From Cryphonectria parasitica EP155 (Eukaryota > Ascomycota > Sordariomycetes > Diaporthales > Cryphonectriaceae): a stretch of DNA of 64,000 bases. The stretch lies in contig NW_024468916.1 in assembly GCF_011745365.1 (NCBI RefSeq), positions 1,905,630-1,969,629 of the forward strand, given 5' to 3'. A program made the translations under genes and the position numbers. This document shows positions 1 to 64,000 of the stretch, piece after piece (position 1 is the stretch's first letter; each line of letters opens with the position of its first letter). A model generated the notes under the pieces. It had not been told where the DNA came from and ran no database searches. It was given only the letters and a program-made list of their open reading frames with translations.

Positions 1-827
1 CGCATCTCGGTCAGCGCGGCCGTGTCGTACGCGTGGCCGAGCTCGAGGCTGGCCAGCATGAACAGAAAGGACAGCATGTCGACGCTATCCAGTCCATGAC
101 CGCGCGTTGTCTTTTGGCCCCGTTCGTGCATCTCAGTGGCAATGTCGGCAGCGTCGAGCCACTGCAGTAGCAGGGTCCACACCTGCGCGTTGGCCTCCTG
201 CAGGAGGAATGTGAAGCCTGCCTGGGTGATGCGCACGCCGCCCATCTCTGTCCGCTCCACGAGCCGTCCCGCGACGAGAAGCTCCTTGACACTCGAGTTG
301 GGGCCCGCGCCCTTGCCGCCCATGGAGCCGGCGCCGCCCAGCTCAACACTATTGACCACATAGTGCAGAATATCTTCCCACTTCTTCCGTGCGACTCGGT
401 CGAGGAAGGCAATATCGAGGTGTGCAGGCACCGGCTCGCTACTAGGAACGCCGAAGCTCTGGTGATCGCCGCCGCCCTCGAGGGCAAGACGCATGGAAGC
501 ACGAAAGTTAGTCGTGAGCGAGAGAAACTGCCTGGACTTCTCCTTGCCGGCGGAGCTGATGCCGATGATGTGCAGCCGGCGCAGGATACCGAGAGCTTGG
601 TCTCGCGCGCGCTTGGCCTCGGGCTTGACCCAGGTCTCGATGTGATCTAGCGGGAGAGGGTCGGGCATGTAGAGCAAGGCCATAACCATGGTCTTGGCGA
701 GGTTTGGCAACATGCGACGGAAGATGGCGAACGTGGTCGAAGGTTGTTGGTAGAGCCGGCGGTAGGTGGTGCCGGGGAGCTTCTCGAGGTAATCGGACAG
801 GGTGAGGGAGGGCGTTCGGGTAGTCAT
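1..827 (-). CDS. TFB2: TFIIH core subunit Tfb2 (p52/GTF2H4), N-terminal part
   Basis: Open from an ATG at 827 to the window edge without a stop or intron, giving the first 275 residues. The N-terminus carries the Tfb2 hallmark YRRLYQQPSTTFAIFRR, followed by LAKTMVMALLYMPDPLP and a predicted winged-helix region (ITQAGFTFLLQEANAQVWTLLLQW). Tfb2 is a scaffold subunit of the TFIIH core. It contacts Tfb5 and the XPB/Ssl2 helicase and stimulates the XPB ATPase in transcription initiation and nucleotide excision repair in the nucleus. Family members are about 450-520 residues, so roughly half the gene lies left of this window. The next gene is divergent and starts 629 bp away. The identification is by recognition of conserved stretches. 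Confidence 0.93.
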   Translation of the reverse strand, partial: MTTRTPSLTLSDYLEKLPGTTYRRLYQQPSTTFAIFRRMLPNLAKTMVMALLYMPDPLPLDHIETWVKPEAKRARDQALGILRRLHIIGISSAGKEKSRQFLSLTTNFRASMRLALEGGGDHQSFGVPSSEPVPAHLDIAFLDRVARKKWEDILHYVVNSVELGGAGSMGGKGAGPNSSVKELLVAGRLVERTEMGGVRITQAGFTFLLQEANAQVWTLLLQWLDAADIATEMHERGQKTTRGHGLDSVDMLSFLFMLASLELGHAYDTAALTEM

Positions 828-1456
828 GATGGGCGACCTTGAAGGAGGACACAGGAGAGAACGGAAGAGAGGAAGGTGGGCGGAGGGAGAGGGATTTCGG
901 TCGAGGTCGAGGTCGACTATCGTCGTCCTTTGTCAGGCAGTGATGCCTATGAAGTTGTCATCATAAGAATCGATACCTTGTATGGGCTACTGTTTCTGAT
1001 CATCGAGATGTTCAGATGCCCCTTTGACCTTCAGCCAGCACGCACAGGGCAGCTGGGTTCTGGTGTTGAGAGGCAACCAAATTACTTTAGAGATGCTGCA
1101 GAAGGGGGAGAAGGAGAGAAACAGAGACAATAAAAGAGTGGAGGATGCTGTACTGGGTGTGACTTGGAAAATTCATGTGAAGTTGGGCCTGTGGCAGGCA
1201 AAATGGCAGTTCATCCCAGAGGCGATTGCAGGGGTAGGTGACTGATAAGCAGTGTGTGACGTGCCCAGAGAGGCCCCTGGCCACAAATCCCCTGGGCCCC
1301 TCCCCCAACCCTGGGTAACCTAGCACCTGCTGCAGCTTCTTGGGCAGTCCGAATCTCGGCCATCCTTATACCAAGTAACCGCAGACACAACACCCATTCT
1401 ATCAGCCCGGAATTCGAGCCCATAATCTATCATCTTTGTTGCTGCGAATCATCACC
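828..1456. other. Intergenic spacer between divergent TFB2 and thioesterase genes
   Basis: This 629-bp spacer must contain both promoters. The TFB2-proximal part is purine-rich on the plus strand (gagagaacggaagagaggaa), i.e. a pyrimidine-rich leader for TFB2. No convincing TATA box, ORF or repeat was seen. Confidence 0.5.
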
Positions 1457-2419
1457 ATGGCAAATCCTATCAAGACAACACCTTTTGTGACTAAGGTACG
1501 ATACACTATTGCACAGCCATGGTGGCTACCAATCGGCTCACAAGACAACAGGTTTTGAAAGACTTCATGAATACCTCTGGTCTCGAGCCCACGTACGTTT
1601 ACCCAAGCACCTACTGCAAGAGCTATCTTCAAAGACTGACTTCTTACAGATTGTTAGGAATCAAACATGTAAGAGGTTAAATCAGTTTTCACGGGTCTAC
1701 CTCAAGAAGCATGGCTATACTAATGTCGCTGGGTTTAGCTGAGGATACTTAATGCCCGTCCTGGCCAGGTCAATTTCGAGCTGGAGATCCACCGACAACA
1801 TACTGTGAGACTGGGAAAGCCAAGATCCAAACATTGATCCGGACTGACAGATTTTCCAGAACCGATTGAACATCCTACATGGGGGCACAATAGCCAGTAT
1901 GGTCGACTTGGGAGGCTCCCTTGCTGTCGCGTCCATGGGCCTGTACTCGACCGGAGTCTCGACTGATCTGAATGGTACACAATCTCAATCTTGCCTTGAA
2001 AGAATCGGCACGGCCGCTGACAGGAAATTTTGATCTAGTCACGTACTTGAGCAGTGGTGGAAAGGCAGGGGACAAGATCAAGGTGTTGGCCGAGTGTGAA
2101 AAGAGTACGTCGTCCCCGCCTGATGATGACGGGCTGCATTTGCTGAAGAAAATGGGGTATAGTGGGAAGAACGCTTGCATTCACCCGCATGTCCTTCTTC
2201 AACGAAAAGGGTGACTTGTGTGCACGAGGAAGCCATACGAAGTATGACCACATGCCTTCCCTTCCTGTTCAGATCAGTGAGAGACAGCCAAAGTCTGACA
2301 AGAGTCACAGATTCATCGAGACCGCCCGTAAAGCACAGGTAACCCCATATCGTGTACCGGGGGAATCTCCAGAAGATATTCACGGTTCCGACCCGAACAA
2401 TGCACCAGCAACATCATGA
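1457..2419 (+). CDS. Hotdog-fold acyl-CoA thioesterase (THEM2/ACOT13-like), eight exons
   Basis: No single ORF shows this gene; it emerges only after splicing. Exons: 1457-1495, 1552-1592, 1650-1668, 1739-1804, 1860-1974, 2039-2104, 2163-2241, 2311-2419. All seven introns are GT-AG (55-70 bp), most with a good branch site (gactgac, tactaat), and every junction keeps frame, giving 177 aa. The core reads NRLNILHGGTIASMVDLGGS then STGVSTDLNVTYLSSGGKAG and FFNEKGDLCARGSHTK. This is the PaaI/4HBT hotdog pattern, in which HGG marks the start of the central helix and the Asp of MVDLG is the usual catalytic position. The family hydrolyses acyl-CoA thioesters; the substrate is unknown here. The C-terminal exon beyond KFIETARKAQ is the least certain, and an eighth intron there is possible. 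Confidence 0.82.
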
Positions 2420-4507
2420 GAGCAGCTCGTATCCTCGGTGGATGCAGCGGAGGAACTTGGTGAGAGAGTTTCGGCAAAGCGTGCTAAGTCACATCTCGCA
2501 CCATATCGGCGACGATCACGCCCCAGCTAAGGTCTTCCCGCCTGCTATCGATTACGTCCAATAATCAAGTCGGTGCCTGCCATTGACAAATCATGTCCCA
2601 ATGATGTTCAAGAAAAGGCCTTTTGCCCGAATGCTCACCTTGCAACTTGTTTCTACCTTGACACTTGCACCGAAATGTATCATTCGATTCGACTATACAA
2701 TCTTCTCGCCGTTACACAGGAACCTTGCAGATGAGCGCCATAGCTGATTTCACTAGCTGTGCTGCTTAAAGCAGCGGATTCGAAGGTCGAAAAGTCCGGC
2801 TTGGACGTGGAAACGAGTGTGTATATGGTCACTCCTGGACACTGAATACTGATGCCACCGTGACTTCGTCAGTTTTCAGGACTTCTGCCCTAGGACATCG
2901 TTGAAATCTGAGTGAAATTGTCTTGAACGAGATAATGTGTTGCCCCCCCCCCCCAAGATTTCATGCTGCCCTGTACCAGAAAGATTCATCATATTGCTGA
3001 CCAATCACGATGTCAGTGTCGCTGGCTACCTTGGTTAATCTTGAGATATATGTACGCACGAGATGATGGCCCTGTATACTACAAGTCTTCGAATTCGTCA
3101 TTTGAAACAAGTCAGCAAGGCCTTCGTGTCTCCGACAGCCTGGACTGGGAAAGACCGGGCTCCCAACATGGAAAGGGTCAATTTAGTCGAAGACTGTTTC
3201 TTCAGCTGCATGGATTCTACTTAAGGTAGGTGTATACATTAGCAATAGGAGATATTTCCCAAACGTTGGAAACACGGGAATGGCAGGTAGAGGCCGAGGT
3301 CTAGTGCGAAGAGGGTGCCGGTTAACCCGTTGTAGTCTGCGTCGCTGCTGTGAATGGGAGCTTATTTCGTTTCACTTGCAGGCTCTAGGGGCGGATAGAG
3401 CCAAAGCTTTACTGTGAAACACCGCGTTTCCGCAGCACCATCCGCCACCGAAACCAACCTCAGACAGCTCGTATCTGTACCATTTGCTTCGGATGGAAAT
3501 CATGTGAAAACCTCCATCAGACTTTGCTACTCGAGCCTCTCGATCGTGATGCCTCGGCCCGGTTAGCGGCACCGCGTTGCTGATGAATATTGATGCAAAC
3601 CCGAACATTTATCTGCAGCCTTGACTCATGAAGAACACAATCCGGTTTTGATGCTCTCGAAGAGTGTACCAGCCTTTCTTGATCTCACACACGTCTCTGA
3701 GAAACATTCGTGAACAGCGAATGGACCTGCCCGCGAGACTGGTCTCTTGCGCCGTGCTCGAACTATATATTTCACGAGTGCTGTCCGAGTGAAAAGGAAA
3801 GCAAGGAGTCGGTCGACATTGAATCCGAGATCTCATGCCAAGACCTGTCATTTTTGCTTGGCGAGGGCTTGATTTCCTGATTTACCTTGACCAGATAAGA
3901 TGCCTAAGCGCTTGGACCCTGCACAGCCCTTTTCGGCCAATGTGGCCAGTGCGGCTGAGCAATGTACGGCTTCGCAGTGAATAGGCACGCTTCACGCTGG
4001 CGTCAATCGTCTGATCTCATGTGAAAGTCTGTATCTATGCTACAAGATTACAACTAGGGGCTGCTTAGACTCCATCCATGCCGCCGGCTATGGCCTGGCC
4101 GAAGCCATCAGGAGCTGCCCTGTTTTTCCAGACGGGGACAACTTTTCGGGACAACATCTAGCTAAGAAGGATGATGTTGTCGCAAAGAAAAAGTTGGGAT
4201 TTCACAGGACGCAAGCGCACTGGCTCTGAAGTTCGGGCCAGTCTCGAATTATCCGAAGTATATTACTACAGACTTGTGCCTGAGCTCCGAGAACAGGTGG
4301 TATCAGTTATAAGACCGCGGTCGACACTTCACATGATTGTATTTGATCCTGCGTGGCGCTTTTGCTTTTCTTGCTTTGCCATCGAACGCTTTGTACAAAC
4401 TTCTTTCTGGCGATATAAGCTGGAACGTGACCAAGTTACTCTAATTTCACCAATTTACACCAAAACGTACCGACCAGTCTGAAGGAAGTCGTCCAGCACT
4501 CGGCAAT
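2420..4507. other. Intergenic region without recognised gene
   Basis: About 2.1 kb with only short, unconvincing ORFs on either strand (the longest about 100 codons). It holds a 12-C homopolymer at 2943-2954. A TATA-like cgatataag at 4411-4419, about 90 bp before the SOD start codon, may be that gene's core promoter. Confidence 0.45.
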
Positions 4508-5440
4508 ATGTATCGCGCCAGCATAAGTTGTCTTCTGCTTCTCATAACGGCATGCAGCCCAGTCATCGCTCAGGCTACTATAGATGGGATCACCACTGGG
4601 GTAAGCCCGACTGCCCTCTCTGTCCTTTCTTCAATCTTGTTATCTCTCATGATGTATGGTTGTTGACAGTAAAACAGATTAAAGGAAATGCCACAGTAGT
4701 AAAGGACAACCCAGCAGGCGTGGCATTCCGCGCGTTGTTTCCCACCAAAAATCAATTCACACTCACTCCATCTGGGCCAGTGAAAGGCGTTGTGGTTGCC
4801 CAAACGAATAAAGGAGGTACAGGAGTATCATACAATATCAAGATGGAAAATCTCCCGGACGAAGGCGGCCCTTTTGGTGAGTCAACATCAAAGAATACGA
4901 GGTGCCCAACGATTCTCCTCGAAGAGAAGTTTGCTGACGATAAATATTGCGCAGTTTATCACATTCACCAAGAGCCCGTGCCCTCGGACGGAAATTGTAC
5001 CGACACTGAGGCTCATCTCGATCCTTTTGAGCGCGGCGAAACCCCTCCGTGCGATCCTGACTTGCCTCAGACCTGTCAGGTTGGAGATTTGGCTGGAAAA
5101 CATGGTGCTATAATAACCTCAAGCGGGAGCACCACGTTCACAGAATCATATACGGATGACTTCACTGCCGTACGTTTTTTCCCCCCTTGTTACACTTGCT
5201 CCTGTAGGCGCAAAAAAAACAAAAATTTGAGCCAAAGTAGCTAGAGCTGACTTGAACACTTCACAGACTAGCCATGGACAATCTTTTATCGGAAATCTGA
5301 GCGTCGTCTTGCACTTTGCCAATCTCACAAGAATCGCATGTGCAAACTTCAAGATGATGAAGCTCACGCAGAACATGATGTCAAGTTTGGATGATCTACT
5401 CAACATGGGAGATGATGGAAATGTGACACTGTCGACGTAG
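4508..5440 (+). CDS. Secreted Cu-only superoxide dismutase-like protein
   Basis: Exons 4508-4600, 4678-4876, 4955-5169 and 5267-5440 join in frame to 226 aa. The first about 20 residues form a signal peptide (SCLLLLITACSPVIAQA). The SOD_Cu domain shows GGPFVYHIHQEPVPSDGNC, AHLDPFERG, CQVGDLAGKHG and the C-terminal Cu ligand region VVLHFANLTRIACANF. This gives four candidate Cu-ligand histidines (two in YHIH, one in AHLD, one in LHFAN) and the disulfide cysteines. It is the pattern of fungal extracellular SOD4/SOD5-type Cu-only enzymes, which dismute superoxide at the cell surface. Unlike the GPI-anchored members, the tail after CANF is only about 30 residues, ends GDDGNVTLST and has no hydrophobic GPI signal, so a soluble secreted form is inferred. 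The second in-frame AG was chosen at intron 1 because the earlier one would create a stop. Confidence 0.88.
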
Positions 5441-5528
5441 TGGAATTTTCAGTACTTTGCGGTTGTCTTCCTGGTTGGTTGATACATCATGAGTGAGCAT
5501 TGTACCACTATCGAATGTATATTAATAA

Positions 5529-5533
5529 TCTTT
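5529..5533. repeat. Left target-site duplication of the outer copia element (TCTTT)
   Basis: TCTTT directly precedes the TG of the left LTR and is repeated exactly at 24577-24581, directly after the right LTR. This proves the two 167-bp repeats are ends of one insertion. Confidence 0.92.
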
Positions 5534-5700
5534 TGTGAAAAATGGGGCATATTTAACCCTAACCCTCTGTTTTGGTCTCCTCATAAACCATCTCAGAGCC
5601 TGGTTTAGTTACTTAGAAGATCTTTCTTTTGTATTAGATAGATTCAATCTCAATACTCATTCAGCTACTTCCACGTGCTCAGCTTATATGTTTCTCCTTA
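5534..5700 (+). repeat. Left LTR of outer copia element
   Basis: 167 bp, TGTGAAAAATGG...TTTCTCCTTA, same length as the right LTR and differing at six positions, all C/T transitions. Five have T in this copy. It contains TTAACCCTAACCCT at 5552-5565, resembling two CCCTAA telomere units. Confidence 0.95.
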
Positions 5701-5711
5701 GTTATGAGCCC
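5701..5711 (+). other. Primer-binding site, half-tRNA(iMet) type
   Basis: GTTATGAGCCC immediately follows the left LTR. It is complementary to the anticodon stem-loop of initiator tRNA-Met (GGGCTCATAAC), not to a tRNA 3' end. Drosophila copia and related Ty1/copia elements are known to prime from such an anticodon-cleaved half-tRNA. Confidence 0.75.
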
Positions 5712-7400
5712 GGTTCGCAAGAATCAGATTTAATCTTCCCCTTATCTATCGAAACAAACTGAGCTATTCACTTCTTATTCTTTCAGAATACATCTTTTGT
5801 CCTAAATAGTTATACTTACGCTCTATCAAAGCCTACAATAGAGCGCGAATCTAACGATCTTACGCTTTCAGTAAAGTATACCAATATCTACTCCTTTCCA
5901 TTCTGGTATAGCATTTTGCAGTCCCAGAGCAAGGGAAAGGGTGTTTGGGAGTATCTAGATCCGGATGGCCCAGATGCGCTCTCTTTCGAATCTGAAGACT
6001 TCAATCTCGAGTTCTCCAAGTTTACTCAGGATCTTGAGAAGGAGCATAAAAACATTATAACGGAGAATTACAAGCTATTCTCTATCCAGAAATAAGCTAT
6101 TCTCTATGATTAGGAGATGAAATGCTTTCAGCTTTGTTAAAACAAGCAGTTGCATGCTCACTAGAATATATAGAGGATGTGGAACTGGATTCAGAAAACA
6201 GTATCTCCGTCAGTTCTCGTTCCTTACATGCATATCTATCCAGGAAAGAAGTCTCCTTTGATTCAACAGGTGCTCAGAAACCTGAAGAAAGATCTCTGTC
6301 TGTCTGAGGAGAGCATGAAACAGGTTGTTCGCCTTTAGTACTGCTATCACTTTGAGCTGGCTACCAGGCAAGGCACTGATTTCCAAAACTGGTGCCAGCA
6401 GCATCAGGATCTTCTGAATCTAGCTTGGGTTTACAGTATTGATGAAGTTGAGGGATTTCAGAGCTCTGATAACTTCCTTGCTGCTATCGGAGTTCGCTTC
6501 CAGATAGAGTAGGCCAAAATACAATAATATCTCCTTGCTACAGCACCTAATGATGATCTGCTTATCAAGACTATTGAATAGCTTTAATGAAATCTCGCTT
6601 CAATCTACTGATTTCAGTCTGAGCAGAAAAAAGGCTTAATAGTATTCGCTACTATAGGCGGAGAGAACTTACAATCCGGCAATTTAGGTACAAAATCTGG
6701 GAAGAAATAAGATGAATCTTCCAGCTAGAGCAAAAAGAGAGATTATAAGTGCTTCTGCAAGTTATATCAAAGGAAGCATAAATGGGGCTCTATGAGCTGC
6801 AGAAGGCTGGAATATGCTTGTATCGGAGTTAGGCTAGATTCAATCTTCAAAGCTTCATCTGATAAGCAAAGAAAGAAGATTCTCTTTAAGCTAGCTAGCA
6901 AAAACTATTAGGAGCTCTGTTCAGATCTTATTAGGACTGGATAGCTTTCTCAAGACTAAATAGAAGGGATTCTATAAAGAATAGAGAACAATAGGAATCT
7001 CTATCTAGGCACTATTGAGTGCTAGAACTTCTTAATTATAATATTAAAATGCTAGATTCGATACTTTTCAAGCTTGAAACAAGGTATTCTCAGTTTCTTC
7101 AAATAAACGCTATCTTTAATCCTCAACTCTTCAACTAGGCAGTATTGCTATAAGCAAGCACAGCAGTTTTCTCAATACTGTTTCAGATATCTCATATTCT
7201 TTCCTAAAGCATAGTTCTGAATAACTGCAGAGCTGTATACCTTATTAACAGCATCAACCTTCTGAAGCTAAATATCTTTTCTCTCTCAAGGAATGCGGAA
7301 GTTGTGAAAGCAGAGAGCTTATTGTTGCTAATATGAGGATTCAGGAAACAATGCTTCAAAAATGCACTGAATGGAAAGCAAGGGGAATGCACTGAGAACT
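5712..7400 (+). pseudogene. Degenerate gag region of outer copia element
   Basis: This AT-rich stretch has stops in every frame, many of them TAG. Its position after the primer-binding site makes it the gag region, but no zinc knuckle or other motif survives that I can recognise. Fragments such as LSVKYTNIYSFPFWYSI and DPDGPDALSFESEDF suggest the original frame. The assignment rests on position only. Confidence 0.5.
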
Positions 7401-8633
7401 TAGTTCTTAACTGTATAGCAGTTATAGATAGCTTCTATATTAATATAATTGCTAAGGCTTTCTTATATGAGAAAGGGATCTGGTACTGTGATAAAGATAG
7501 CACATTGTGCTTAGGAATGCTTGAATAGAGTATGATAATTGCAAATCTATATAGAGAGTTCAACTTAGTCTTCTTCGAATACATTTCTTTTGCAAACTCT
7601 TTCTACTCTCAAGCTTCAGCTACGCTGCTATACAGCTGAGCTGGCATTCTCGTGTTCTCAATTCTAAAAAGAAATAGGTATCCTTGTTCTTTATATAATA
7701 AGGTGCTTGAAAGAAGTGATTCAGAGCATCTTTAGCATCTAAGATTGGAATATCTGAGTATCAATGCTCTGAAGAAGCTTGTTTATTCAGTTTGTAATAT
7801 TAGAATCAACGGAATCAGACGAATTGATTGTGAATACTATGCTCTAGAGCATATTATAAAGATCATTCAATGCGCAAGATCTGAATATCATAGCTCTCAA
7901 CTGTTCTAATGCATTAGTTGGGATCTTCTCGATTATAATGAAGTATAGAATAGCTTAAAATGAGCTCTTATATTCAAAGATGAATATAGTAGCAAGTTAT
8001 TTGCTTTTCCAATATCTAACAAAGCACAATTCATAGTATTTGATATATTCAGATTATTTGAAATCTGGGTATAATGCTAATATCGCTTCTTTGTCTGCAA
8101 AATCAGATAGAATGCAAACTTCTCAGTCATAAGGAAGCTATACAAAATGATATATACACAATAGTGCGCTAACAATAGCATCAATCTGGAGATTACTCCA
8201 CTGCGCATAAAAGAGTCAAATAGCGCTGCTAAGCAAGCTGGGTATGAAATTCAGAAGCATGCGCTAATCCTTCTATTGTTAGCTAAACTACTGAAAGACC
8301 TATAGCCAGAGTATGTGAAAGCAGCTACCTGGCTGTTCAACATCTCTTCATCCATGCTCAAGCACTCCGAAACGCCAAATTCACTTCTGAATAGCTGATT
8401 CAGGCAGTACTTTCGTTAGTACGCGCTGGAAATAGTCAGAACAGCAGTCTCAGATCTACAGCCCAACTGAGCCAGGATTTATGCATATGAATGCTAGGCA
8501 TATATTCTGCAAGAAGAGTGCGAACTTAGCTCTTATAAATGGGATATGAAAACAGAACTAAGAGTATATAAGAGCTATCTTGTAGGATATATTGCAAGCA
8601 ATCTGTATTGCATATAGCTTTCAGTGCTTGCAA
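7400..8633 (+). pseudogene. Protease/integrase remnant of outer copia element, truncated by the gypsy insertion
   Basis: Translated fragments read NCIAVIDSFYINIIAKAF (a protease-like position), then WDLLDYNEV...LKWALIFKDEYSSKLFAF near 7917-8000 and ESNSAAKQAGYEIQKHALIL...LWPEYVKAATWLFN-like text near 8210-8340. The last two resemble the Ty1/copia integrase core and its C-terminal part. Numerous in-frame stops (mostly TAG) interrupt it. The reading is cut at 8633, where the gypsy element entered, and resumes at 20940. Confidence 0.72.
8630..8633. repeat. Left target-site duplication of the inner gypsy element (GCAA)
   Basis: GCAA precedes the left LTR and is repeated at 20940-20943 right after the right LTR. 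Removing the gypsy element and one copy restores continuous copia sequence. Confidence 0.8.
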
Positions 8634-8956
8634 TGTTGTGGTGGCCAGGGTGGTAGTCCGTGGGACGTGGAGTACAGTGGGTCAAGGGTCCTCATACATA
8701 TAAAGGATACCACCCACTTTTCAAATTCTTTAGCTATAAGCAACAAAAAATAAAGCATCCTTTCTCTTCTTTTCAATTTTGAACCCTTTGGACAGGTCTA
8801 AGACAGGTTTTTCACCCTGTTCTTGTGCCCGTGTGGCCTTAGTTTGCTGTCCTCATCTGCACAGGCACGCTTGGGTTGCACGAGCCCTTGCCCATTGCTT
8901 CGGCAGCTGTTTGTCCCTTTTTCTTTCGAGGGCGACAGCGCCCTAGTTCTGGTTCA
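8634..8956 (+). repeat. Left LTR of inner gypsy element
   Basis: 323 bp, TGTTGTGGTGGCC...GTTCTGGTTCA. It contains a TATA box (TATAAA at 8699-8704), the presumed element promoter. A TGG-initiated purine-rich stretch starting at 8958, one base after the LTR, is the likely tRNA primer site; the tRNA was not identified. Confidence 0.95.
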
Positions 8957-8964
8957 ATGGTGCG

Positions 8965-9850
8965 GTGAGTGTGGACTTAGCTGTTCAGGCTGGTAGCTCA
9001 GGGCTGTTTGCGTCACAGTTCGTGAGGATCAGTAAGAGCAGCAAGTTTACCCTATGGACGGGCGCACTCTTTTTCCCTGCTGAGCTCTTTTATTTCCTTT
9101 ATCTATTACGCTTACACGACAGGCTGTGCATCATGTCTGGACTCTGGGTCATGCCTGAGACCTCTCGTAGAGGGGAGATGGGTGAACAGAGGAGGAGTGG
9201 TGTGAGTTCTGGTCGTGGGCCGGTGAACGATGCGTTGAGCCCGCAAGCCAATATTACGAAGAAACAAATTCCTTTTTCCCACATCAATCAACGATCCTAC
9301 ACAGAAGCTGATACAGCTCAGACCTGTACAGGCTGCGGCGGAAAGTTTAACCATGTCGGATGTGGGTCCATGGTTAAATTACAGAGTGGGATGCTTTTGG
9401 TGGATGGTACTCTGCGGAGAAAAGTGGCATGGTTAACAAGGTCTGTGCTTCTTGCGATGGTCCGATCAGCACGCTCTATCTGGATACGTCTGGCTACATT
9501 GATCCTTTGGATCAAAAGCTTGCTGATTGCATTATCCCAAAAGCGAAGGATACAGAGAGGTGAAGATGAGGAACTGTTAGTGCATACAAGGAATAGAAGT
9601 CGAGGATTACGACGACATCATCCGATATCGAACTTTAATCGATGCCTTATACCTGGTCAGAAATGCCTCCATTGATTGGCAGGACTATTGATAAAGGAAA
9701 TCCCAGTGCAGCACAGAACAGCCAACTCAATCCCTTGTTGTTCATCACAAGACAGACCTCATGTACGCTCCACTTACAGACTGAACCTCCCTCAAGCACC
9801 TGAACCCCCTCGATCTCCATAGTATTGTCTTCTGCAGGATACGGAAGGCA
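8965..9850 (+). pseudogene. Leader ORF of gypsy element with PHD/zinc-finger-like Cys-His pattern
   Basis: Frame 1 is open from 8965 to 9675, although its first codon is GTG inside the primer-site region, so the true start is unclear. It encodes CTGCGGKFNHVGC. A second frame entered near 9400 encodes NKVCASCDGPISTLYLDTSG. Together they give C-x2-C-x4-H-x2-C ... C-x2-C, like a small PHD or RING-type finger broken by an indel. After about 9640 a third frame (EMPPLIGRTIDKGNPSAAQN) looks coding. It lies upstream of the gag frame and is separated from it by stops. Function unknown; it may be the N-terminal part of gag or a separate leader protein. Confidence 0.4.
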
Positions 9851-9858
9851 TTCCGGCT

Positions 9859-12774
9859 GTGGCGTTCTCAACTCAAGGATCTCGAATTAGGAAGGCAAAG
9901 AAACATCGGAGGAAGCAACAACCAAGAGGGAAGATAGCCTCCACGTCTGAGAGCTCTTCCAATCAGACACCCAGTTCGGCCGACTATCTGGCCAACAATC
10001 ACTATGGTCAGAACTTCAGATTCCCCTCCCACAGTGAGCTTGCTGGTGGTGGGTTAACGTTGTTTGCCCGTATGGAAGTCTCCTCGTGGCTGAAGCGATT
10101 CAACTAGTGGCGTCAGATCAAAGGGATTGATGATACTCAAGCACTCAACTTCATGAAAGGCTTCTATACAGATACAATCGTTGCCGGAGAAGTGGAGAGA
10201 TTCACTATAAGCGCCAAAACTTGGGATGAACAGAAGGAGCAACTGTTGATTGCTTATCGCCCTTGGAACCATCTCCAGGCATACACCCCCAAGCAGAAGC
10301 GCCTGAATATCATCAACAACCGTTTCATTACCGATGCTGCTAGCCTCTAGTTGTTCATTGTAGACTATGATAACGCTCTCACTCATCTTAAGATCAGAAA
10401 CAGTCAACCTGTAGCAGAAGCATGGATGAAGCTCCCTTCAACCTGGATCAAGCGCCTCCGAGCTGATCATGGTGTTACTGCTGAAAGCATCAGCAACAAG
10501 AAGTAGCCTTACCTTATGGAAAAGCTGTTGAAGGTTCATCGTGAAGCGCTCCAGGAGGAGACTCAAGACCAACTTGCCTCCGGTGCTACCAACCTTCAAC
10601 TTCATCAACAGGCTCAATTCCAAGGTTCTCCTATGCCTCCACCTCAGCTGGTTCTTGACCAGACACAGCCCGTTCCTGTTCCACATCCGATGCATAGTGC
10701 TCCCAGTCAACCGATGAACCCGTTGGGACAAGCAGTAGGGCTATCGTACTATCAACTGCCTCAATAGTCAACTCGTGATTGGCAAGCTCAGCCTGAACCG
10801 ACTAAGCAGATCTTGAAGGCTGAACCTGCTCAGAAGAGCAACCAAGGATACAACCAGTTAGCTTCAATGATGGAGCAACTCCGCATTAACCAAATTGCAA
10901 TGGCAAAATCCTTAAAGCTGCAGACTGATGCTCTCAGACAGACGCGGAATGTCTCGTATAACCAAACCAAAGCTTTACAGGAGATCTCACAACTGATCAG
11001 GCATCCCCAAACTGTTTCTGCGAGAAACCCTCCTCAGGGGAATGCAAATTTCTTGCAGATGGGTGTTATCTACACAAGTCCGGAGGACAAGGGTGAGCAG
11101 TACTCTGAAGCATGGCGAGCGGAGATCAATGAAATCCTGAAGAAGGACGGAACTCTGCGCAGATGCTACAGCTGTGGGTCGAAGTCCCATGGAGCTCATA
11201 AGTGCGTGGAACTCCGTACTATTATGAACTGTGGCATTTGCTATGCTCCAGCATTAGCGAAGCCAGAGTGGCATCTTGGCAATCACTCGGAGTTTCTAAA
11301 CTCTAGATCAAAACCAGTATCATATGGCCAGGTTATATCCGCTCGAGATAATCCCAAAGGCAGTATGATCCGTCTGATTCTCAGTCTCTGTGAGAATCAG
11401 CGGCTGAAGGGTGTTGAGGATCCTTGGATCTCTCGATATGTTAGCCTGATCCAAGAGGACGAGAAATGGCGTGGAGACCCTGAGATAGCCAAGAATAAGA
11501 CACTATGGGAAGAGACCAACCCCGTTCCCAGATGCAACAATCAGTACAGGATCAACAACATTGAGATCCTTAGCAATGCTGGTGAGATTCAAATGGGGAA
11601 GTCATATCTCACTCCAGCCCAAGCCGAACTATACCTGCCAAAGCTTCCCAGCATCAATGCTGTAGGTGTTGGGCCTATCCAAGCCCAGGTAAACGCAGGT
11701 GAAGCAAAGAAGCGCTATATTAGGAAGGCTGAGTATGATAATAGTGAGGTTGGAGGAGATGCAAGTATGAGAACTGTTGAGGTCCCTATACATTTCGGGA
11801 ATATTGGACCGGAGAAATCCAACAAGCAATCCAACAGTCTGGACAGAGAGCCAACAGTTCAGGCTATTAGTAACAAGCTCCTGAATCAATTCCTAGACCA
11901 CCCGTTGAAGATCTTAAGCTGGGAAATAACAGTCATGTTACCAGAATGAAAAGCTCATCTAATTCACAGTCTTCAAGGAGTCAGCTCTGAAGCCCGAAAA
12001 GTTGTTGATCTCGATAATCAAACCAGCTCGAACCTGTACAAGGCAGATACTGCTAAATCAGCCAATTCATTGCAGCATAAACCCGGAATCTCGACGCTTT
12101 CCCAATCTGAAGGGCTTATTGATAGTCAGATTATCAACACTTGGAATATTACTGAGTACCTTTCGAGACTAGCTCAATCACCCACAGTTCAAGCTTTGTC
12201 TCTTGTTGCTGAATCTGGCTATGTCAAGCTTACTGTTAACATGATTCGAGCCTTCAACAAATCCTCATTTCCTTCTGTAACAGCTTCTATGACTGCTCTC
12301 AGCAGCATCCGAGATAGGAGCATCGCTCCGGTGGCATATATCCCTCTGCAGCTGAGAGGTAAAGAGAATGAATCTGTACAAGCAATGCTGGATACAGATG
12401 CCGAAATGAGCTTGATAGCTCTCTCTCTGTATTCGAGCATGCGCTTATCTTATATGCCAACATCGAATATTATCTTATACACATATAATAGATCAGATAT
12501 AGCGCTTGTTAGAGTTCTTGAAACCGATGTTTTCTGTAGCAGCTTCTCTGAACAGGTAATATTCTATATCGTCGACAACAGATTGATATCGCCAAATCAT
12601 CCTATGCTGTTAGGAATGCCGTTTGTAATGCAAACCAAGCTTTCCTTTGATCACTCCATCCCCGGATTTCTCCATGCAAGCTTCGCCTTTGAAGGAGTAC
12701 AACTGGTTATTACAATCAGCAGTCAGAAACTCCTTAAAGGGGAGGGTTTACACAGAACTATACCAAAAAACTGA
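9859..12774 (+). pseudogene. Gag-protease ORF of inner gypsy element, with premature stops
   Basis: Frame 1 runs from 9859 to a TGA at 12772-12774, interrupted by stops such as TAG at 10105, 10348, 10504 and 10765 and TGA at 11947. Each is one transition from a Gln or Arg codon. The capsid-like region is followed by Gln/Pro-rich sequence and a CCHC zinc knuckle, CYSCGSKSHGAHKC (11164-11205, C-x2-C-x4-H-x4-C), typical of nucleocapsid. Near 12385-12430 AMLDTDAEMSLIALSLYSSM matches a retropepsin active site, with DTDA where DT/SGA is usual. No frameshift indels were seen in this block. The ORF ends directly after a -1 slippery heptamer leading into pol. Confidence 0.85.
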
Positions 12775-12807
12775 GTGCTAGCAGCCACCCTGAGGGATGC
12801 AGGGCTG
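12765..12807 (+). promoter_or_regulatory. -1 ribosomal frameshift signal between gag-pro and pol
   Basis: The slippery heptamer A AAA AAC occupies 12765-12771 in the gag-pro frame, with the gag-pro TGA stop as the very next codon. Slipping back one base enters the pol frame (CTG AGT GCT...), which stays in the frame of RT, RNase H and integrase. Ten bases downstream, CAGCC (12782-12786) can pair with GGCTG (12803-12807), enclosing an inner CCC/GGG pairing. Slippery site, spacer and stem form the standard arrangement for programmed -1 frameshifting. The site is seen; its use is inferred. Confidence 0.7.
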
Positions 12808-15800
12808 TCAGCGGAGAAGTTGTCCCAGAGTGGGTGTTGTTGGAGGAGGGAGATACAGCTGTGATGTCCATACCTGAACGAGACATTGCGGCTGTTGTGA
12901 ACAAGTTAATGGTGGAACTGATGGGGAGGAAGTTGAAGGAGGGTTGCTCCATGGTGAATGAGGAAGGAGCGACCCAAGGGTCTTGCCTGTGTGAAATGCA
13001 CAGCAGCCAGTGCCATTCACGCCAGCCACGTTGTGTGGGGAAGGAAAGAAAAGATGTCTTAAGCCTGGTCAACACTCTTTACAAGCCCAAAGACAAGAAG
13101 GTCAAGCCAATTAATGATTCCCAGCCTGATGGTTCAGTACCAGAAGGAACGATCAGGTGGAAGCTTGCCAAGGTTGAGGAGATGAGACGAGCTCAGCAAT
13201 CCACAAAGCCTACCAAGTATGATGAGTGGATTGAACCCAAGTTCAGCGATCTGGATCCTGATCAGCGCCTGAGACCTGACCAGTAGGCTGCCATGCAAGA
13301 GAAAAACTGTAAAGGGTTTTCTGAAGCTGAGAAGGAAATGTTCAAACACATATTGAGAAACAGGATCAAAGCTTTTGCATGGAACTTTACTGAGATTGGA
13401 AAGATCATTGAGGAAGTAGCTCCCTTGCAAGAAATCAGAACTGTACCCCACAAGGTCTTTCAAGCGAAGTATATTCCAATCCTCAATGCTCTCAGGCCAA
13501 AGCTGATGGAGCTCCTGAAATAATGTATTAAGCAGGAGATCATTAAGGAAAGCTATGCATTATATAGAAACAACTGGTTTCTTGTTATCAAAAAGAATGG
13601 TGGCTTACGCCTGATCAATGACGCTCAAAAGTACAACAAGCACAGCCTTAAGGATGCCTTCATGCTGCCTGCCTCAGATGAATTCTCGAAGGAGTTCGCC
13701 ATATACAAGATTCTTTCACTGCTCAACTTCTTTTCCGAGTATGACTAAGTGCAACTGCATCCTAACAGCAGGAATATGACAACCTTCTCAACGCCCTTAG
13801 GCCTGTTCAGGATGTGTACTCTATCCCAGGGTGCTATCAACTCTGTTGCTCAGTTTATGAGAATAATGATTAGACTTCTATATGATCTTATTCCTCATAT
13901 ATGCCAGCCTTTCCTCAACAACATTCCTGTTCGTGGTTCTACAACAACCTATGGGAATGAAGAGGTTCCGAGCTTTTCCGAAGTGCATAGGTATATTGCT
14001 GAGCACATCGGAAACCTCAATAAGGTTCTTGTAAATGCAGAGCTGGCTGGAGCTACGATCTCAGCATTCAAGTTAGAATGGTGCTGAGTGAAAGTCGATA
14101 TGGTTGGTTATATCGTTAGTTCCAGCGGATAACAACCTCAGAACAGAAAGATGGAAAAGCTTCTGGCCTGAACAGAATGCAAGGATATCAAAGACGTCCG
14201 CTCTTTCATTGGACTGGTTGTCTATTATGCAGCTTGGATTTGGAACTTCGCAATCATTGCCCGATTACTCTACGATCTTCTCAAGAAAGGTGCTGCGTGA
14301 AGGTGGGAGAAGGAACAGAAAGAAGCTGTTGCCATACTTGTCCGAATACTCACATCTCGTTCAGTTATCATTTCAATTGATTACAGCACTGATACTGAGG
14401 AGATCATTCTTATGATGGATGCAAGCCTGTTGGGCTGGGGCGCTGCACTGATGCAGGTAGTAGAGGATAAACGAAAGCTAGCACGTTTCGTTAGCGGAAC
14501 CTGGATAATTGCAGCACAGAAGTACGATGCTACCAAGAGGGAGTATTGCGCTATCCTCTGTGCTCTACAGTCTCTTCAGCAGCATCTCTATGGTTGCTAT
14601 TTCATTCTGGAAACCGATGCTTGCGTTCTGGTAAACCAACTCAATGGAGGAATGAACGATATACCCGGTGCTCTTCTGAACAGATGGATAGCAGTAATCA
14701 AGATGTTTGACTTCACTATCAAACACATTTCCGAGTCAAAGAATCCTGTGGCTAATGCCCTTTCTTGATCTCCATACTCAACGCTACCTAAGAAAGACGA
14801 AGATAGCAATGTTGAGGACTGGTATAATGCTCAGCTTAACAGCATGAATTCAGATGGAGCTGATCTAGTATTACTGCTAAATCCAACTCTTCAGTAAACG
14901 GAACAGTCGAAACGGTATGCAGAGTTCTTATGCCACGAGATCATTCCACCAAAACTCTCCAAGAGGGATCGCAAGAACTTCATGATAGAGGCATTAAAGT
15001 ATCAAATACTTAACCAGGCTCTGTAGCGCCGCGCTAGTGCGAAACTCCCACGCTAACGAGTAGTAGATAATTCTGATCTTCGTTGCTGAATTATCAGAGA
15101 ATGTTATGCCAAGTTTAAACATCGAGATCAAGACTCTACAGTAGCTCGTATTAAGCAACTCTACTACTGAAGAGATCTCTGAACAGATATGGCTAATACT
15201 GTCTCGGGTTGCAAGAAGTATGCAAAGTTCGATCCAAAGATGTGGAAGAAAGAAGTGATCCCAACCCTTCCAAGTCAACTCTTCACGAGGATCAGCATCA
15301 ACATTCAACATATGGCTGAGAATGGCGATTACAGATACCTTGCAGAGGCTCGCTGTGACCTGACCAGCTATATGCTTGCAAGACCCCTCAAGAAAGCTAC
15401 AGCTGCGGAAATGAGGAAGTTCATTTTGAAAGAGATCATTCTTGTATTCGGGTGCTCTCTCAAAATTACTGTTGATGGAGAATCAGAAAACAAGGCTGAG
15501 ATAGCCAAGACTATTAGAGCTCTTGGGATCCTGCTTATCCAGATCTTCAGTTACAATCCTCATGCCCAAGGACAAGTAGAAGCTGATCATCTTTCCTTAG
15601 CAAGTGCTCTTGCTAAGCTAGCTAATGCTCAATTCTGAAGATGGAGGCAGTACTTGAGACTCGCACTCTTCGCTGAAAGGACTATGATCCGCTAGTTGCA
15701 TGGATACAGCCCCTTCTATTTGATTTTCAGTTGGGAGCTGCTTATCCCAATTGAAACTGAAATCCCGACGTGAAGAGTTCTTACATGAACCGAAAACCAA

Positions 15801-16562
15801 TCCCCTCAGGAAGCATTTGAAATGCAGTTAAGGATGATTGCAGCTAAGGAAGATGATGTGCAGAAGGCAATTGAAGCTATCCAGGCATACTATCAAAAGA
15901 TCGCAGCCAAAAATCAAACGCAGGGTTTAGTATGAAAATCTCGACTGAATGTTGAAGATCTCGTGCTTGTCTATAACCACATCCGGAAAATGAGCTACTC
16001 GCGCAATACCAAGATCTCTTATAAGTAGAAGGATCCATACCTGATTGCTCAGATCCTAGACAAACATGCTTATGAGCTCAAGACTACAGACGGAGTTCTG
16101 CTAAAAGGCACATATTCAGCTACTAATCTCAAAAAGTTCGTGCGGAATATGAATGGCATTTGGGAACCCGAGATGCCCATGCCCTGGGAAGAAGATATCG
16201 AGCTTCAACCTGGCCAACTATTAGCAGAAAAGCTGGATTCGATAAGAGCTCCCTAGCGAGAGGAACCAGACAACAATATCCTCGAAGTTCAGAAAGCAGA
16301 TTCAAGCAACAACGCCACATTCTGGGTTCCAGACATCATTAAGCACAACCCCACACCTAGCCAGACTAGTCCTGATCCAAAGATTGTCAATCTAGCAACT
16401 GAAGCGGATAATGATGCTAAGAATGGAAATAGAGTTAGTAACAGTGAACATTTCATACAGGCAGCAGAGAAGGAGAGGCGAGAACAGAAGAAAGCAGATA
16501 GAAGTAGGATGTTTATACCAATCCTAACTAAATCAGCATTCCTAGCTCATAGAGGAGATTAA
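12771..16562 (+). pseudogene. Pol of inner gypsy element: RT, RNase H, integrase; catalytically dead
   Basis: A single frame (frame 3) runs to TAA at 16560 without indels but with about twenty nonsense codons. RT: NNWFLVIKKNGGLRLINDAQ, then FSTPLGLFRM. The YxDD-equivalent is FLNNIP (13911-13925), where fungal gypsy elements have FLDDI, so both catalytic Asp are Asn. RNase H: IILMMDASLLGWGAAL and ATKREYCAIL...LETDA (14412-14768). Integrase: INIQHM at 15297-15311, with Asn (15300-15302) where the first catalytic Asp is expected, then VDGESENKAE and a GQVE motif retaining Glu. The C-terminal domain VEDLVLVYNH...GTYSATNLKKF lies at 15950-16140. The element could not supply its own RT or integrase activity. 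Confidence 0.9.
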
Positions 16563-16849
16563 TTTCTTTCTGTTCATATTTCCTTTTTGTTTGCAAAATA
16601 CATTTTCTTTTCATCTTTCCTATTCCATCTCATATGTTTTGCTGGAGGAGGAGGGACGAAGTATCGTCTGCTATCACTTGCTACAGAACACCATAAACCC
16701 ACCTAAAAATTTCAAAGCATCCAGCACAAAGCATGTTAACCAGCTCTGAAGCTATTTTCATTATTCAAAAATTGCAGTATATTGGAATACAATGCATGAA
16801 AAATGCAGAGCGCCGAAGAAACACTGCAATCTATGAAGACCCCTTACTT
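16563..16849. other. Spacer between gypsy pol and the antisense gene
   Basis: AT-rich with runs of T on the plus strand and no ORF. It is the shared 3' region of convergent pol and antisense transcripts, probably holding both 3' UTRs. Confidence 0.4.
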
Positions 16850-18234
16850 TTATATATCATCCTCATCACCAGAATATCCATAAATATCATTCGATAGCTC
16901 TCTCCTTATTCTGTCCAGATTCATGTCATCCGTATCATCCGCCGAAGAATCGTTATCAAAAACAGAGGAAGAATCTTGAGATTGAACGAACTTAGCTTAT
17001 TTCTCAACACAAGATCCTACTACAGCCTTGCCCTTGCCTTTATCCTTGCTGCGAAATACAGATCGTGGAGCTGCTTGCCCAAACCCAGATACTCCCTTCT
17101 TGAGAGCAGAAGGAGCAGTACTCTTCTTGCCGATCTATGCAGATGAAGTTAGCAGTAATCTTCTTGAGCATCGCAACCATAGTCAGTTATAAGACTTACA
17201 GTATCCTGTGGGTACCATTTCCTTAGCACAAGAGGAATCCATTTGATCTGATTATACGCAATACCTTTATCCCGCATAAGCTTGTATTGAGCTTTGATAA
17301 TACGCTCAACATCAGCATTGGAGTTGACTTGAGAATCTACCTCGATTACACATCGAGGGCTGAGTTGGTAAAACGAGTGCTAACGCTGCAAGAAGAACAA
17401 TAATTAGTATATACTCAAACCTGGTTAAGGATATCAGAATGGGAATCTTACTTGTATACTGCGCTTTTTAACACAAGGGAAGTCTTTGGTATAATTATAT
17501 TCAGACTCTGCATAATAAATGCAGTTGCTGCACTTCCCATTGAAGAAGCTCTTCATTGAGATGCATTCTAGGAAAGGCCAGTTAACATTAACCTGCTGCC
17601 CCTGAACAGGCATGCAAGCAGTGGCATACTAACGAGAGCAGCAATTGCAAGGAACTAGGTTACGCCGACCATAGAACTGAACGAGAAGGGAATTTACTCG
17701 CTCAGGTTGGGAGAAGATGCGGGTAAGGTACTCGCCGAAGGGCTTCCAACTGGCTTTACACACCACAATAGGATTTAGTTTGATAGAATCCTTATTATCC
17801 AGCCTTGCGAAATGAGCAGCAAAGCTAGGGCTTGGCAGTGAGTTGTTTCAAAACATGATATCGCCTTGGATATCCCAAGAAGCGTATATCAAGCCAAGAT
17901 CTCCCTTGATGGTATTGAAGTCTGTAACATCAAGAAAGTCGATATGGATATCCTTGAGCTAGTGGTAGTTGCTGCCCTGAGGAGGAGGAACCGAAGAAGA
18001 AAACCAGATCCAGACCTTGTCAACCTCTTGAGGAGCGGTGTTTATCCGCGAAGAGAAAACAGCGTTAGTGACGATTCGAGATATCTTGAGTGTGTTGCAG
18101 AGCTGAGCAAGGGAAGGTTGACAGAAGGAGAAGTTGTTGTGCGAAGAATGAATTGAAAGGCAAGGTGAACTGAGGGAGAGGTTGTTGAACAGTTTGCTGA
18201 AGGTTGATGAGATGGCAATGAGTGATAAACACAC
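16850..18234 (-). pseudogene. Antisense, spliced Cys-rich accessory gene in gypsy element (DUF3716-like)
   Basis: On the minus strand, exons up to 18234-17452, 17385-17200 and 17134-16850 join in frame through two good introns (17451-17386 with tatactaat; 17199-17135 with tgctaac). The product has an N-terminal region (DKVWIWFSSSVPPPQG, then HIDFLDVTDFNTIKGDLGLI) and a Cys-rich domain with NLVPCNCCSR, ATACMPVQG, WPFLECISMKSFFNGKCSNC and KDFPCVKKR. A basic Lys/Ser tail (LKKGVSGFGQAAP, KDKGKGKA) and an acidic end (DNDSSADDTDDMNLD) follow. The spacing of CxCC, C, C, CxxC and C recalls fungal DUF3716, but this is tentative. Five in-frame stops are each one transition from a sense codon. No clear ATG precedes DKVWIW, so the 5' boundary is uncertain. 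DNA or RNA binding is a guess. Confidence 0.62.
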
Positions 18235-18701
18235 CCAACTGAGTTACCACGCCTTCTATCCAGTCTGTTGCTGAACAGCTCCTATCTGGCCAAGGGTGAA
18301 GCTATTTGCCTTGTAACAAACAGAAAGCAGTGAATTACTTGGGTAGTTGCTAGACAAGATAAATTGGCCATTCCATCCACACTCGCAGCCAGCTATTCTT
18401 CTTCCTCCTTCAACCTCTTCACAACCACCTTTCTCAAGCATATACACACCCTTTTTCTTCCTCATCAACGCTGCCCCAGACCTGTACACCAACATCAGAG
18501 CAAATTGTTAACTGCTCTGCTTACATAATATCATCTTCCTCAACAGATCCTCAGGCTGAAGCTGCATTCTTCTCTATCTTTCTTCCTCAGTCAACACCCT
18601 CTCAGTCCCTTAACTTTACACCTTTGCAAACCCCTCTCGCAATTGCTCACCTTCCGACAAAGCTGTTCTTCCCTTTTCACTTTCCTTTCAACTCAGCAGC
18701 A
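18235..18701. promoter_or_regulatory. Putative bidirectional promoter/leader region inside gypsy element
   Basis: This spacer separates the divergent antisense and sense accessory genes. From 18361 to 18701 the plus strand is strongly pyrimidine-rich (cttcttcctccttcaacctc, tcttcctcagtcaacaccc), like fungal 5' leaders, and ends with actcagcagcaATGG at the sense start. The minus-strand side before the antisense gene is also CT/CA-rich. No TATA box is obvious. The role is inferred from position and composition. Confidence 0.4.
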
Positions 18702-20366
18702 ATGGCCGAATTCAAGTACTCTCTGTTCCCACCTGTCCAGCATAGCTGAGGGGACTGGATGACCAAGGCCTACTGCTTTCGGACTGTCTTTCCCAGAGCG
18801 CCGTACCCAACTGAAGTAATCAAGAGTCGTCCGCCCTACTTCAGTCTAAGGGACGAAGAAAATCATCTGGCAGCAGGACTCGTCGAGAAGTACTTCCCAG
18901 GGTTACCCCCTCGCAAGTCGTACTTGCCCACGATCTTCAGCGCCAATCCTTCCAGATACCTTCTCGATATCTATGATCTGGTCGGATTCTTAGATGCAGG
19001 AATCCCTCAAGATATTGGTCCGCAGCATGCTGTGGCTGCTTTTCGTCATTACGCTCAGTACAATCAACAAGACGTATTCTTGATAGGATGCCTTCGTATT
19101 CCATCGATAGCCCATCCATCTGGCTCTCCTGATATTCTCAATAAACAGAATCTGCCCAAACATGAGGCTAGATAGAAGCGCCTATGGGTTCTCCTCTCAG
19201 TCAATACAGCGACTTCAGCTTGTGCTCTGTCTTAGCTCAATATGAAGACTGAAAAAGGATTTTACATCGCTGTGCACAAATCCGACAATATCCTACTGGC
19301 TCATGCAAGCAAGCACTATCTGAACAGTCAGCTCAGAAGTGCTGGAGCCAATCGGGATTGGGATTTCGAGAATGTTCCAACTACGCCGCTGGATAACGAT
19401 TCGAATGCAGCTCTGCTCTATGCAATCGAACTGTTTCGCCTTCGAATCCTGAAATCTACTGATTTCTACCAATCACCTAGTGGCTGTCCAGACTGGAGGC
19501 AAGCTCTCTATCTTAACCATAGAGAAACTGCACAAAATGTGAAAGAATGGGGTGCGGAGATGGCTATAACAAGCCTGCACTGCCAGGCCTTCTCCTATGA
19601 GCTGGGACACAGCAACTATACGCGATATCCTGATCAGCCATTAAGAAGGAGTGCCTCACTTCAAGAATACAAGGCTGTACAAGTGGAAGCCGGTAGGGTA
19701 CTGAATATAACCTACAAGCCGAATGTTACCTTCTTCGTGGGAGGAGTTGCAGACTTGCCTGAACTGTCTATTGAAGGCGATCTCAACAGGATGAGGAGGG
19801 ACATATCAGCCTTTGCCCTGGAGGATTTCAGAGCGAGTAGGGCACCCAGCCTAGTTCCGTCAAGACAACAGTCCCGAGAGAGCACAGCTCCAGCTGGCCC
19901 GATCTTGTGTTCATCAAGAGGATGTAGTATCAGCTCAGAGTTAAGTCGACTCCCATCCGGAACTCCTACCGATCCTTACTCCTCTTCACCTCGAGAAACG
20001 CCTGTCGGTCCAGGACCAACAATCAACCTGTCAATGCAGCAAACAGCTAGGCCTGGACGTGCTACTGAAGCCCCATTGCATCAGAGACTGAGAAGCAGCA
20101 ACATCATGCCTCCCAGTTTTCCTGATAGACCTCAGAAGCCTCGTATGCCTCTATGGAATGAGCTTCATAGCCTTAACCCTATCAGGCCCTCAGTGGGTTC
20201 TCCGAACTGGACAGGGTTCGATCATGCTATCAAGATGGATATGTATAAAGCGAACTGCGAAAGGATCCGTTGAGTGAGGATGCAGAATCAGGAGAGAACT
20301 GCTGCTGCTGCTGCTGCTCGAGCAGAGTTTGAGAGCAGACGGGGACAGAGAAGAGGTCAGCGTTAG
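18702..20366 (+). pseudogene. Sense accessory ORF of gypsy element, unknown protein of about 554 residues
   Basis: The frame opens at ATG 18702 (MAEFKYSLFPPVQHS) and runs to TAG at 20364-20366. It is broken by only four stops (18747, 19173, 19233, 20271), each one transition from a sense codon and without indels. I do not recognise a domain. The N-terminal half is a folded-looking segment rich in aromatic residues (YPTEVIKSRPPYFSLRDEEN, GFYIAVHKSDNILLAHASKH, CPDWRQALYLNHRETAQNVK). From about residue 390 it becomes Ser/Pro/Arg-rich and probably disordered. The C-terminus has an Ala run and Arg-rich end (GCT repeat at 20301-20319). There is no transmembrane segment, so it is not env-like. It lies where env or other third genes sit in LTR elements and is divergent from the antisense gene. 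Confidence 0.6.
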
Positions 20367-20604
20367 GATCTGTCCAGGTTGTGCCCGTGTTACGAATGGA
20401 CTGAAGATGGATACTGATACTTCTGCATTGATTTGAATGATGGCTCAAGCGATAGGGAGAGGCATGAGGGTTGAATTGGGGGGATGGTTTGGTTTGCAGT
20501 GTTTCCTTTGGCAGTTTGCGATGAATTCTTTATTTCTTTACTTCATCTCCCTCTGATCAGACCTGGCACACCATTGGACTTGTCGCAACTTTGGAAGAAA
20601 GTTG

Positions 20605-20616
20605 CTGGGGGAGGAC
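20605..20616 (+). other. Polypurine tract of inner gypsy element
   Basis: The purine-rich ctgggggaggac immediately precedes the right LTR, the expected place for plus-strand DNA priming. Confidence 0.6.
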
Positions 20617-20939
20617 TGTTGTGGTGGCCAGGGTGGTAGTCCGTGGGACGTGGAGTACAGTGGGTCAAGGGTCCTCATACATATAAAGGATACCACCCAC
20701 TTTTCAAATTCTTTAGCTATAAGCAACAAAAAATAAAGCATCCTTTCTCTTCTTTTCAATTTTAAACCCTTTGGACAGGTCTAAGACAGGTTTTTCACCC
20801 TGTTCTTGTGCCCGTGTGGCCTTAGTTTGCTGTCCTCATCTGCACAGGCACGCTTGGGTTGCACGAGCCCTTGCCCATTGCTTCGGCAGCTGTTTGTCCC
20901 TTTTTCTTTCGAGGGCGACGGCGCCCTAGTTCTGGTTCA
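20617..20939 (+). repeat. Right LTR of inner gypsy element
   Basis: 323 bp, identical to the left LTR except at two positions (G/A in the ttttgaaccc region and in ggcgacagcg). The TATA box is at 20682-20687, the same offset as in the left copy. Confidence 0.95.
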
Positions 20940-21840
20940 GCAAGAGTTGCAACTATATACAATATTCTATTCAATGAGAGCCAATTCTACAATCCAAATA
21001 GCAGTAAGGCATTAGAAGCACTATCTCGTGCTCAGCTAGCATTAATCATTCCAGAGGTTGGAAACGATGAGGAAATCATGGATACAATTGTTGTTGGAGG
21101 TATATGGGATTCAGTTCCCTAGCCTAATACTATAAATCGAAACCAAGAATCTTATTCGCTGTTCAACGAGAATAATAGCTTATTCTCAGAGTTTCTCTCG
21201 AAAGGTATTCCGAGTTGAAACTCAGGAGTAAGAGCACCTGAAACTAGCAATGGAGCGCTCTTGCAAAGCAATCCATCCCAGGGAAGAAGCTTAGAGGATA
21301 AGATGCAAGGACTTCCAACTTCTGAAAAATCTCCCAAGATACCAGAACGAACGGATTAGCCAGAAAGAAGCGCTGCTGCAAGCAGCAAGGATATTTCAGC
21401 AACTGAATAAGCATCTTCAAGTACTGAATAACAAGCTACTAGCGCATCTACTGCTCAGAATACGAGCTAGCCTGCAGTGCAAGGGTATAAGCTTAGTTAG
21501 GCTTCAACTAGATGTTGTTAAACAAGGAACGAGATCTATGAATCTCAATCCATATAGCATTCAAATAGAGCACAGAAACCAATCGATAAAGCTTGCTAAT
21601 ACCAAGGATTATTCGCCACAGCCTTTATAACAAGCCAAACAGCTCTGATAAACCTCATAGCTACCTTTTTGCCTAATTAGCTAAAGGAAGCAATCAGAAT
21701 ATGAGATAAGCATTTTCAGACTATATACAGTATGGTTGCAGCTGCTGTACTTGAAGCAAACTCTATATGCAGAGGAGCCTCGCACTTGCAGCAAAAGCAC
21801 TTTAATGCTTCTCAGCAAGTCATAGAGCTGGCGATAGCTG
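20940..21840 (+). pseudogene. Outer copia remnant between integrase and RT
   Basis: Copia sequence resumes after the gypsy insertion. ARVATIYNILFNESQFYNP...ALSRAQLALIIPEV continues the integrase C-terminal/linker region, followed by AT-rich sequence with many TAG stops. The linker of fungal copia pol proteins is poorly conserved, so the assignment is mainly by position. Confidence 0.6.
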
Positions 21841-23480
21841 AAAAGAAGCATTATAAATAACTATCACCCGAACCTGAAACCTGGAAAGAAGTACGAAACA
21901 GTTCTTTCCACACCGAGTGGTAGAAAGCAATACAATCAGAAATCCAGGGATTAGTTAATAAAAGGGTATAGCAAACTCTCAAGCATGAAAAAGCTAAAGA
22001 GAAGCTACTGCTACTCAAATGAGTATACAGATATAAACTTGATGAGAATAGTTACTTAATCTCATTCAAAGCCCGAATCTGTATACAAGGAAACCTGCAA
22101 AAAGCAAGCAATCTTCAAGATACGTATGCAGCAATGCTAGCTGCACGCTTCTTTCGCATACTTATAGCTGTGGCAGCATATTTCAATCTAGAGATCAACC
22201 AGATGAATGTTATCAGAGCATTCCTGAATGCTAGCAGGAAAAGCCAGGAAAGCATTTTCTGTAAGCTGCCTGATGGATTCAAGAAGGAAGGGAAAATTAT
22301 GCTTCTGAAAAAGGCACTATACAGCCTGAGAGACTCGCTAGCACTCTGGTACAAGCACTTCTGCTCAACTCTGCGAAATCTCAGCTTTACGCCCTCAACT
22401 GAAGAGCTCTGCATGTTTACTAACAAAGCAAACAAGCTAATTATCCTGTTCTATATGAATGATATCCTACTGTTCTATCTGCAGAACCAGGCATCAAAGA
22501 TATGCAGAATGAAGAAAGAGATCTTCGAGGCATATGAGGTAAAGAATCAGAGAGCAGCAGAATGATTCTTAGGAGTTCGAATCATCAGAAACAGAGCTAA
22601 CTACACGATCAGCCTAGTTCACAATGCATACATCGAGAAAATAGCCAACAAGTTTAGCCTTGCAGCTAATACAGCTTTAATACCTTCAATGCCTCTGAAC
22701 CTTGGGAAGCTTATCAAATGGAAAGAGGAAGCATTAAAAAACCAAATCAAGAAGTATCAGGAGAAGATTGGATCAATCCTGTATACTGCTATCATGATAA
22801 GACTAGATATAGCTTTTGCATATACTCTTCTCTCCAGATTTTTAACAAATCTAGAGCCAAAGTACCTGGAATAAGCAGACAGAGTAATCTATTACTTGTA
22901 CGGAATGAGATTTCTAGCAATTCAGTACGGAGGAAGCCACTTTGAGGCTCAAGCCCTGCTAATCGCCAGAGATGCTTCCTTTGCCGACGATGCAGAGAAT
23001 CGAAAATCCTCACAAGGATATATCTTCAGCCTATTCGGAGATCCTATACAATGGAAAGCAACAAAGCAAAGCCTGGTAATCATCTCAATCACAGAGGCTG
23101 AACTGTATGCCCTCTCAGCCACAGCTAAGGAAATGATTGCCTTACAACGCTTCTTTTGAAACTTCACTTTGAACCTCAGCAAGCTCTGAAATATCTTCTG
23201 TAATAATCAACAAGCTATACAGCTGATAATTACAGAGCATAAAAGGATAAATATAAAGCTTCACTATATGAATATACACCAAATGTAGCTCAAGCAGGAG
23301 TTCCAAAAGAGCAAATTCCAGATCTCATATATGCCAACACAGAGTATGCCAGCTGATGGACTAACCAAGAACCTCAATTGAGCGCAGTTCGAATACTTCA
23401 GAGCGCTCCTCAATCTTCAGGATATCAGCTATGCCTTGAATCAGAGAACCAAGAAGGAATCTAAAGGGATATAGATGGGC
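21840..23480 (+). pseudogene. Reverse transcriptase and RNase H of outer copia element, inactivated
   Basis: The RT (RVT_2 type) reads AARFFRILIAVAAYFNLEINQMNVIRAFLNA, FCKLPDGFKKEGKIMLLKKA and LYSLRDSLALWYKHF. The catalytic box is YMNDIL at 22452-22469, where YxDDIL is expected, so the first catalytic Asp is Asn. RNase H follows: ARDASFADDAENRKSSQGYI, PIQWKATKQSLVIISITEAE and LYALSATAKEMIALQRFF (22960-23156). The tail MPADGLTKNLN matches the usual copia pol end (ADxLTK). Stops, mostly TGA and TAG, and the AT bias fit RIP. IN-RT-RH order identifies Ty1/copia. Confidence 0.9.
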
Positions 23481-23693
23481 AACTCGATCTCACATTGGCT
23501 TTTTTTGGATGCTTTCAATTACTGAATTTCATTTGTCAAAATCAAAAACGAGAGCCTATAGCTCAGAGATATCATCCAGAAACACGCAAACCAAGCGCGC
23601 AGCCTTCATCAAACAACGAACCAAAGGACTTAACTACAAAAAAAAACCCAATCATCCACTAAAGCCTAGAGTATACCTAAGCCTGAACAGGGC

Positions 23694-24226
23694 TCACTCC
23701 TTAGATGGGAGATGAAGGGTAGCCAGCACTGCCTCGATATCAGCTTTAGCTTTCTTGTGCTTCAGATATCATTCACGGTAAGACTCAACAGGATGATCAT
23801 CGACAGAGCGCGAGACAGACTGAACAGCAGCTTGAGGACTTGAAGCAGGCAGGCCAGACCGCTGTTCCTGGAAACAAGAACAATCAGTTCAGCTCATACT
23901 AATCCCCAGGCAGCTCTTTCTATACTCACATCAGGAAGAGGATGCCAACCAGCAGTTGGAATCAAGATAGGCTGAACAGGGCTTGCGCTCTTCTCTATAG
24001 CTATCGAGAAACTACCATGCAACTCAGATACGCTAGCAGAGAAGCTGGGGTTTGTACCCAAGGGATCCTCATCAGTCTTCACATCGGGAGAAGAACCAGA
24101 AGAGGCCACATGGATCTCGCCCTCAGCAGAATCGCTGTCATCGGAAACAGCTATACTAAGCTCGCTGAGAGGGATAGAAACGTTAGACTCGCCTAACGAG
24201 AAATCTGGAGTAATTAGAAGAGGCAT
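23694..24226 (-). pseudogene. Antisense two-exon accessory gene in copia element, acidic small protein
   Basis: Minus-strand exons 24226-23930 and 23867-23694 are joined by a 62-bp GT-AG intron (23929-23868, donor GTGAGT, acceptor TTTCCAG). They start at an ATG (MPLLITPDFSLGESNVSIPL) and end LATLHLPSKE and TGA, about 156 aa. The product is Ser/Asp/Glu-rich (SDDSDSAEGEIHVASSGSSP) with a Lys/Ala C-terminal helix (YLKHKKAKADIEAVL). I recognise no domain. There is a single internal TGA, one transition from Arg. The pol region upstream is far more damaged, which is notable. It lies between pol and the 3' LTR, 184 bp inside the LTR, so antisense transcription could start in or near that LTR (inference). 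Confidence 0.55.
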
Positions 24227-24397
24227 ATTGACGCGCAGAGGCTTTCAAAAATCTTGAAAACAGATGGAAAAAGAGCTAGTTGAAAAAGAAAGAGGACTGG
24301 AAGAAGGCAAGGCGATTGTAAAACGCGCTCACATAAGCTTAAACGCATCTGCGGAGACCCCACAAAAGACCCACTTTTCTGGCACATCTGACCAGTC

Positions 24398-24409
24398 AGA
24401 TGGGGGGTG
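24398..24409 (+). other. Polypurine tract of outer copia element
   Basis: agatggggggtg directly precedes the right LTR and is the likely plus-strand primer site. Confidence 0.6.
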
Positions 24410-24576
24410 TGTGAAAAATGGGGCATATTTAACCCTAACCCTCTGTTTTGGTCTCCTTATAAACCATCTCAGAGCCTGGTTTAGTTACTTAGAAGATCTT
24501 CCTTTTGTATTAGATAGATTCAATCTCAACACTCATTCAGCCACTTCCACGTGCTCAGCTCATACGTTTCTCCTTA
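24410..24576 (+). repeat. Right LTR of outer copia element
   Basis: 167 bp, TGTGAAAAATGG...TTTCTCCTTA. It retains C at five of the six sites that differ from the left LTR, so it is the less mutated copy. It is followed by TCTTT (24577-24581), the right target duplication. Confidence 0.95.
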
Positions 24577-24581
24577 TCTTT

Positions 24582-25502
24582 ATACCCCTGGAATGCTGTC
24601 TTGCTGTGCGATTTACGTCAGCAAATGATTCTTCTCACACGAGGGCGTTCTATGTAGAATTTAATGTAGAAATGCATAATATTCATCTGGAACTTACGTG
24701 CAGGTCTCTGGATTGCGTATGTTAAGATGCGCTCGTGTTTTCGGCACGCCGCTGCAATGATCTGAATCGTGTGATTACATAGTATTGACCATGTTCCGCT
24801 TTTCTGGACATTGGTGTCACTCAGCGCCAGAAGTGCGCCATTGTTCTCTTTGGCAATAATGACTCATGGTCAACTGGGAATACATTGTGTCTGGCACAAG
24901 GAGAACGAAGTGGCGAGCAGACGTCTCGCCTCGTCTTTCTCCACCAAGCGGTCCACGAACAACTCAAGGCTGGCCCACAGGGTCACTGCCAACCGAGCTA
25001 TATTTACAGTAGCGGTCACGCCGTGTGCTGTCGCTAGTTGGGAAAAGTGGACTGGAAACGAGAACTTGCATGCTTTATCGCACCCACTATGCCTTCCGAC
25101 TTTCTGCAGCTCGCATATATGACCGCAGTTTCATTCACCGACTAGACTTTACCTAGAACAGAGGCTCCAGTAGAGATAGAGGGCTTGGCCAACCATATGC
25201 ACTGAAAACTCTTACATGTGCCCGGAGTTGCCAAATCTGAACATTCCTACAGAGACACGTGGGAATATTCCGCAAAAACTGCACACCACGGCCGATAGCG
25301 AGCCGCTGCGGTCCACCCGTGTCTGCGGCATTCGTACCCAACCATGGAGGCCATAAATACATTATGGTCTTCGCCAGCTTGGAGCTGCGTACAACTTTCA
25401 AGCGATACTATGCCCCTCGAGAGCAAACATCCGGGTCAAGTGTCATAGTTTCCGACTCGGTGCGCTCTTGAAATTTCGTCAAGATAAGCCCTGTCCAGCA
25501 CG
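24582..25502. other. Intergenic region upstream of the sugar transporter
   Basis: About 920 bp of unique-looking DNA with normal base composition and only short ORFs. It should hold the promoter of the MFS gene; no clear TATA box or operator was identified. Confidence 0.4.
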
Positions 25503-27673
25503 ATGCTCAGCCTCCAGGAAAAAATTACGGGCTCATGGCTTATAGCCCTCATCACTATTCTCGACGCGGGTGAGTTTCCACCAGTTTATGTGAACGATAA
25601 CAAAGGCTGAGCAACTAACATCGATCGCTGTAGGAAACTCTTGCTGGTTCGGTTATGATCAGGTGAGGCTCTGAAGTTTTTTGCTTCCCCCAACATGTTG
25701 TGTCTGGTATGTCCGCTCATGTATTTGTTGTTAGGGAGTGTTCGCCGGAGTGCTTGTCTCGCCGGATTTCCTCGCCCGGTTTCCAACGACTGAAGATGCC
25801 AATGTTTCCGGCATTACTTCTAGCTGCTTCTTCCTCGGTACGTAATCCTATCTCTTCAATGCGATGCCCTGCCCTCGCCCGTTTAAAACAATGAATACAC
25901 CACAATATCGTTCTAACACCAAACAGGAGCGGGCGCGGGCGCATTGGCCGCCTTTTTATTGGGCGACAAGCTCGGCAGACGACGGACAATTGCTCTTGGC
26001 TTGTTGTGCAATACCGTCGGCGCCCTGCTGCAGACCCTCTCATGGCATCTTGCGCAGATGATCATTGGACGCCTTATTAACGGCTTCGGCATCGGCCTCG
26101 TCTCCTCGATGTCTCCTGTCTACCTCTCAGAGTGTTGCAAGTCCAATGTCCGAGGGATGCTGATGGGGGTTGCCACGTGTTGTAACGTGGGCTGCTTCTG
26201 CATTGCAAACTGGATAGCATACGGCCTCTATTACAGGGGAGACGCCTTCCAATGGCGGTTCCCGCTGGGCTTCCAGCTTGTTTTTCTTTTCGTGGTGGCG
26301 CCGATCTTGACCATCCTGCCAGACTCGCCTCGATGGCTGCTACTCAAGGACCGTGACGAGGAAGCTCTCCTTACTCTGTCAAGACTGATGGGGCATAACA
26401 GAAGCGTTGAAGATGCAGCCGTCTTGGCGGAGTTTGCTTCCATCAAATCCGCAATTCGGATGGAGCGAGAAGATCGGGTCCCAATCATGGACGTACTCTG
26501 TCATCGGGACAAGACTCAGAATTTCAGGCGACTCATCCTGAGTTGTGGGACACAATTTTTTCAGCAGTTCACGTAAGATGCCCCTTCATTTGATTTAAAT
26601 ACATGTTATCAGCATTGCTAACAAGAGTTTGCAGTGGCGTGAACGCCTGGGGTTGGTCGCTTAGAAAGTCTTTTGCCCGCCGACTGCAGACTAACTCATA
26701 TATGTCTAGGATTCTATCTTCCAACATTGTTGCAAGAATTTGTTGGCTACGATCAACAAATGAGCCGCTTGATTTCAGCAGCGAGTAGTACCATCTACGT
26801 TGCCTGTAGTTTCGCATGCTTGATGCTCATTGACCGGGTCGGACGTCGCAAGTGAGTCGATGGCACCATTGCCCCTCCCAATCGTCTCTTTGGCTGACAT
26901 GTTTCAGGATGATGATGTACTCCCCAATTTTCATTGGAATTTGTCTCCTTATTGCGGCTATTGGTCTGGAAGTTGGAGAGAGTGACCCGTCGAAGAAGCA
27001 AGTGGTAAGATCAACCTGCACATTGCCATTTTGTATAGACCCACAAAATAAGACGACTAACTTAAACTTGCAAAATGAAGATGGGCCGGCTCGCGACATC
27101 CATGATTCTTCTGTATCACGTCTTCTTTGGGCTGGGATTCTCGACCGTCCCCTGGGTTTATAGCGCCGAGGTCAACAGTCTCGGGTGGCGTACCCGCGGC
27201 GCAGCCGCAGCAACTTCTGTCAACTGGATATTTGGTTTCGTGGTTGTACAGATCACGAAGGTCGGCCTTGATCATCTGGGATGGCGTTTCTTTTTAAGTA
27301 AGTGTGCTTCACACAGCGCCTTTCCGACCCTTTCCGGGCCGTCTTTTTGACTCACGGATGAACCCTCAAACCAATGCTCCTTTTCTAATGGTTTTCAGTG
27401 TTCGCCGTCTTTTCGTTCGCAATCTCGCCCATGATTTATATGTTCTATCCAGAAACCGCAAACAGAACGCTCGAAGATATGGATCAAATTTTCATACACA
27501 ACCCCTCGGCCTTCGTCTTCGCAAATAGAGTTGCGATACAGTCTGGGCGACCGCAGCTTTTTGTTGACGCTGAGGCACTACGAATAGCTCGCGCAGAAAA
27601 TGATTCTAGAGACGCTGTTCTAGCTGGGGACGAGAAAATCCGTTCTCCCCAGGAGAGTATCATGGAGGTGTAG
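25503..27673 (+). CDS. MFS sugar transporter (SP family), nine exons
   Basis: Exons 25503-25569, 25634-25662, 25735-25837, 25927-26572, 26635-26651, 26710-26851, 26908-27004, 27081-27297 and 27399-27673 join in frame to 530 aa. Sugar-porter signatures are in order: FGYDQGVFAGVL after TM1, GDKLGRRRT in loop 2-3, IGRLINGFGIGLVSSMSPVY then LSE, DSPRWLLLKDRDEEAL in the central loop, QQFTGVNAWGFYLP in TM7, LIDRVGRRK, and PETANRTLEDMD after TM12. These proteins are plasma-membrane proton symporters or facilitators for hexoses or related polyols; the substrate is not predictable. The 17-bp fifth exon and the weak GTTGGT donor of intron 5 are unusual but restore the conserved NAWGFYLP. The gene appears intact despite lying 0.9 kb from the transposon block. 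Confidence 0.9.
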
Positions 27674-28582
27674 ATAGTTTAGCGCATAGCAAATTTTGAA
27701 GACAGTATTGCTATCCATGCATTCTATCCATGCATGACACACCGGTGTCGCAGCTGGTCCATATACAGGCTTAGGAGCGACGGCGAAAAAGGCTCTTTCT
27801 GACTACCGGCTTGACTACGAAGTTTCAAATAGGCGACAATGATTCAATGTTGCACAACTCCATCACTATGAACACAAGTGAACGACATGTTACTGATTTT
27901 CAAGCGCTGTGCTATGGATATTGTCCACAGAACCACACTGGCATGGGCTCTCGGAGTAAGCATTTACTGACTTCAGGAAGCCCAGTCAGTTGGTTGTGGG
28001 CAGGCCAGAAAATCATCAGACGGGCAACAATTCAACCGGCTCGCCTTACGGAATGCACCAATCAATGCAGTCAAGCTCCACACTAGGCAATCCCCTTACC
28101 CCCCCTCTCCCTCTGATCCCTCTGGCAAAGCGACTTCTTCATAACTTACTATTACTTTCAAGTGCTGTGGAATAAGCATGCGCGTGAAGGCGCAGTAGGG
28201 TATTCAATGCTTACAGTAATATACGCTACCGGACGCGCAAGATGTTTGTGGCAACCGAGCGAATCACTATCCGAAGTTGCACCCAAGGAGCCTGATTATG
28301 GCTTTGATGTGGCACCATGACCATGGCAGTAGTTGCGGCACAGCCGCAGTAAGCAGGCATAGCGCAGGAGCCGGAGTTCGGAATACAAAGTCTCGATAAC
28401 GACCCAGGGCCAGCATCCCGAGATAGCGTACCAACTTTTGATTTTATATAAAACTTGCGCATCAGCTGTCACGTCGCGATTGATAAGTGGCACGATTATT
28501 ATTATGTGGTGCTTGTCTTCGAGGAAAGAGTATCTGGATATCTGAAGCGAGTCGAACCGTCGTCGAATACAAGGCACCGAAA
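27674..28582. other. Intergenic region between MFS and ABC transporter genes
   Basis: About 900 bp with no supported gene; ORFs on either strand are under 95 codons and without recognisable content. It must contain the MFS terminator and the ABC promoter. Confidence 0.4.
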
Positions 28583-31500
28583 ATGAGTTTCTCCAGTTGT
28601 CCGAGCGACAGTGCTTTTGGGCCAGCTGTTCGAGGATGCCGGGCTGATTTTGACTTCACACTGAAGTTCGAGAAAATCTTCCTCAGCATCATCCCAGCCT
28701 CAGTTTTCATTGCTATCTCGCTTCCCAGGCTTGTCTACCTATCAGGCCGCCCTTCAATTGTCAAAGGGACAGCACTACGAATTTTTAAATATGTAAGCCT
28801 AGAGACCTTTGATTCAAGGCTCGGATTTAAGTTGAGTGCTATCAGGCTCTGATATTTAGCTCACAAAATCATGTGAACAGTTCGCGATCGGAATTTATGC
28901 AGCCCTCCACCTTGCACTACTGGGTCTGATAGCAGCCCAGCCAGCGGGCATGCGAGTTCTGAACATCTCTACGGCGACTCTGACCTTCCTTTCGTCGATA
29001 TGCATACTGCTTTTGTCAGGTCTAGAACATGGCCGCTCACCACGACCGTCCCTACTGCTCAGCGGGTATCTGTTTCTTACCATATTGTTCGACACTGCCC
29101 AAGTCCGGACTCTTTGGCTGGCTTCCAGGACATACGAGGAATTCGCCATAACAAAAGTGACAACAGCCGCACTAGGGGTCAAGTTGGCACTTGTCTTTCT
29201 GGAAGCTCAGCCAAAGGCAAGATGGGTGACTCTGGACACCAAGAGCCACAGCCCAGAGGAATTGACCAGTCTGTATGGCCTGGGAGCCTTCATCTGGCTC
29301 AACAAGCTATTTTTGGCTGGTTATGGAAAGATTCTCCACATGGACGATCTTTTCCCTTTGGACAGCAGAATGGCAGCAGAAGTGTTGGAGAAGCAGCTAA
29401 ACGATATTCTGCACAACACCAAATCCCGAGGGCAAAAATATGGATTAATCAAAGCCTTGGCGAGAATGCTGGCGCCCAATCTCCTGTTGCCCGTTGCTCC
29501 CAGGATTGCCATGACTGGGTTTACGTTCTGTCAGCCTTTCCTGATCAATGCGACCCTCTCGTTCTTGGAGCTGCCAACCGCATCAAGAGATCCTAATGTA
29601 GGGTACGGCCTCATTGGTGCCACGATGCTCACATATTTTGGTCTGGCTGTGTCGACCGCGTTGTATTGGTATTACCATGAACGGTCTTTGTGGATGACTC
29701 GCGGTGCTCTAGCTTCAGCGATATACAGGAAGACGGTGAGCAACTCTTGGAAATCTATCAGTTTATGATGTTATGCTGACAGATTGCATAGACCGAGGCA
29801 AAAGTGAGCATTGCAGGCGACTCTGCAGCGATAACTTTAATGAGTACCGATGTCGAGAAAATAAGGTCGGGAATGATGATGATCCAGTAAGTGGTTCCCA
29901 CATATATGCACCCATTCTGATGAGGCCCGAGACTTCCATTGGGTATACTCAGTCGGTACCAGATTTTGGTGTAAATGCTGACGCCAGCTCAAACAGTGAG
30001 TTCTGGGCTGATTGCATCGAAGTCGGGCTCGCCAGCTTTCTACTCTACCGGTCGCTGGGTGTTGCTTTCCTGGCGCCTGCCGTGATCGTCGCCGTGGTCA
30101 CCATATTGAGCTCGGTGATCGCCAGCTTCACTGGGGCGCGTCAAAAGCAGTGGATGGAAAGAATCCAGACTCGAGTTGGGATGACAGCAAACGTCATCTC
30201 CCATATGAAGAATCTCAAGATCTCTGGCTTGGCTCTGCCTATTCAGTTCATCATTCAAAATCTGAGAGTGGATGAGCTGAGAGTCGGAGGGCGTTTCAGA
30301 ATTGTTGAGTGCTGGATGGTTCTCCTGTCCTACGTGCCGACGTTCATATCGCCTGTGGTCACTTTTGCTTGTAAGTTGAAGACCAGATCCATTGCTTACA
30401 CCATGCCATTCTTTTTCCCCACCCCATTACAGGCTCAGCAAAGTATTTCCCCTTCGACACACTGCATCACGACGTGATTTAGATGTGTTTTTGTGGCCCT
30501 TCTTGTGCGAGTACTAAAGTTTGAATGATACAGGGACTTCAAAGACACTCACTGTGACACGAATGTTCACTTCCTATTCATACCTGAGTCTTCTTTGCAC
30601 TCCCCTCGTCGACATATTCCAATGCGTCCCGCAAGTCATGTCAGCTATTGCGTGTCTCGACCGGATACAAACTTTCCTCGAAGCAGATAGCAGAGAGGAT
30701 TTCCGCAGTGCCATATCTGCAGAGCCCCCCGCCGGAAAGAGTTCTGGAGAGGAGAAGACAGCCATGTCGGCCTCTCAGCTTCATGGGAAGCCTGTGATTG
30801 GCGTCTCCAGAGGTAGTTTTGGGTGGACTGACGGAGCTAGTAAAACTCTTTCAGACATCGACATGAACATACCGGCTGGTCAGCTCACAATTGTTGTCGG
30901 GCCGATCGCATCTGGAAAATCAACATTCTGCAAAGCGTTACTCGGCGAAGTTCCGATTTTTGATGGCCAAGTCACTCTTGGCAGGTATCTGAGACGGGTC
31001 GGATACTGCGATCAAACCCCTTTTCTCACTAATGCCACCATCAAGAAAAACATTATAGGGTTCTCGTCTTTCGATAAAACGCGATACGACGAGGTGATCG
31101 AAGCAGCAATGCTCCGGCCTGACTTTTCCACTCTTCCTCAGGGTGATGAAACCAGAATCGGAAGCAATGGAATCTCACTCAGCGGCGGTCAGAAGCAGCG
31201 TGTTTCCATAGCAAGAGCCCTCTACCTCGAGACCAACCTTTTTATTTTCGACGACGTCCTAAGCGGTCTTGATGCCGACACTGACGAGCAGGTCTTCCTG
31301 CGCGTATTCGGGCCTGACGGTATCATCAAGCGAAGAAACGCGACCGCAGTCCTCTGCACTCATTCGGTCCGGCATCTTCCCGCGGCTGATCATATCATAG
31401 CCATCGGCGCCAATGGACGCATTGTTGAGCAGGGCCATTTTGAGGATCTCGTCGCAAACAAGAGCTATATACATAGCCTTGGGGTCAAGGCCGGAACTCC

Positions 31501-33575
31501 AGACCAGAGCTCCTCAAAGTCGAGTGGCATCTCGATGGCGTACAACGAGGAAACGGCCCCTGAGCCTCTGCTCCGGGTCAACACGACGATTACGACAGGT
31601 CCCTCCACTACCCAGGAAGACAGAAGCAGAATGAATGGAGACAGTGCTGTCTACAAGCACTATTACAAAAGCATCGGATTCTGGCCAGTTGCTTTGTTTC
31701 TTCTAATGGCTGTGGCCGATGGGTTCTTTTGGAACTGGCAGAGTATTTGGATTAACTTCTGGAGTGACGGAATCACCAAAAACCCTCCGAGTCACAGCTC
31801 AGGGTATTACCTTGGATTCTTTGCTCTTTTCCAAATCCTTGCATGCGCATTTCTGTTCTGGAACGTCTGGATCTGTCAGCAGCGAATGCTCACCGCGTCA
31901 GGTGCCTCGTTGCACAAGGCAGCGTTGAGCACCGTTATCACGGCCCCCCTGAAGTTCTTCACATCGACAGACAACGGTGTCGTGACGAATCTCTTCTCTC
32001 AAGATATGACTTTGATGGATGGCGAGCTCCCCCTGGCTTTGATCAATACTAGCGTGACCGCGGCTGTGAGTGTTGGCATGGCTGGTGTGATAGCATCCTC
32101 TAGCCCATACCTTGCCATCACCTACCCGTTCTTGGTGGCTGTTCTCTGGCTCATCCAGAAATTCTATCTCAGAACGAGCAGGCAGCTTCGACTTCTGGAT
32201 CTTGAAGCAAAGAGCCCTCTCTAGTAAGCATTTCTACCCGTTGTGCGAGGTATGGTGAGATTGGTTCTGACTATTCGTCCCAGCACTCATTTCATGGACA
32301 CGATGAAAGGTATTGCCTCCTTCCGTGCCTTCGGCTGGACTCAAGACGGCATCGAAATGAGCAATCGCCTGCTCGACAACTCACAGCGACCGGCCTATCT
32401 CCTTGCTATGATGCAGCGCTGGCTAGGATTTACGCTCAATTGCGTCGTCGCCGTGCTTGCGACTCTGGTCGTCACCATGTCGACACAGCTTTCCTCAGGG
32501 ACAGGCTTCACTGGCGCGTCACTGGTCACATTGATGTCTTTTGGGATCATGGTCACAGTAATGATCCGGTCCTATACCCAGCTTGAGACCTCCCTCGGTG
32601 CCATTAATCGACTGAAGACCTTCTCTGAGACAGTCAAATCTGAGTCACAACCCGGCGAAAACGTCTCTCCTAACGAGGCATGGCCGCAGAACGGAGAGAT
32701 ACGCATAGAGGGTGTATCTGCCTCTTACAAGTAGGTCCACATGCAAATGTGCTATAAAACCGTCCTTTACCTTTGCTAATTTTCTTTCACGTGTTCCTAG
32801 TCAATCCACGACCGACCACCTGGGAGAGAAGCCAAGTGACGGCGAACTCGCGATCCGCGACCTCAACCTTGTCATTCGTAGCGGCGAGAAGGTGGCCATC
32901 TGTGGGCGCAGCGGAAGTGGGAAATCGTCGACCATCTTGTTGCTATTGCGGCTCCTGGATCCGGTCCCACTCACGGCTGAGAATATGTACATCGACGATG
33001 TGCCCCTTCACCAGATCGACAGACAAATCCTGCGCCAACGCATCATTGCCGTCCCCCAGGAGACCGTTTTCCTGCCCGACGGCAGCAGCGTCAAGGAGAA
33101 TGTGGATCCCTTCGGTTCGTCCTCTGAACTTGAGTGCCGCTCGGTCCTGGAGACGGTTGATCTTTGGTCTTTTATCAGCGAAAGAGGTGGTCTTGAGGCA
33201 GGAATGAGTGCGGATACCCTGAGCCAGGGGCAGAAGCAGCTCTTTAGCCTCGCCCGAGCTATACTGAGGCGGAGGCTAAGGTCGAGAAACGTGGTCAAAG
33301 GAGGTGATCGGGGCATTCTGCTGCTCGATGAGATCAGCTCGAGCGTAGACTTGGATACGGACCGCGCAATGCAGCGCATAATCCACAGAGAGTTCGAAGG
33401 CTACACTATTGTCATGGTCAGCCATCGGTTAGACATGGTTATGGACTTTGATAAGGTCATTGTGATGGAAAGAGGCTCTGTAGTAGAGACTGGTCCACCG
33501 CGGACTTTGCTGGAGAAGGACTCGAGCAGGTTTAAGGATCTGTGGCTGCTGTCTCACACTGACAAGGAAATATGA
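28583..33575 (+). CDS. ABCC (MRP-type) full ABC transporter
   Basis: Proposed exons: 28583-28792, 28881-29735, 29792-29886, 29997-30370, 30433-30442, 30520-32223, 32284-32730 and 32801-33575, giving 1489 aa, normal for the family. The order is TMD0 (from MSFSSCPSDSAFGPAVRGC), TMD1, NBD1, TMD2, NBD2. NBD1 has Walker A GPIASGKST (near residue 647), LSGGQKQR and FDDVLSGLD, with Asp replacing the catalytic Glu, the usual degenerate ABCC NBD1. NBD2 has GRSGSGKSS (near 1273), LSQGQKQ, LLLDEISSSVD and an H-loop VSHRLD. The start follows the family's usual N-terminus; an upstream in-frame ATG exists. The 10-bp exon is uncertain: one intron 30371-30533 also keeps frame but shortens TMD1 by eight residues. 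The likely role is export of toxins, drugs or conjugates at a membrane. Confidence 0.88.
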
Positions 33576-34275
33576 GCATGATGAGCACAAGAAAACATAT
33601 GGAGGTAGATCAACTTAGTTTATATCATGGACCATAGCAGGGCGTGATCAAGCTGCGTCCATACACACGTGGCTCCCTTTTCCTCCTTCAAACGCACGCA
33701 TTCTCTCTCTCTCTCTCTCTTCTTTTTCATCCTTGCTTTTTTGTATCCCCCCCTCCCCGGTAGTCTTCCAACCCTACTTCCACATACTCTTTGTCGACAA
33801 CAGAAATGGAGATATCCAACAAATGAGCTTCTCCTAGCTGCTTTGAAACAAATTATCAGAATCGTGTCCTGGAGAGCCTGTCGCAATCTGCTTCTCAATC
33901 TGTGTCCTTCCCATACTACTGGCATCATCAGGGTTCGGGTTGGGCTAGTCAGGCTGAGCTGTCTGGCCCATGGCATCATCGACTTAAAGAGAGAAAACTC
34001 ACTCGACACCGAAATTACATAACCTGCCGCCTCCCGATACTCTTTCATGTCTGTCTCACACCCTTTACGTCTCGATTGGCCAAGGCATTTGTTTGGAAGC
34101 AACGTCAAACATGCTGGAACTCGTGCCTAAAAAAGTGGCCCATGCTGGAGAACGGAGAGACTGCCGATATAAGGTTGCTAACACTTCCTCATAAGAAGTG
34201 GTGGTTCGGAAAACCCCTTGGGCGTTCATGACCGTGAACTGACAAATCCTACAAAACTTCTAAACATGTTCACAC
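33576..34275. other. Intergenic region with CT microsatellite
   Basis: It holds a (TC)n run at about 33702-33722. A TATA-like gatataagg at 34166-34174 lies about 105 bp before the next start codon. A 162-codon minus-strand ORF here has low-complexity composition driven by the repeat and is not called a gene. Confidence 0.45.
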
Positions 34276-36960
34276 ATGCACAAATATCTCTCTCCACTCA
34301 AGAGTTTACTTTTCAGTCGTCTTCCACGACCGATCTCAACTGCACCATCGAATTGGGAAAGACCAGGAAGATCGACCATGTCTCGGAGAGCCCTTGTCAA
34401 AGCCTCTGAGCATCATGTGTGCGCACCTCACATAGCAAAGTGGGTACATTCCAGGCTCAGAGAAACCCGACAGCTGTTTCCTCTGCCATGTATATCCTGG
34501 AGTACCAGGCTTATTCCCCCAGGACTCGCACTATACACGCCTACACCTACAAAGCGATTTGCCCATGTGGAAGCATCGGCGGTTGCAGAGGTGCCGGATG
34601 CATCGGACTTGTCAGCCCAAACCTCTCCTGAACCGAAGGTGGTCCTCTTCCCCCCGTCAAGAGAGCAGCAGGTCGCGATCGATGCTTTGCTTTACTCAGA
34701 CGACAACCTGATCGTGGATGCCTGTGCAGGTTCTGGAAAGACTACGACCATACTGCATCTCGCGCAGTCAGCCCCAGGCACCAGATTCTTGGTTCTCGTC
34801 TACAATCGACGCTTGATGCTGGAGACTGAAGAGAGAGTGCAAGCACTGGGGCTGCAGAATATCACTGTTCTCAACTATCACTCTTTGGGGGCACGCTTCT
34901 ATACCGCCGAGTGTGGTACAGACCAGGGTCTCAAGCGAGTTGTGGAAGATGACATGTCCGTTATGGACAACACGGAGCTGCCCGACTTTTCTGTCCTGGT
35001 CATGGATGAACAGCAGGACATGACGCCCATTTTGAAACGCTTTGTAGATAAAGTGATACGCGACAAGAATTTCGCCACCAACAGGAATCGGTCAGCCGCT
35101 GCCAAAAACAAGTTGAGGGTTGTTGTGCTTGGTGACAGAAGACAGGAGGTGTATGGCTTCAACAACGCCGACTCGAGGTTCCTCACAATGGCTTCCCGAC
35201 CAGAAGTCTTTGGCTACATTAACGAACACGGCTGGAAGTCCGCCGACCAGTCCACGTCGAACCGCATCACCCAGCAGAATGTCGACTTCATCAACCAGCA
35301 GATGCTCAAGAAACCCCTGGGCGAGGCAATGCGGGCCGTCAGGAACCAGAAAATAGACGGAAGTGCGTACCCAAAGCCACGATACGTCATCTGTGATCCC
35401 TACGAAGATCTCTTGGACGAAGTTTCGAGGCTTCTGGGAATGGGTGATCTGTCGCCCACGGACATCATCGTGCTAGCACCATCTGTACGCGGCTCGTCAC
35501 CAGCCATCTACCTAGCAAATGCGCTTGCATTGAGGGGGATTCCTGTATTCAGATCAGACTCTGATGTCTCGGACATTGCTCCTGAAGTGGCTCACGGAAA
35601 GGTGCTCATCTGCACCTATCACCAGGCAAAGGGAATCGAACGCAAGGCCGCGATCGTGCTCGGCTTCGATCAGAATTATCACAACTGGTACGACAAGGTC
35701 GTTGCGCCTCCAACATCCACGAGCAACCCACAGTACGTCGCTACCACGCGGGCGCTTGAGCACCTGGTCGTCATCCATGAGTATCGAAGTCCACCTCTCC
35801 CATTTGTCGACCTCGACACCGTGAATGCGTCGTGTGACTTTGTCGTCACGCGCCCTATACAAATTGAAGAACCGAGACCGAGACGCGCCATCCAAAATTT
35901 CAACGTCACTGGGCTGTGCAGAAACCTCTCGGAGACACTCATCACGGATTGTCTGCAGCGTCTCGAGGTCCGTAATCTGGCCGGTCCGGCGTACGGAGTG
36001 TCACCCTCACCGCCCACTGAGATCAGAGACAAGACCGGCCTCCTTGAGGGTGTCTCAAACGTCACAGGCACTGCAGTTCCTGCCATATTTCAGTGGCGGC
36101 AGAGGAGAAGGCTCGGGATCCTCTCTGGACCCTTGAAACTGCTGGAGCCACCGAAACGCCAGACAAGACGACCCAACCCGCTGCGCCAGCTCCCGAAAGA
36201 CTTCTACGAGAAGATCAAAGATATCAAGGATGCCTATGACGGCGATGGACCTGTGGGGACAGACGACATCCTGTATCTCTCGGCCCTCGAGATGGCCGCC
36301 AAGGACAAGGACATCACAAAACTCCTCTCCATCCCGCTGGATGAGTACACTTGGCTCGCAGAGCCACACTGCAGGGACATCCACTACACGCTCAACAACC
36401 TCCCCAGTCCAGCAAAGATTTCAGGACGCGGGATCCTGTTCGAGGCCATCCGGTACCGCAAGTTCCCCACCATCACCCATGGCGGCGGACCCGTCAACCC
36501 AGAGAAGAAAAAAGGCGTCATCGTAGCTGGCGCCATGGACATCTGCCGCCTTCAAGGCACCAGCAAGACCGTCTGGGAGATAAAGAACAGCGAGTCCCTC
36601 CAGCCAGAGCACCTCCTCCAGGTCGCCCTGTACATCCTCCTCCTTGGAGAGCCCGCGTCCGGTTTTCTGGTGTCATCTCGCACGGGACAGGCGGTGCAGG
36701 TCCTACCCAGGACGCCACAGTCTCTGATGGAGATTCTGCAGCTCCTCGTGAACGCCAAGTCTGGGGGCGAGCAGACCAGGCTGCTGAATACGTACTCGGA
36801 TGACGAGTTCTTGGAAGAGTGCGGGAGGAACTTTGGGGGTTTGGTTGGCAAGTGTGCGCTCCCGGCCTGGTTTGCGATGAAGCCGACTGGGTCCAAGTAC
36901 ATTGGATCCTATAGAGGGCAAACTAGAAGGAGGAGACATAGTACGGAGAAGGAAGAATAG
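34276..36960 (+). CDS. UvrD/Rep-type SF1 helicase with C-terminal RecB-like PD-(D/E)XK nuclease
   Basis: An intronless ORF of 894 aa. SF1A helicase motifs appear in order: Walker A DACAGSGKTTT (about 149-158), DEQQD Walker B (244-248), motif III GDRRQEVYGFNNAD, motif V CTYHQAKGIERKAAIVLG and motif VI YVATTRALEHLVV. The C-terminal part matches a RecB/Cas4-like nuclease: GAMD (Asp 755), VWEIKN (Glu 768, Lys 770) and QVALY (Gln 782, Tyr 786), i.e. D...ExK...QxxxY. The enzyme should couple ATP-driven DNA unwinding with nuclease cleavage. The first about 100 residues are rich in Arg, Ser and Pro with few acids (LSPLKSLLFSRLPRPISTAP), resembling a mitochondrial presequence. An internal ATG at 34378 is an alternative start. 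RecB-like fusions are typical of bacteria and large viruses, so its presence here is noteworthy. Confidence 0.85.
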   Translation: MHKYLSPLKSLLFSRLPRPISTAPSNWERPGRSTMSRRALVKASEHHVCAPHIAKWVHSRLRETRQLFPLPCISWSTRLIPPGLALYTPTPTKRFAHVEASAVAEVPDASDLSAQTSPEPKVVLFPPSREQQVAIDALLYSDDNLIVDACAGSGKTTTILHLAQSAPGTRFLVLVYNRRLMLETEERVQALGLQNITVLNYHSLGARFYTAECGTDQGLKRVVEDDMSVMDNTELPDFSVLVMDEQQDMTPILKRFVDKVIRDKNFATNRNRSAAAKNKLRVVVLGDRRQEVYGFNNADSRFLTMASRPEVFGYINEHGWKSADQSTSNRITQQNVDFINQQMLKKPLGEAMRAVRNQKIDGSAYPKPRYVICDPYEDLLDEVSRLLGMGDLSPTDIIVLAPSVRGSSPAIYLANALALRGIPVFRSDSDVSDIAPEVAHGKVLICTYHQAKGIERKAAIVLGFDQNYHNWYDKVVAPPTSTSNPQYVATTRALEHLVVIHEYRSPPLPFVDLDTVNASCDFVVTRPIQIEEPRPRRAIQNFNVTGLCRNLSETLITDCLQRLEVRNLAGPAYGVSPSPPTEIRDKTGLLEGVSNVTGTAVPAIFQWRQRRRLGILSGPLKLLEPPKRQTRRPNPLRQLPKDFYEKIKDIKDAYDGDGPVGTDDILYLSALEMAAKDKDITKLLSIPLDEYTWLAEPHCRDIHYTLNNLPSPAKISGRGILFEAIRYRKFPTITHGGGPVNPEKKKGVIVAGAMDICRLQGTSKTVWEIKNSESLQPEHLLQVALYILLLGEPASGFLVSSRTGQAVQVLPRTPQSLMEILQLLVNAKSGGEQTRLLNTYSDDEFLEECGRNFGGLVGKCALPAWFAMKPTGSKYIGSYRGQTRRRRHSTEKEE

Positions 36961-37180
36961 TAAGTAGTGTGCAAGAAGGCATCCCTTTTGTTTCATTTTT
37001 ACATGAGCGGTATAGACTCGAGAAGCTATGTGCATATACAGGAGAAAACGGGCAATCCAGCCCTTGGTTGTTCGCCTCCTCCACCCATTTAGATCTCAAC
37101 AACCTAAGTTCCTTAGCACCGTCACCTGTGTACTTGTTGGCTGCGGTTCATGAGGAAGAGCAAAACGAAAAAGAAGACGC

Positions 37181-39020
37181 TTAGTAGATAGGAATCTTCC
37201 AGGCGTTGAGGTCCCAGGTCCAGGACTCATATGAGGCCTCGTCGTAGGAGCAGGTGAAGGTGGACGAGTCGTTGGAAGCCCACAGGGGGCGGGTAGGCCA
37301 CTGGCACAGCTGCTGGACCTCACCCTCGTAGGCACCCGAGGCGACGGTGGCGTTGAGGGTCTTGGGCTGGATGCCGCTCTCAACCCAGTCGATCATGGTC
37401 TGCATGTTGTCCTCGGGGTAAGGACCGGGCTGCAGGGTGTTGGTGCCGCAGTGGGCCGCGCCGGGGATGAGGTAGAACTGGTACCACTCGGCCAGGTCGG
37501 TGGCGTTGTCGGGGCTCGAGTCTGGGTACATGGCACTGCGGACGGCCTCGTGGTAGCGGATTGAGGAAGGAGGAGGGACGGACGGGTCCGACTCGCCGTG
37601 GAAGTGGAGCAGCTTGCCGCCGTTGGACTGGAGAGGAGTCAGGTCGGCGTAGCCGGTCTGGAGATTGTCGTAAAAGCGCTGGTAGCCGATCCACATCCAG
37701 TTGTAGAGGTCGTCGTAGGTCACGTTGGAGACGGAGGCCAGGTTGTCAATGTCAACCTCCTCGACGAACTTGGTGACAAACACACCACCAGTCGAGGGGG
37801 ACGAGACCTCCCAGGTCTCGGTGTCATTGTCCCAGGTAGGGGCGGCATCGTCAAAGGCAGAAGCGGTCTGCCAGCCGTAGAACACCTGCTCGCCCTTGGA
37901 GTTCAGCAGGCCATCGTAGAGCCTCTGGGCCAGGGCGACACCCTCAGCAGAGACGGTTCCGTTCTGGGCAGGCTGGTAGCTGGAGGTGGACGCTCCGGCC
38001 TGGCGCTTGCTGAAGCCATAGCCGAGGGTCGAGGCAGTCTCGGCGGCACAGTAGTACGACTCGCCAATGATAGTGGTGAGATCGAAGTTCAGGCGGCACA
38101 GGTCGGTACGGGAGACGACGCCGTCAGTACGTCCATCCAGAGGATCGCAGGCCTCGATGGTGGCGTTGGCAATCTTCTCCATCTCGCAGGGAGGGGCAAT
38201 GTAGTCAGTGACCACCTCCGTCACGACCGAGGTGAGGTGGTTCTGTGAGTAAGCAAGTATCATGGTCAGCAGGTCATTCATTCTTACAATCGTACAAGTG
38301 GCTTGATAAAGAAATGATGAATAATAATAAAAAAGTAAGAAAGAAAAAAAGAAGGATACATACAACTTGTTGTTGAGCGTGGTGGAAAGCAGGAGCACCG
38401 GCGACGATACCATCGTAGACATCACCGTAGCGCTGGGCCTGAGACATAGCCTCACGACCACCGTCGGAGCATCCCTCAAAGTAAGTGTACACCTTGGCCG
38501 AGTCCTCCAGCCCATAGAAGCCCTTGGTGAGCTCCTTGCCGACCAGCGCGGTCTCGCCCAGCGCCTTGTAGGAAAACATGATGATGTTATCCCAATTCAG
38601 CGTTCCGTTGCCGTAGAGGACCACCTCGTCCAGGCTGACGCTGTCGAAGCCTCCATAGCCAACATCGGTGCTGCCAGATACGGCGCCATATGTCAGACCT
38701 CCAGTGGGGTCCGAGGTGCTGATGGTGTAACCTCCGCCACCGGCAATGTAGAAGCGGTTCTCGAAGGCGTCAGGGGACGGCAGGGTATACCAGAGCACCA
38801 CATTGTCGCCACGGCCGGTGTGGGTGTACGAGACGGTGACATTGCAGTAGGAATCGCCGGTATCACGCTTCCTGAAGCCCACACTGGTACTGGTAGAGGC
38901 ATTGTAGACGGCGTTGGCGGTGACGGTCGACGGGAGCAGGTCCACGCCCAGGATGGTCCCGTTTGCGGGCAGAGCCGCCTGCACGTTGGACACCGTGCAG
39001 AGACTGGCGAGGGAAGACAT
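37181..39020 (-). CDS. Tannase/feruloyl esterase family hydrolase
   Basis: Exons 39020-38364 and 38242-37181, separated by a 121-bp GT-AG intron with a long T-rich stretch, encode 572 aa. The PF07519 features are present: nucleophile motif EGCSDGGRE, the Asp loop LLHFHGESDPSVPP and the His motif PGAAHCG. The Cys next to Ser and the Cys next to His form the CS-D-HC arrangement of this family. A Kex2-like KR site occurs mid-protein (YGFSKRQAG), as in tannases processed to two chains, and another near the N-terminus (FRKRDTG). The family hydrolyses galloyl or feruloyl esters of plant polyphenols. Oddity: the protein starts MSSLASLCTVSNVQAALPAN, directly at the mature-like domain, with no signal peptide. 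No upstream signal-peptide exon was found, although secreted homologues and many N-glycosylation motifs would predict one. It is convergent with the helicase gene, 220 bp apart. Confidence 0.88.
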
Positions 39021-41572
39021 GGTGAGTAATAAGCTAGCGAGTGATCAAGATCCGAACAAGGGTGAAAAGAGTGTAAATATCATAAGTAGATCACCAGTAT
39101 AAAGAAAGACTGACTGGGACACCGTTGCGTCGATGCTTGTACGAACTCGATAGCAAGGCACCTCGCTGGTTGGGGTTGGGAAACTCCATCTTTATACAAT
39201 AACCATGGGTCATGTTCTCTCTTCCCTCTCTCTTCTCCCCTTCACTCTTCAACGACGATACCTGATAATTACTTTGCTGGACTGGGTCTCCGTTCATCCC
39301 GTGTGGGACGAACGCCGCCCCGCCCCGCCACGGATAGGGATAGGTATAGAAAAGGCTCAGAAACTAAACAACATGCGTTCGCTATATTGTCGGCACATAG
39401 AAATAGTGGACGGTTCCATATTATTATGGGTCCCGAGCCTCATCAGGCCTGCGTCATGTGGGTCATTACTACGCGTCCGACTACGTAGCAGGAACGGAGC
39501 CGCAGGTAAAAGATACGGCCTCGCGGTGGCCCAAGGCGGAAAGCTCCGACTAGCACTACTACCATCAGAGTCAGTATGACTTCGCGGCTGTGTTGTTGGG
39601 TTTCTTGGCTGCTGTACAGATGGGAGAAGTACACGCATTACGTCTGCTAAGGCACATGCTAATACCAACAAAACTTTGTCCTGTAAACTTTACCTTTGGC
39701 TACAGGGTATTGTAAATTTCGCAGATGCGAGAAGAGTTCTCCACGGACATGAAAGAAAGAGTCGCCCTTTGCCAACGGTCTTTTTAGAAAGTCCTATTTC
39801 ACATGTTTCATGGCTCGGTCTGCAATAATATGACAACCAAACATCCCAAAGATTAAAAAAGAAACAAACATGAACTTGATTGTATGCATTCACGAAGGGA
39901 CGAAAATAAACCCTAGAGATGAAGGGGGCTGTACCCTGGAGCGTCCAAAGTATGGTCGAACACCGCTTCGGCCCCCCACATTCCGTTCCCTGACAGCCTG
40001 CTCTTCTCTGGAAACCAAATGTTTCGACCGGCTTCGGCTAACACCCTGTCGATTAACAATGGGACGACAGAGCTGGCACAGCCTTGGCCGAGCTGAGGAA
40101 GCGTACAACACGGAAAAACAATCCAAGGGCTTGGTGGAGTTCATAAAGTATACGACGACGACGACGACGACGACAAGTGACCACACCACAGCGCAGAACG
40201 CGATCATGACTAGGGTCTCCCATTCCAAGGTTTTATGCATCAAAGACGTCTTTCTACTACTGACCGCCCATCCACCCGCCCAGTCAAATCTGTGGATCCC
40301 TCAACTGCCATCTGCGTCATGGCCACAGTAGTACCGCGTGTATAAAAATAAACTAAAAGACTTAAAGATGGCATATGATTTTGCACGCCACCATCGGTAC
40401 TAACACCAACACAGAATTCTAGTCTAGACCTTGCCCTCGAGGGAAACGCTCCGTTTCATTAACGCATCTGGCAGCTCAAACAAAATCCACCTTGTGCCGC
40501 GCGTCGCAATCCATCATAATTACAGGTCAGTCCGGTGGAGACCAGCCTTGCATATGCTTTTTGTTTCCAGTGGAGTGGTAATCTCAGCGAACCGCATGAT
40601 GGCATCAGAACTGCCCCTTAAGTATAAGTACTGCGTACCATGGTAAAATCTGGATCAGTCATCCTCCCTCTGCTGCGCTGCTGCATTGCCATTGTTCTAC
40701 CCATTTTTTTCTTATCGATCTGCTCTCCCCCCCCCCCCGAATTCGTTCATGCCTGATCAATACTATCGTCAATTCCTTTGTACTCCTCATCATCGAGCGA
40801 GTAAATATAAAAGAATAGGTATTCTCAGGCTACTTGACCTGGTCAGGTTGCTGGGTTACTTGCCAGTGGGTCCATCAGTGAGTGGTTTTTCAGGTTGGAT
40901 CCGTAGTCTTTGGTTGTTCTGCGTCACCCCAATTGTATCCATGGCAGTGTACTTTAAACAACCCCTATCAGATTCCGGTACTTCCTCGGTAAAATAAGTC
41001 GAAAGCAATCAAAGTCCGCAGCTTGATCGAGTCTCAATAGCCTGCCAGGAAACGTTTCAAACCGCTGCAGTGGATATCATGACGATGTGCAACGGACGAG
41101 CGCACTATTCATGAAATCAATATTCTTGTCGCCAAGGGGTCGCTTGGAGGGTGTGTCACGTGAGTTCGAAGCCGCAATTGAGACTACGGCCAATGACGAG
41201 GAGGCTTCCCAATGGTGTACGCGTGCCGTACCTGCGCATACATCCTCCTCGCAGTGCCTCATTATGAAGCCGTGGAATGAACTACAACAATGTCAAGAGG
41301 CGAGAAGACAGAGAGGTTCGTCGACGAAGGTGCGTATAGAAATAAATCATCATCTCGAATCCCCCAGATCAAGCAGTTTTCTTCTTGTGGTAATAGGTTC
41401 ACATAATGAATACATAGCATATATAAATACATAAAGACAAAGCATGACCAACTGTTAGTGTTCATCGCGAAAAGCTCCAATATTGAAAAGTCATTCTGCT
41501 CAATCGTAAAACTCTCACACTTTCGACGTGCCAAGAAGATTTGCCAAAGTTTGAAAGAGAAAAACCAGCTTG
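39021..41572. other. Intergenic region without recognised gene
   Basis: About 2.55 kb. It includes an (ACG)n microsatellite of about seven units at 40152-40174 and a C12 run at 40727-40738. ORFs up to about 150 codons occur on both strands but lack recognisable domains. Confidence 0.45.
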
Positions 41573-42898
41573 TTACTCGTCCATGCTCCTCCTGGAAACT
41601 GACTCAAAGGAACTTGAGGTGCTCTGAGACTCACTATCATCCGAGTAGGTAGGATCAAACTCCATTGGAGTAGGGATGAGATCTTTCAAAGCATCCTCCA
41701 GCAGCATCGCCACGTCCCCAGCACAGCCGAAAGAGAGGCTCCATCCAGCACCTCCTTGTCCATAAGAATGCACAATCCTGCTAGGCCGCTGCGTCCCAGG
41801 GATCGTCCGCAGTTCCCTCTCGACGCGTACATTTCTCTGTCTGAAGGGTCGGAGCCCCTGCGCGAGCGGATAGGCAGCGTCGACGCGAGCGTTCTTGAGA
41901 CCGGGAAGGAAGCTCTCGCAGCGCTTCCGCATGCGCTTGATAATCGGCGTGTCGAGGGTCAGGTCGAGGGTTGACTCGTGAGGCTGTGTGATGCCGCCTA
42001 TGAGGAGGATGTTGTCGTTGCGCGGCACGAGGAACACAATTTCGTTAGAGTCGTGGACGGCGTCGGCAGTGATGGTGAGGGCAGACTCGACCTTGGGAAA
42101 GTCCTTGCCGTCGTTGACGACACGAATCAGAGCTCCGCGGATAGGGTAGCAGGACTTGTCGCCCGCGAGCTCGGTGCCGGAGAGGCCTGTGGCGTTCACG
42201 ATGGCATCGGCCCCGAAGCGGGCGCGGAGTGTTTCTTCCTGGTCGATGAGGTCTCCTGTGATGGTCTCTGTGACCGTTGCAGCACCTTTGCTCAGGACGA
42301 CGCTCATGAGCCACATCATGGCCTGGTCGGTGTCGATGATTGGAGCGAGTAGCTCGTATGCGTCGACGGCGCCGTATGTGGGATCAACCCGCCGCTGCTC
42401 TATCAGCTTGCGGTCATGGCGGAAGCCTTTCACACCACTGGAGATGATCTCAGCCATCTTGGAGAACTGGGCAGGGTCGCTCTCGACCGGCCTGGGAAAG
42501 AAGAAGCCGGACGGCATCATCTTGACACCCGAGACGTCTCGGAGGCCAGGAACAGACGCAATAGCCTCCCATGCATGATATGCAACCATGCACCAGCGTT
42601 TGGAGTTGGAGAGGGAGATACGGTCTGTGTGAGCGCCGCAGACGGCGGGAGGAAATTCCCAGAGGGCACCGGCAATTTGGGCTGTGAGGCGGTCGTCCGG
42701 GCTGTAGTTTGCCCACTCCTTAGACAGAATGGTGACTTTGTATCCTTTGTCCAGAAGAACCCACGCAGTGACAAGACCAGTCACGCCTGCTCCAATGACA
42801 AGGACATGGGGAGATGATGTTGAAGGCTGGACGAGGCGCTTAGGATAAGGGGTGAGGTCTCGCCACATGGCAAGAGTTGGAACATTGAAGGACACCAT
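41573..42898 (-). CDS. FAD-dependent oxidoreductase, D-amino-acid oxidase family
   Basis: An intronless ORF of 441 aa from ATG 42898 (MVSFNVPTLAMWRDL). An upstream in-frame extension is AT-rich and hydrophobic and is taken as leader. The Rossmann FAD site is VLVIGAGVTGLVTAWVL near residue 30, with the following acceptor strand YKVTILSKEW. The C-terminal DAO signature is HSYGQGGAGWSLSFGCA, close to the NYGHGGxGxTLSWG of D-amino acid oxidases. The family oxidises D-amino acids or D-aspartate to imino acids with release of H2O2. The family enzymes are often peroxisomal with a C-terminal SKL-type signal. This protein instead ends in a Ser-rich tail (SDDSESQSTSSSFESVSRR then SMDE) without PTS1, so location and substrate are open. 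Confidence 0.85.
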   Translation of the reverse strand: MVSFNVPTLAMWRDLTPYPKRLVQPSTSSPHVLVIGAGVTGLVTAWVLLDKGYKVTILSKEWANYSPDDRLTAQIAGALWEFPPAVCGAHTDRISLSNSKRWCMVAYHAWEAIASVPGLRDVSGVKMMPSGFFFPRPVESDPAQFSKMAEIISSGVKGFRHDRKLIEQRRVDPTYGAVDAYELLAPIIDTDQAMMWLMSVVLSKGAATVTETITGDLIDQEETLRARFGADAIVNATGLSGTELAGDKSCYPIRGALIRVVNDGKDFPKVESALTITADAVHDSNEIVFLVPRNDNILLIGGITQPHESTLDLTLDTPIIKRMRKRCESFLPGLKNARVDAAYPLAQGLRPFRQRNVRVERELRTIPGTQRPSRIVHSYGQGGAGWSLSFGCAGDVAMLLEDALKDLIPTPMEFDPTYSDDSESQSTSSSFESVSRRSMDE

Positions 42899-45388
42899 GA
42901 TTATTATATGAGGATGATTAATATATCGATAGGGAGTGTGGTAGAATTCCAAGAAAAGTAGTTCGAGAGAGACAACTTGAAGAACAAATTCATGCAAACT
43001 CGTTGTGGTGTTCTGAGGATAGTTTTGATGGGGAGGCGACCAACCTGTTCACTCCTTGGACGTTCTCGCCTCTTATACTTGTTCAGGCTCCTATGCTCTG
43101 TTAGTCGCTTTATTATTACCCTGGTACTTACCTACTTTCATGATGACAGATACAAGTGCACGATTCTGGTCGCCTGGCCACGAGCGAACTTTTGCTAAGC
43201 CTACCTTAAGGCGCCTGGGGTTAGTTGGTACACGACCATTGTCGTGAGTACGCTTTACTGGATCTTGATACCGAGCTCGCCCTCGGACTTGAATCTCACC
43301 GAATGATTCTTCTTGCATCACTATGTCTCATTCCTATGTCGTACTTCCTCTATCATCCGCTGCCACAGTTGTATAAGAGTAAGGGGGCAGGGAGGTAGGC
43401 AGGCAGGGAGGCAGGTACATGATTTACGGACCCACGAATGTTGATATCAAATCGTCGGCCCAGGTCTCACTCTTGGACGCTCCGCCGCAATGACATGTGG
43501 GCACTGCGATGCTCATGGTCTCTACAGGGAAGACCTGACCTTATTGGAGGGGACTCGAGGCTTCATAATACTTTCAAGAGTCACACTTGGGCCCACGTTG
43601 TACTAATGCGCACCCATGCATCCGACAAGTAAGGCACTGAGACAGCTCAGCCTGTTGGTACCCCGCAACCCGCGCCACCTTGCTATGAGGAGCACATGCG
43701 TATGTTTTTTTGCTTGAAAAAGAGACCGTACATACAGCCTCCATGCAGGAGATTACTCAGATGAGCTCATACATCCAGACTGTCCTGGAAGAGTCGAAAT
43801 GGACATGCCGGATTCTCCATGGTGATGACTATGTAGTTTCCCTAGGATACTGGATTACATAACAAAGGAGTCGGTCACACAATGAGCAAGGTAGTGGAGG
43901 CTCTGCGGCCCGAATGTTCATGATCTCAGGAAGGCCTGGTCACAAAACATCGAACGAGCATGTCGCTGACTTTGCATGGCCGGCCCGGCCGAAGGAATGA
44001 GGTGGTGGAGGGCGGTCTGGGCGCTGATGATGATGATGATTATCGACTGCCAACAAACAATATGAGCTACCGGTAGGGCTGAGCACTTCCTCCGGAAGGC
44101 TAATGCAGGTATCGTAGGGTTTGACTTGTTAACGAGCGAATAAGGCTGTCTCAGCCGGGACGAGGCTGGGGGCTCCGGGCAGATGATGGCACTGAGTCTG
44201 TACACAAGAGAAGCAAAATGATCACTATTCCTTGTCCTACCCTTTCAGGCCCCCATGCTCTATTCGTTGAGGATCCGGCCATTGTCGGTAAATAAGGTGG
44301 GGATCTGTGTGATCTACCTTGTCTAGTTTGGAGCCCTATAGGGCTGAGGCGTTGCACGCGCATGCAGAAGCCGTGGGGGCCATACACTGCATCACCAAGG
44401 AAACACCTGTCCTTGCCTATTCCATGTGTCACACACACCCCCCGTCCCTTTTTGTGCCACATGGCCCTACATCAGCGCTTACCCATATTATGTGAAATCC
44501 CGGCACCGAATGTCCTTCTTGCCGGAGGGCTCGGTCCATTGCCAACCGAAAGGATTTGACACGGAATCTTCCAATGCCTCGTATTCACTGCTTGTGCATG
44601 AGAAGTTGTTTCTGTTTCGGCACTGCCCTTTTACACTTGCAGAGAAGCCTATGTGACATGATGAATGGCGTGCTGATGGGGAGAAGGGGGGAGGGGTGCT
44701 CACTACTACTGGGATCTTTTGCTGCTTCGAGTCCAAGACTTCTTGATTACTACTCTTCCTGGAAATATCCGGCGGTGAGCCCATGGACTGCGCATAGTGA
44801 CGCACTCTCCCTTTTCTTCTTCCCCCCACGTTGAACGGCTCGCGGAGAATTGTATGCTGTCATATCATTACGAGGTCATGTGCTCGATCACTGCATCTTG
44901 TTTGCATACATCTTACTTAATTAGGACGTCATTGGCTGATCATTGCCGAAACCCCTTTTTTTTTCATTGAAACGTTTACTATTGACTCCTAGAGTAGCAT
45001 CAGGCATACCATGTACTCATCAGCCAGTTTGCAACAGGGTAGGGTTTTTGAAAATCTCACACGTTCACTGTCAGCATTATGTTTCTCTTTCCTCACACAT
45101 CAGGCCTGCTAGTGACATTATTAGTGATCGTATTGTAAAGCGGTAAAGTCTACCAAAGACTAGGCGTTTCCACTGATGTAATGTAGACCTCCCATAGTGA
45201 AGAAAAGTGTTGCAGATGAGCTTTCCTGTCTCCATCCTAGTTGCTTACTATCGCCCCTCATGACTCCTACCGGCCTTAATGGGTACAATTGTGTTACTGG
45301 TACAGAGATCCGAAAGCCTTCCGAAGAACACCTTGTCCAGGGAGTGTTTCCAGTACAGGATAGCACCCTGTTCCGTTCCTTGTCCCAC
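42899..45388. other. Intergenic region without recognised gene
   Basis: About 2.5 kb with scattered short ORFs, simple GGGAGGCAGG-type repeats near 43390-43420 and a short GAT run at 44027-44039. Nothing here is supported as a gene. Confidence 0.4.
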
Positions 45389-45997
45389 TCAGGCCACAAA
45401 GGTGCGCATTCTGCCTTCCTCAGGATCGTGAAGGTAGCGCGTCTCCCCCTTAGGCGTGGTAACAATGATGTCAGGCACAGCCTCGTCCCCCCGTCGCGGC
45501 CACCGCCACTCAGCCTCGATCCAGTTTCCCGCATGCTCCCGCTCGCCCCTGACGCCATGGTTGATGCGCATGGCGTGGAATTGGGTGCGGGAGCTGGCCT
45601 TGTCCCAGACTCTCTTGTAAGGGGCCATGCTGGCAAGCTTGCGCGCTCGATAGCGGGTGAGGATCTCCTTGTTGGGGAGGGCGAGGCGGCCAGGGGCGGG
45701 GATTTCGTTGTTAGGGTTGTACTTGTTCTTATTCTCGGCGCGGAGTCTTCGCTTGCAGTTGGTTTTGATAGAGTTGGGAGCGGTGCGCTTGGTGGGGTCC
45801 TTGCGGAACTGTGGGCTCGTGGCGTTGTCCATGGTGAACATGTAGGATTTCTGGGCGCGACGGCTTAGCTTGAGAGGAGACTGCTGGGCGTCGAGATTGA
45901 TCTTGATGGTGGAAGACTGGCTCATCTCGTTGGGGCTGGTCTCCTCTGGGTTAGGTACCGAGAACGAGCAGTCGATGTCGTTGGGGTGGAAGACCAT
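45389..45997 (-). CDS. Hypothetical basic protein, 202 aa
   Basis: An uninterrupted ORF from ATG 45997 (MVFHPNDIDCSFSVPNPEE) to TGA at 45389. A run of nine or more T/A bases lies directly upstream of the start, consistent with a leader. I do not recognise the family. The protein is rich in Lys, Arg, Asn and Pro. The central part is basic (QFRKDPTKRTAPNSIKTNCK, YRARKLASMAPYKRVW) and the C-terminus reads GNWIEAEWRWPRRGDEAV...TPKGETRYLHDPEEGRM. There is no signal peptide or membrane segment. The opposite strand also has a long ORF, but its composition (Gly/Val/Leu-rich) looks like a shadow. Nuclear or nucleic-acid binding would be a guess from charge only. Confidence 0.55.
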   Translation of the reverse strand: MVFHPNDIDCSFSVPNPEETSPNEMSQSSTIKINLDAQQSPLKLSRRAQKSYMFTMDNATSPQFRKDPTKRTAPNSIKTNCKRRLRAENKNKYNPNNEIPAPGRLALPNKEILTRYRARKLASMAPYKRVWDKASSRTQFHAMRINHGVRGEREHAGNWIEAEWRWPRRGDEAVPDIIVTTPKGETRYLHDPEEGRMRTFVA

Positions 45998-47497
45998 TTT
46001 TTTTTTGGTTAGTGGTTGGGATCTAAAATTGTGAACAAGTTGTAGTGTGTGTCTTGACGGTAGGCCGCTTAACAAGAGATGGGATGGGAGGATGGATAGA
46101 AGTGATTGCTGGAAGATTAGACCGTATCAAGTAGTAGTGGAATAAACAGCTGAGACTCGACTCACTTGCCATACGTTGGACTTGTGGAATTGTGTTTATA
46201 CACACATGGCAAATTATTTGCAACAGTAGATGGGGTTAGTAAATAAGTACTTACTTGGTAATAATGTCGTTTTGATAGTACAACTGTGAAGTAATCTTAG
46301 CCTACACAGCGTTGCAATATATTCACAAAAATTGATCTATCGCAGTGAAGACTGCTCTTACTTACGATCAAGATTAGGAGAAAAACAAGACTGCTGTCTC
46401 TGAAATGTCAGTCCATGGACTCCTCTAATGAATATATTGTCTTCCTTCAATACTTTGTGGCAAAGGCCTCAAGTAATCAAGTACTTACTCTTACCTCTTG
46501 TGCCTTCACACTCAATATGTCCAGGGTCATAGGATAGCAACGGAACAACTCCCTTTCTTCATAGAGTCATCACAGCAAGAGTGATTCGAGGCTATCGGGT
46601 CAAGTACTTTGGTGGTAATTGATGAATCGTCTCTTTCTCTACATTGGGACAGGTCTGCTTGCTTTCGTCTCCCTATTTCGTCCTGGAAGAAAAAGAGAGT
46701 ATGTGTCGATGATAGGAACTTTGACACTGCCCCCACAGCAATGCCTTTTTTTAAAGGAAAGAAATGAACTAATAAAACCCAGGTGCGTCGTAACCCTTCA
46801 CGTGAGAGAGAGTGACAGAGGTGGTAAGAGTGCACGTTCGAAAACTGCTGCGTTCTCATCGGCTGAATAATACCTAAAGTGCTCTCTAACTTAATTTTTG
46901 CGCTCAGAAGCAAACTTCACCGGTTCTCGCCTCAGTCCCCCCGAACCAAAATCACGATTTAGACGCACAGTATAAACTCGACCATAGTAGGGCTGGCTTC
47001 GTAACAAAAGGCTGCCGGGACTGCGTGCGGAATAGGCTGAAGTGCTGACCCAGTATATAAGACTCGATGGTATTGCTTGGACAATAGAAGTGAGCGGCCC
47101 GTGGATTACGAGCACGGGCAAGAGAACGAATGAACTCGAAAGCAATCTTGCGACTTGATTCTATCTGAATTATGAACAATCGTTTCCCAAAGTACATGTT
47201 TTACCCGCCGATGCGAACGAACAACTGCTAGGAGATGTTGAACTAAGTGGATCAACATGCTCAATTCAGTCAAGTGATGCTCAACTTCGCTCCGGTTCTC
47301 GAACAATACGCCGACCGTGCTATCGTGCATACTGCCATAATTGCCACTCCAGGTGATGAAATACACACCTCATCCGCGGCTCTTCTCGTAAGTATGAGCA
47401 CCACTTACCCGTGCGACTCTCTGGCATGGTACTGGCAAGCAATGCTCTTTTTTGTTCTTTCGATTTGTGAACAATGTCCTTTCCTCCCGTGCCGGTC
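45998..47497. other. Intergenic region, AT-rich, without recognised gene
   Basis: About 1.5 kb with ORFs under 130 codons and no recognisable content. It contains the downstream region of BLM10 and the promoter of the orphan gene. Confidence 0.4.
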
Positions 47498-50400
47498 TCA
47501 CGCGAAGTAGCTCTTCCAGAGAACACCCTCCAGATCCTCGAGCTGTTCAGCTGTGAAATACTGCGGAAATAAGTCATGTCAGTCCGCTGTCCCATATCAT
47601 CCCGGCAGAGACTTGAGCTTACCTTTTGATCCACCGTCCAGCTGTCCTGTCTCGTTTTCTTGAACTCGGCCAGCACGCTCTTTGCTGCCTTGCCAACCAC
47701 ACCAGGATCCGTTGCCGGCCTTCTCGCAAGATGCGCGAGGACATCTGGCATCCATGGTGGCGGCGGCGTCGCGTATGGAAACGCCTCGACAAGCGCGCCG
47801 AGTCCCAACACCGCCGCGTGCCGGCGTACGATCTGCTTTTGTGTGTCGACAGGTGTGTCTGTACCGCCTGCGTGCTTGCGTTTCGGCATTGGGTTGTTGC
47901 GGAGCTGTTGCTTGAAGCGCGCGATGAGGTTCTGGATGATTGGGTTGCGGATTGTCGCGGGCGAGCAGCGAATCATGCCTGCCAGTGTGGCTGATGCACA
48001 GTCGCGGACTTCAAGCTGGGGATCTGCGAGCATGTCGCCCACCGCACCGAAAAGTATCTCTCGGTGGGCAGGGGTGGTAAGGAATAGGCGTCTGAAGTAG
48101 ATCACTTGCATGTTGACCAGGGCGCGGAGACGCTGATGCCAAGATGCGGCCGACCTGCCGATGCGGATGAGAGCCTTGATGAAAGCCGCATCCTCACCTT
48201 CCCGGAATGGGATATTTGCCAGGTGACGGTACACGTGATAGGCGAGACGCATGAGCTCCGGGTCTTCCTTGACATCCATCATGTGGAGAAGTTGGTCTAT
48301 GAATGGATCAGGGAAGAAGGGCACGAGCTGTGTGCACTCCTGAGAACTCAACATCGAGTCAAGCCAGGTCAGAACCGTCTTTGACCCGTTGGTGTAGCTG
48401 CAAGGCTCTTGTTGCCCAGGTGTGCGCTCGTGTCTCCACTTCTCGAGACGCGAGAAGACGTCCTTGATCGTCGTAGTGAACTCGTCGGATGGCTGATATG
48501 GACGAATGCCTATAGAGGACTGGGCTTTGTTGCTGCTCAGAAGGGCTGCAACATTGGGGTAAGACTCGTGGTAGCGTGTGCGGTAGATTGTACCGATCAC
48601 CCTACCCATGGCTTCTCGCACGGATTTATAAGGATGATCGATATGTGCCAGGAAGTCTTCGAGAATTGGCTTCTCCTTTCGGAAGTGCCAGCCACCGTCA
48701 CTGATGAGTAGCTCGAGCAGCTGCACCTTCGACGCTTCCTTGAAGGCAGCGTTTGATGACATGTCCAGCCGGAATGAGCTCAAGTTCTCTACGATCTGGC
48801 GACAGCGTCGCGGATCCTTGGCATCTGCTGTGAGGTGCAGGCACGTTATCCAATAGTGCAGGTTGTCTGGTGTCAGGGATTCGGCAAAGATGTTGAGCAT
48901 CATAGGCGCTGCAAACGCCCAGATCTTGTCCCTGTATTCCTTGGGGTCGTCAATACCGCCCGACAGCAGCGCCCCCAGGATCTCGGCGGTGGCCCGATGT
49001 TGATGCTTGTCGCTTCCATCCCCGTAGACATCTTTGATCATGTCTGTAATCTCGTCGAAGGTGGTCGCGGCCACTCCATAAGTGACCAGGTCAAAGACGT
49101 GCATCAGAAGAACGACATTCTGCATGCGAAACTTGTCTGCATTGGCATCTCGTGGCTCTTGCTTGAGGAAGTCAAAACATTTGGCAAACCACTCCTTGGT
49201 CAGGAGCTTGCCGATCTGCTCCCGGGCCGCCTTCTCCGTCTCATCGTACGCCAGGAAGGGCTCTGGATCAGACTTGGAGGCCCCGAGCTTCTTGCCCCAG
49301 ACCAGCCACCCTGGGTGATCAGCGTCCACAAAGTACTCCGCCTCCTCAAGATTCGCAAACGAGTCGAGGTACTTGTCTGTCCATTGAGGATCATCCGACG
49401 GCACCTCAATATCCAAGTACACCCCGTCGTTGTCCTCCTCAAGAAGATACTTTCGGTACTCGTGACCGTAAATGGCTCTCACATCAATCCTCGAGAATAT
49501 GCCAGAAAACGCTAGCTGGTAATTGGCCCTCAGGCCAGGATGGTCGTCGTTTGTGCCGTTGACGACTAAGTCAATGAATGTCGGGGGAGCTAGTGTATCG
49601 AAGCGGAGACACATGTTTGTTGCAAAGACGGCGCATTTCAGAGCAACTTTCCAGTGCGCTGACTTGGCCGTGTCGATGAGCTCCAGTCCGAGACTGTGCT
49701 TCTTCGTCTCCACCTTTTTCCTGCGCTCGCGAATAAAGTCGTTCCTGGTTCGGATCACCTTCGAACAGTCCTCGGATGGTTTGATCGTGCTCACAATGTT
49801 CTCATCCAGGATGACCATGCGTTCGAAGGGCTTTCCGAAATCGAGGAGTGGATAGAGTGATGTGGTGAGGAGCTGTTGTATGGATGTCTTATCGACGCTG
49901 GCAGTCTTGATGTACAAGCGCATCATGTCGGGGGCGAACCGCCAGTCCTTCAAGAGGGCCTTTGTCAAGGTAGTGTACAACAATGTGTACAAAGCTCCCT
50001 TAATGCGGTCGGGGTCGTTCTCGTCCAATGCCTTGCGATACTTGTCTAGGATGACGGGAATGACCAGGGGTCGACCTCCGATTAGAACTTTCAGTGATGA
50101 GTCCTGGGCACCTTGGGCAACCCTTCGGACATCTGCATACGAAGAGACGCACGACTCAGCAAGATCAAGAAGTAGCCTCTTATCAAGCTCGCTCTTCTGC
50201 CTGTAAGAGGAGTTGTACTTGACGCGTTGTAGCTGGTACGCATCTGCTCGCTTGACGAGGAGCGGGCGAGGGTACACCTTGCGCAGACCCGGGATTTTGA
50301 ATGGTGTGACATCTGCCTTATACAGTCTCGACAGCCGTTCCAAGGGATGCGCAGACCGCTCGATGCCGACATCTGTGATCCAAGTCCTATATGTGGCATA

Positions 50401-53400
50401 CAGGGCCGTGAAGCACGTCACATCATCCTCCTGGTTGGCGTTCAGGAAATTGTGGGTCTTGGAAAGCAGGCGTCCCACACTGTCCCTGGTCTCGTGAAGG
50501 CGAGCATAAAGCGGGCTTTCTGCGTCAAGAATGTAACCAGACGGATACCGATACTGCCGCTTCAACTCCTCGTCGTCAGCAACCTCGGCCAAGGGATCCT
50601 CATCATCATCCATGAGAGTGTCACCATCAGCTTCAATGCGGCCATCGTCTTTTGAGCCACCGTTTGCTTCGCCAGCAGCCTTCTTCGGGTCGAACAGAGC
50701 AGAGGCTCCAGAGATGACGAGTCTCAACTGCGTGAGCTGTCTCGAGACCTCGTCGCCCCACTCCTTGTTCTTGCCCTTACGGCTGACCGGGGTTTCGCTG
50801 CTCATGAGCAGCTCCAGCCTCTTAGACGCTGCTCCAGCCTGGGATTCGAAAAGTTCAACGGCAAATTGTATCTCTTCGGCTGATGGCCGGTGCCACCGGA
50901 TGGTCAGGTCCGTGGGCGACGTTGTCATTCCCCAAACATCAGCGCTAATCCCTTCCTTTATCACGTCGGGTTCGTAAAGACTAGTATCGATAGAATAGGT
51001 ATGGGTAAGATTCAGGAGGAGGTGGTGGATGAAGTTCGAGATGTGTATGGTCGGTATTCCACGACACTTCTCTTGCATGTACTGGGCGATGCTGAACAGC
51101 TCAGACTTGTACTTGAGCACCTCCGCGCCTACATTGACAACGGTCATGCTGAGCATGCTCACGTGCCATACAAGGGCACGGTCGCGCGGCAGCACATCGG
51201 TGCCGCTGCTTCGATCTGACGCGGCGCCGTTGTAGTCGATCTCGTTGCGAATATTGACAATTAAAGTTGGGATGAATCTCTTCAGTGTCTTCTCAGGATT
51301 GACCTTGCAGAGTGCGTTGCAGATCCAGGCCATGGCATCCCGAGCCTGATGCACAACATGTGATGAGACAAATGCAGCTACCTTCTCGAGAGCCATGTCG
51401 AACAAGTCCGGGGATAACGAAGCAAACAAGGGCGTTAGCGCCGCTGGCAAGCTGTTGATAACGTTGTCCTCAGGGGAGTTGGCTCGAACCTGCGATGCGT
51501 CTGGCAGGTTTTCGAGGAGGGTGAACACCTTGCCTAGCAGGGTGATGACGAATTCACCAAATCCAGCCGTTGAGGATCGCACAATCTCTGCCTCATCTTC
51601 ATCGGAGAGCTCTTCCTTGTAGTTGAACTGCACATCTTGGCCCTCAATTTCCATGCGTTCCATCTGGCCTTGGACCCACTGGACCGCCAACGAGGTATCG
51701 ACATTATCTGAGCCCTCTTTTTTCAGTGGCACAAAGGGAATGCTATAAGCAACGCTCTGGATGAAGCTCAGGGTGTATTGCGTCTTGCCCAAATCGTTGG
51801 CGTCGATGCCAGGCAGGGCTAGGGCCAGGAGGGCTGTGAGATGACATCGGAAACCCTTCTGCTTTGATATGACATTTGCTAACATCATCAGACCGCTCAG
51901 GCTAGAGGATGTGCGGTGTACCTCAACCAAGCCTTGCAGACTTGGGTAGAACCTTTGCAATGCACCGGGCAATATGATATCAGGCTCCAGATACGCTAGC
52001 CACTGGAGCGTACTTGTGTAGTAGCTGACAACCTTCATGCTCTTGGCGAAAAGCCCCATGAAAACAACCTCCTTCAGAGTCAGGACGAACCTCTTCTTGA
52101 GCTCGTCGTTAATCCTCCGGTCGGCCGGGGTGTCGAGCTCACCAGTCTGCTCACGGTTCCACCTGGACACGAATCCATGGGTAAGGAAGAAGACGAACTG
52201 GGCTAGGAAGTTTGTCCACGAGCCCTGGTTTGACGGATGGAAGAAGGTGTCAATTGACTCGATCAACCCTTCCAGATTGGCCATGACGGAATTGTCCTCC
52301 TTGAGACTCTGGGGAGAAAGCGAGTGCACGATCCATCTGGCGATGATGTGAGGCACAGGGTGTTTCTTCTTGTCCCTCTCGAGCCAGGCGGCAGTGCCCA
52401 TGGAATAATCCAGAGTCGTATAGGGAGAATTGGCCTGACCGACCGGGATCTCCGTGAGACGTAGTATAGCAGTGAAGATCAGATCGGACTGGTCTCGACT
52501 GAAGATGCCGTGCTCAGAGAAGGGCACGTGTGTGCAACTTAGGTAGTCTCTGGCAATCCTCGAAAAGATATCGAGGAAGAAGATGTCAAAGGCTTTGGAG
52601 CGCGACATGAGCGACCAGAGGTGGAAGTAGGTGGGAAGATAATCTGTAGGTTGGGAGAGCGGCTCGTGAGGCAGAGAGGGGGCGGTAGGAACCATGACGT
52701 TGATGGCCGCAACCACCGTGTAGGCGCATGTGAGATCAGACGTGCTGAAGAATGGCAAGAACTCCTCCAACATCTCCTTCCGATCGCTGGGATCGAAGTA
52801 GGTCTGCGCATGCATGGCGAGCTTCAGCAAGTGTCTCCCACTTCTGCCCCTCCTGTTCGCCTGGTGTGCAGGCACTTCGTGAGGTAGAACCAGGCCCTTG
52901 ATCTCCTTCCACAGCGGTCGCCAGTCCAGATATAGATCGTCGCCGGGTTTTACGTAGGTCTTTTTCCTATACGGGGAGAGAACACGGTCAGCCAACTTGT
53001 TACATGAGCAGAGGAAAAGAGTCGGGGCGGGCGTTTGCAACTTACTTGGTCAGGGTGATGGCCATTCTCGCAAAGCGGTCCGCAGCGGTGGTGTCGAGAC
53101 CTGGTGCCAGCGCGAGGTGGTAGTAGAGCTTGGCAAGGCTGGCGCGCAGCTCACGAACCATCTCGAACTTGAGGTTCAGCCATCCCTGCAGCTCTCTGGT
53201 CCAGTGCAGAGCCCCAGGAGAGAAGTCCTCAGCCTTGATGGCAATGTATAGGTTCTTGAGAATGCCAGCCAGGGCGGCATCACGCTCATGCTCATCCTCG
53301 ACCGCAAAAGGCAGCTGCGAGAAGTAGGCAAAGGTCCTCGGGCGGTACCGCTTCTTGTCGTCCTCGTCTGGGGTCAAGACGGGCACGCCAGGGGAAGTCG

Positions 53401-53518
53401 ACCGAGAGATCGTGTCGACGGAGGAGAGATTCTGGACGAGAAAATGCGAGGCGTGTGCGGCAGCCGCTGCCGACATGGCCACGGCTGCAGAGGAGTGAGA
53501 GTGTGGTATGTCGTCCAT
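47498..53518 (-). CDS. BLM10: Proteasome activator Blm10/PA200
   Basis: Exons 53518-53046, 52966-47623 and 47560-47498 join in frame to 1959 aa, the expected size. The N-terminal exon has RPRTFAYFSQLPFAVEDEHE, followed by the long HEAT-like repeat body (DLYLDWRPLWKEIKGLVLPH, ILDAESPLYARLHETRDSVG). The last exon restores the conserved end, DQK followed by YFTAEQLEDLEG...YFA. Blm10 caps the 20S core particle through its C-terminal Tyr/Phe-x tail (here SYFA, an HbYX-like YxA-type end). It functions in proteasome assembly, histone or peptide degradation and mitochondrial quality control. An in-frame open stretch upstream to 53644 begins with TTG and is taken as leader, so ATG 53518 (MDDIPHSHS) is chosen. 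Without splicing the final intron, the protein would lose its core-particle-binding tail. Confidence 0.95.
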
Positions 53519-56010
53519 CCTGGTTGTCTCTGTGGGCGATGAGCCCACCAGGAGTTCGCCGGGGAGGGGGCGGGGGGACAACAGGAGCGTCTCAAGACGC
53601 CTGGGGGAGGCAGGCCGCAGCTGGTGGTACGAGATCGAGGACAAGCGGGCGTGACGAGACGGCGAAGGGATGGAGGGAGCTGAAGACGGAAACAGAAGCC
53701 GGTGGAGGCTAAAATCGGTGGCCTCGCACTCAAGTCAGCACAGCTTCGAGAGTAGACGAGACACGCGCAAGTTGGACGACGTGCCGACGATGCGGAAGCT
53801 GAAAAGCTATGGGGTATGGATGATCTGGTATGTGCTGCACCGCAATTCGTTGAACTTGTTGGGCACGGGAGCTTCGCAGGGCGGGCGGCCTTTCAAAGAC
53901 GATTCTCAATAAATAGTTGATAACGGCCGCGTGACGTTGTTGGTTTGGTGATTGGGTTGAGTTGGAACGGGGCGTGCTTAAGCTTCGGCTCCTCAGACAA
54001 GGCAAGGCACCAGGAAGCTTCGTCACGAAAGCAGCCGCATTGGATACGGGTCCCTTGCAAGCTTGTCACCCACAGCGGAGGTCAGTTGGCGAGCTGCAGC
54101 TACAATGGGACGCGGGACTCGGAATAGGTCCTGGGCCCAAGGACCGGGGCCCCACCTGCAGTGCTAAAGGTGGCCTCGCAGCGGCCCAGGGAGCCTCTGT
54201 GGGGTAGGTCCAGCGCTGCTAAGATCTGGGCCTTTGAGCCTTTGGTTGGGGGGGGGGGGGGGGGCTCACCGAGCCTTGTGGGACCCTGAATCCCAGATCT
54301 CAGGGCGGACGGTAGCCGGTAAACGACTAACTCTGATTGGCAGTCCTAGAACCTGTTCACTAGCGCACTGGCAGACCTGCTGTGCTAGTCTCGTGTCTAC
54401 CAGAACAATGATAAATCATATGTCTGTACGTGTTGCGCCGCCTCAAATCTGGTAAATTGTGTTGTTAGTGATGGTAATTTGCTGGTGATGCTGGACAGGT
54501 CACTCGTGCCTCTACTGGGTGGCAGCCGGAGTTGCTGAATGATTCCGTGTTTTCGTTAGCTTCCGAGGGACGGTTACAGTGGCGCACGCGGCAGCCAACA
54601 GAAGCCCTCGAGGTTTGGTGATGGTGTGGTAATGTGGTGTTGTAGTTGTTGGTGTACATAGTAAATGCAACCAGTCCCACTGATCAACCACATCCATTGC
54701 CGCGACTTCCGGATGCTGAAAGGAGGCAAGACGATGGGTAGACGCCTCGGCGGGGAGCAGATGCTGGAACTTGACAAGGTGATGATATCGCTTACCTGGA
54801 GAGTTGCAAAAGAAAAATCACTGGAAGACGTGCCCTGGAGGTATTAAATGTGGAAGATACTGAATCCACAAAACCTACCACGTGTTCAACAGGTGGGTTG
54901 AATGCAGGTCATTATCCAGCAACTCGGCTCGGCACGGCGCAGCTCTCTTTTAAGTCTGTAGTCTGGCTTGCTTTACTTCTTGAACGACAGAGGTGATACC
55001 ATAGATTTCCCGATTCGTGTTCGGCGAAGGAGGCAACTGTCTGCCTGACGTATGCATCCATATGCCCTCCGTTGAAAAGAGAGGAGAACACCTGCTCATC
55101 TGATCCTCCTATCAAATTCCCATGACACTTCAAATTTCTCCAAGATAGCGCATCCATGTTAGTTCTACGCGTAAGACGTTTGCCTGCTGTGGAAAAAGCA
55201 ATCACCCCCTGTCAACGTCGTCATCACTGAAGTGCCTAATATATGATTACTCGCACTGATCACTCAACTTCCTGCCCGGCGCTACACAAAGATCACCGAG
55301 CATGTAAGGCTTCTCTTAGAAGGTCAGCCATCACTGCACAATATTCCATCATGCAAAATAGATGATTCGTGGCTCTATAATTTCGACTTCGTAATTCAGA
55401 TTGTGGCCCCAAAACCATCGTCATCTTTCTTTTTTCTCTCAGTTGTTTGTTATTGCTCTAGGCATTGGAGTTGAGTCGGTCCAAGTCGGTCCAAGTCGGA
55501 CCGAAAGAGCTACTCACAACATGTTTTGTGATTGATTCATACATGCCTATCAATAGTGATGATCGATGCTACGCAGTATACTGACGATAACAAATATGTA
55601 TCTTGAGATGCCATTGTGGAAAGTTAAGAACCAGACTTAACAGGTCTCTCCAAATGACAGACAATACACAATTTTGATATTGAAACGACCAAACCATGAG
55701 AGAAAAGTGTAGTGATCTGCTATTGTATGTTCATTATGAGGCGCGCGACGGATCGCGTGCCTTGGGATGAAGATGCGAGTACCTGATTCCATGTTGCCCC
55801 TAAGATGTGCACAATTTCCATCTCGATGGGGAGAGAAGGGAGAGAAAAAAACAAGAAGGAAAAAAAGACCAGGAACACCGTAACGCCAGACCCAAAATGT
55901 ACAAGAGCACAAGATGCTCAATTCCCTTCATCCCAGCCTCTGAAGCCTCCTCCATAGTGGCCAGCCATATTTTGGCAGCCGGTACTTGTTTGCCTGTGGC
56001 GCCAACAGCC
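53519..56010. other. Intergenic region with G17 tract and short tandem repeat
   Basis: It holds the BLM10 promoter side. A homopolymer of 17 G lies at 54248-54264. A 10-bp tandem unit (GTCGGTCCAA, about 2.5 copies) lies at 55475-55503. ORFs are short and unconvincing. Confidence 0.45.
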
Positions 56011-56396
56011 TCAGTTCCCCCGCAGCCGTACCGAATGATCTGACACCCTGCTGCTGCTGGGCGCAGGCTGCTGCAGCTTGTCCCGCAGATACGAGCTTGC
56101 CGGTGTGTCAGGTATGAGCGATCTCTGCATCGGTGGCTCGCGGGCTTGAGACGAGGCGTAGTAAGCTGCGCATAGAAACAGTCAGTCCATCATCTTTCTC
56201 TTCGATTCATACTTATGTAGATGAGCCTCTGTATGGGCCATAGCTGGGATGTCTTACCGAGTCCTGCGGCTGCTGCAACAGCTACTACCCTTGTCGTGAC
56301 GGGTAGTCTCTGAAGCCGGGACGCCCTGGCGACGACCGGCTGGATCGTGGGGTAGTCGAATCTGGGGAGAGCCCCGCCGAATGAGTTGGTAGTCAT
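56011..56396 (-). CDS. Small single-pass membrane protein, probably mitochondrial, 97 aa
   Basis: Exons 56396-56258 and 56165-56011 are joined by a 92-bp intron (donor GTAAGA, acceptor TGCGCAG) and read from ATG (MTTNSFGGALPRFDYPTIQP) to TGA. The N-terminal half is basic with no acid except one Asp (RASRLQRLPVTTR). It is followed by a hydrophobic stretch VVAVAAAAGLAYYASSQA spanning the exon junction, then a hydrophilic tail (REPPMQRSLIPDTPASSYLR). This layout, a basic presequence-like region plus one transmembrane helix, resembles small inner-membrane mitochondrial proteins of fungi. The family was not recognised. The continuity of the hydrophobic helix across the splice supports the model. 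Confidence 0.6.
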
Positions 56397-59300
56397 CTTA
56401 TTTATGTGTTTGTGTGTATGTACAGTATGTATGTGTGTGGGTTATGCACAAAAATGTGTGAGTCACTAAACAGTGGGTGCCTAGTGCCTGTTGTTGTTGT
56501 ATTTGATGTCAATGAGTAAAAGGTGGGTGATGATGGCCTGCTTTCCATTGTAAAGACACACCACGTCGAGCGGGGACGGCTTAAATAGCTGAAAGTCTCG
56601 TCCAGCATTCTAAGAATGGAATCCTGCTATGTTGTCCATGTCTCACTCATCTAATGGCAACGGGTGCATGGGCGAATATCGCCCTGGGCTTTTTCGCAGC
56701 ATCACGGGGTTCCAAGCATATGGTGAAGTATAAAACCACGGGTGGCACGATGGCCTGTGGCTGCTCAGATGGAGGTGGCGTGGTGGAAGGTGACGGTGGA
56801 GCCATGCCATGGGCCTGTCAAGGGCTGCACGATATCCTGCCCAACGTCATGTCGGCCGAGAAATCGCTTGAGGTACTATGCACCAGGGGCTGACCATCTC
56901 CGGAGGTCTAATTTGTTGGTCCGGGCTTCCCCATTAATAGATGAAACGGTCGAGAAGTGGGATGTTCATCGACAAACCAACGGGGCGATAGGCTGGCTGG
57001 CAGACTGTGAGAGGTTGGGCCGGAGTGCATCTGCAACCCGTTGTGTTCCGGAAATGAGCTGTGGTCAAGGCCATGCTTACAATGTGACCCTTTCAGTGAC
57101 TCCGAAATATTATCGTGCCACTGCTGCGTCAAGCAAGGCGTAGGCACTGGTTTGTTTTTGTGCCTTAAGTCGAAGCAGACACAGGATCTGAACAGTGGCT
57201 TGACTCCGACAATTTCCCGTCATCTACTGTGTTGTTCACTGTCGACGACTTCGATGCTCAATACAGTCTTGACGTATCGACGAAGCCCTACAATCTTGGC
57301 ACGGAACGATTGTATCGACAGAGACTGGTACACCTTGAAACATGTCATTTTGCTTTCCTTCTTCCCCCTTTTGCTCTTTCTCTCTTCTTTTCACCTCTTT
57401 TTTTTCTGTAGTTCCTTTTCAACAGCCTAGCGCTCCTTTCTCTGAGACAGCAGAAATAAGACGGCCATGCAGCACAACATAATTGAAGCGTGAGAGGCGA
57501 TCTGGGCTGCTTCCTCCGAGCCTCGTGCCGCAGACGGCGCACCATTTCGAGCCTGGCCCCCAGTTGTGCCGATACTGTGCAGCAGTTGCAAGGCAGAAAT
57601 CGCATTTTGGCACCTGGTAGTCAGCCAGCCATGATGAAGTGGAAGAGACTGGTCTCGCCCATATGAGCTTTGGCAAAGGGTAACTGGTGTGTGTGATGTG
57701 TGTGTGTGAGGGGGGGAGATAAGGGTCAAGAAGAAGGGAGAGAAAAGTCCCGAGTTGGCGACGACCTAGTTGGTGAGATGGTGAGCGTGGGCGACGAGCG
57801 CCCACGCTGATGACCCCTAATGGCCACTCAGTCACTGTAGGGCGTATGAAATGCCTATTTTTAGCGTCCGGGCAGCTACTATGCATAGTACATGGTTGGC
57901 TGTACTGTACCTTTGGCGGTGGAGCCACTGCATCTGGGGTCTCACGGTACAAGCATGGCAGCCAGGATCAATGGCTGCTCACCCAACCGCAGGGAGGTCT
58001 TGGAATCTTTTTCCATATACATAGAACATAGTAGATCTCTGCTCATTGATCGTCACGGTGGTATGCGTGCAAAATCTTGCAGCATCTGTGACCTCCTGAA
58101 TTTACATCGTGAGGATTGTACTCTACCCATAAAGGAAACTGGACAACCTGTGCCGCCGAAGTCGCCACCCGATGCCCCCAGCCGCATGGTCCCCGTAAGT
58201 GAACAGCAGTTGGGTACAGATTGGTCGCCGATTGACTCGTTGATTGGCTGGGTATAATGTAAAAAAGCATAGGGGTGTGAGACAAGTCGTGTATGCCGTT
58301 TCACCAAGAAATACCCTAATCTAGATTGTTTTGTTCATGGTGTTTGTTGCGTGATCAATGTATTTCCATAGTGGCAACAAGTGCTTACCCTGGGCGGTCT
58401 GTGGTTACTAACAGTTCCTACAGTAGACTTAATTATATCCCAGTTACTCAGCCGCCGACACGGGGATCCTTCTCACCCTACAGGCGGGTCTACCCTAAGA
58501 CGGATGGGATTTAGCGGGGGTTCCCAACGGCTTCGAAGGGCTACTGCCTCTGACAACCAACAAGGCCTTGTCTCCTTCTATCCCTTCTATCCATCCCCAT
58601 CTCATTCTAGGGCTTACCATCAAACACCACTACCACCAGCAACCAACGCAGCAAATCGAGTTTGAGATTCTTGGACCCCAATGCAGAATCAAGGATCCCG
58701 CCACATTGTGCTCGATCCCTTGCAGGACGGTATCGATCAGATCGCAGATATGCCGGTCAAAGGAGCGGCTCAGACGGCTGCCAACCCACTGGTTCATGAT
58801 ACTCTACGTTTATGTGGACTCGCCCTGAAACCTTGGAGCATGTTGTCCCCATTTCTTTGTCTCTGGAGCTCCAAGCCTTGCTGTACTCTCCTCATGATTG
58901 AACCTCTATTTCACACTTTCCGCTAGGGCTCTTCTTCCGCACAGTTGTCTGTCTTTGGGCGTTTTACGCTTAAGGGTCTCATCGGAAGATGCTTCGATGC
59001 TTCACCGTGACGGGAGCCTTATCTTGTGTGTTTGGTCAAGCAAGTGCTAGATGACTAAAGCACTTCAGCCTGGTGGCAATGTCGCTGCGTTGCCATTACC
59101 ACCTGGCGATGAATCGCTTTGAGAGTCTTCTGCCCCCCCCCCCCCCAACCAAACCGCCCCTCAACTACGGCCCGATTGTGAGGTGGGTGTGCTACCCAAC
59201 ATGTTCTTTTATCTCTCAGCACCTTGGAAAGGGTCGTATGCGGCATGGGACTTGGGAGGAAGAGTACATCAGACATGTTGGTCAGGCTTACTTGCCGGTT

Positions 59301-60164
59301 TCCAGTCAAAGAAATCATGATATCATGTCCACCTCGACCAGTGCGGTGGTAGCAAGCAACGGAAGGATCATGCACGTCAGCCTCCCACGCGCTTTAGACG
59401 CGGGCATCCAAAAGTCTTGGAGCAGCTGAGACGGGTACCGCTTGTGCTGATCTTGACGCCCAAGAGCTTCTTCATACAAGCGCTATTAGCGACAGACGCC
59501 GAAGGGTGCGCCGGTGTCAATGTGTCTGTCATCCCTGCCTGGTATGCCTTGCGTCTATCGTGTGTGTGGGCAGGGCAGAAGGGTGTCTTCTATTTCTTTT
59601 TCTGTTTCTGTTCTTGGGAATGGTGTCCAACTACCGATTTTGACCCCCAAGTCCCACTACGAAAAGGCCTCAGCCTCCTTCTGATGAAACATGACGCTCT
59701 TTTGCTTGCCCGCGCCCGCAGACACCCTCCAACCAGCCACCCCAAGTTCCGTGAGTTGGCTTCGCTTACTGGATCTAAGTAAAGAGATAGATCATGGAAT
59801 CAAGCGGCGGCATGTTTTGTGACTTTATCCGCAAGGCTGGCAGCTGCTGGGATGGAGATATAAGTCCTGGGCCTCAGCAGCACCCCTCACAGCGAGAGAC
59901 AGCCTCCTCCTCCATGCTCATCTAGCCTCAACTTGCTGCCAAACATTGGTCCGCTACTACTACAAATAAAAGTGACACCGACTATCTAACTACATTTACT
60001 CTTCAACTATCGCTATTCCAGCTTGTCGAAATATCAATCTGCTTGTGTTTCATCAACACTTATAGTTTCTTATTTTCCCCTGGGTTCCCTTTCGAGTAAT
60101 GCCCTATGTTTTCCACCGCTGATAGCTCCTTGCTGTACCTTCATTTCGTCTCGGACGACTCATC
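56397..60164. other. Long intergenic region; one possible GATA-like finger ORF inside
   Basis: About 3.8 kb, including a C14 run at 59133-59146 and a TATA-like gatataagt near 59857-59865 upstream of the DHA transporter. The only coding hint is the minus-strand Cys motif at 57604-57530, listed separately. Confidence 0.4.
57419..57952 (-). CDS. Doubtful ORF containing a C-x2-C-x17-C-x2-C (GATA-like) motif
   Basis: A 177-codon minus-strand ORF. Most of it (HTHITHTSYPLP and similar) looks non-coding and reflects a TG-rich repeat. Near the C-terminus it encodes CDFCLATAAQYRHNWGPGSK followed by WCAVCGTRLGG, with cysteines at 57604-57602 through 57532-57530. The spacing C-x2-C-x17-C-x2-C and the W-GPG...C-xx-CG pattern are those of GATA zinc fingers, though the Trp is three residues later than usual. 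It could be one exon of an unrecognised gene, a relic, or chance. Confidence 0.2.
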   Translation of the reverse strand: MYRETPDAVAPPPKVQYSQPCTMHSSCPDAKNRHFIRPTVTEWPLGVISVGARRPRSPSHQLGRRQLGTFLSLLLDPYLPPSHTHITHTSYPLPKLIWARPVSSTSSWLADYQVPKCDFCLATAAQYRHNWGPGSKWCAVCGTRLGGSSPDRLSRFNYVVLHGRLISAVSEKGALGC

Positions 60165-62236
60165 ATGGGTTTCAGACGAAACAGCGAGCAGCAGCAGCCC
60201 GAGCTCCGGCCTGCGTTGGCGGACGATGAGGCTCTTTCGCCGACGCTGGGGTGGAAGCCCAGCGGCCACGAACTGATGATCATGATCGTGTTGAGCGTCA
60301 TCTCATGCATGGTCTCTCTTGACGCCACTATCATCGTCACATCTCTCAGTGTGAGTTTCCTCCTCTGCCTCCTCTTCACGCCAGAGCGACAGCTCTGCCC
60401 GAGCATGGACTTGAATTTAGACACACATTGCTAACTGATACGAAAATGAACCAGTCAATAGTAGAAGACCTCCAGGGCTCCACGACCCTGGGCATATGGG
60501 TTGGCACAGCCTATCTCCTCTCGACAGCTGTGGCCATGCCCTTCCTCTCCTCCCTTTCCGACATCTTTGGTCGTCCCATTGTACTCATATTCTCCGTGTC
60601 CATGTTCACAGTGGGCACCATCATCTGTGCCACTTCCCACGGCTTCGCCCAGCTTCTTGCTGGCAGGTCTATACAGGGTACAGGTGGAGGTGGCATTGTG
60701 GTTGTATCGCTTGTGATCTTCACGGACATCGTCCCCCTCCGGCACAGGCCCAAATGGTGAGCTCTTCTTCTTATCCTTGTTTCCAACGGGCCACACAGCT
60801 ACTATAGCAACGAGCACATGAGACTAATTGGGTTCATACATTTCAGGTACGGTACTGTTCAGGGGGCGTGGGCACTTGGGACCTGCATCGGCCCAATCGC
60901 TGGTGGTGCCATCGCGGAGCACACCACGTGGCGCTGGATCTTCTATATCATGCTTCCCTTCTGCGCATTCGGGCTGGTCACCATCCCCTTCCTGTTGACG
61001 ATGAAGCCCCGTGTGGAGACAATGGGTGTCAAGCTGCGGCGTATCGACTGGGCTGGCTCGCTCATCTTCATGGCCAGCGCTACCTCGTTCCTCATCGCCA
61101 TCTCGTGGGGTGGCACGCAGTTCTCCTGGTCCAGCGCTGCCACCCTCGCGCCCCTGGCTGCAGGCGCTGCTGGCCTCGCCGGTACGGCAGTGTGGGAGCG
61201 TTTCGGGGCACGAGAGCCCTTCATGCGGCACGAGTTGTTCCGTTGTGCCTCTGCCGTGGCTACATATGTCTGCAGCGCCGCGCAGGGCCTGCTTCTTTTC
61301 GGCCAGCTCTACTACATCCCCTTTTACCTCATGTCTGTGCTGGCCTACACGCCCCTCCACACAGGTCTCTGCATGCTCCCCGTCATGCTGACGCTCGTCC
61401 CGTCTTCCGTCGTGACGGGCGCCCTCATCACGCGCTTCAACAACTACCGCTGGCCCATCTGGGCCGGCTGGGCCGTCTGCACCGTTGGCTGCGGGCTCGC
61501 CACCATCTGGGGCGTTGATACGCACGCCGCCGTGTGGGCCATCACCCTCATCATCCTGGGCTTCGGCCACGGCGCCACCTTGAACGCACAAAACTTTGCC
61601 GCCCAGGCCATCTGCGGCCCCGGCGACGAGGCCCACGCCGCTGCCACCTACGCCTTCATGCGCCACCTCGGCACCGCCCTGGGGGTCGGCATCGGCGGCA
61701 CTGCCTTCCAGAACGTCATGGCGTCCCAGCTCCGCCATGTCGGCGCGCCTGTCGAGATAGCGAGGCAAGCCGAGAGCTTCCTGCCGCAGCTGCTCGCGAT
61801 GCCTGCGGGCCAGGCTAAGGACGACATCGTCTCCGGCTACGTATCGGGCATCCGCGGCGTGTTCCGCGTCTACCTTGCCATCAGCGGCGTGGCGTTTTTC
61901 GTATCGCTGCTTATCCGCTTCTTCGACATGAACAAGGACCTGCGCACCGAGCACAAGCTGCAGGAGAACCGCATCTCGCGCATCGTCGCCTCGCCGTGGG
62001 GCCATAGGCGGGAGCACAGCACCGCGTCGTCGGTCAAGGAGCGCGCGGCGGTTGACGTGCTGCTGGCCGTCAAGGAGGTCCCTGAGAGAGACATTGCCTC
62101 TCCCCACTCGAGGACGTCGAGTCGGACACATGTCGATCTTGCGACCCCGCCGCCGGCATTTCTGAAAACGGACTCGATGACCCCGAGGGAGTCTTTGTCT
62201 ACTGAGAGGCCTGCGACTGTTGGCGACGGCTGTTGA
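60165..62236 (+). CDS. MFS multidrug transporter, DHA2-like (14 TM)
   Basis: Exons 60165-60350, 60455-60756 and 60847-62236 join in frame to 625 aa. Motif A is LSDIFGRPIVL after TM2. Motif C is GTCIGPIAGGAIAEHTTWRW in TM5, the antiporter signature GxxxGPxxGG. The central LDATIIVTSLS in TM1 matches the D1 motif of 14-TM drug:H+ antiporters. A long C-terminal cytoplasmic tail (about 90 residues, Ser/Arg-rich) follows the last helix. It probably exports drugs or secondary metabolites at the plasma membrane. The third exon is notably GC-rich with strong C at third codon positions, which creates long antisense ORFs that are only shadows. Confidence 0.92.
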
Positions 62237-62966
62237 GTTCGAGCAGTCTTTATGAAAGAAATGAATCTACATATGAGAAGCATGACGTTGGAAATGAGAT
62301 AAAATGAGTGAATTAATTTATGAGAATTATTGTAATTGAGAGGGGCGCTGTGGCTGGCTGCGTACTTGGTGGGGGAAAAAGCGCGGGATATACCAATGCT
62401 GTCTTTGTCAATGTTCTTCACACATTCTTAATACACGAATAAAGAGAGAAGGAGAAGGAAAAAAAACTAATCACGAATCTCTACGTTGCCGGTGCCTTTC
62501 TCGCATTGCTTGATTTCTTCTTATTGTGCGTGTGACTCCAGTCAATGCCATTGTTCACCGCCAGATACTGCCTTGGGAGACCCTCGAAATGCGTGGTAAC
62601 ACAGACTCACTACTCAAAAACCTTATACGACGAGACAGGATTTTTTTCAAGGCAAGGCTTTCGTCGGTGTGGAATTTTGAGGCCTTTCTGGCTAAGAAGC
62701 CCCCTTCTATTTGATGAGTCGTGATGCTGTCCGCTTTAGAGTACAGAATAATTGCAGCACACTGCATTGCTTTTCCCAACCGCCCATAAATGCCGTTCCA
62801 CTTTTGTTTTTGCGTTCAAGCCCCATATCGCCTTGATCCGTATCCTGGAGAGGAACGCGCGCTGAACCGCATAGGACCATCATTACACATGCTCCTGGGC
62901 GACCAGGACCCCGTCGTCTTCCTACTGGACAGCGCTTCGGGCCTTCACCTGAGCGGCGCGGATCTC
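62237..62966. other. Convergent intergenic region
   Basis: 730 bp between two convergent genes, probably holding both 3' UTRs and terminators. AT-rich stretch at 62260-62340; no ORF of note. Confidence 0.4.
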
Positions 62967-64000
62967 CTATCTCCTCGTGACCTTGTCAAAATCCGCAACG
63001 ATGCTGTCTTTTTGTGAAAGCGCAGACTCAGAAGCCTCCTCCGAAGCGGATCCGTCTATGACTTTGCCTTGCTCGAGAGCTCTCTTCGCCATCGTCCTCG
63101 CCTGGGCATCCCCCACCTTGCCGTAAACACTCAGTGCAGTGGCGATCATGCCACCGATATCGCCGACGTTGCCCGGCACGACAACAGCTGTTCCCTCCTT
63201 GGCCAGCTTGCCGAACGCATCGACATACTTCTCTGCAACGGACAGGCTGACAGCACCCTGCGCTGCATCCTCGCCCTGAGCAATACTCCTGGCGACAGCA
63301 TCAATACCTTGGGCTGTAGCCTTGGCTTTGAGCAAGATTGCCTCGCTCTCACCGCTCGCGCGATTGATTTGCTCAGCCTTCAGAGCCTCGGAGGCAAGGA
63401 TGACACTCTGCTTCTTTCCCTCGGCGATGTTGATCGCGCTCTGGCGCTGACCCTCCGAGTCCAAGATCTCGGCTCGCTTGCTCCGCTCTGCAGTGACCTG
63501 TCTATGCATCGCGTCAACGACGGAAGGGGGCGCGTGGATGTCACGGATCTCGTAGCGCAGGCAGGTAACGCCCCAGGCTTGTGCGGCCTCATTGATGGCA
63601 GCAGTGATGTTGATGTTGAGCGCGGCACGCTCCTTGAGGACGTGGTCGAGGCTGAGCTGTCCGATCTCGCTGCGCATGGTCGTCTGGGCAAGCTGGGAGA
63701 TGGCGTATTCGGCGTCTTCGACTCCGTAGCTGGCGGTAGGGTGCATGATTAGTACATAGCGCTGCACAATGAAATGGTAACAAAAGGGAGGAGAATGGAA
63801 AATGTAGATCATACCTGGCCTTGTAGGCATCAAAGACCCTCGTGTACAAGACACCATCGAGGTCGAGGGTGACATTGTCAGCCGTGATGGCGCTCTGACT
63901 CGGGATCTCGATGGCGACCTCCTTCAGCGACTTGACATATGCGATGCGGTCGATGAATGGGATCATGATGGCGAGACCGGGCTCGAGGATCCTGTTGAAC
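62967..64000 (-). CDS. Mitochondrial stomatin-like protein 2 (SPFH family), C-terminal part
   Basis: Exon from the window edge to 63815, an 85-bp intron (63814-63730, branch tactaat), then 63729-62967. The SPFH core begins FNRILEPGLAIMIPFIDRIA and continues AITADNVTLDLDGVLYTRV, KASYGVEDAEYAISQLAQTT, MRSEIGQLSLDHVLKERAAL and WGVTCLRYEIRDIHAP. A coiled-coil Ala/Glu-rich segment (AEILDSEGQRQSAINIAEGK) and SLSVAEKYVDAFGKLAKEGT follow. This matches SLP-2/STOML2 rather than prohibitin or plasma-membrane stomatin. In mitochondria SLP-2 scaffolds cardiolipin-rich inner-membrane domains and the i-AAA/rhomboid proteolytic hub. The 5' end with the presequence lies right of the window. Confidence 0.93.

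Follow-up and report, generated by a model that had tools for sequence, protein, structure and literature searches.

Organization of the Gypsy element

We analysed a window of 64,000 bp from Cryphonectria parasitica EP155 (G000:C8:1905630-1969629) and searched the genome, 43.8 Mb in 17 contigs, for related sequences. The window contains one copy of a Ty3/Gypsy LTR element of approximately 12.3 kb. Its two LTRs (5' LTR, 8634..8956, with the termini TG...CA; 3' LTR, 20617..20939; both on the plus strand) are each 323 bp long with 2 mismatches between them, and the 4-bp target duplication GCAA is present immediately upstream of the 5' LTR and directly downstream of the 3' LTR. Between them lie a gag-protease region (8943..12790, plus strand; ends approximate, as they were transferred from the 1278-aa frame of L048) and a pol region encoding reverse transcriptase (RT), RNase H and integrase (12738..16562, plus strand; start approximate), which is in the -1 frame relative to gag. 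Both regions are broken in the window copy. Just downstream of the element, at 22023-22565, a frame was judged by eye to resemble part of a Copia-type reverse transcriptase.

The same plan with unbroken frames was found in a copy on contig C10, read as the two pieces L048 and L010. In this copy the gag-protease frame is open for 1278 aa from stop to stop, pol can be read through in the -1 frame, the order RT, RNase H, integrase being that of Gypsy elements, and the LTRs are 319 bp long with 0 mismatches and a CTAG target duplication. Domain searches of L048/L010 gave the order protease-RT-RNase H-integrase, with PF13650 (36.3 bits), RVT_1 (50.4 bits), RNase H (69.4 bits) and H2C2 (45.0 bits) all above their cut-offs, and rve at 27.7 bits, below its cut-off of 32.6.

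The pol region of the window copy ends at about 16562, leaving approximately 4.05 kb up to the 3' LTR. The original prediction, which was made from the DNA sequence of the window, had described about 4 kb between integrase and 3' LTR, and its coordinates fit those found here. It had also proposed that this interval carries a divergent pair of extra genes, one of them antisense and spliced, and the LTRs, the pol region and the two gene models described below confirm this layout.

A predicted spliced antisense gene encoding a DUF3716-type protein

The antisense gene occupies 16850..18084 on the minus strand, with its start codon running from 18084 and its stop codon down to 16850, and is modelled as three exons encoding 367 aa. 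Intron 1 (17386..17451, minus strand, 66 bp) and intron 2 (17135..17199, minus strand, 65 bp) both have GT..AG borders and one CTRAY site each (CTAAT and CTAAC), and their junctions are in frame, as had been predicted for a three-exon gene with two consensus introns. This model is the longest among the two-intron models enumerated, and its borders are consensus-like. The window copy of the gene has 5 in-frame stops in the spliced frame.

The predicted protein has a DUF3716-type Cys domain (17503..17688, minus strand; residues 133-194, within exon 1), a basic stretch and an acidic C-terminal tail, the net charges of the final three 40-residue blocks being +7, +9 and -8. The proposed likeness to DUF3716 was borne out by a match to PF12511 in an intact copy, at 25.7 bits only just above the gathering cut-off of 22; the window copy scores 22.7 bits with one stop inside the domain. 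A protein search in which 1010 candidates were scored, all of them sharing short words with the query, returned no relative of the antisense protein at E <= 0.001, and the best match of exon 1 to PDB sequences had E = 0.6. No literature on DUF3716 was found in a search that mostly covered journals outside subscription.

The sense accessory ORF and the intergenic gap

On the plus strand, the sense accessory ORF extends over 18702..20366 (554 codons), with its ATG at 18702 and its stop codon at 20364-20366. It is open in the intact copies, in agreement with the original prediction of a 554-codon ORF read from its own ATG, and has 4 in-frame stops in the window copy. Its product is an orphan protein with a basic C-terminus. 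It matched no Pfam family at E <= 1, its best match among PDB sequences had E = 0.027, and two scans of viral contigs gave no match. Two protein searches, in which 7992 and 7999 candidates sharing short words with the query were scored, found no relatives outside C. parasitica; the sole named match was M406DRAFT_102695, an annotated protein of C. parasitica EP155. AlphaFold modelling of the annotated part of the protein (P0001, 427 aa, no alignment) gave a pLDDT of 37.7, too low for a usable fold.

The location of this ORF, in sense orientation downstream of pol, is that of env-like genes (PMC7264820), and the element might on this ground be regarded as retrovirus-like, with an envelope-like gene and an added antisense regulator. 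We consider this highly improbable, since the product has no transmembrane-like stretch by a crude test (the peak 19-residue hydropathy mean is 1.38), no Pfam assignment and a C-terminus that is basic.

The start codons of the two genes are separated by 617 bp (18085..18701), a gap which by its composition is a candidate bidirectional promoter. The pyrimidine content leading into the ATGs is 59-78% on the plus side (last 317 bp) and 67-70% on the minus side (120 bp). A pyrimidine-rich strand before the ATG fits fungal leaders. Both accessory genes would then be transcribed separately from the gap between them and not from the LTR.

Retention of the introns in the copies that reach them

We fetched 38 copies of the segment to examine the introns, 3 of which are incomplete and end before reaching them. 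Both introns were complete in all of the other 35 (the window copy being counted twice, as the window itself and as L009). On the sense strand, which is that of the genomic RNA, the introns read CT..AC, and the genomic RNA therefore has no splice sites at these positions. The antisense introns would thus be invisible to splicing in the opposite-sense genomic RNA and be copied unchanged, and the gene would keep them through retrotransposition, as had been proposed. This illustrates how a retroelement can keep introns, by carrying a gene opposite to its genomic RNA.

RIP-like damage to the copies

A DNA search with the 4-kb segment found at least 38 matches in the genome, including the window copy and partial copies, and the segment is therefore not a chance assembly. 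Both genes are open in six copies (L010-L015), whose accessory segments match without a difference over 4017 bp. The elements around these segments do vary: the 3' LTR of the C10 copy recurs unaltered in just 2 of the 5 others, and most of pol is missing from one. In this last case (L049, G000:C9:914200-918800, read with L012), most of RT and integrase has been deleted, with the protease joined to the C-terminal region of integrase; within the accessory segment it does not differ from the five other copies.

Compared with these six copies, the 4017-bp segment of the window copy has 207 differences, comprising 188 C>T or G>A changes, 17 opposite transitions and 2 transversions, with 0 gaps, and neither gene is open. 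The original prediction that the frames were damaged by single transitions without indels thus held apart from the 2 transversions; the cause, which it had not named, is RIP. The 32 other copies, counting the window copy and some fragments, differ from the six at 92 to 951 positions, nearly all of them C>T or G>A, with at most 1 gap per alignment. In most copies CpA is the context most often changed by count, CpG is changed at least as often per available site, and CpT is changed least. The context of the damage is RIP-like, without the pure CpA preference of RIP in Neurospora. To judge from its sequence, the window copy looks as if it had been inactivated by RIP, that is, by host defence rather than by decay with age. 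C. parasitica has a rid ortholog and RIP has been reported in this species (PMC8545091).

RIP-type changes were rarer in the 3' LTR than in the accessory segment in all 22 copies with a readable LTR of the 23 tried (L016-L038), affecting 0.06-0.26 of C/G sites in the LTR versus 0.23-0.45 in the segment. We had considered that the window copy might have moved after RIP, its LTRs being nearly identical; this was rejected, as the LTRs carry less RIP than the body in each of these 22 copies.

Non-RIP variation is concentrated at synonymous sites

Values of dN/dS within the family were rejected as a test of constraint, as nearly all differences are made by RIP. Because RIP hides ordinary selection, we used non-RIP variation alone, counting an allele only when it differed from the six identical copies by a change other than C>T or G>A and was common to at least 3 of the 32 other copies; the gene models had been fixed before the test. 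In the antisense coding sequence all 5 such sites (6 alleles) were synonymous and fell at codon position 3 of the spliced frame, 3 in exon 1 and 2 in exon 3 (p = 0.004), where about one third (0.31-0.36) would be expected to be synonymous. In the plus coding sequence 5 of 6 sites were synonymous (p = 0.027). Pooling both coding sequences gave 10 of 11 (p = 3e-4), from few sites; when the threshold was lowered to 2 copies, synonymous sites made up 7 of 8 in the antisense coding sequence and 7 of 10 in the plus coding sequence (pooled, 14 of 18; p = 4e-4).

Non-RIP sites were also more frequent in the introns (6 in 131 bp) than in the antisense (5 in 1101 bp) or plus (6 in 1662 bp) coding sequences (Fisher's test, introns versus both coding sequences, 6e-5); however, a stretch of 32 bp in intron 2 accounts for 5 of the 6, which may go back to a single event. 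The intergenic gap, with 4 sites in 617 bp, and the outer gaps, with 2 and 0 per 253 bp, are no denser, or hardly denser, in such sites than the coding sequences. Since the intron sites are clustered and the gaps hardly differ from coding sequence, the synonymous pattern is the stronger argument. This suggests that purifying selection left its mark on both genes as the family was spreading, and the prediction that both frames were coding when the family was active is upheld by the six copies with both genes open and by the synonymous sites. RIP here permits an unusual test: the variation that it cannot have made speaks for constraint at the level of codons in a spliced antisense gene.

The same variation bears on whether the antisense unit might act as RNA, with antisense transcription past pol leading to dsRNA or to attenuation of the genomic RNA and with the protein frame secondary. 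For LTR elements, it has been discussed that antisense transcripts may give dsRNA and curb transposition (PMC7264820), and C. parasitica has a Dicer/Argonaute silencing pathway (PMC4182546). If the unit acted through its RNA only, however, the changes in two exons would not be expected to be confined to third codon positions. We therefore regard an RNA role as unlikely to be the main function, although it may exist in addition to constraint on the protein.

The gene pair in other copies and in sister elements

The search for the plus ORF, in which 77 of 106 candidates were scored, listed 79 matches, 70 of which include residue 1. A divergent match to antisense exon 1 lies 591 to 1045 bp away in 63 of these 70, and 7 are unpaired; conversely, 10 of 73 antisense exon-1 matches are unpaired among the matches listed. 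The pair thus recurs in other copies with the same divergent layout and, as the 63 pairs and the sister element described next indicate, is not a one-off capture.

The sister element L047 (C10:30500-40000) is RIP-damaged and internally deleted, retaining part of gag and the integrase tail, and its LTRs are 81-84% identical to those of the window family. Its plus ORF shows 37% aa identity over 484 residues. On the minus strand, between the integrase tail and the plus ORF, we found a stretch, interrupted by stops, that corresponds to about 62 residues at the C-terminal end of the antisense protein. This remnant gave no tblastn match; its score of 67 was reached by 0 of 4000 other windows (best 51) and 0 of 3000 shuffles (best 62), and at the DNA level it scored 56 against a shuffle maximum of 33 (n = 1000). 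Remnants of both genes being present in L047, both genes, or at least the C-terminal part of the antisense gene, were therefore present in the common ancestor of the two families, and the rest was lost in L047. Transversions between L010 and L047 at codon positions 1, 2 and 3 numbered 96, 82 and 101, a weak excess at the third position.

In two related derivatives, L055 and L056, the plus ORF is represented by its later part alone (41% identity over 333 residues and 39% over 349 residues, respectively); no antisense remnant was found in either. The plus ORF was found in three lineages, the window family included. A further derivative, L050 (G000:C2:38200-42260), together with six more places, represents seven copies of a 4-kb non-autonomous element that are 100% identical over 1610 bp (one scores slightly lower). 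The LTRs of L050 are 96.6% identical to those of the window copy, and these copies were probably moved by proteins of the full-length family. The C-terminus of the L050 plus ORF is 68% identical at the aa level, with a dN/dS of 0.34 (bootstrap 0.21-0.56, 136 codons), and the adjoining integrase tail gave 0.12. As a wrong-frame control, the shifted sense frames gave 1.02 and 0.95 and the antisense frames 0.75, 0.41 and 1.05; the antisense value of 0.41 is close to 0.34, and this frame has its third positions in common with the sense frame, hence gives no independent signal.

Most or all of the antisense gene is absent from the four deletion derivatives that were read (L047, L050, L055 and L056), which argues that it is not needed in cis. 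The only diverged relative of the antisense protein is of its C-terminal part, with none found for the N-terminal or DUF3716 parts. The pieces of plus ORF in the deletion derivatives may have survived through their position beside the 3' LTR and not because the protein is needed.

Comparison with known antisense genes of retroelements

Antisense accessory genes of LTR elements are known, with functions that are described as unknown and with a nuclear or DNA-binding role proposed for their proteins (PMC7264820, PMC11963269). In the plant elements Grande (gene23), RIRE2 and Retand, one or more antisense ORFs lie between pol and the 3' LTR, as in the window family; Grande has a promoter upstream of gene23, and Retand has sense ORFs in this interval too (PMC7264820, PMC11963269). 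The domains differ, with TRP28 in Retand, whereas the window family has DUF3716, two introns and a constrained sense partner. The word 'intron' is absent from the main texts of these two papers. Among fungi, Boty-like retrotransposons of Botrytis cinerea have the antisense gene brtn (Zhao et al. 2011, Virology 417:248, by its title as cited in PMC7264820 and PMC8365987), which is called an additional ORF of BcGypsy1 (PMC8365987); like the window family, and as far as that title goes, this is a fungal Gypsy element with an extra antisense gene.

Spliced antisense expression, as predicted here, has a retroviral precedent in HBZ of HTLV-1, which is likewise encoded antisense in a retroelement, its mRNA being spliced and its protein nuclear. 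Retroviruses of this type have antisense promoters in the 3' LTR, whereas the candidate promoter of the window family is internal (PMC10186651). Among titles and the beginnings of abstracts on antisense or oppositely oriented genes, mostly from journals outside subscription, we found no fungal LTR element reported to combine a sense gene with an antisense gene that has introns. Such a pairing, with constraint on the antisense gene, looks new among Gypsy elements. Since both genes are open in some copies, RNA-seq could show directly whether the antisense gene is expressed and spliced.

Origin and possible function of the gene pair

The best overall explanation, which the sequence comparisons make likely, is that in this Ty3/Gypsy family the interval from pol to the 3' LTR has long contained a cassette of two divergent genes under coding constraint. 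Function is the weakest step in the interpretation. The antisense product, with its Cys-rich domain, basic stretch and acidic tail, resembles nuclear regulators in outline only. We tentatively propose that it could be a nuclear regulator of element transcription, or of host chromatin at the copies, and that the sense product could be a second, nucleic-acid-binding accessory factor and not an envelope protein. A more far-reaching possibility, which we consider doubtful, is that the two genes form a self-contained unit with its own LTR-independent bidirectional promoter. Its antisense gene, with introns and descended from a family of host DUF3716 proteins, and its orphan sense protein would together control the element or disarm host silencing, and the unit would predate the divergence of at least two of the element families in this genome.

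Matches to DUF3716 over the cut-off in the genome numbered 20 among the matches listed, of which 7 are copies of the element and 13 lie elsewhere. We compared the antisense protein with four of the non-element loci (five matches), and the best alignment was 29.7% identity over 64 residues with E = 0.001. From these comparisons a host origin of the domain is plausible, with no close donor among the four loci read. The 13 matches, the resemblance at one of these loci and the presence of introns like those of an ordinary fungal gene would also be expected if a host DUF3716 gene had been captured once in reverse and carried as a neutral passenger, with the plus ORF a chance or relic frame. This is improbable, since the changes in the antisense coding sequence are synonymous only, the sister element L047 has a homologous antisense C-terminus, and the plus ORF is constrained between sister families and found in three lineages; a constrained cassette remains the preferred reading. 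Among the 13 matches outside the element, two lie side by side at L053 (G000:C4:1587500-1589500).
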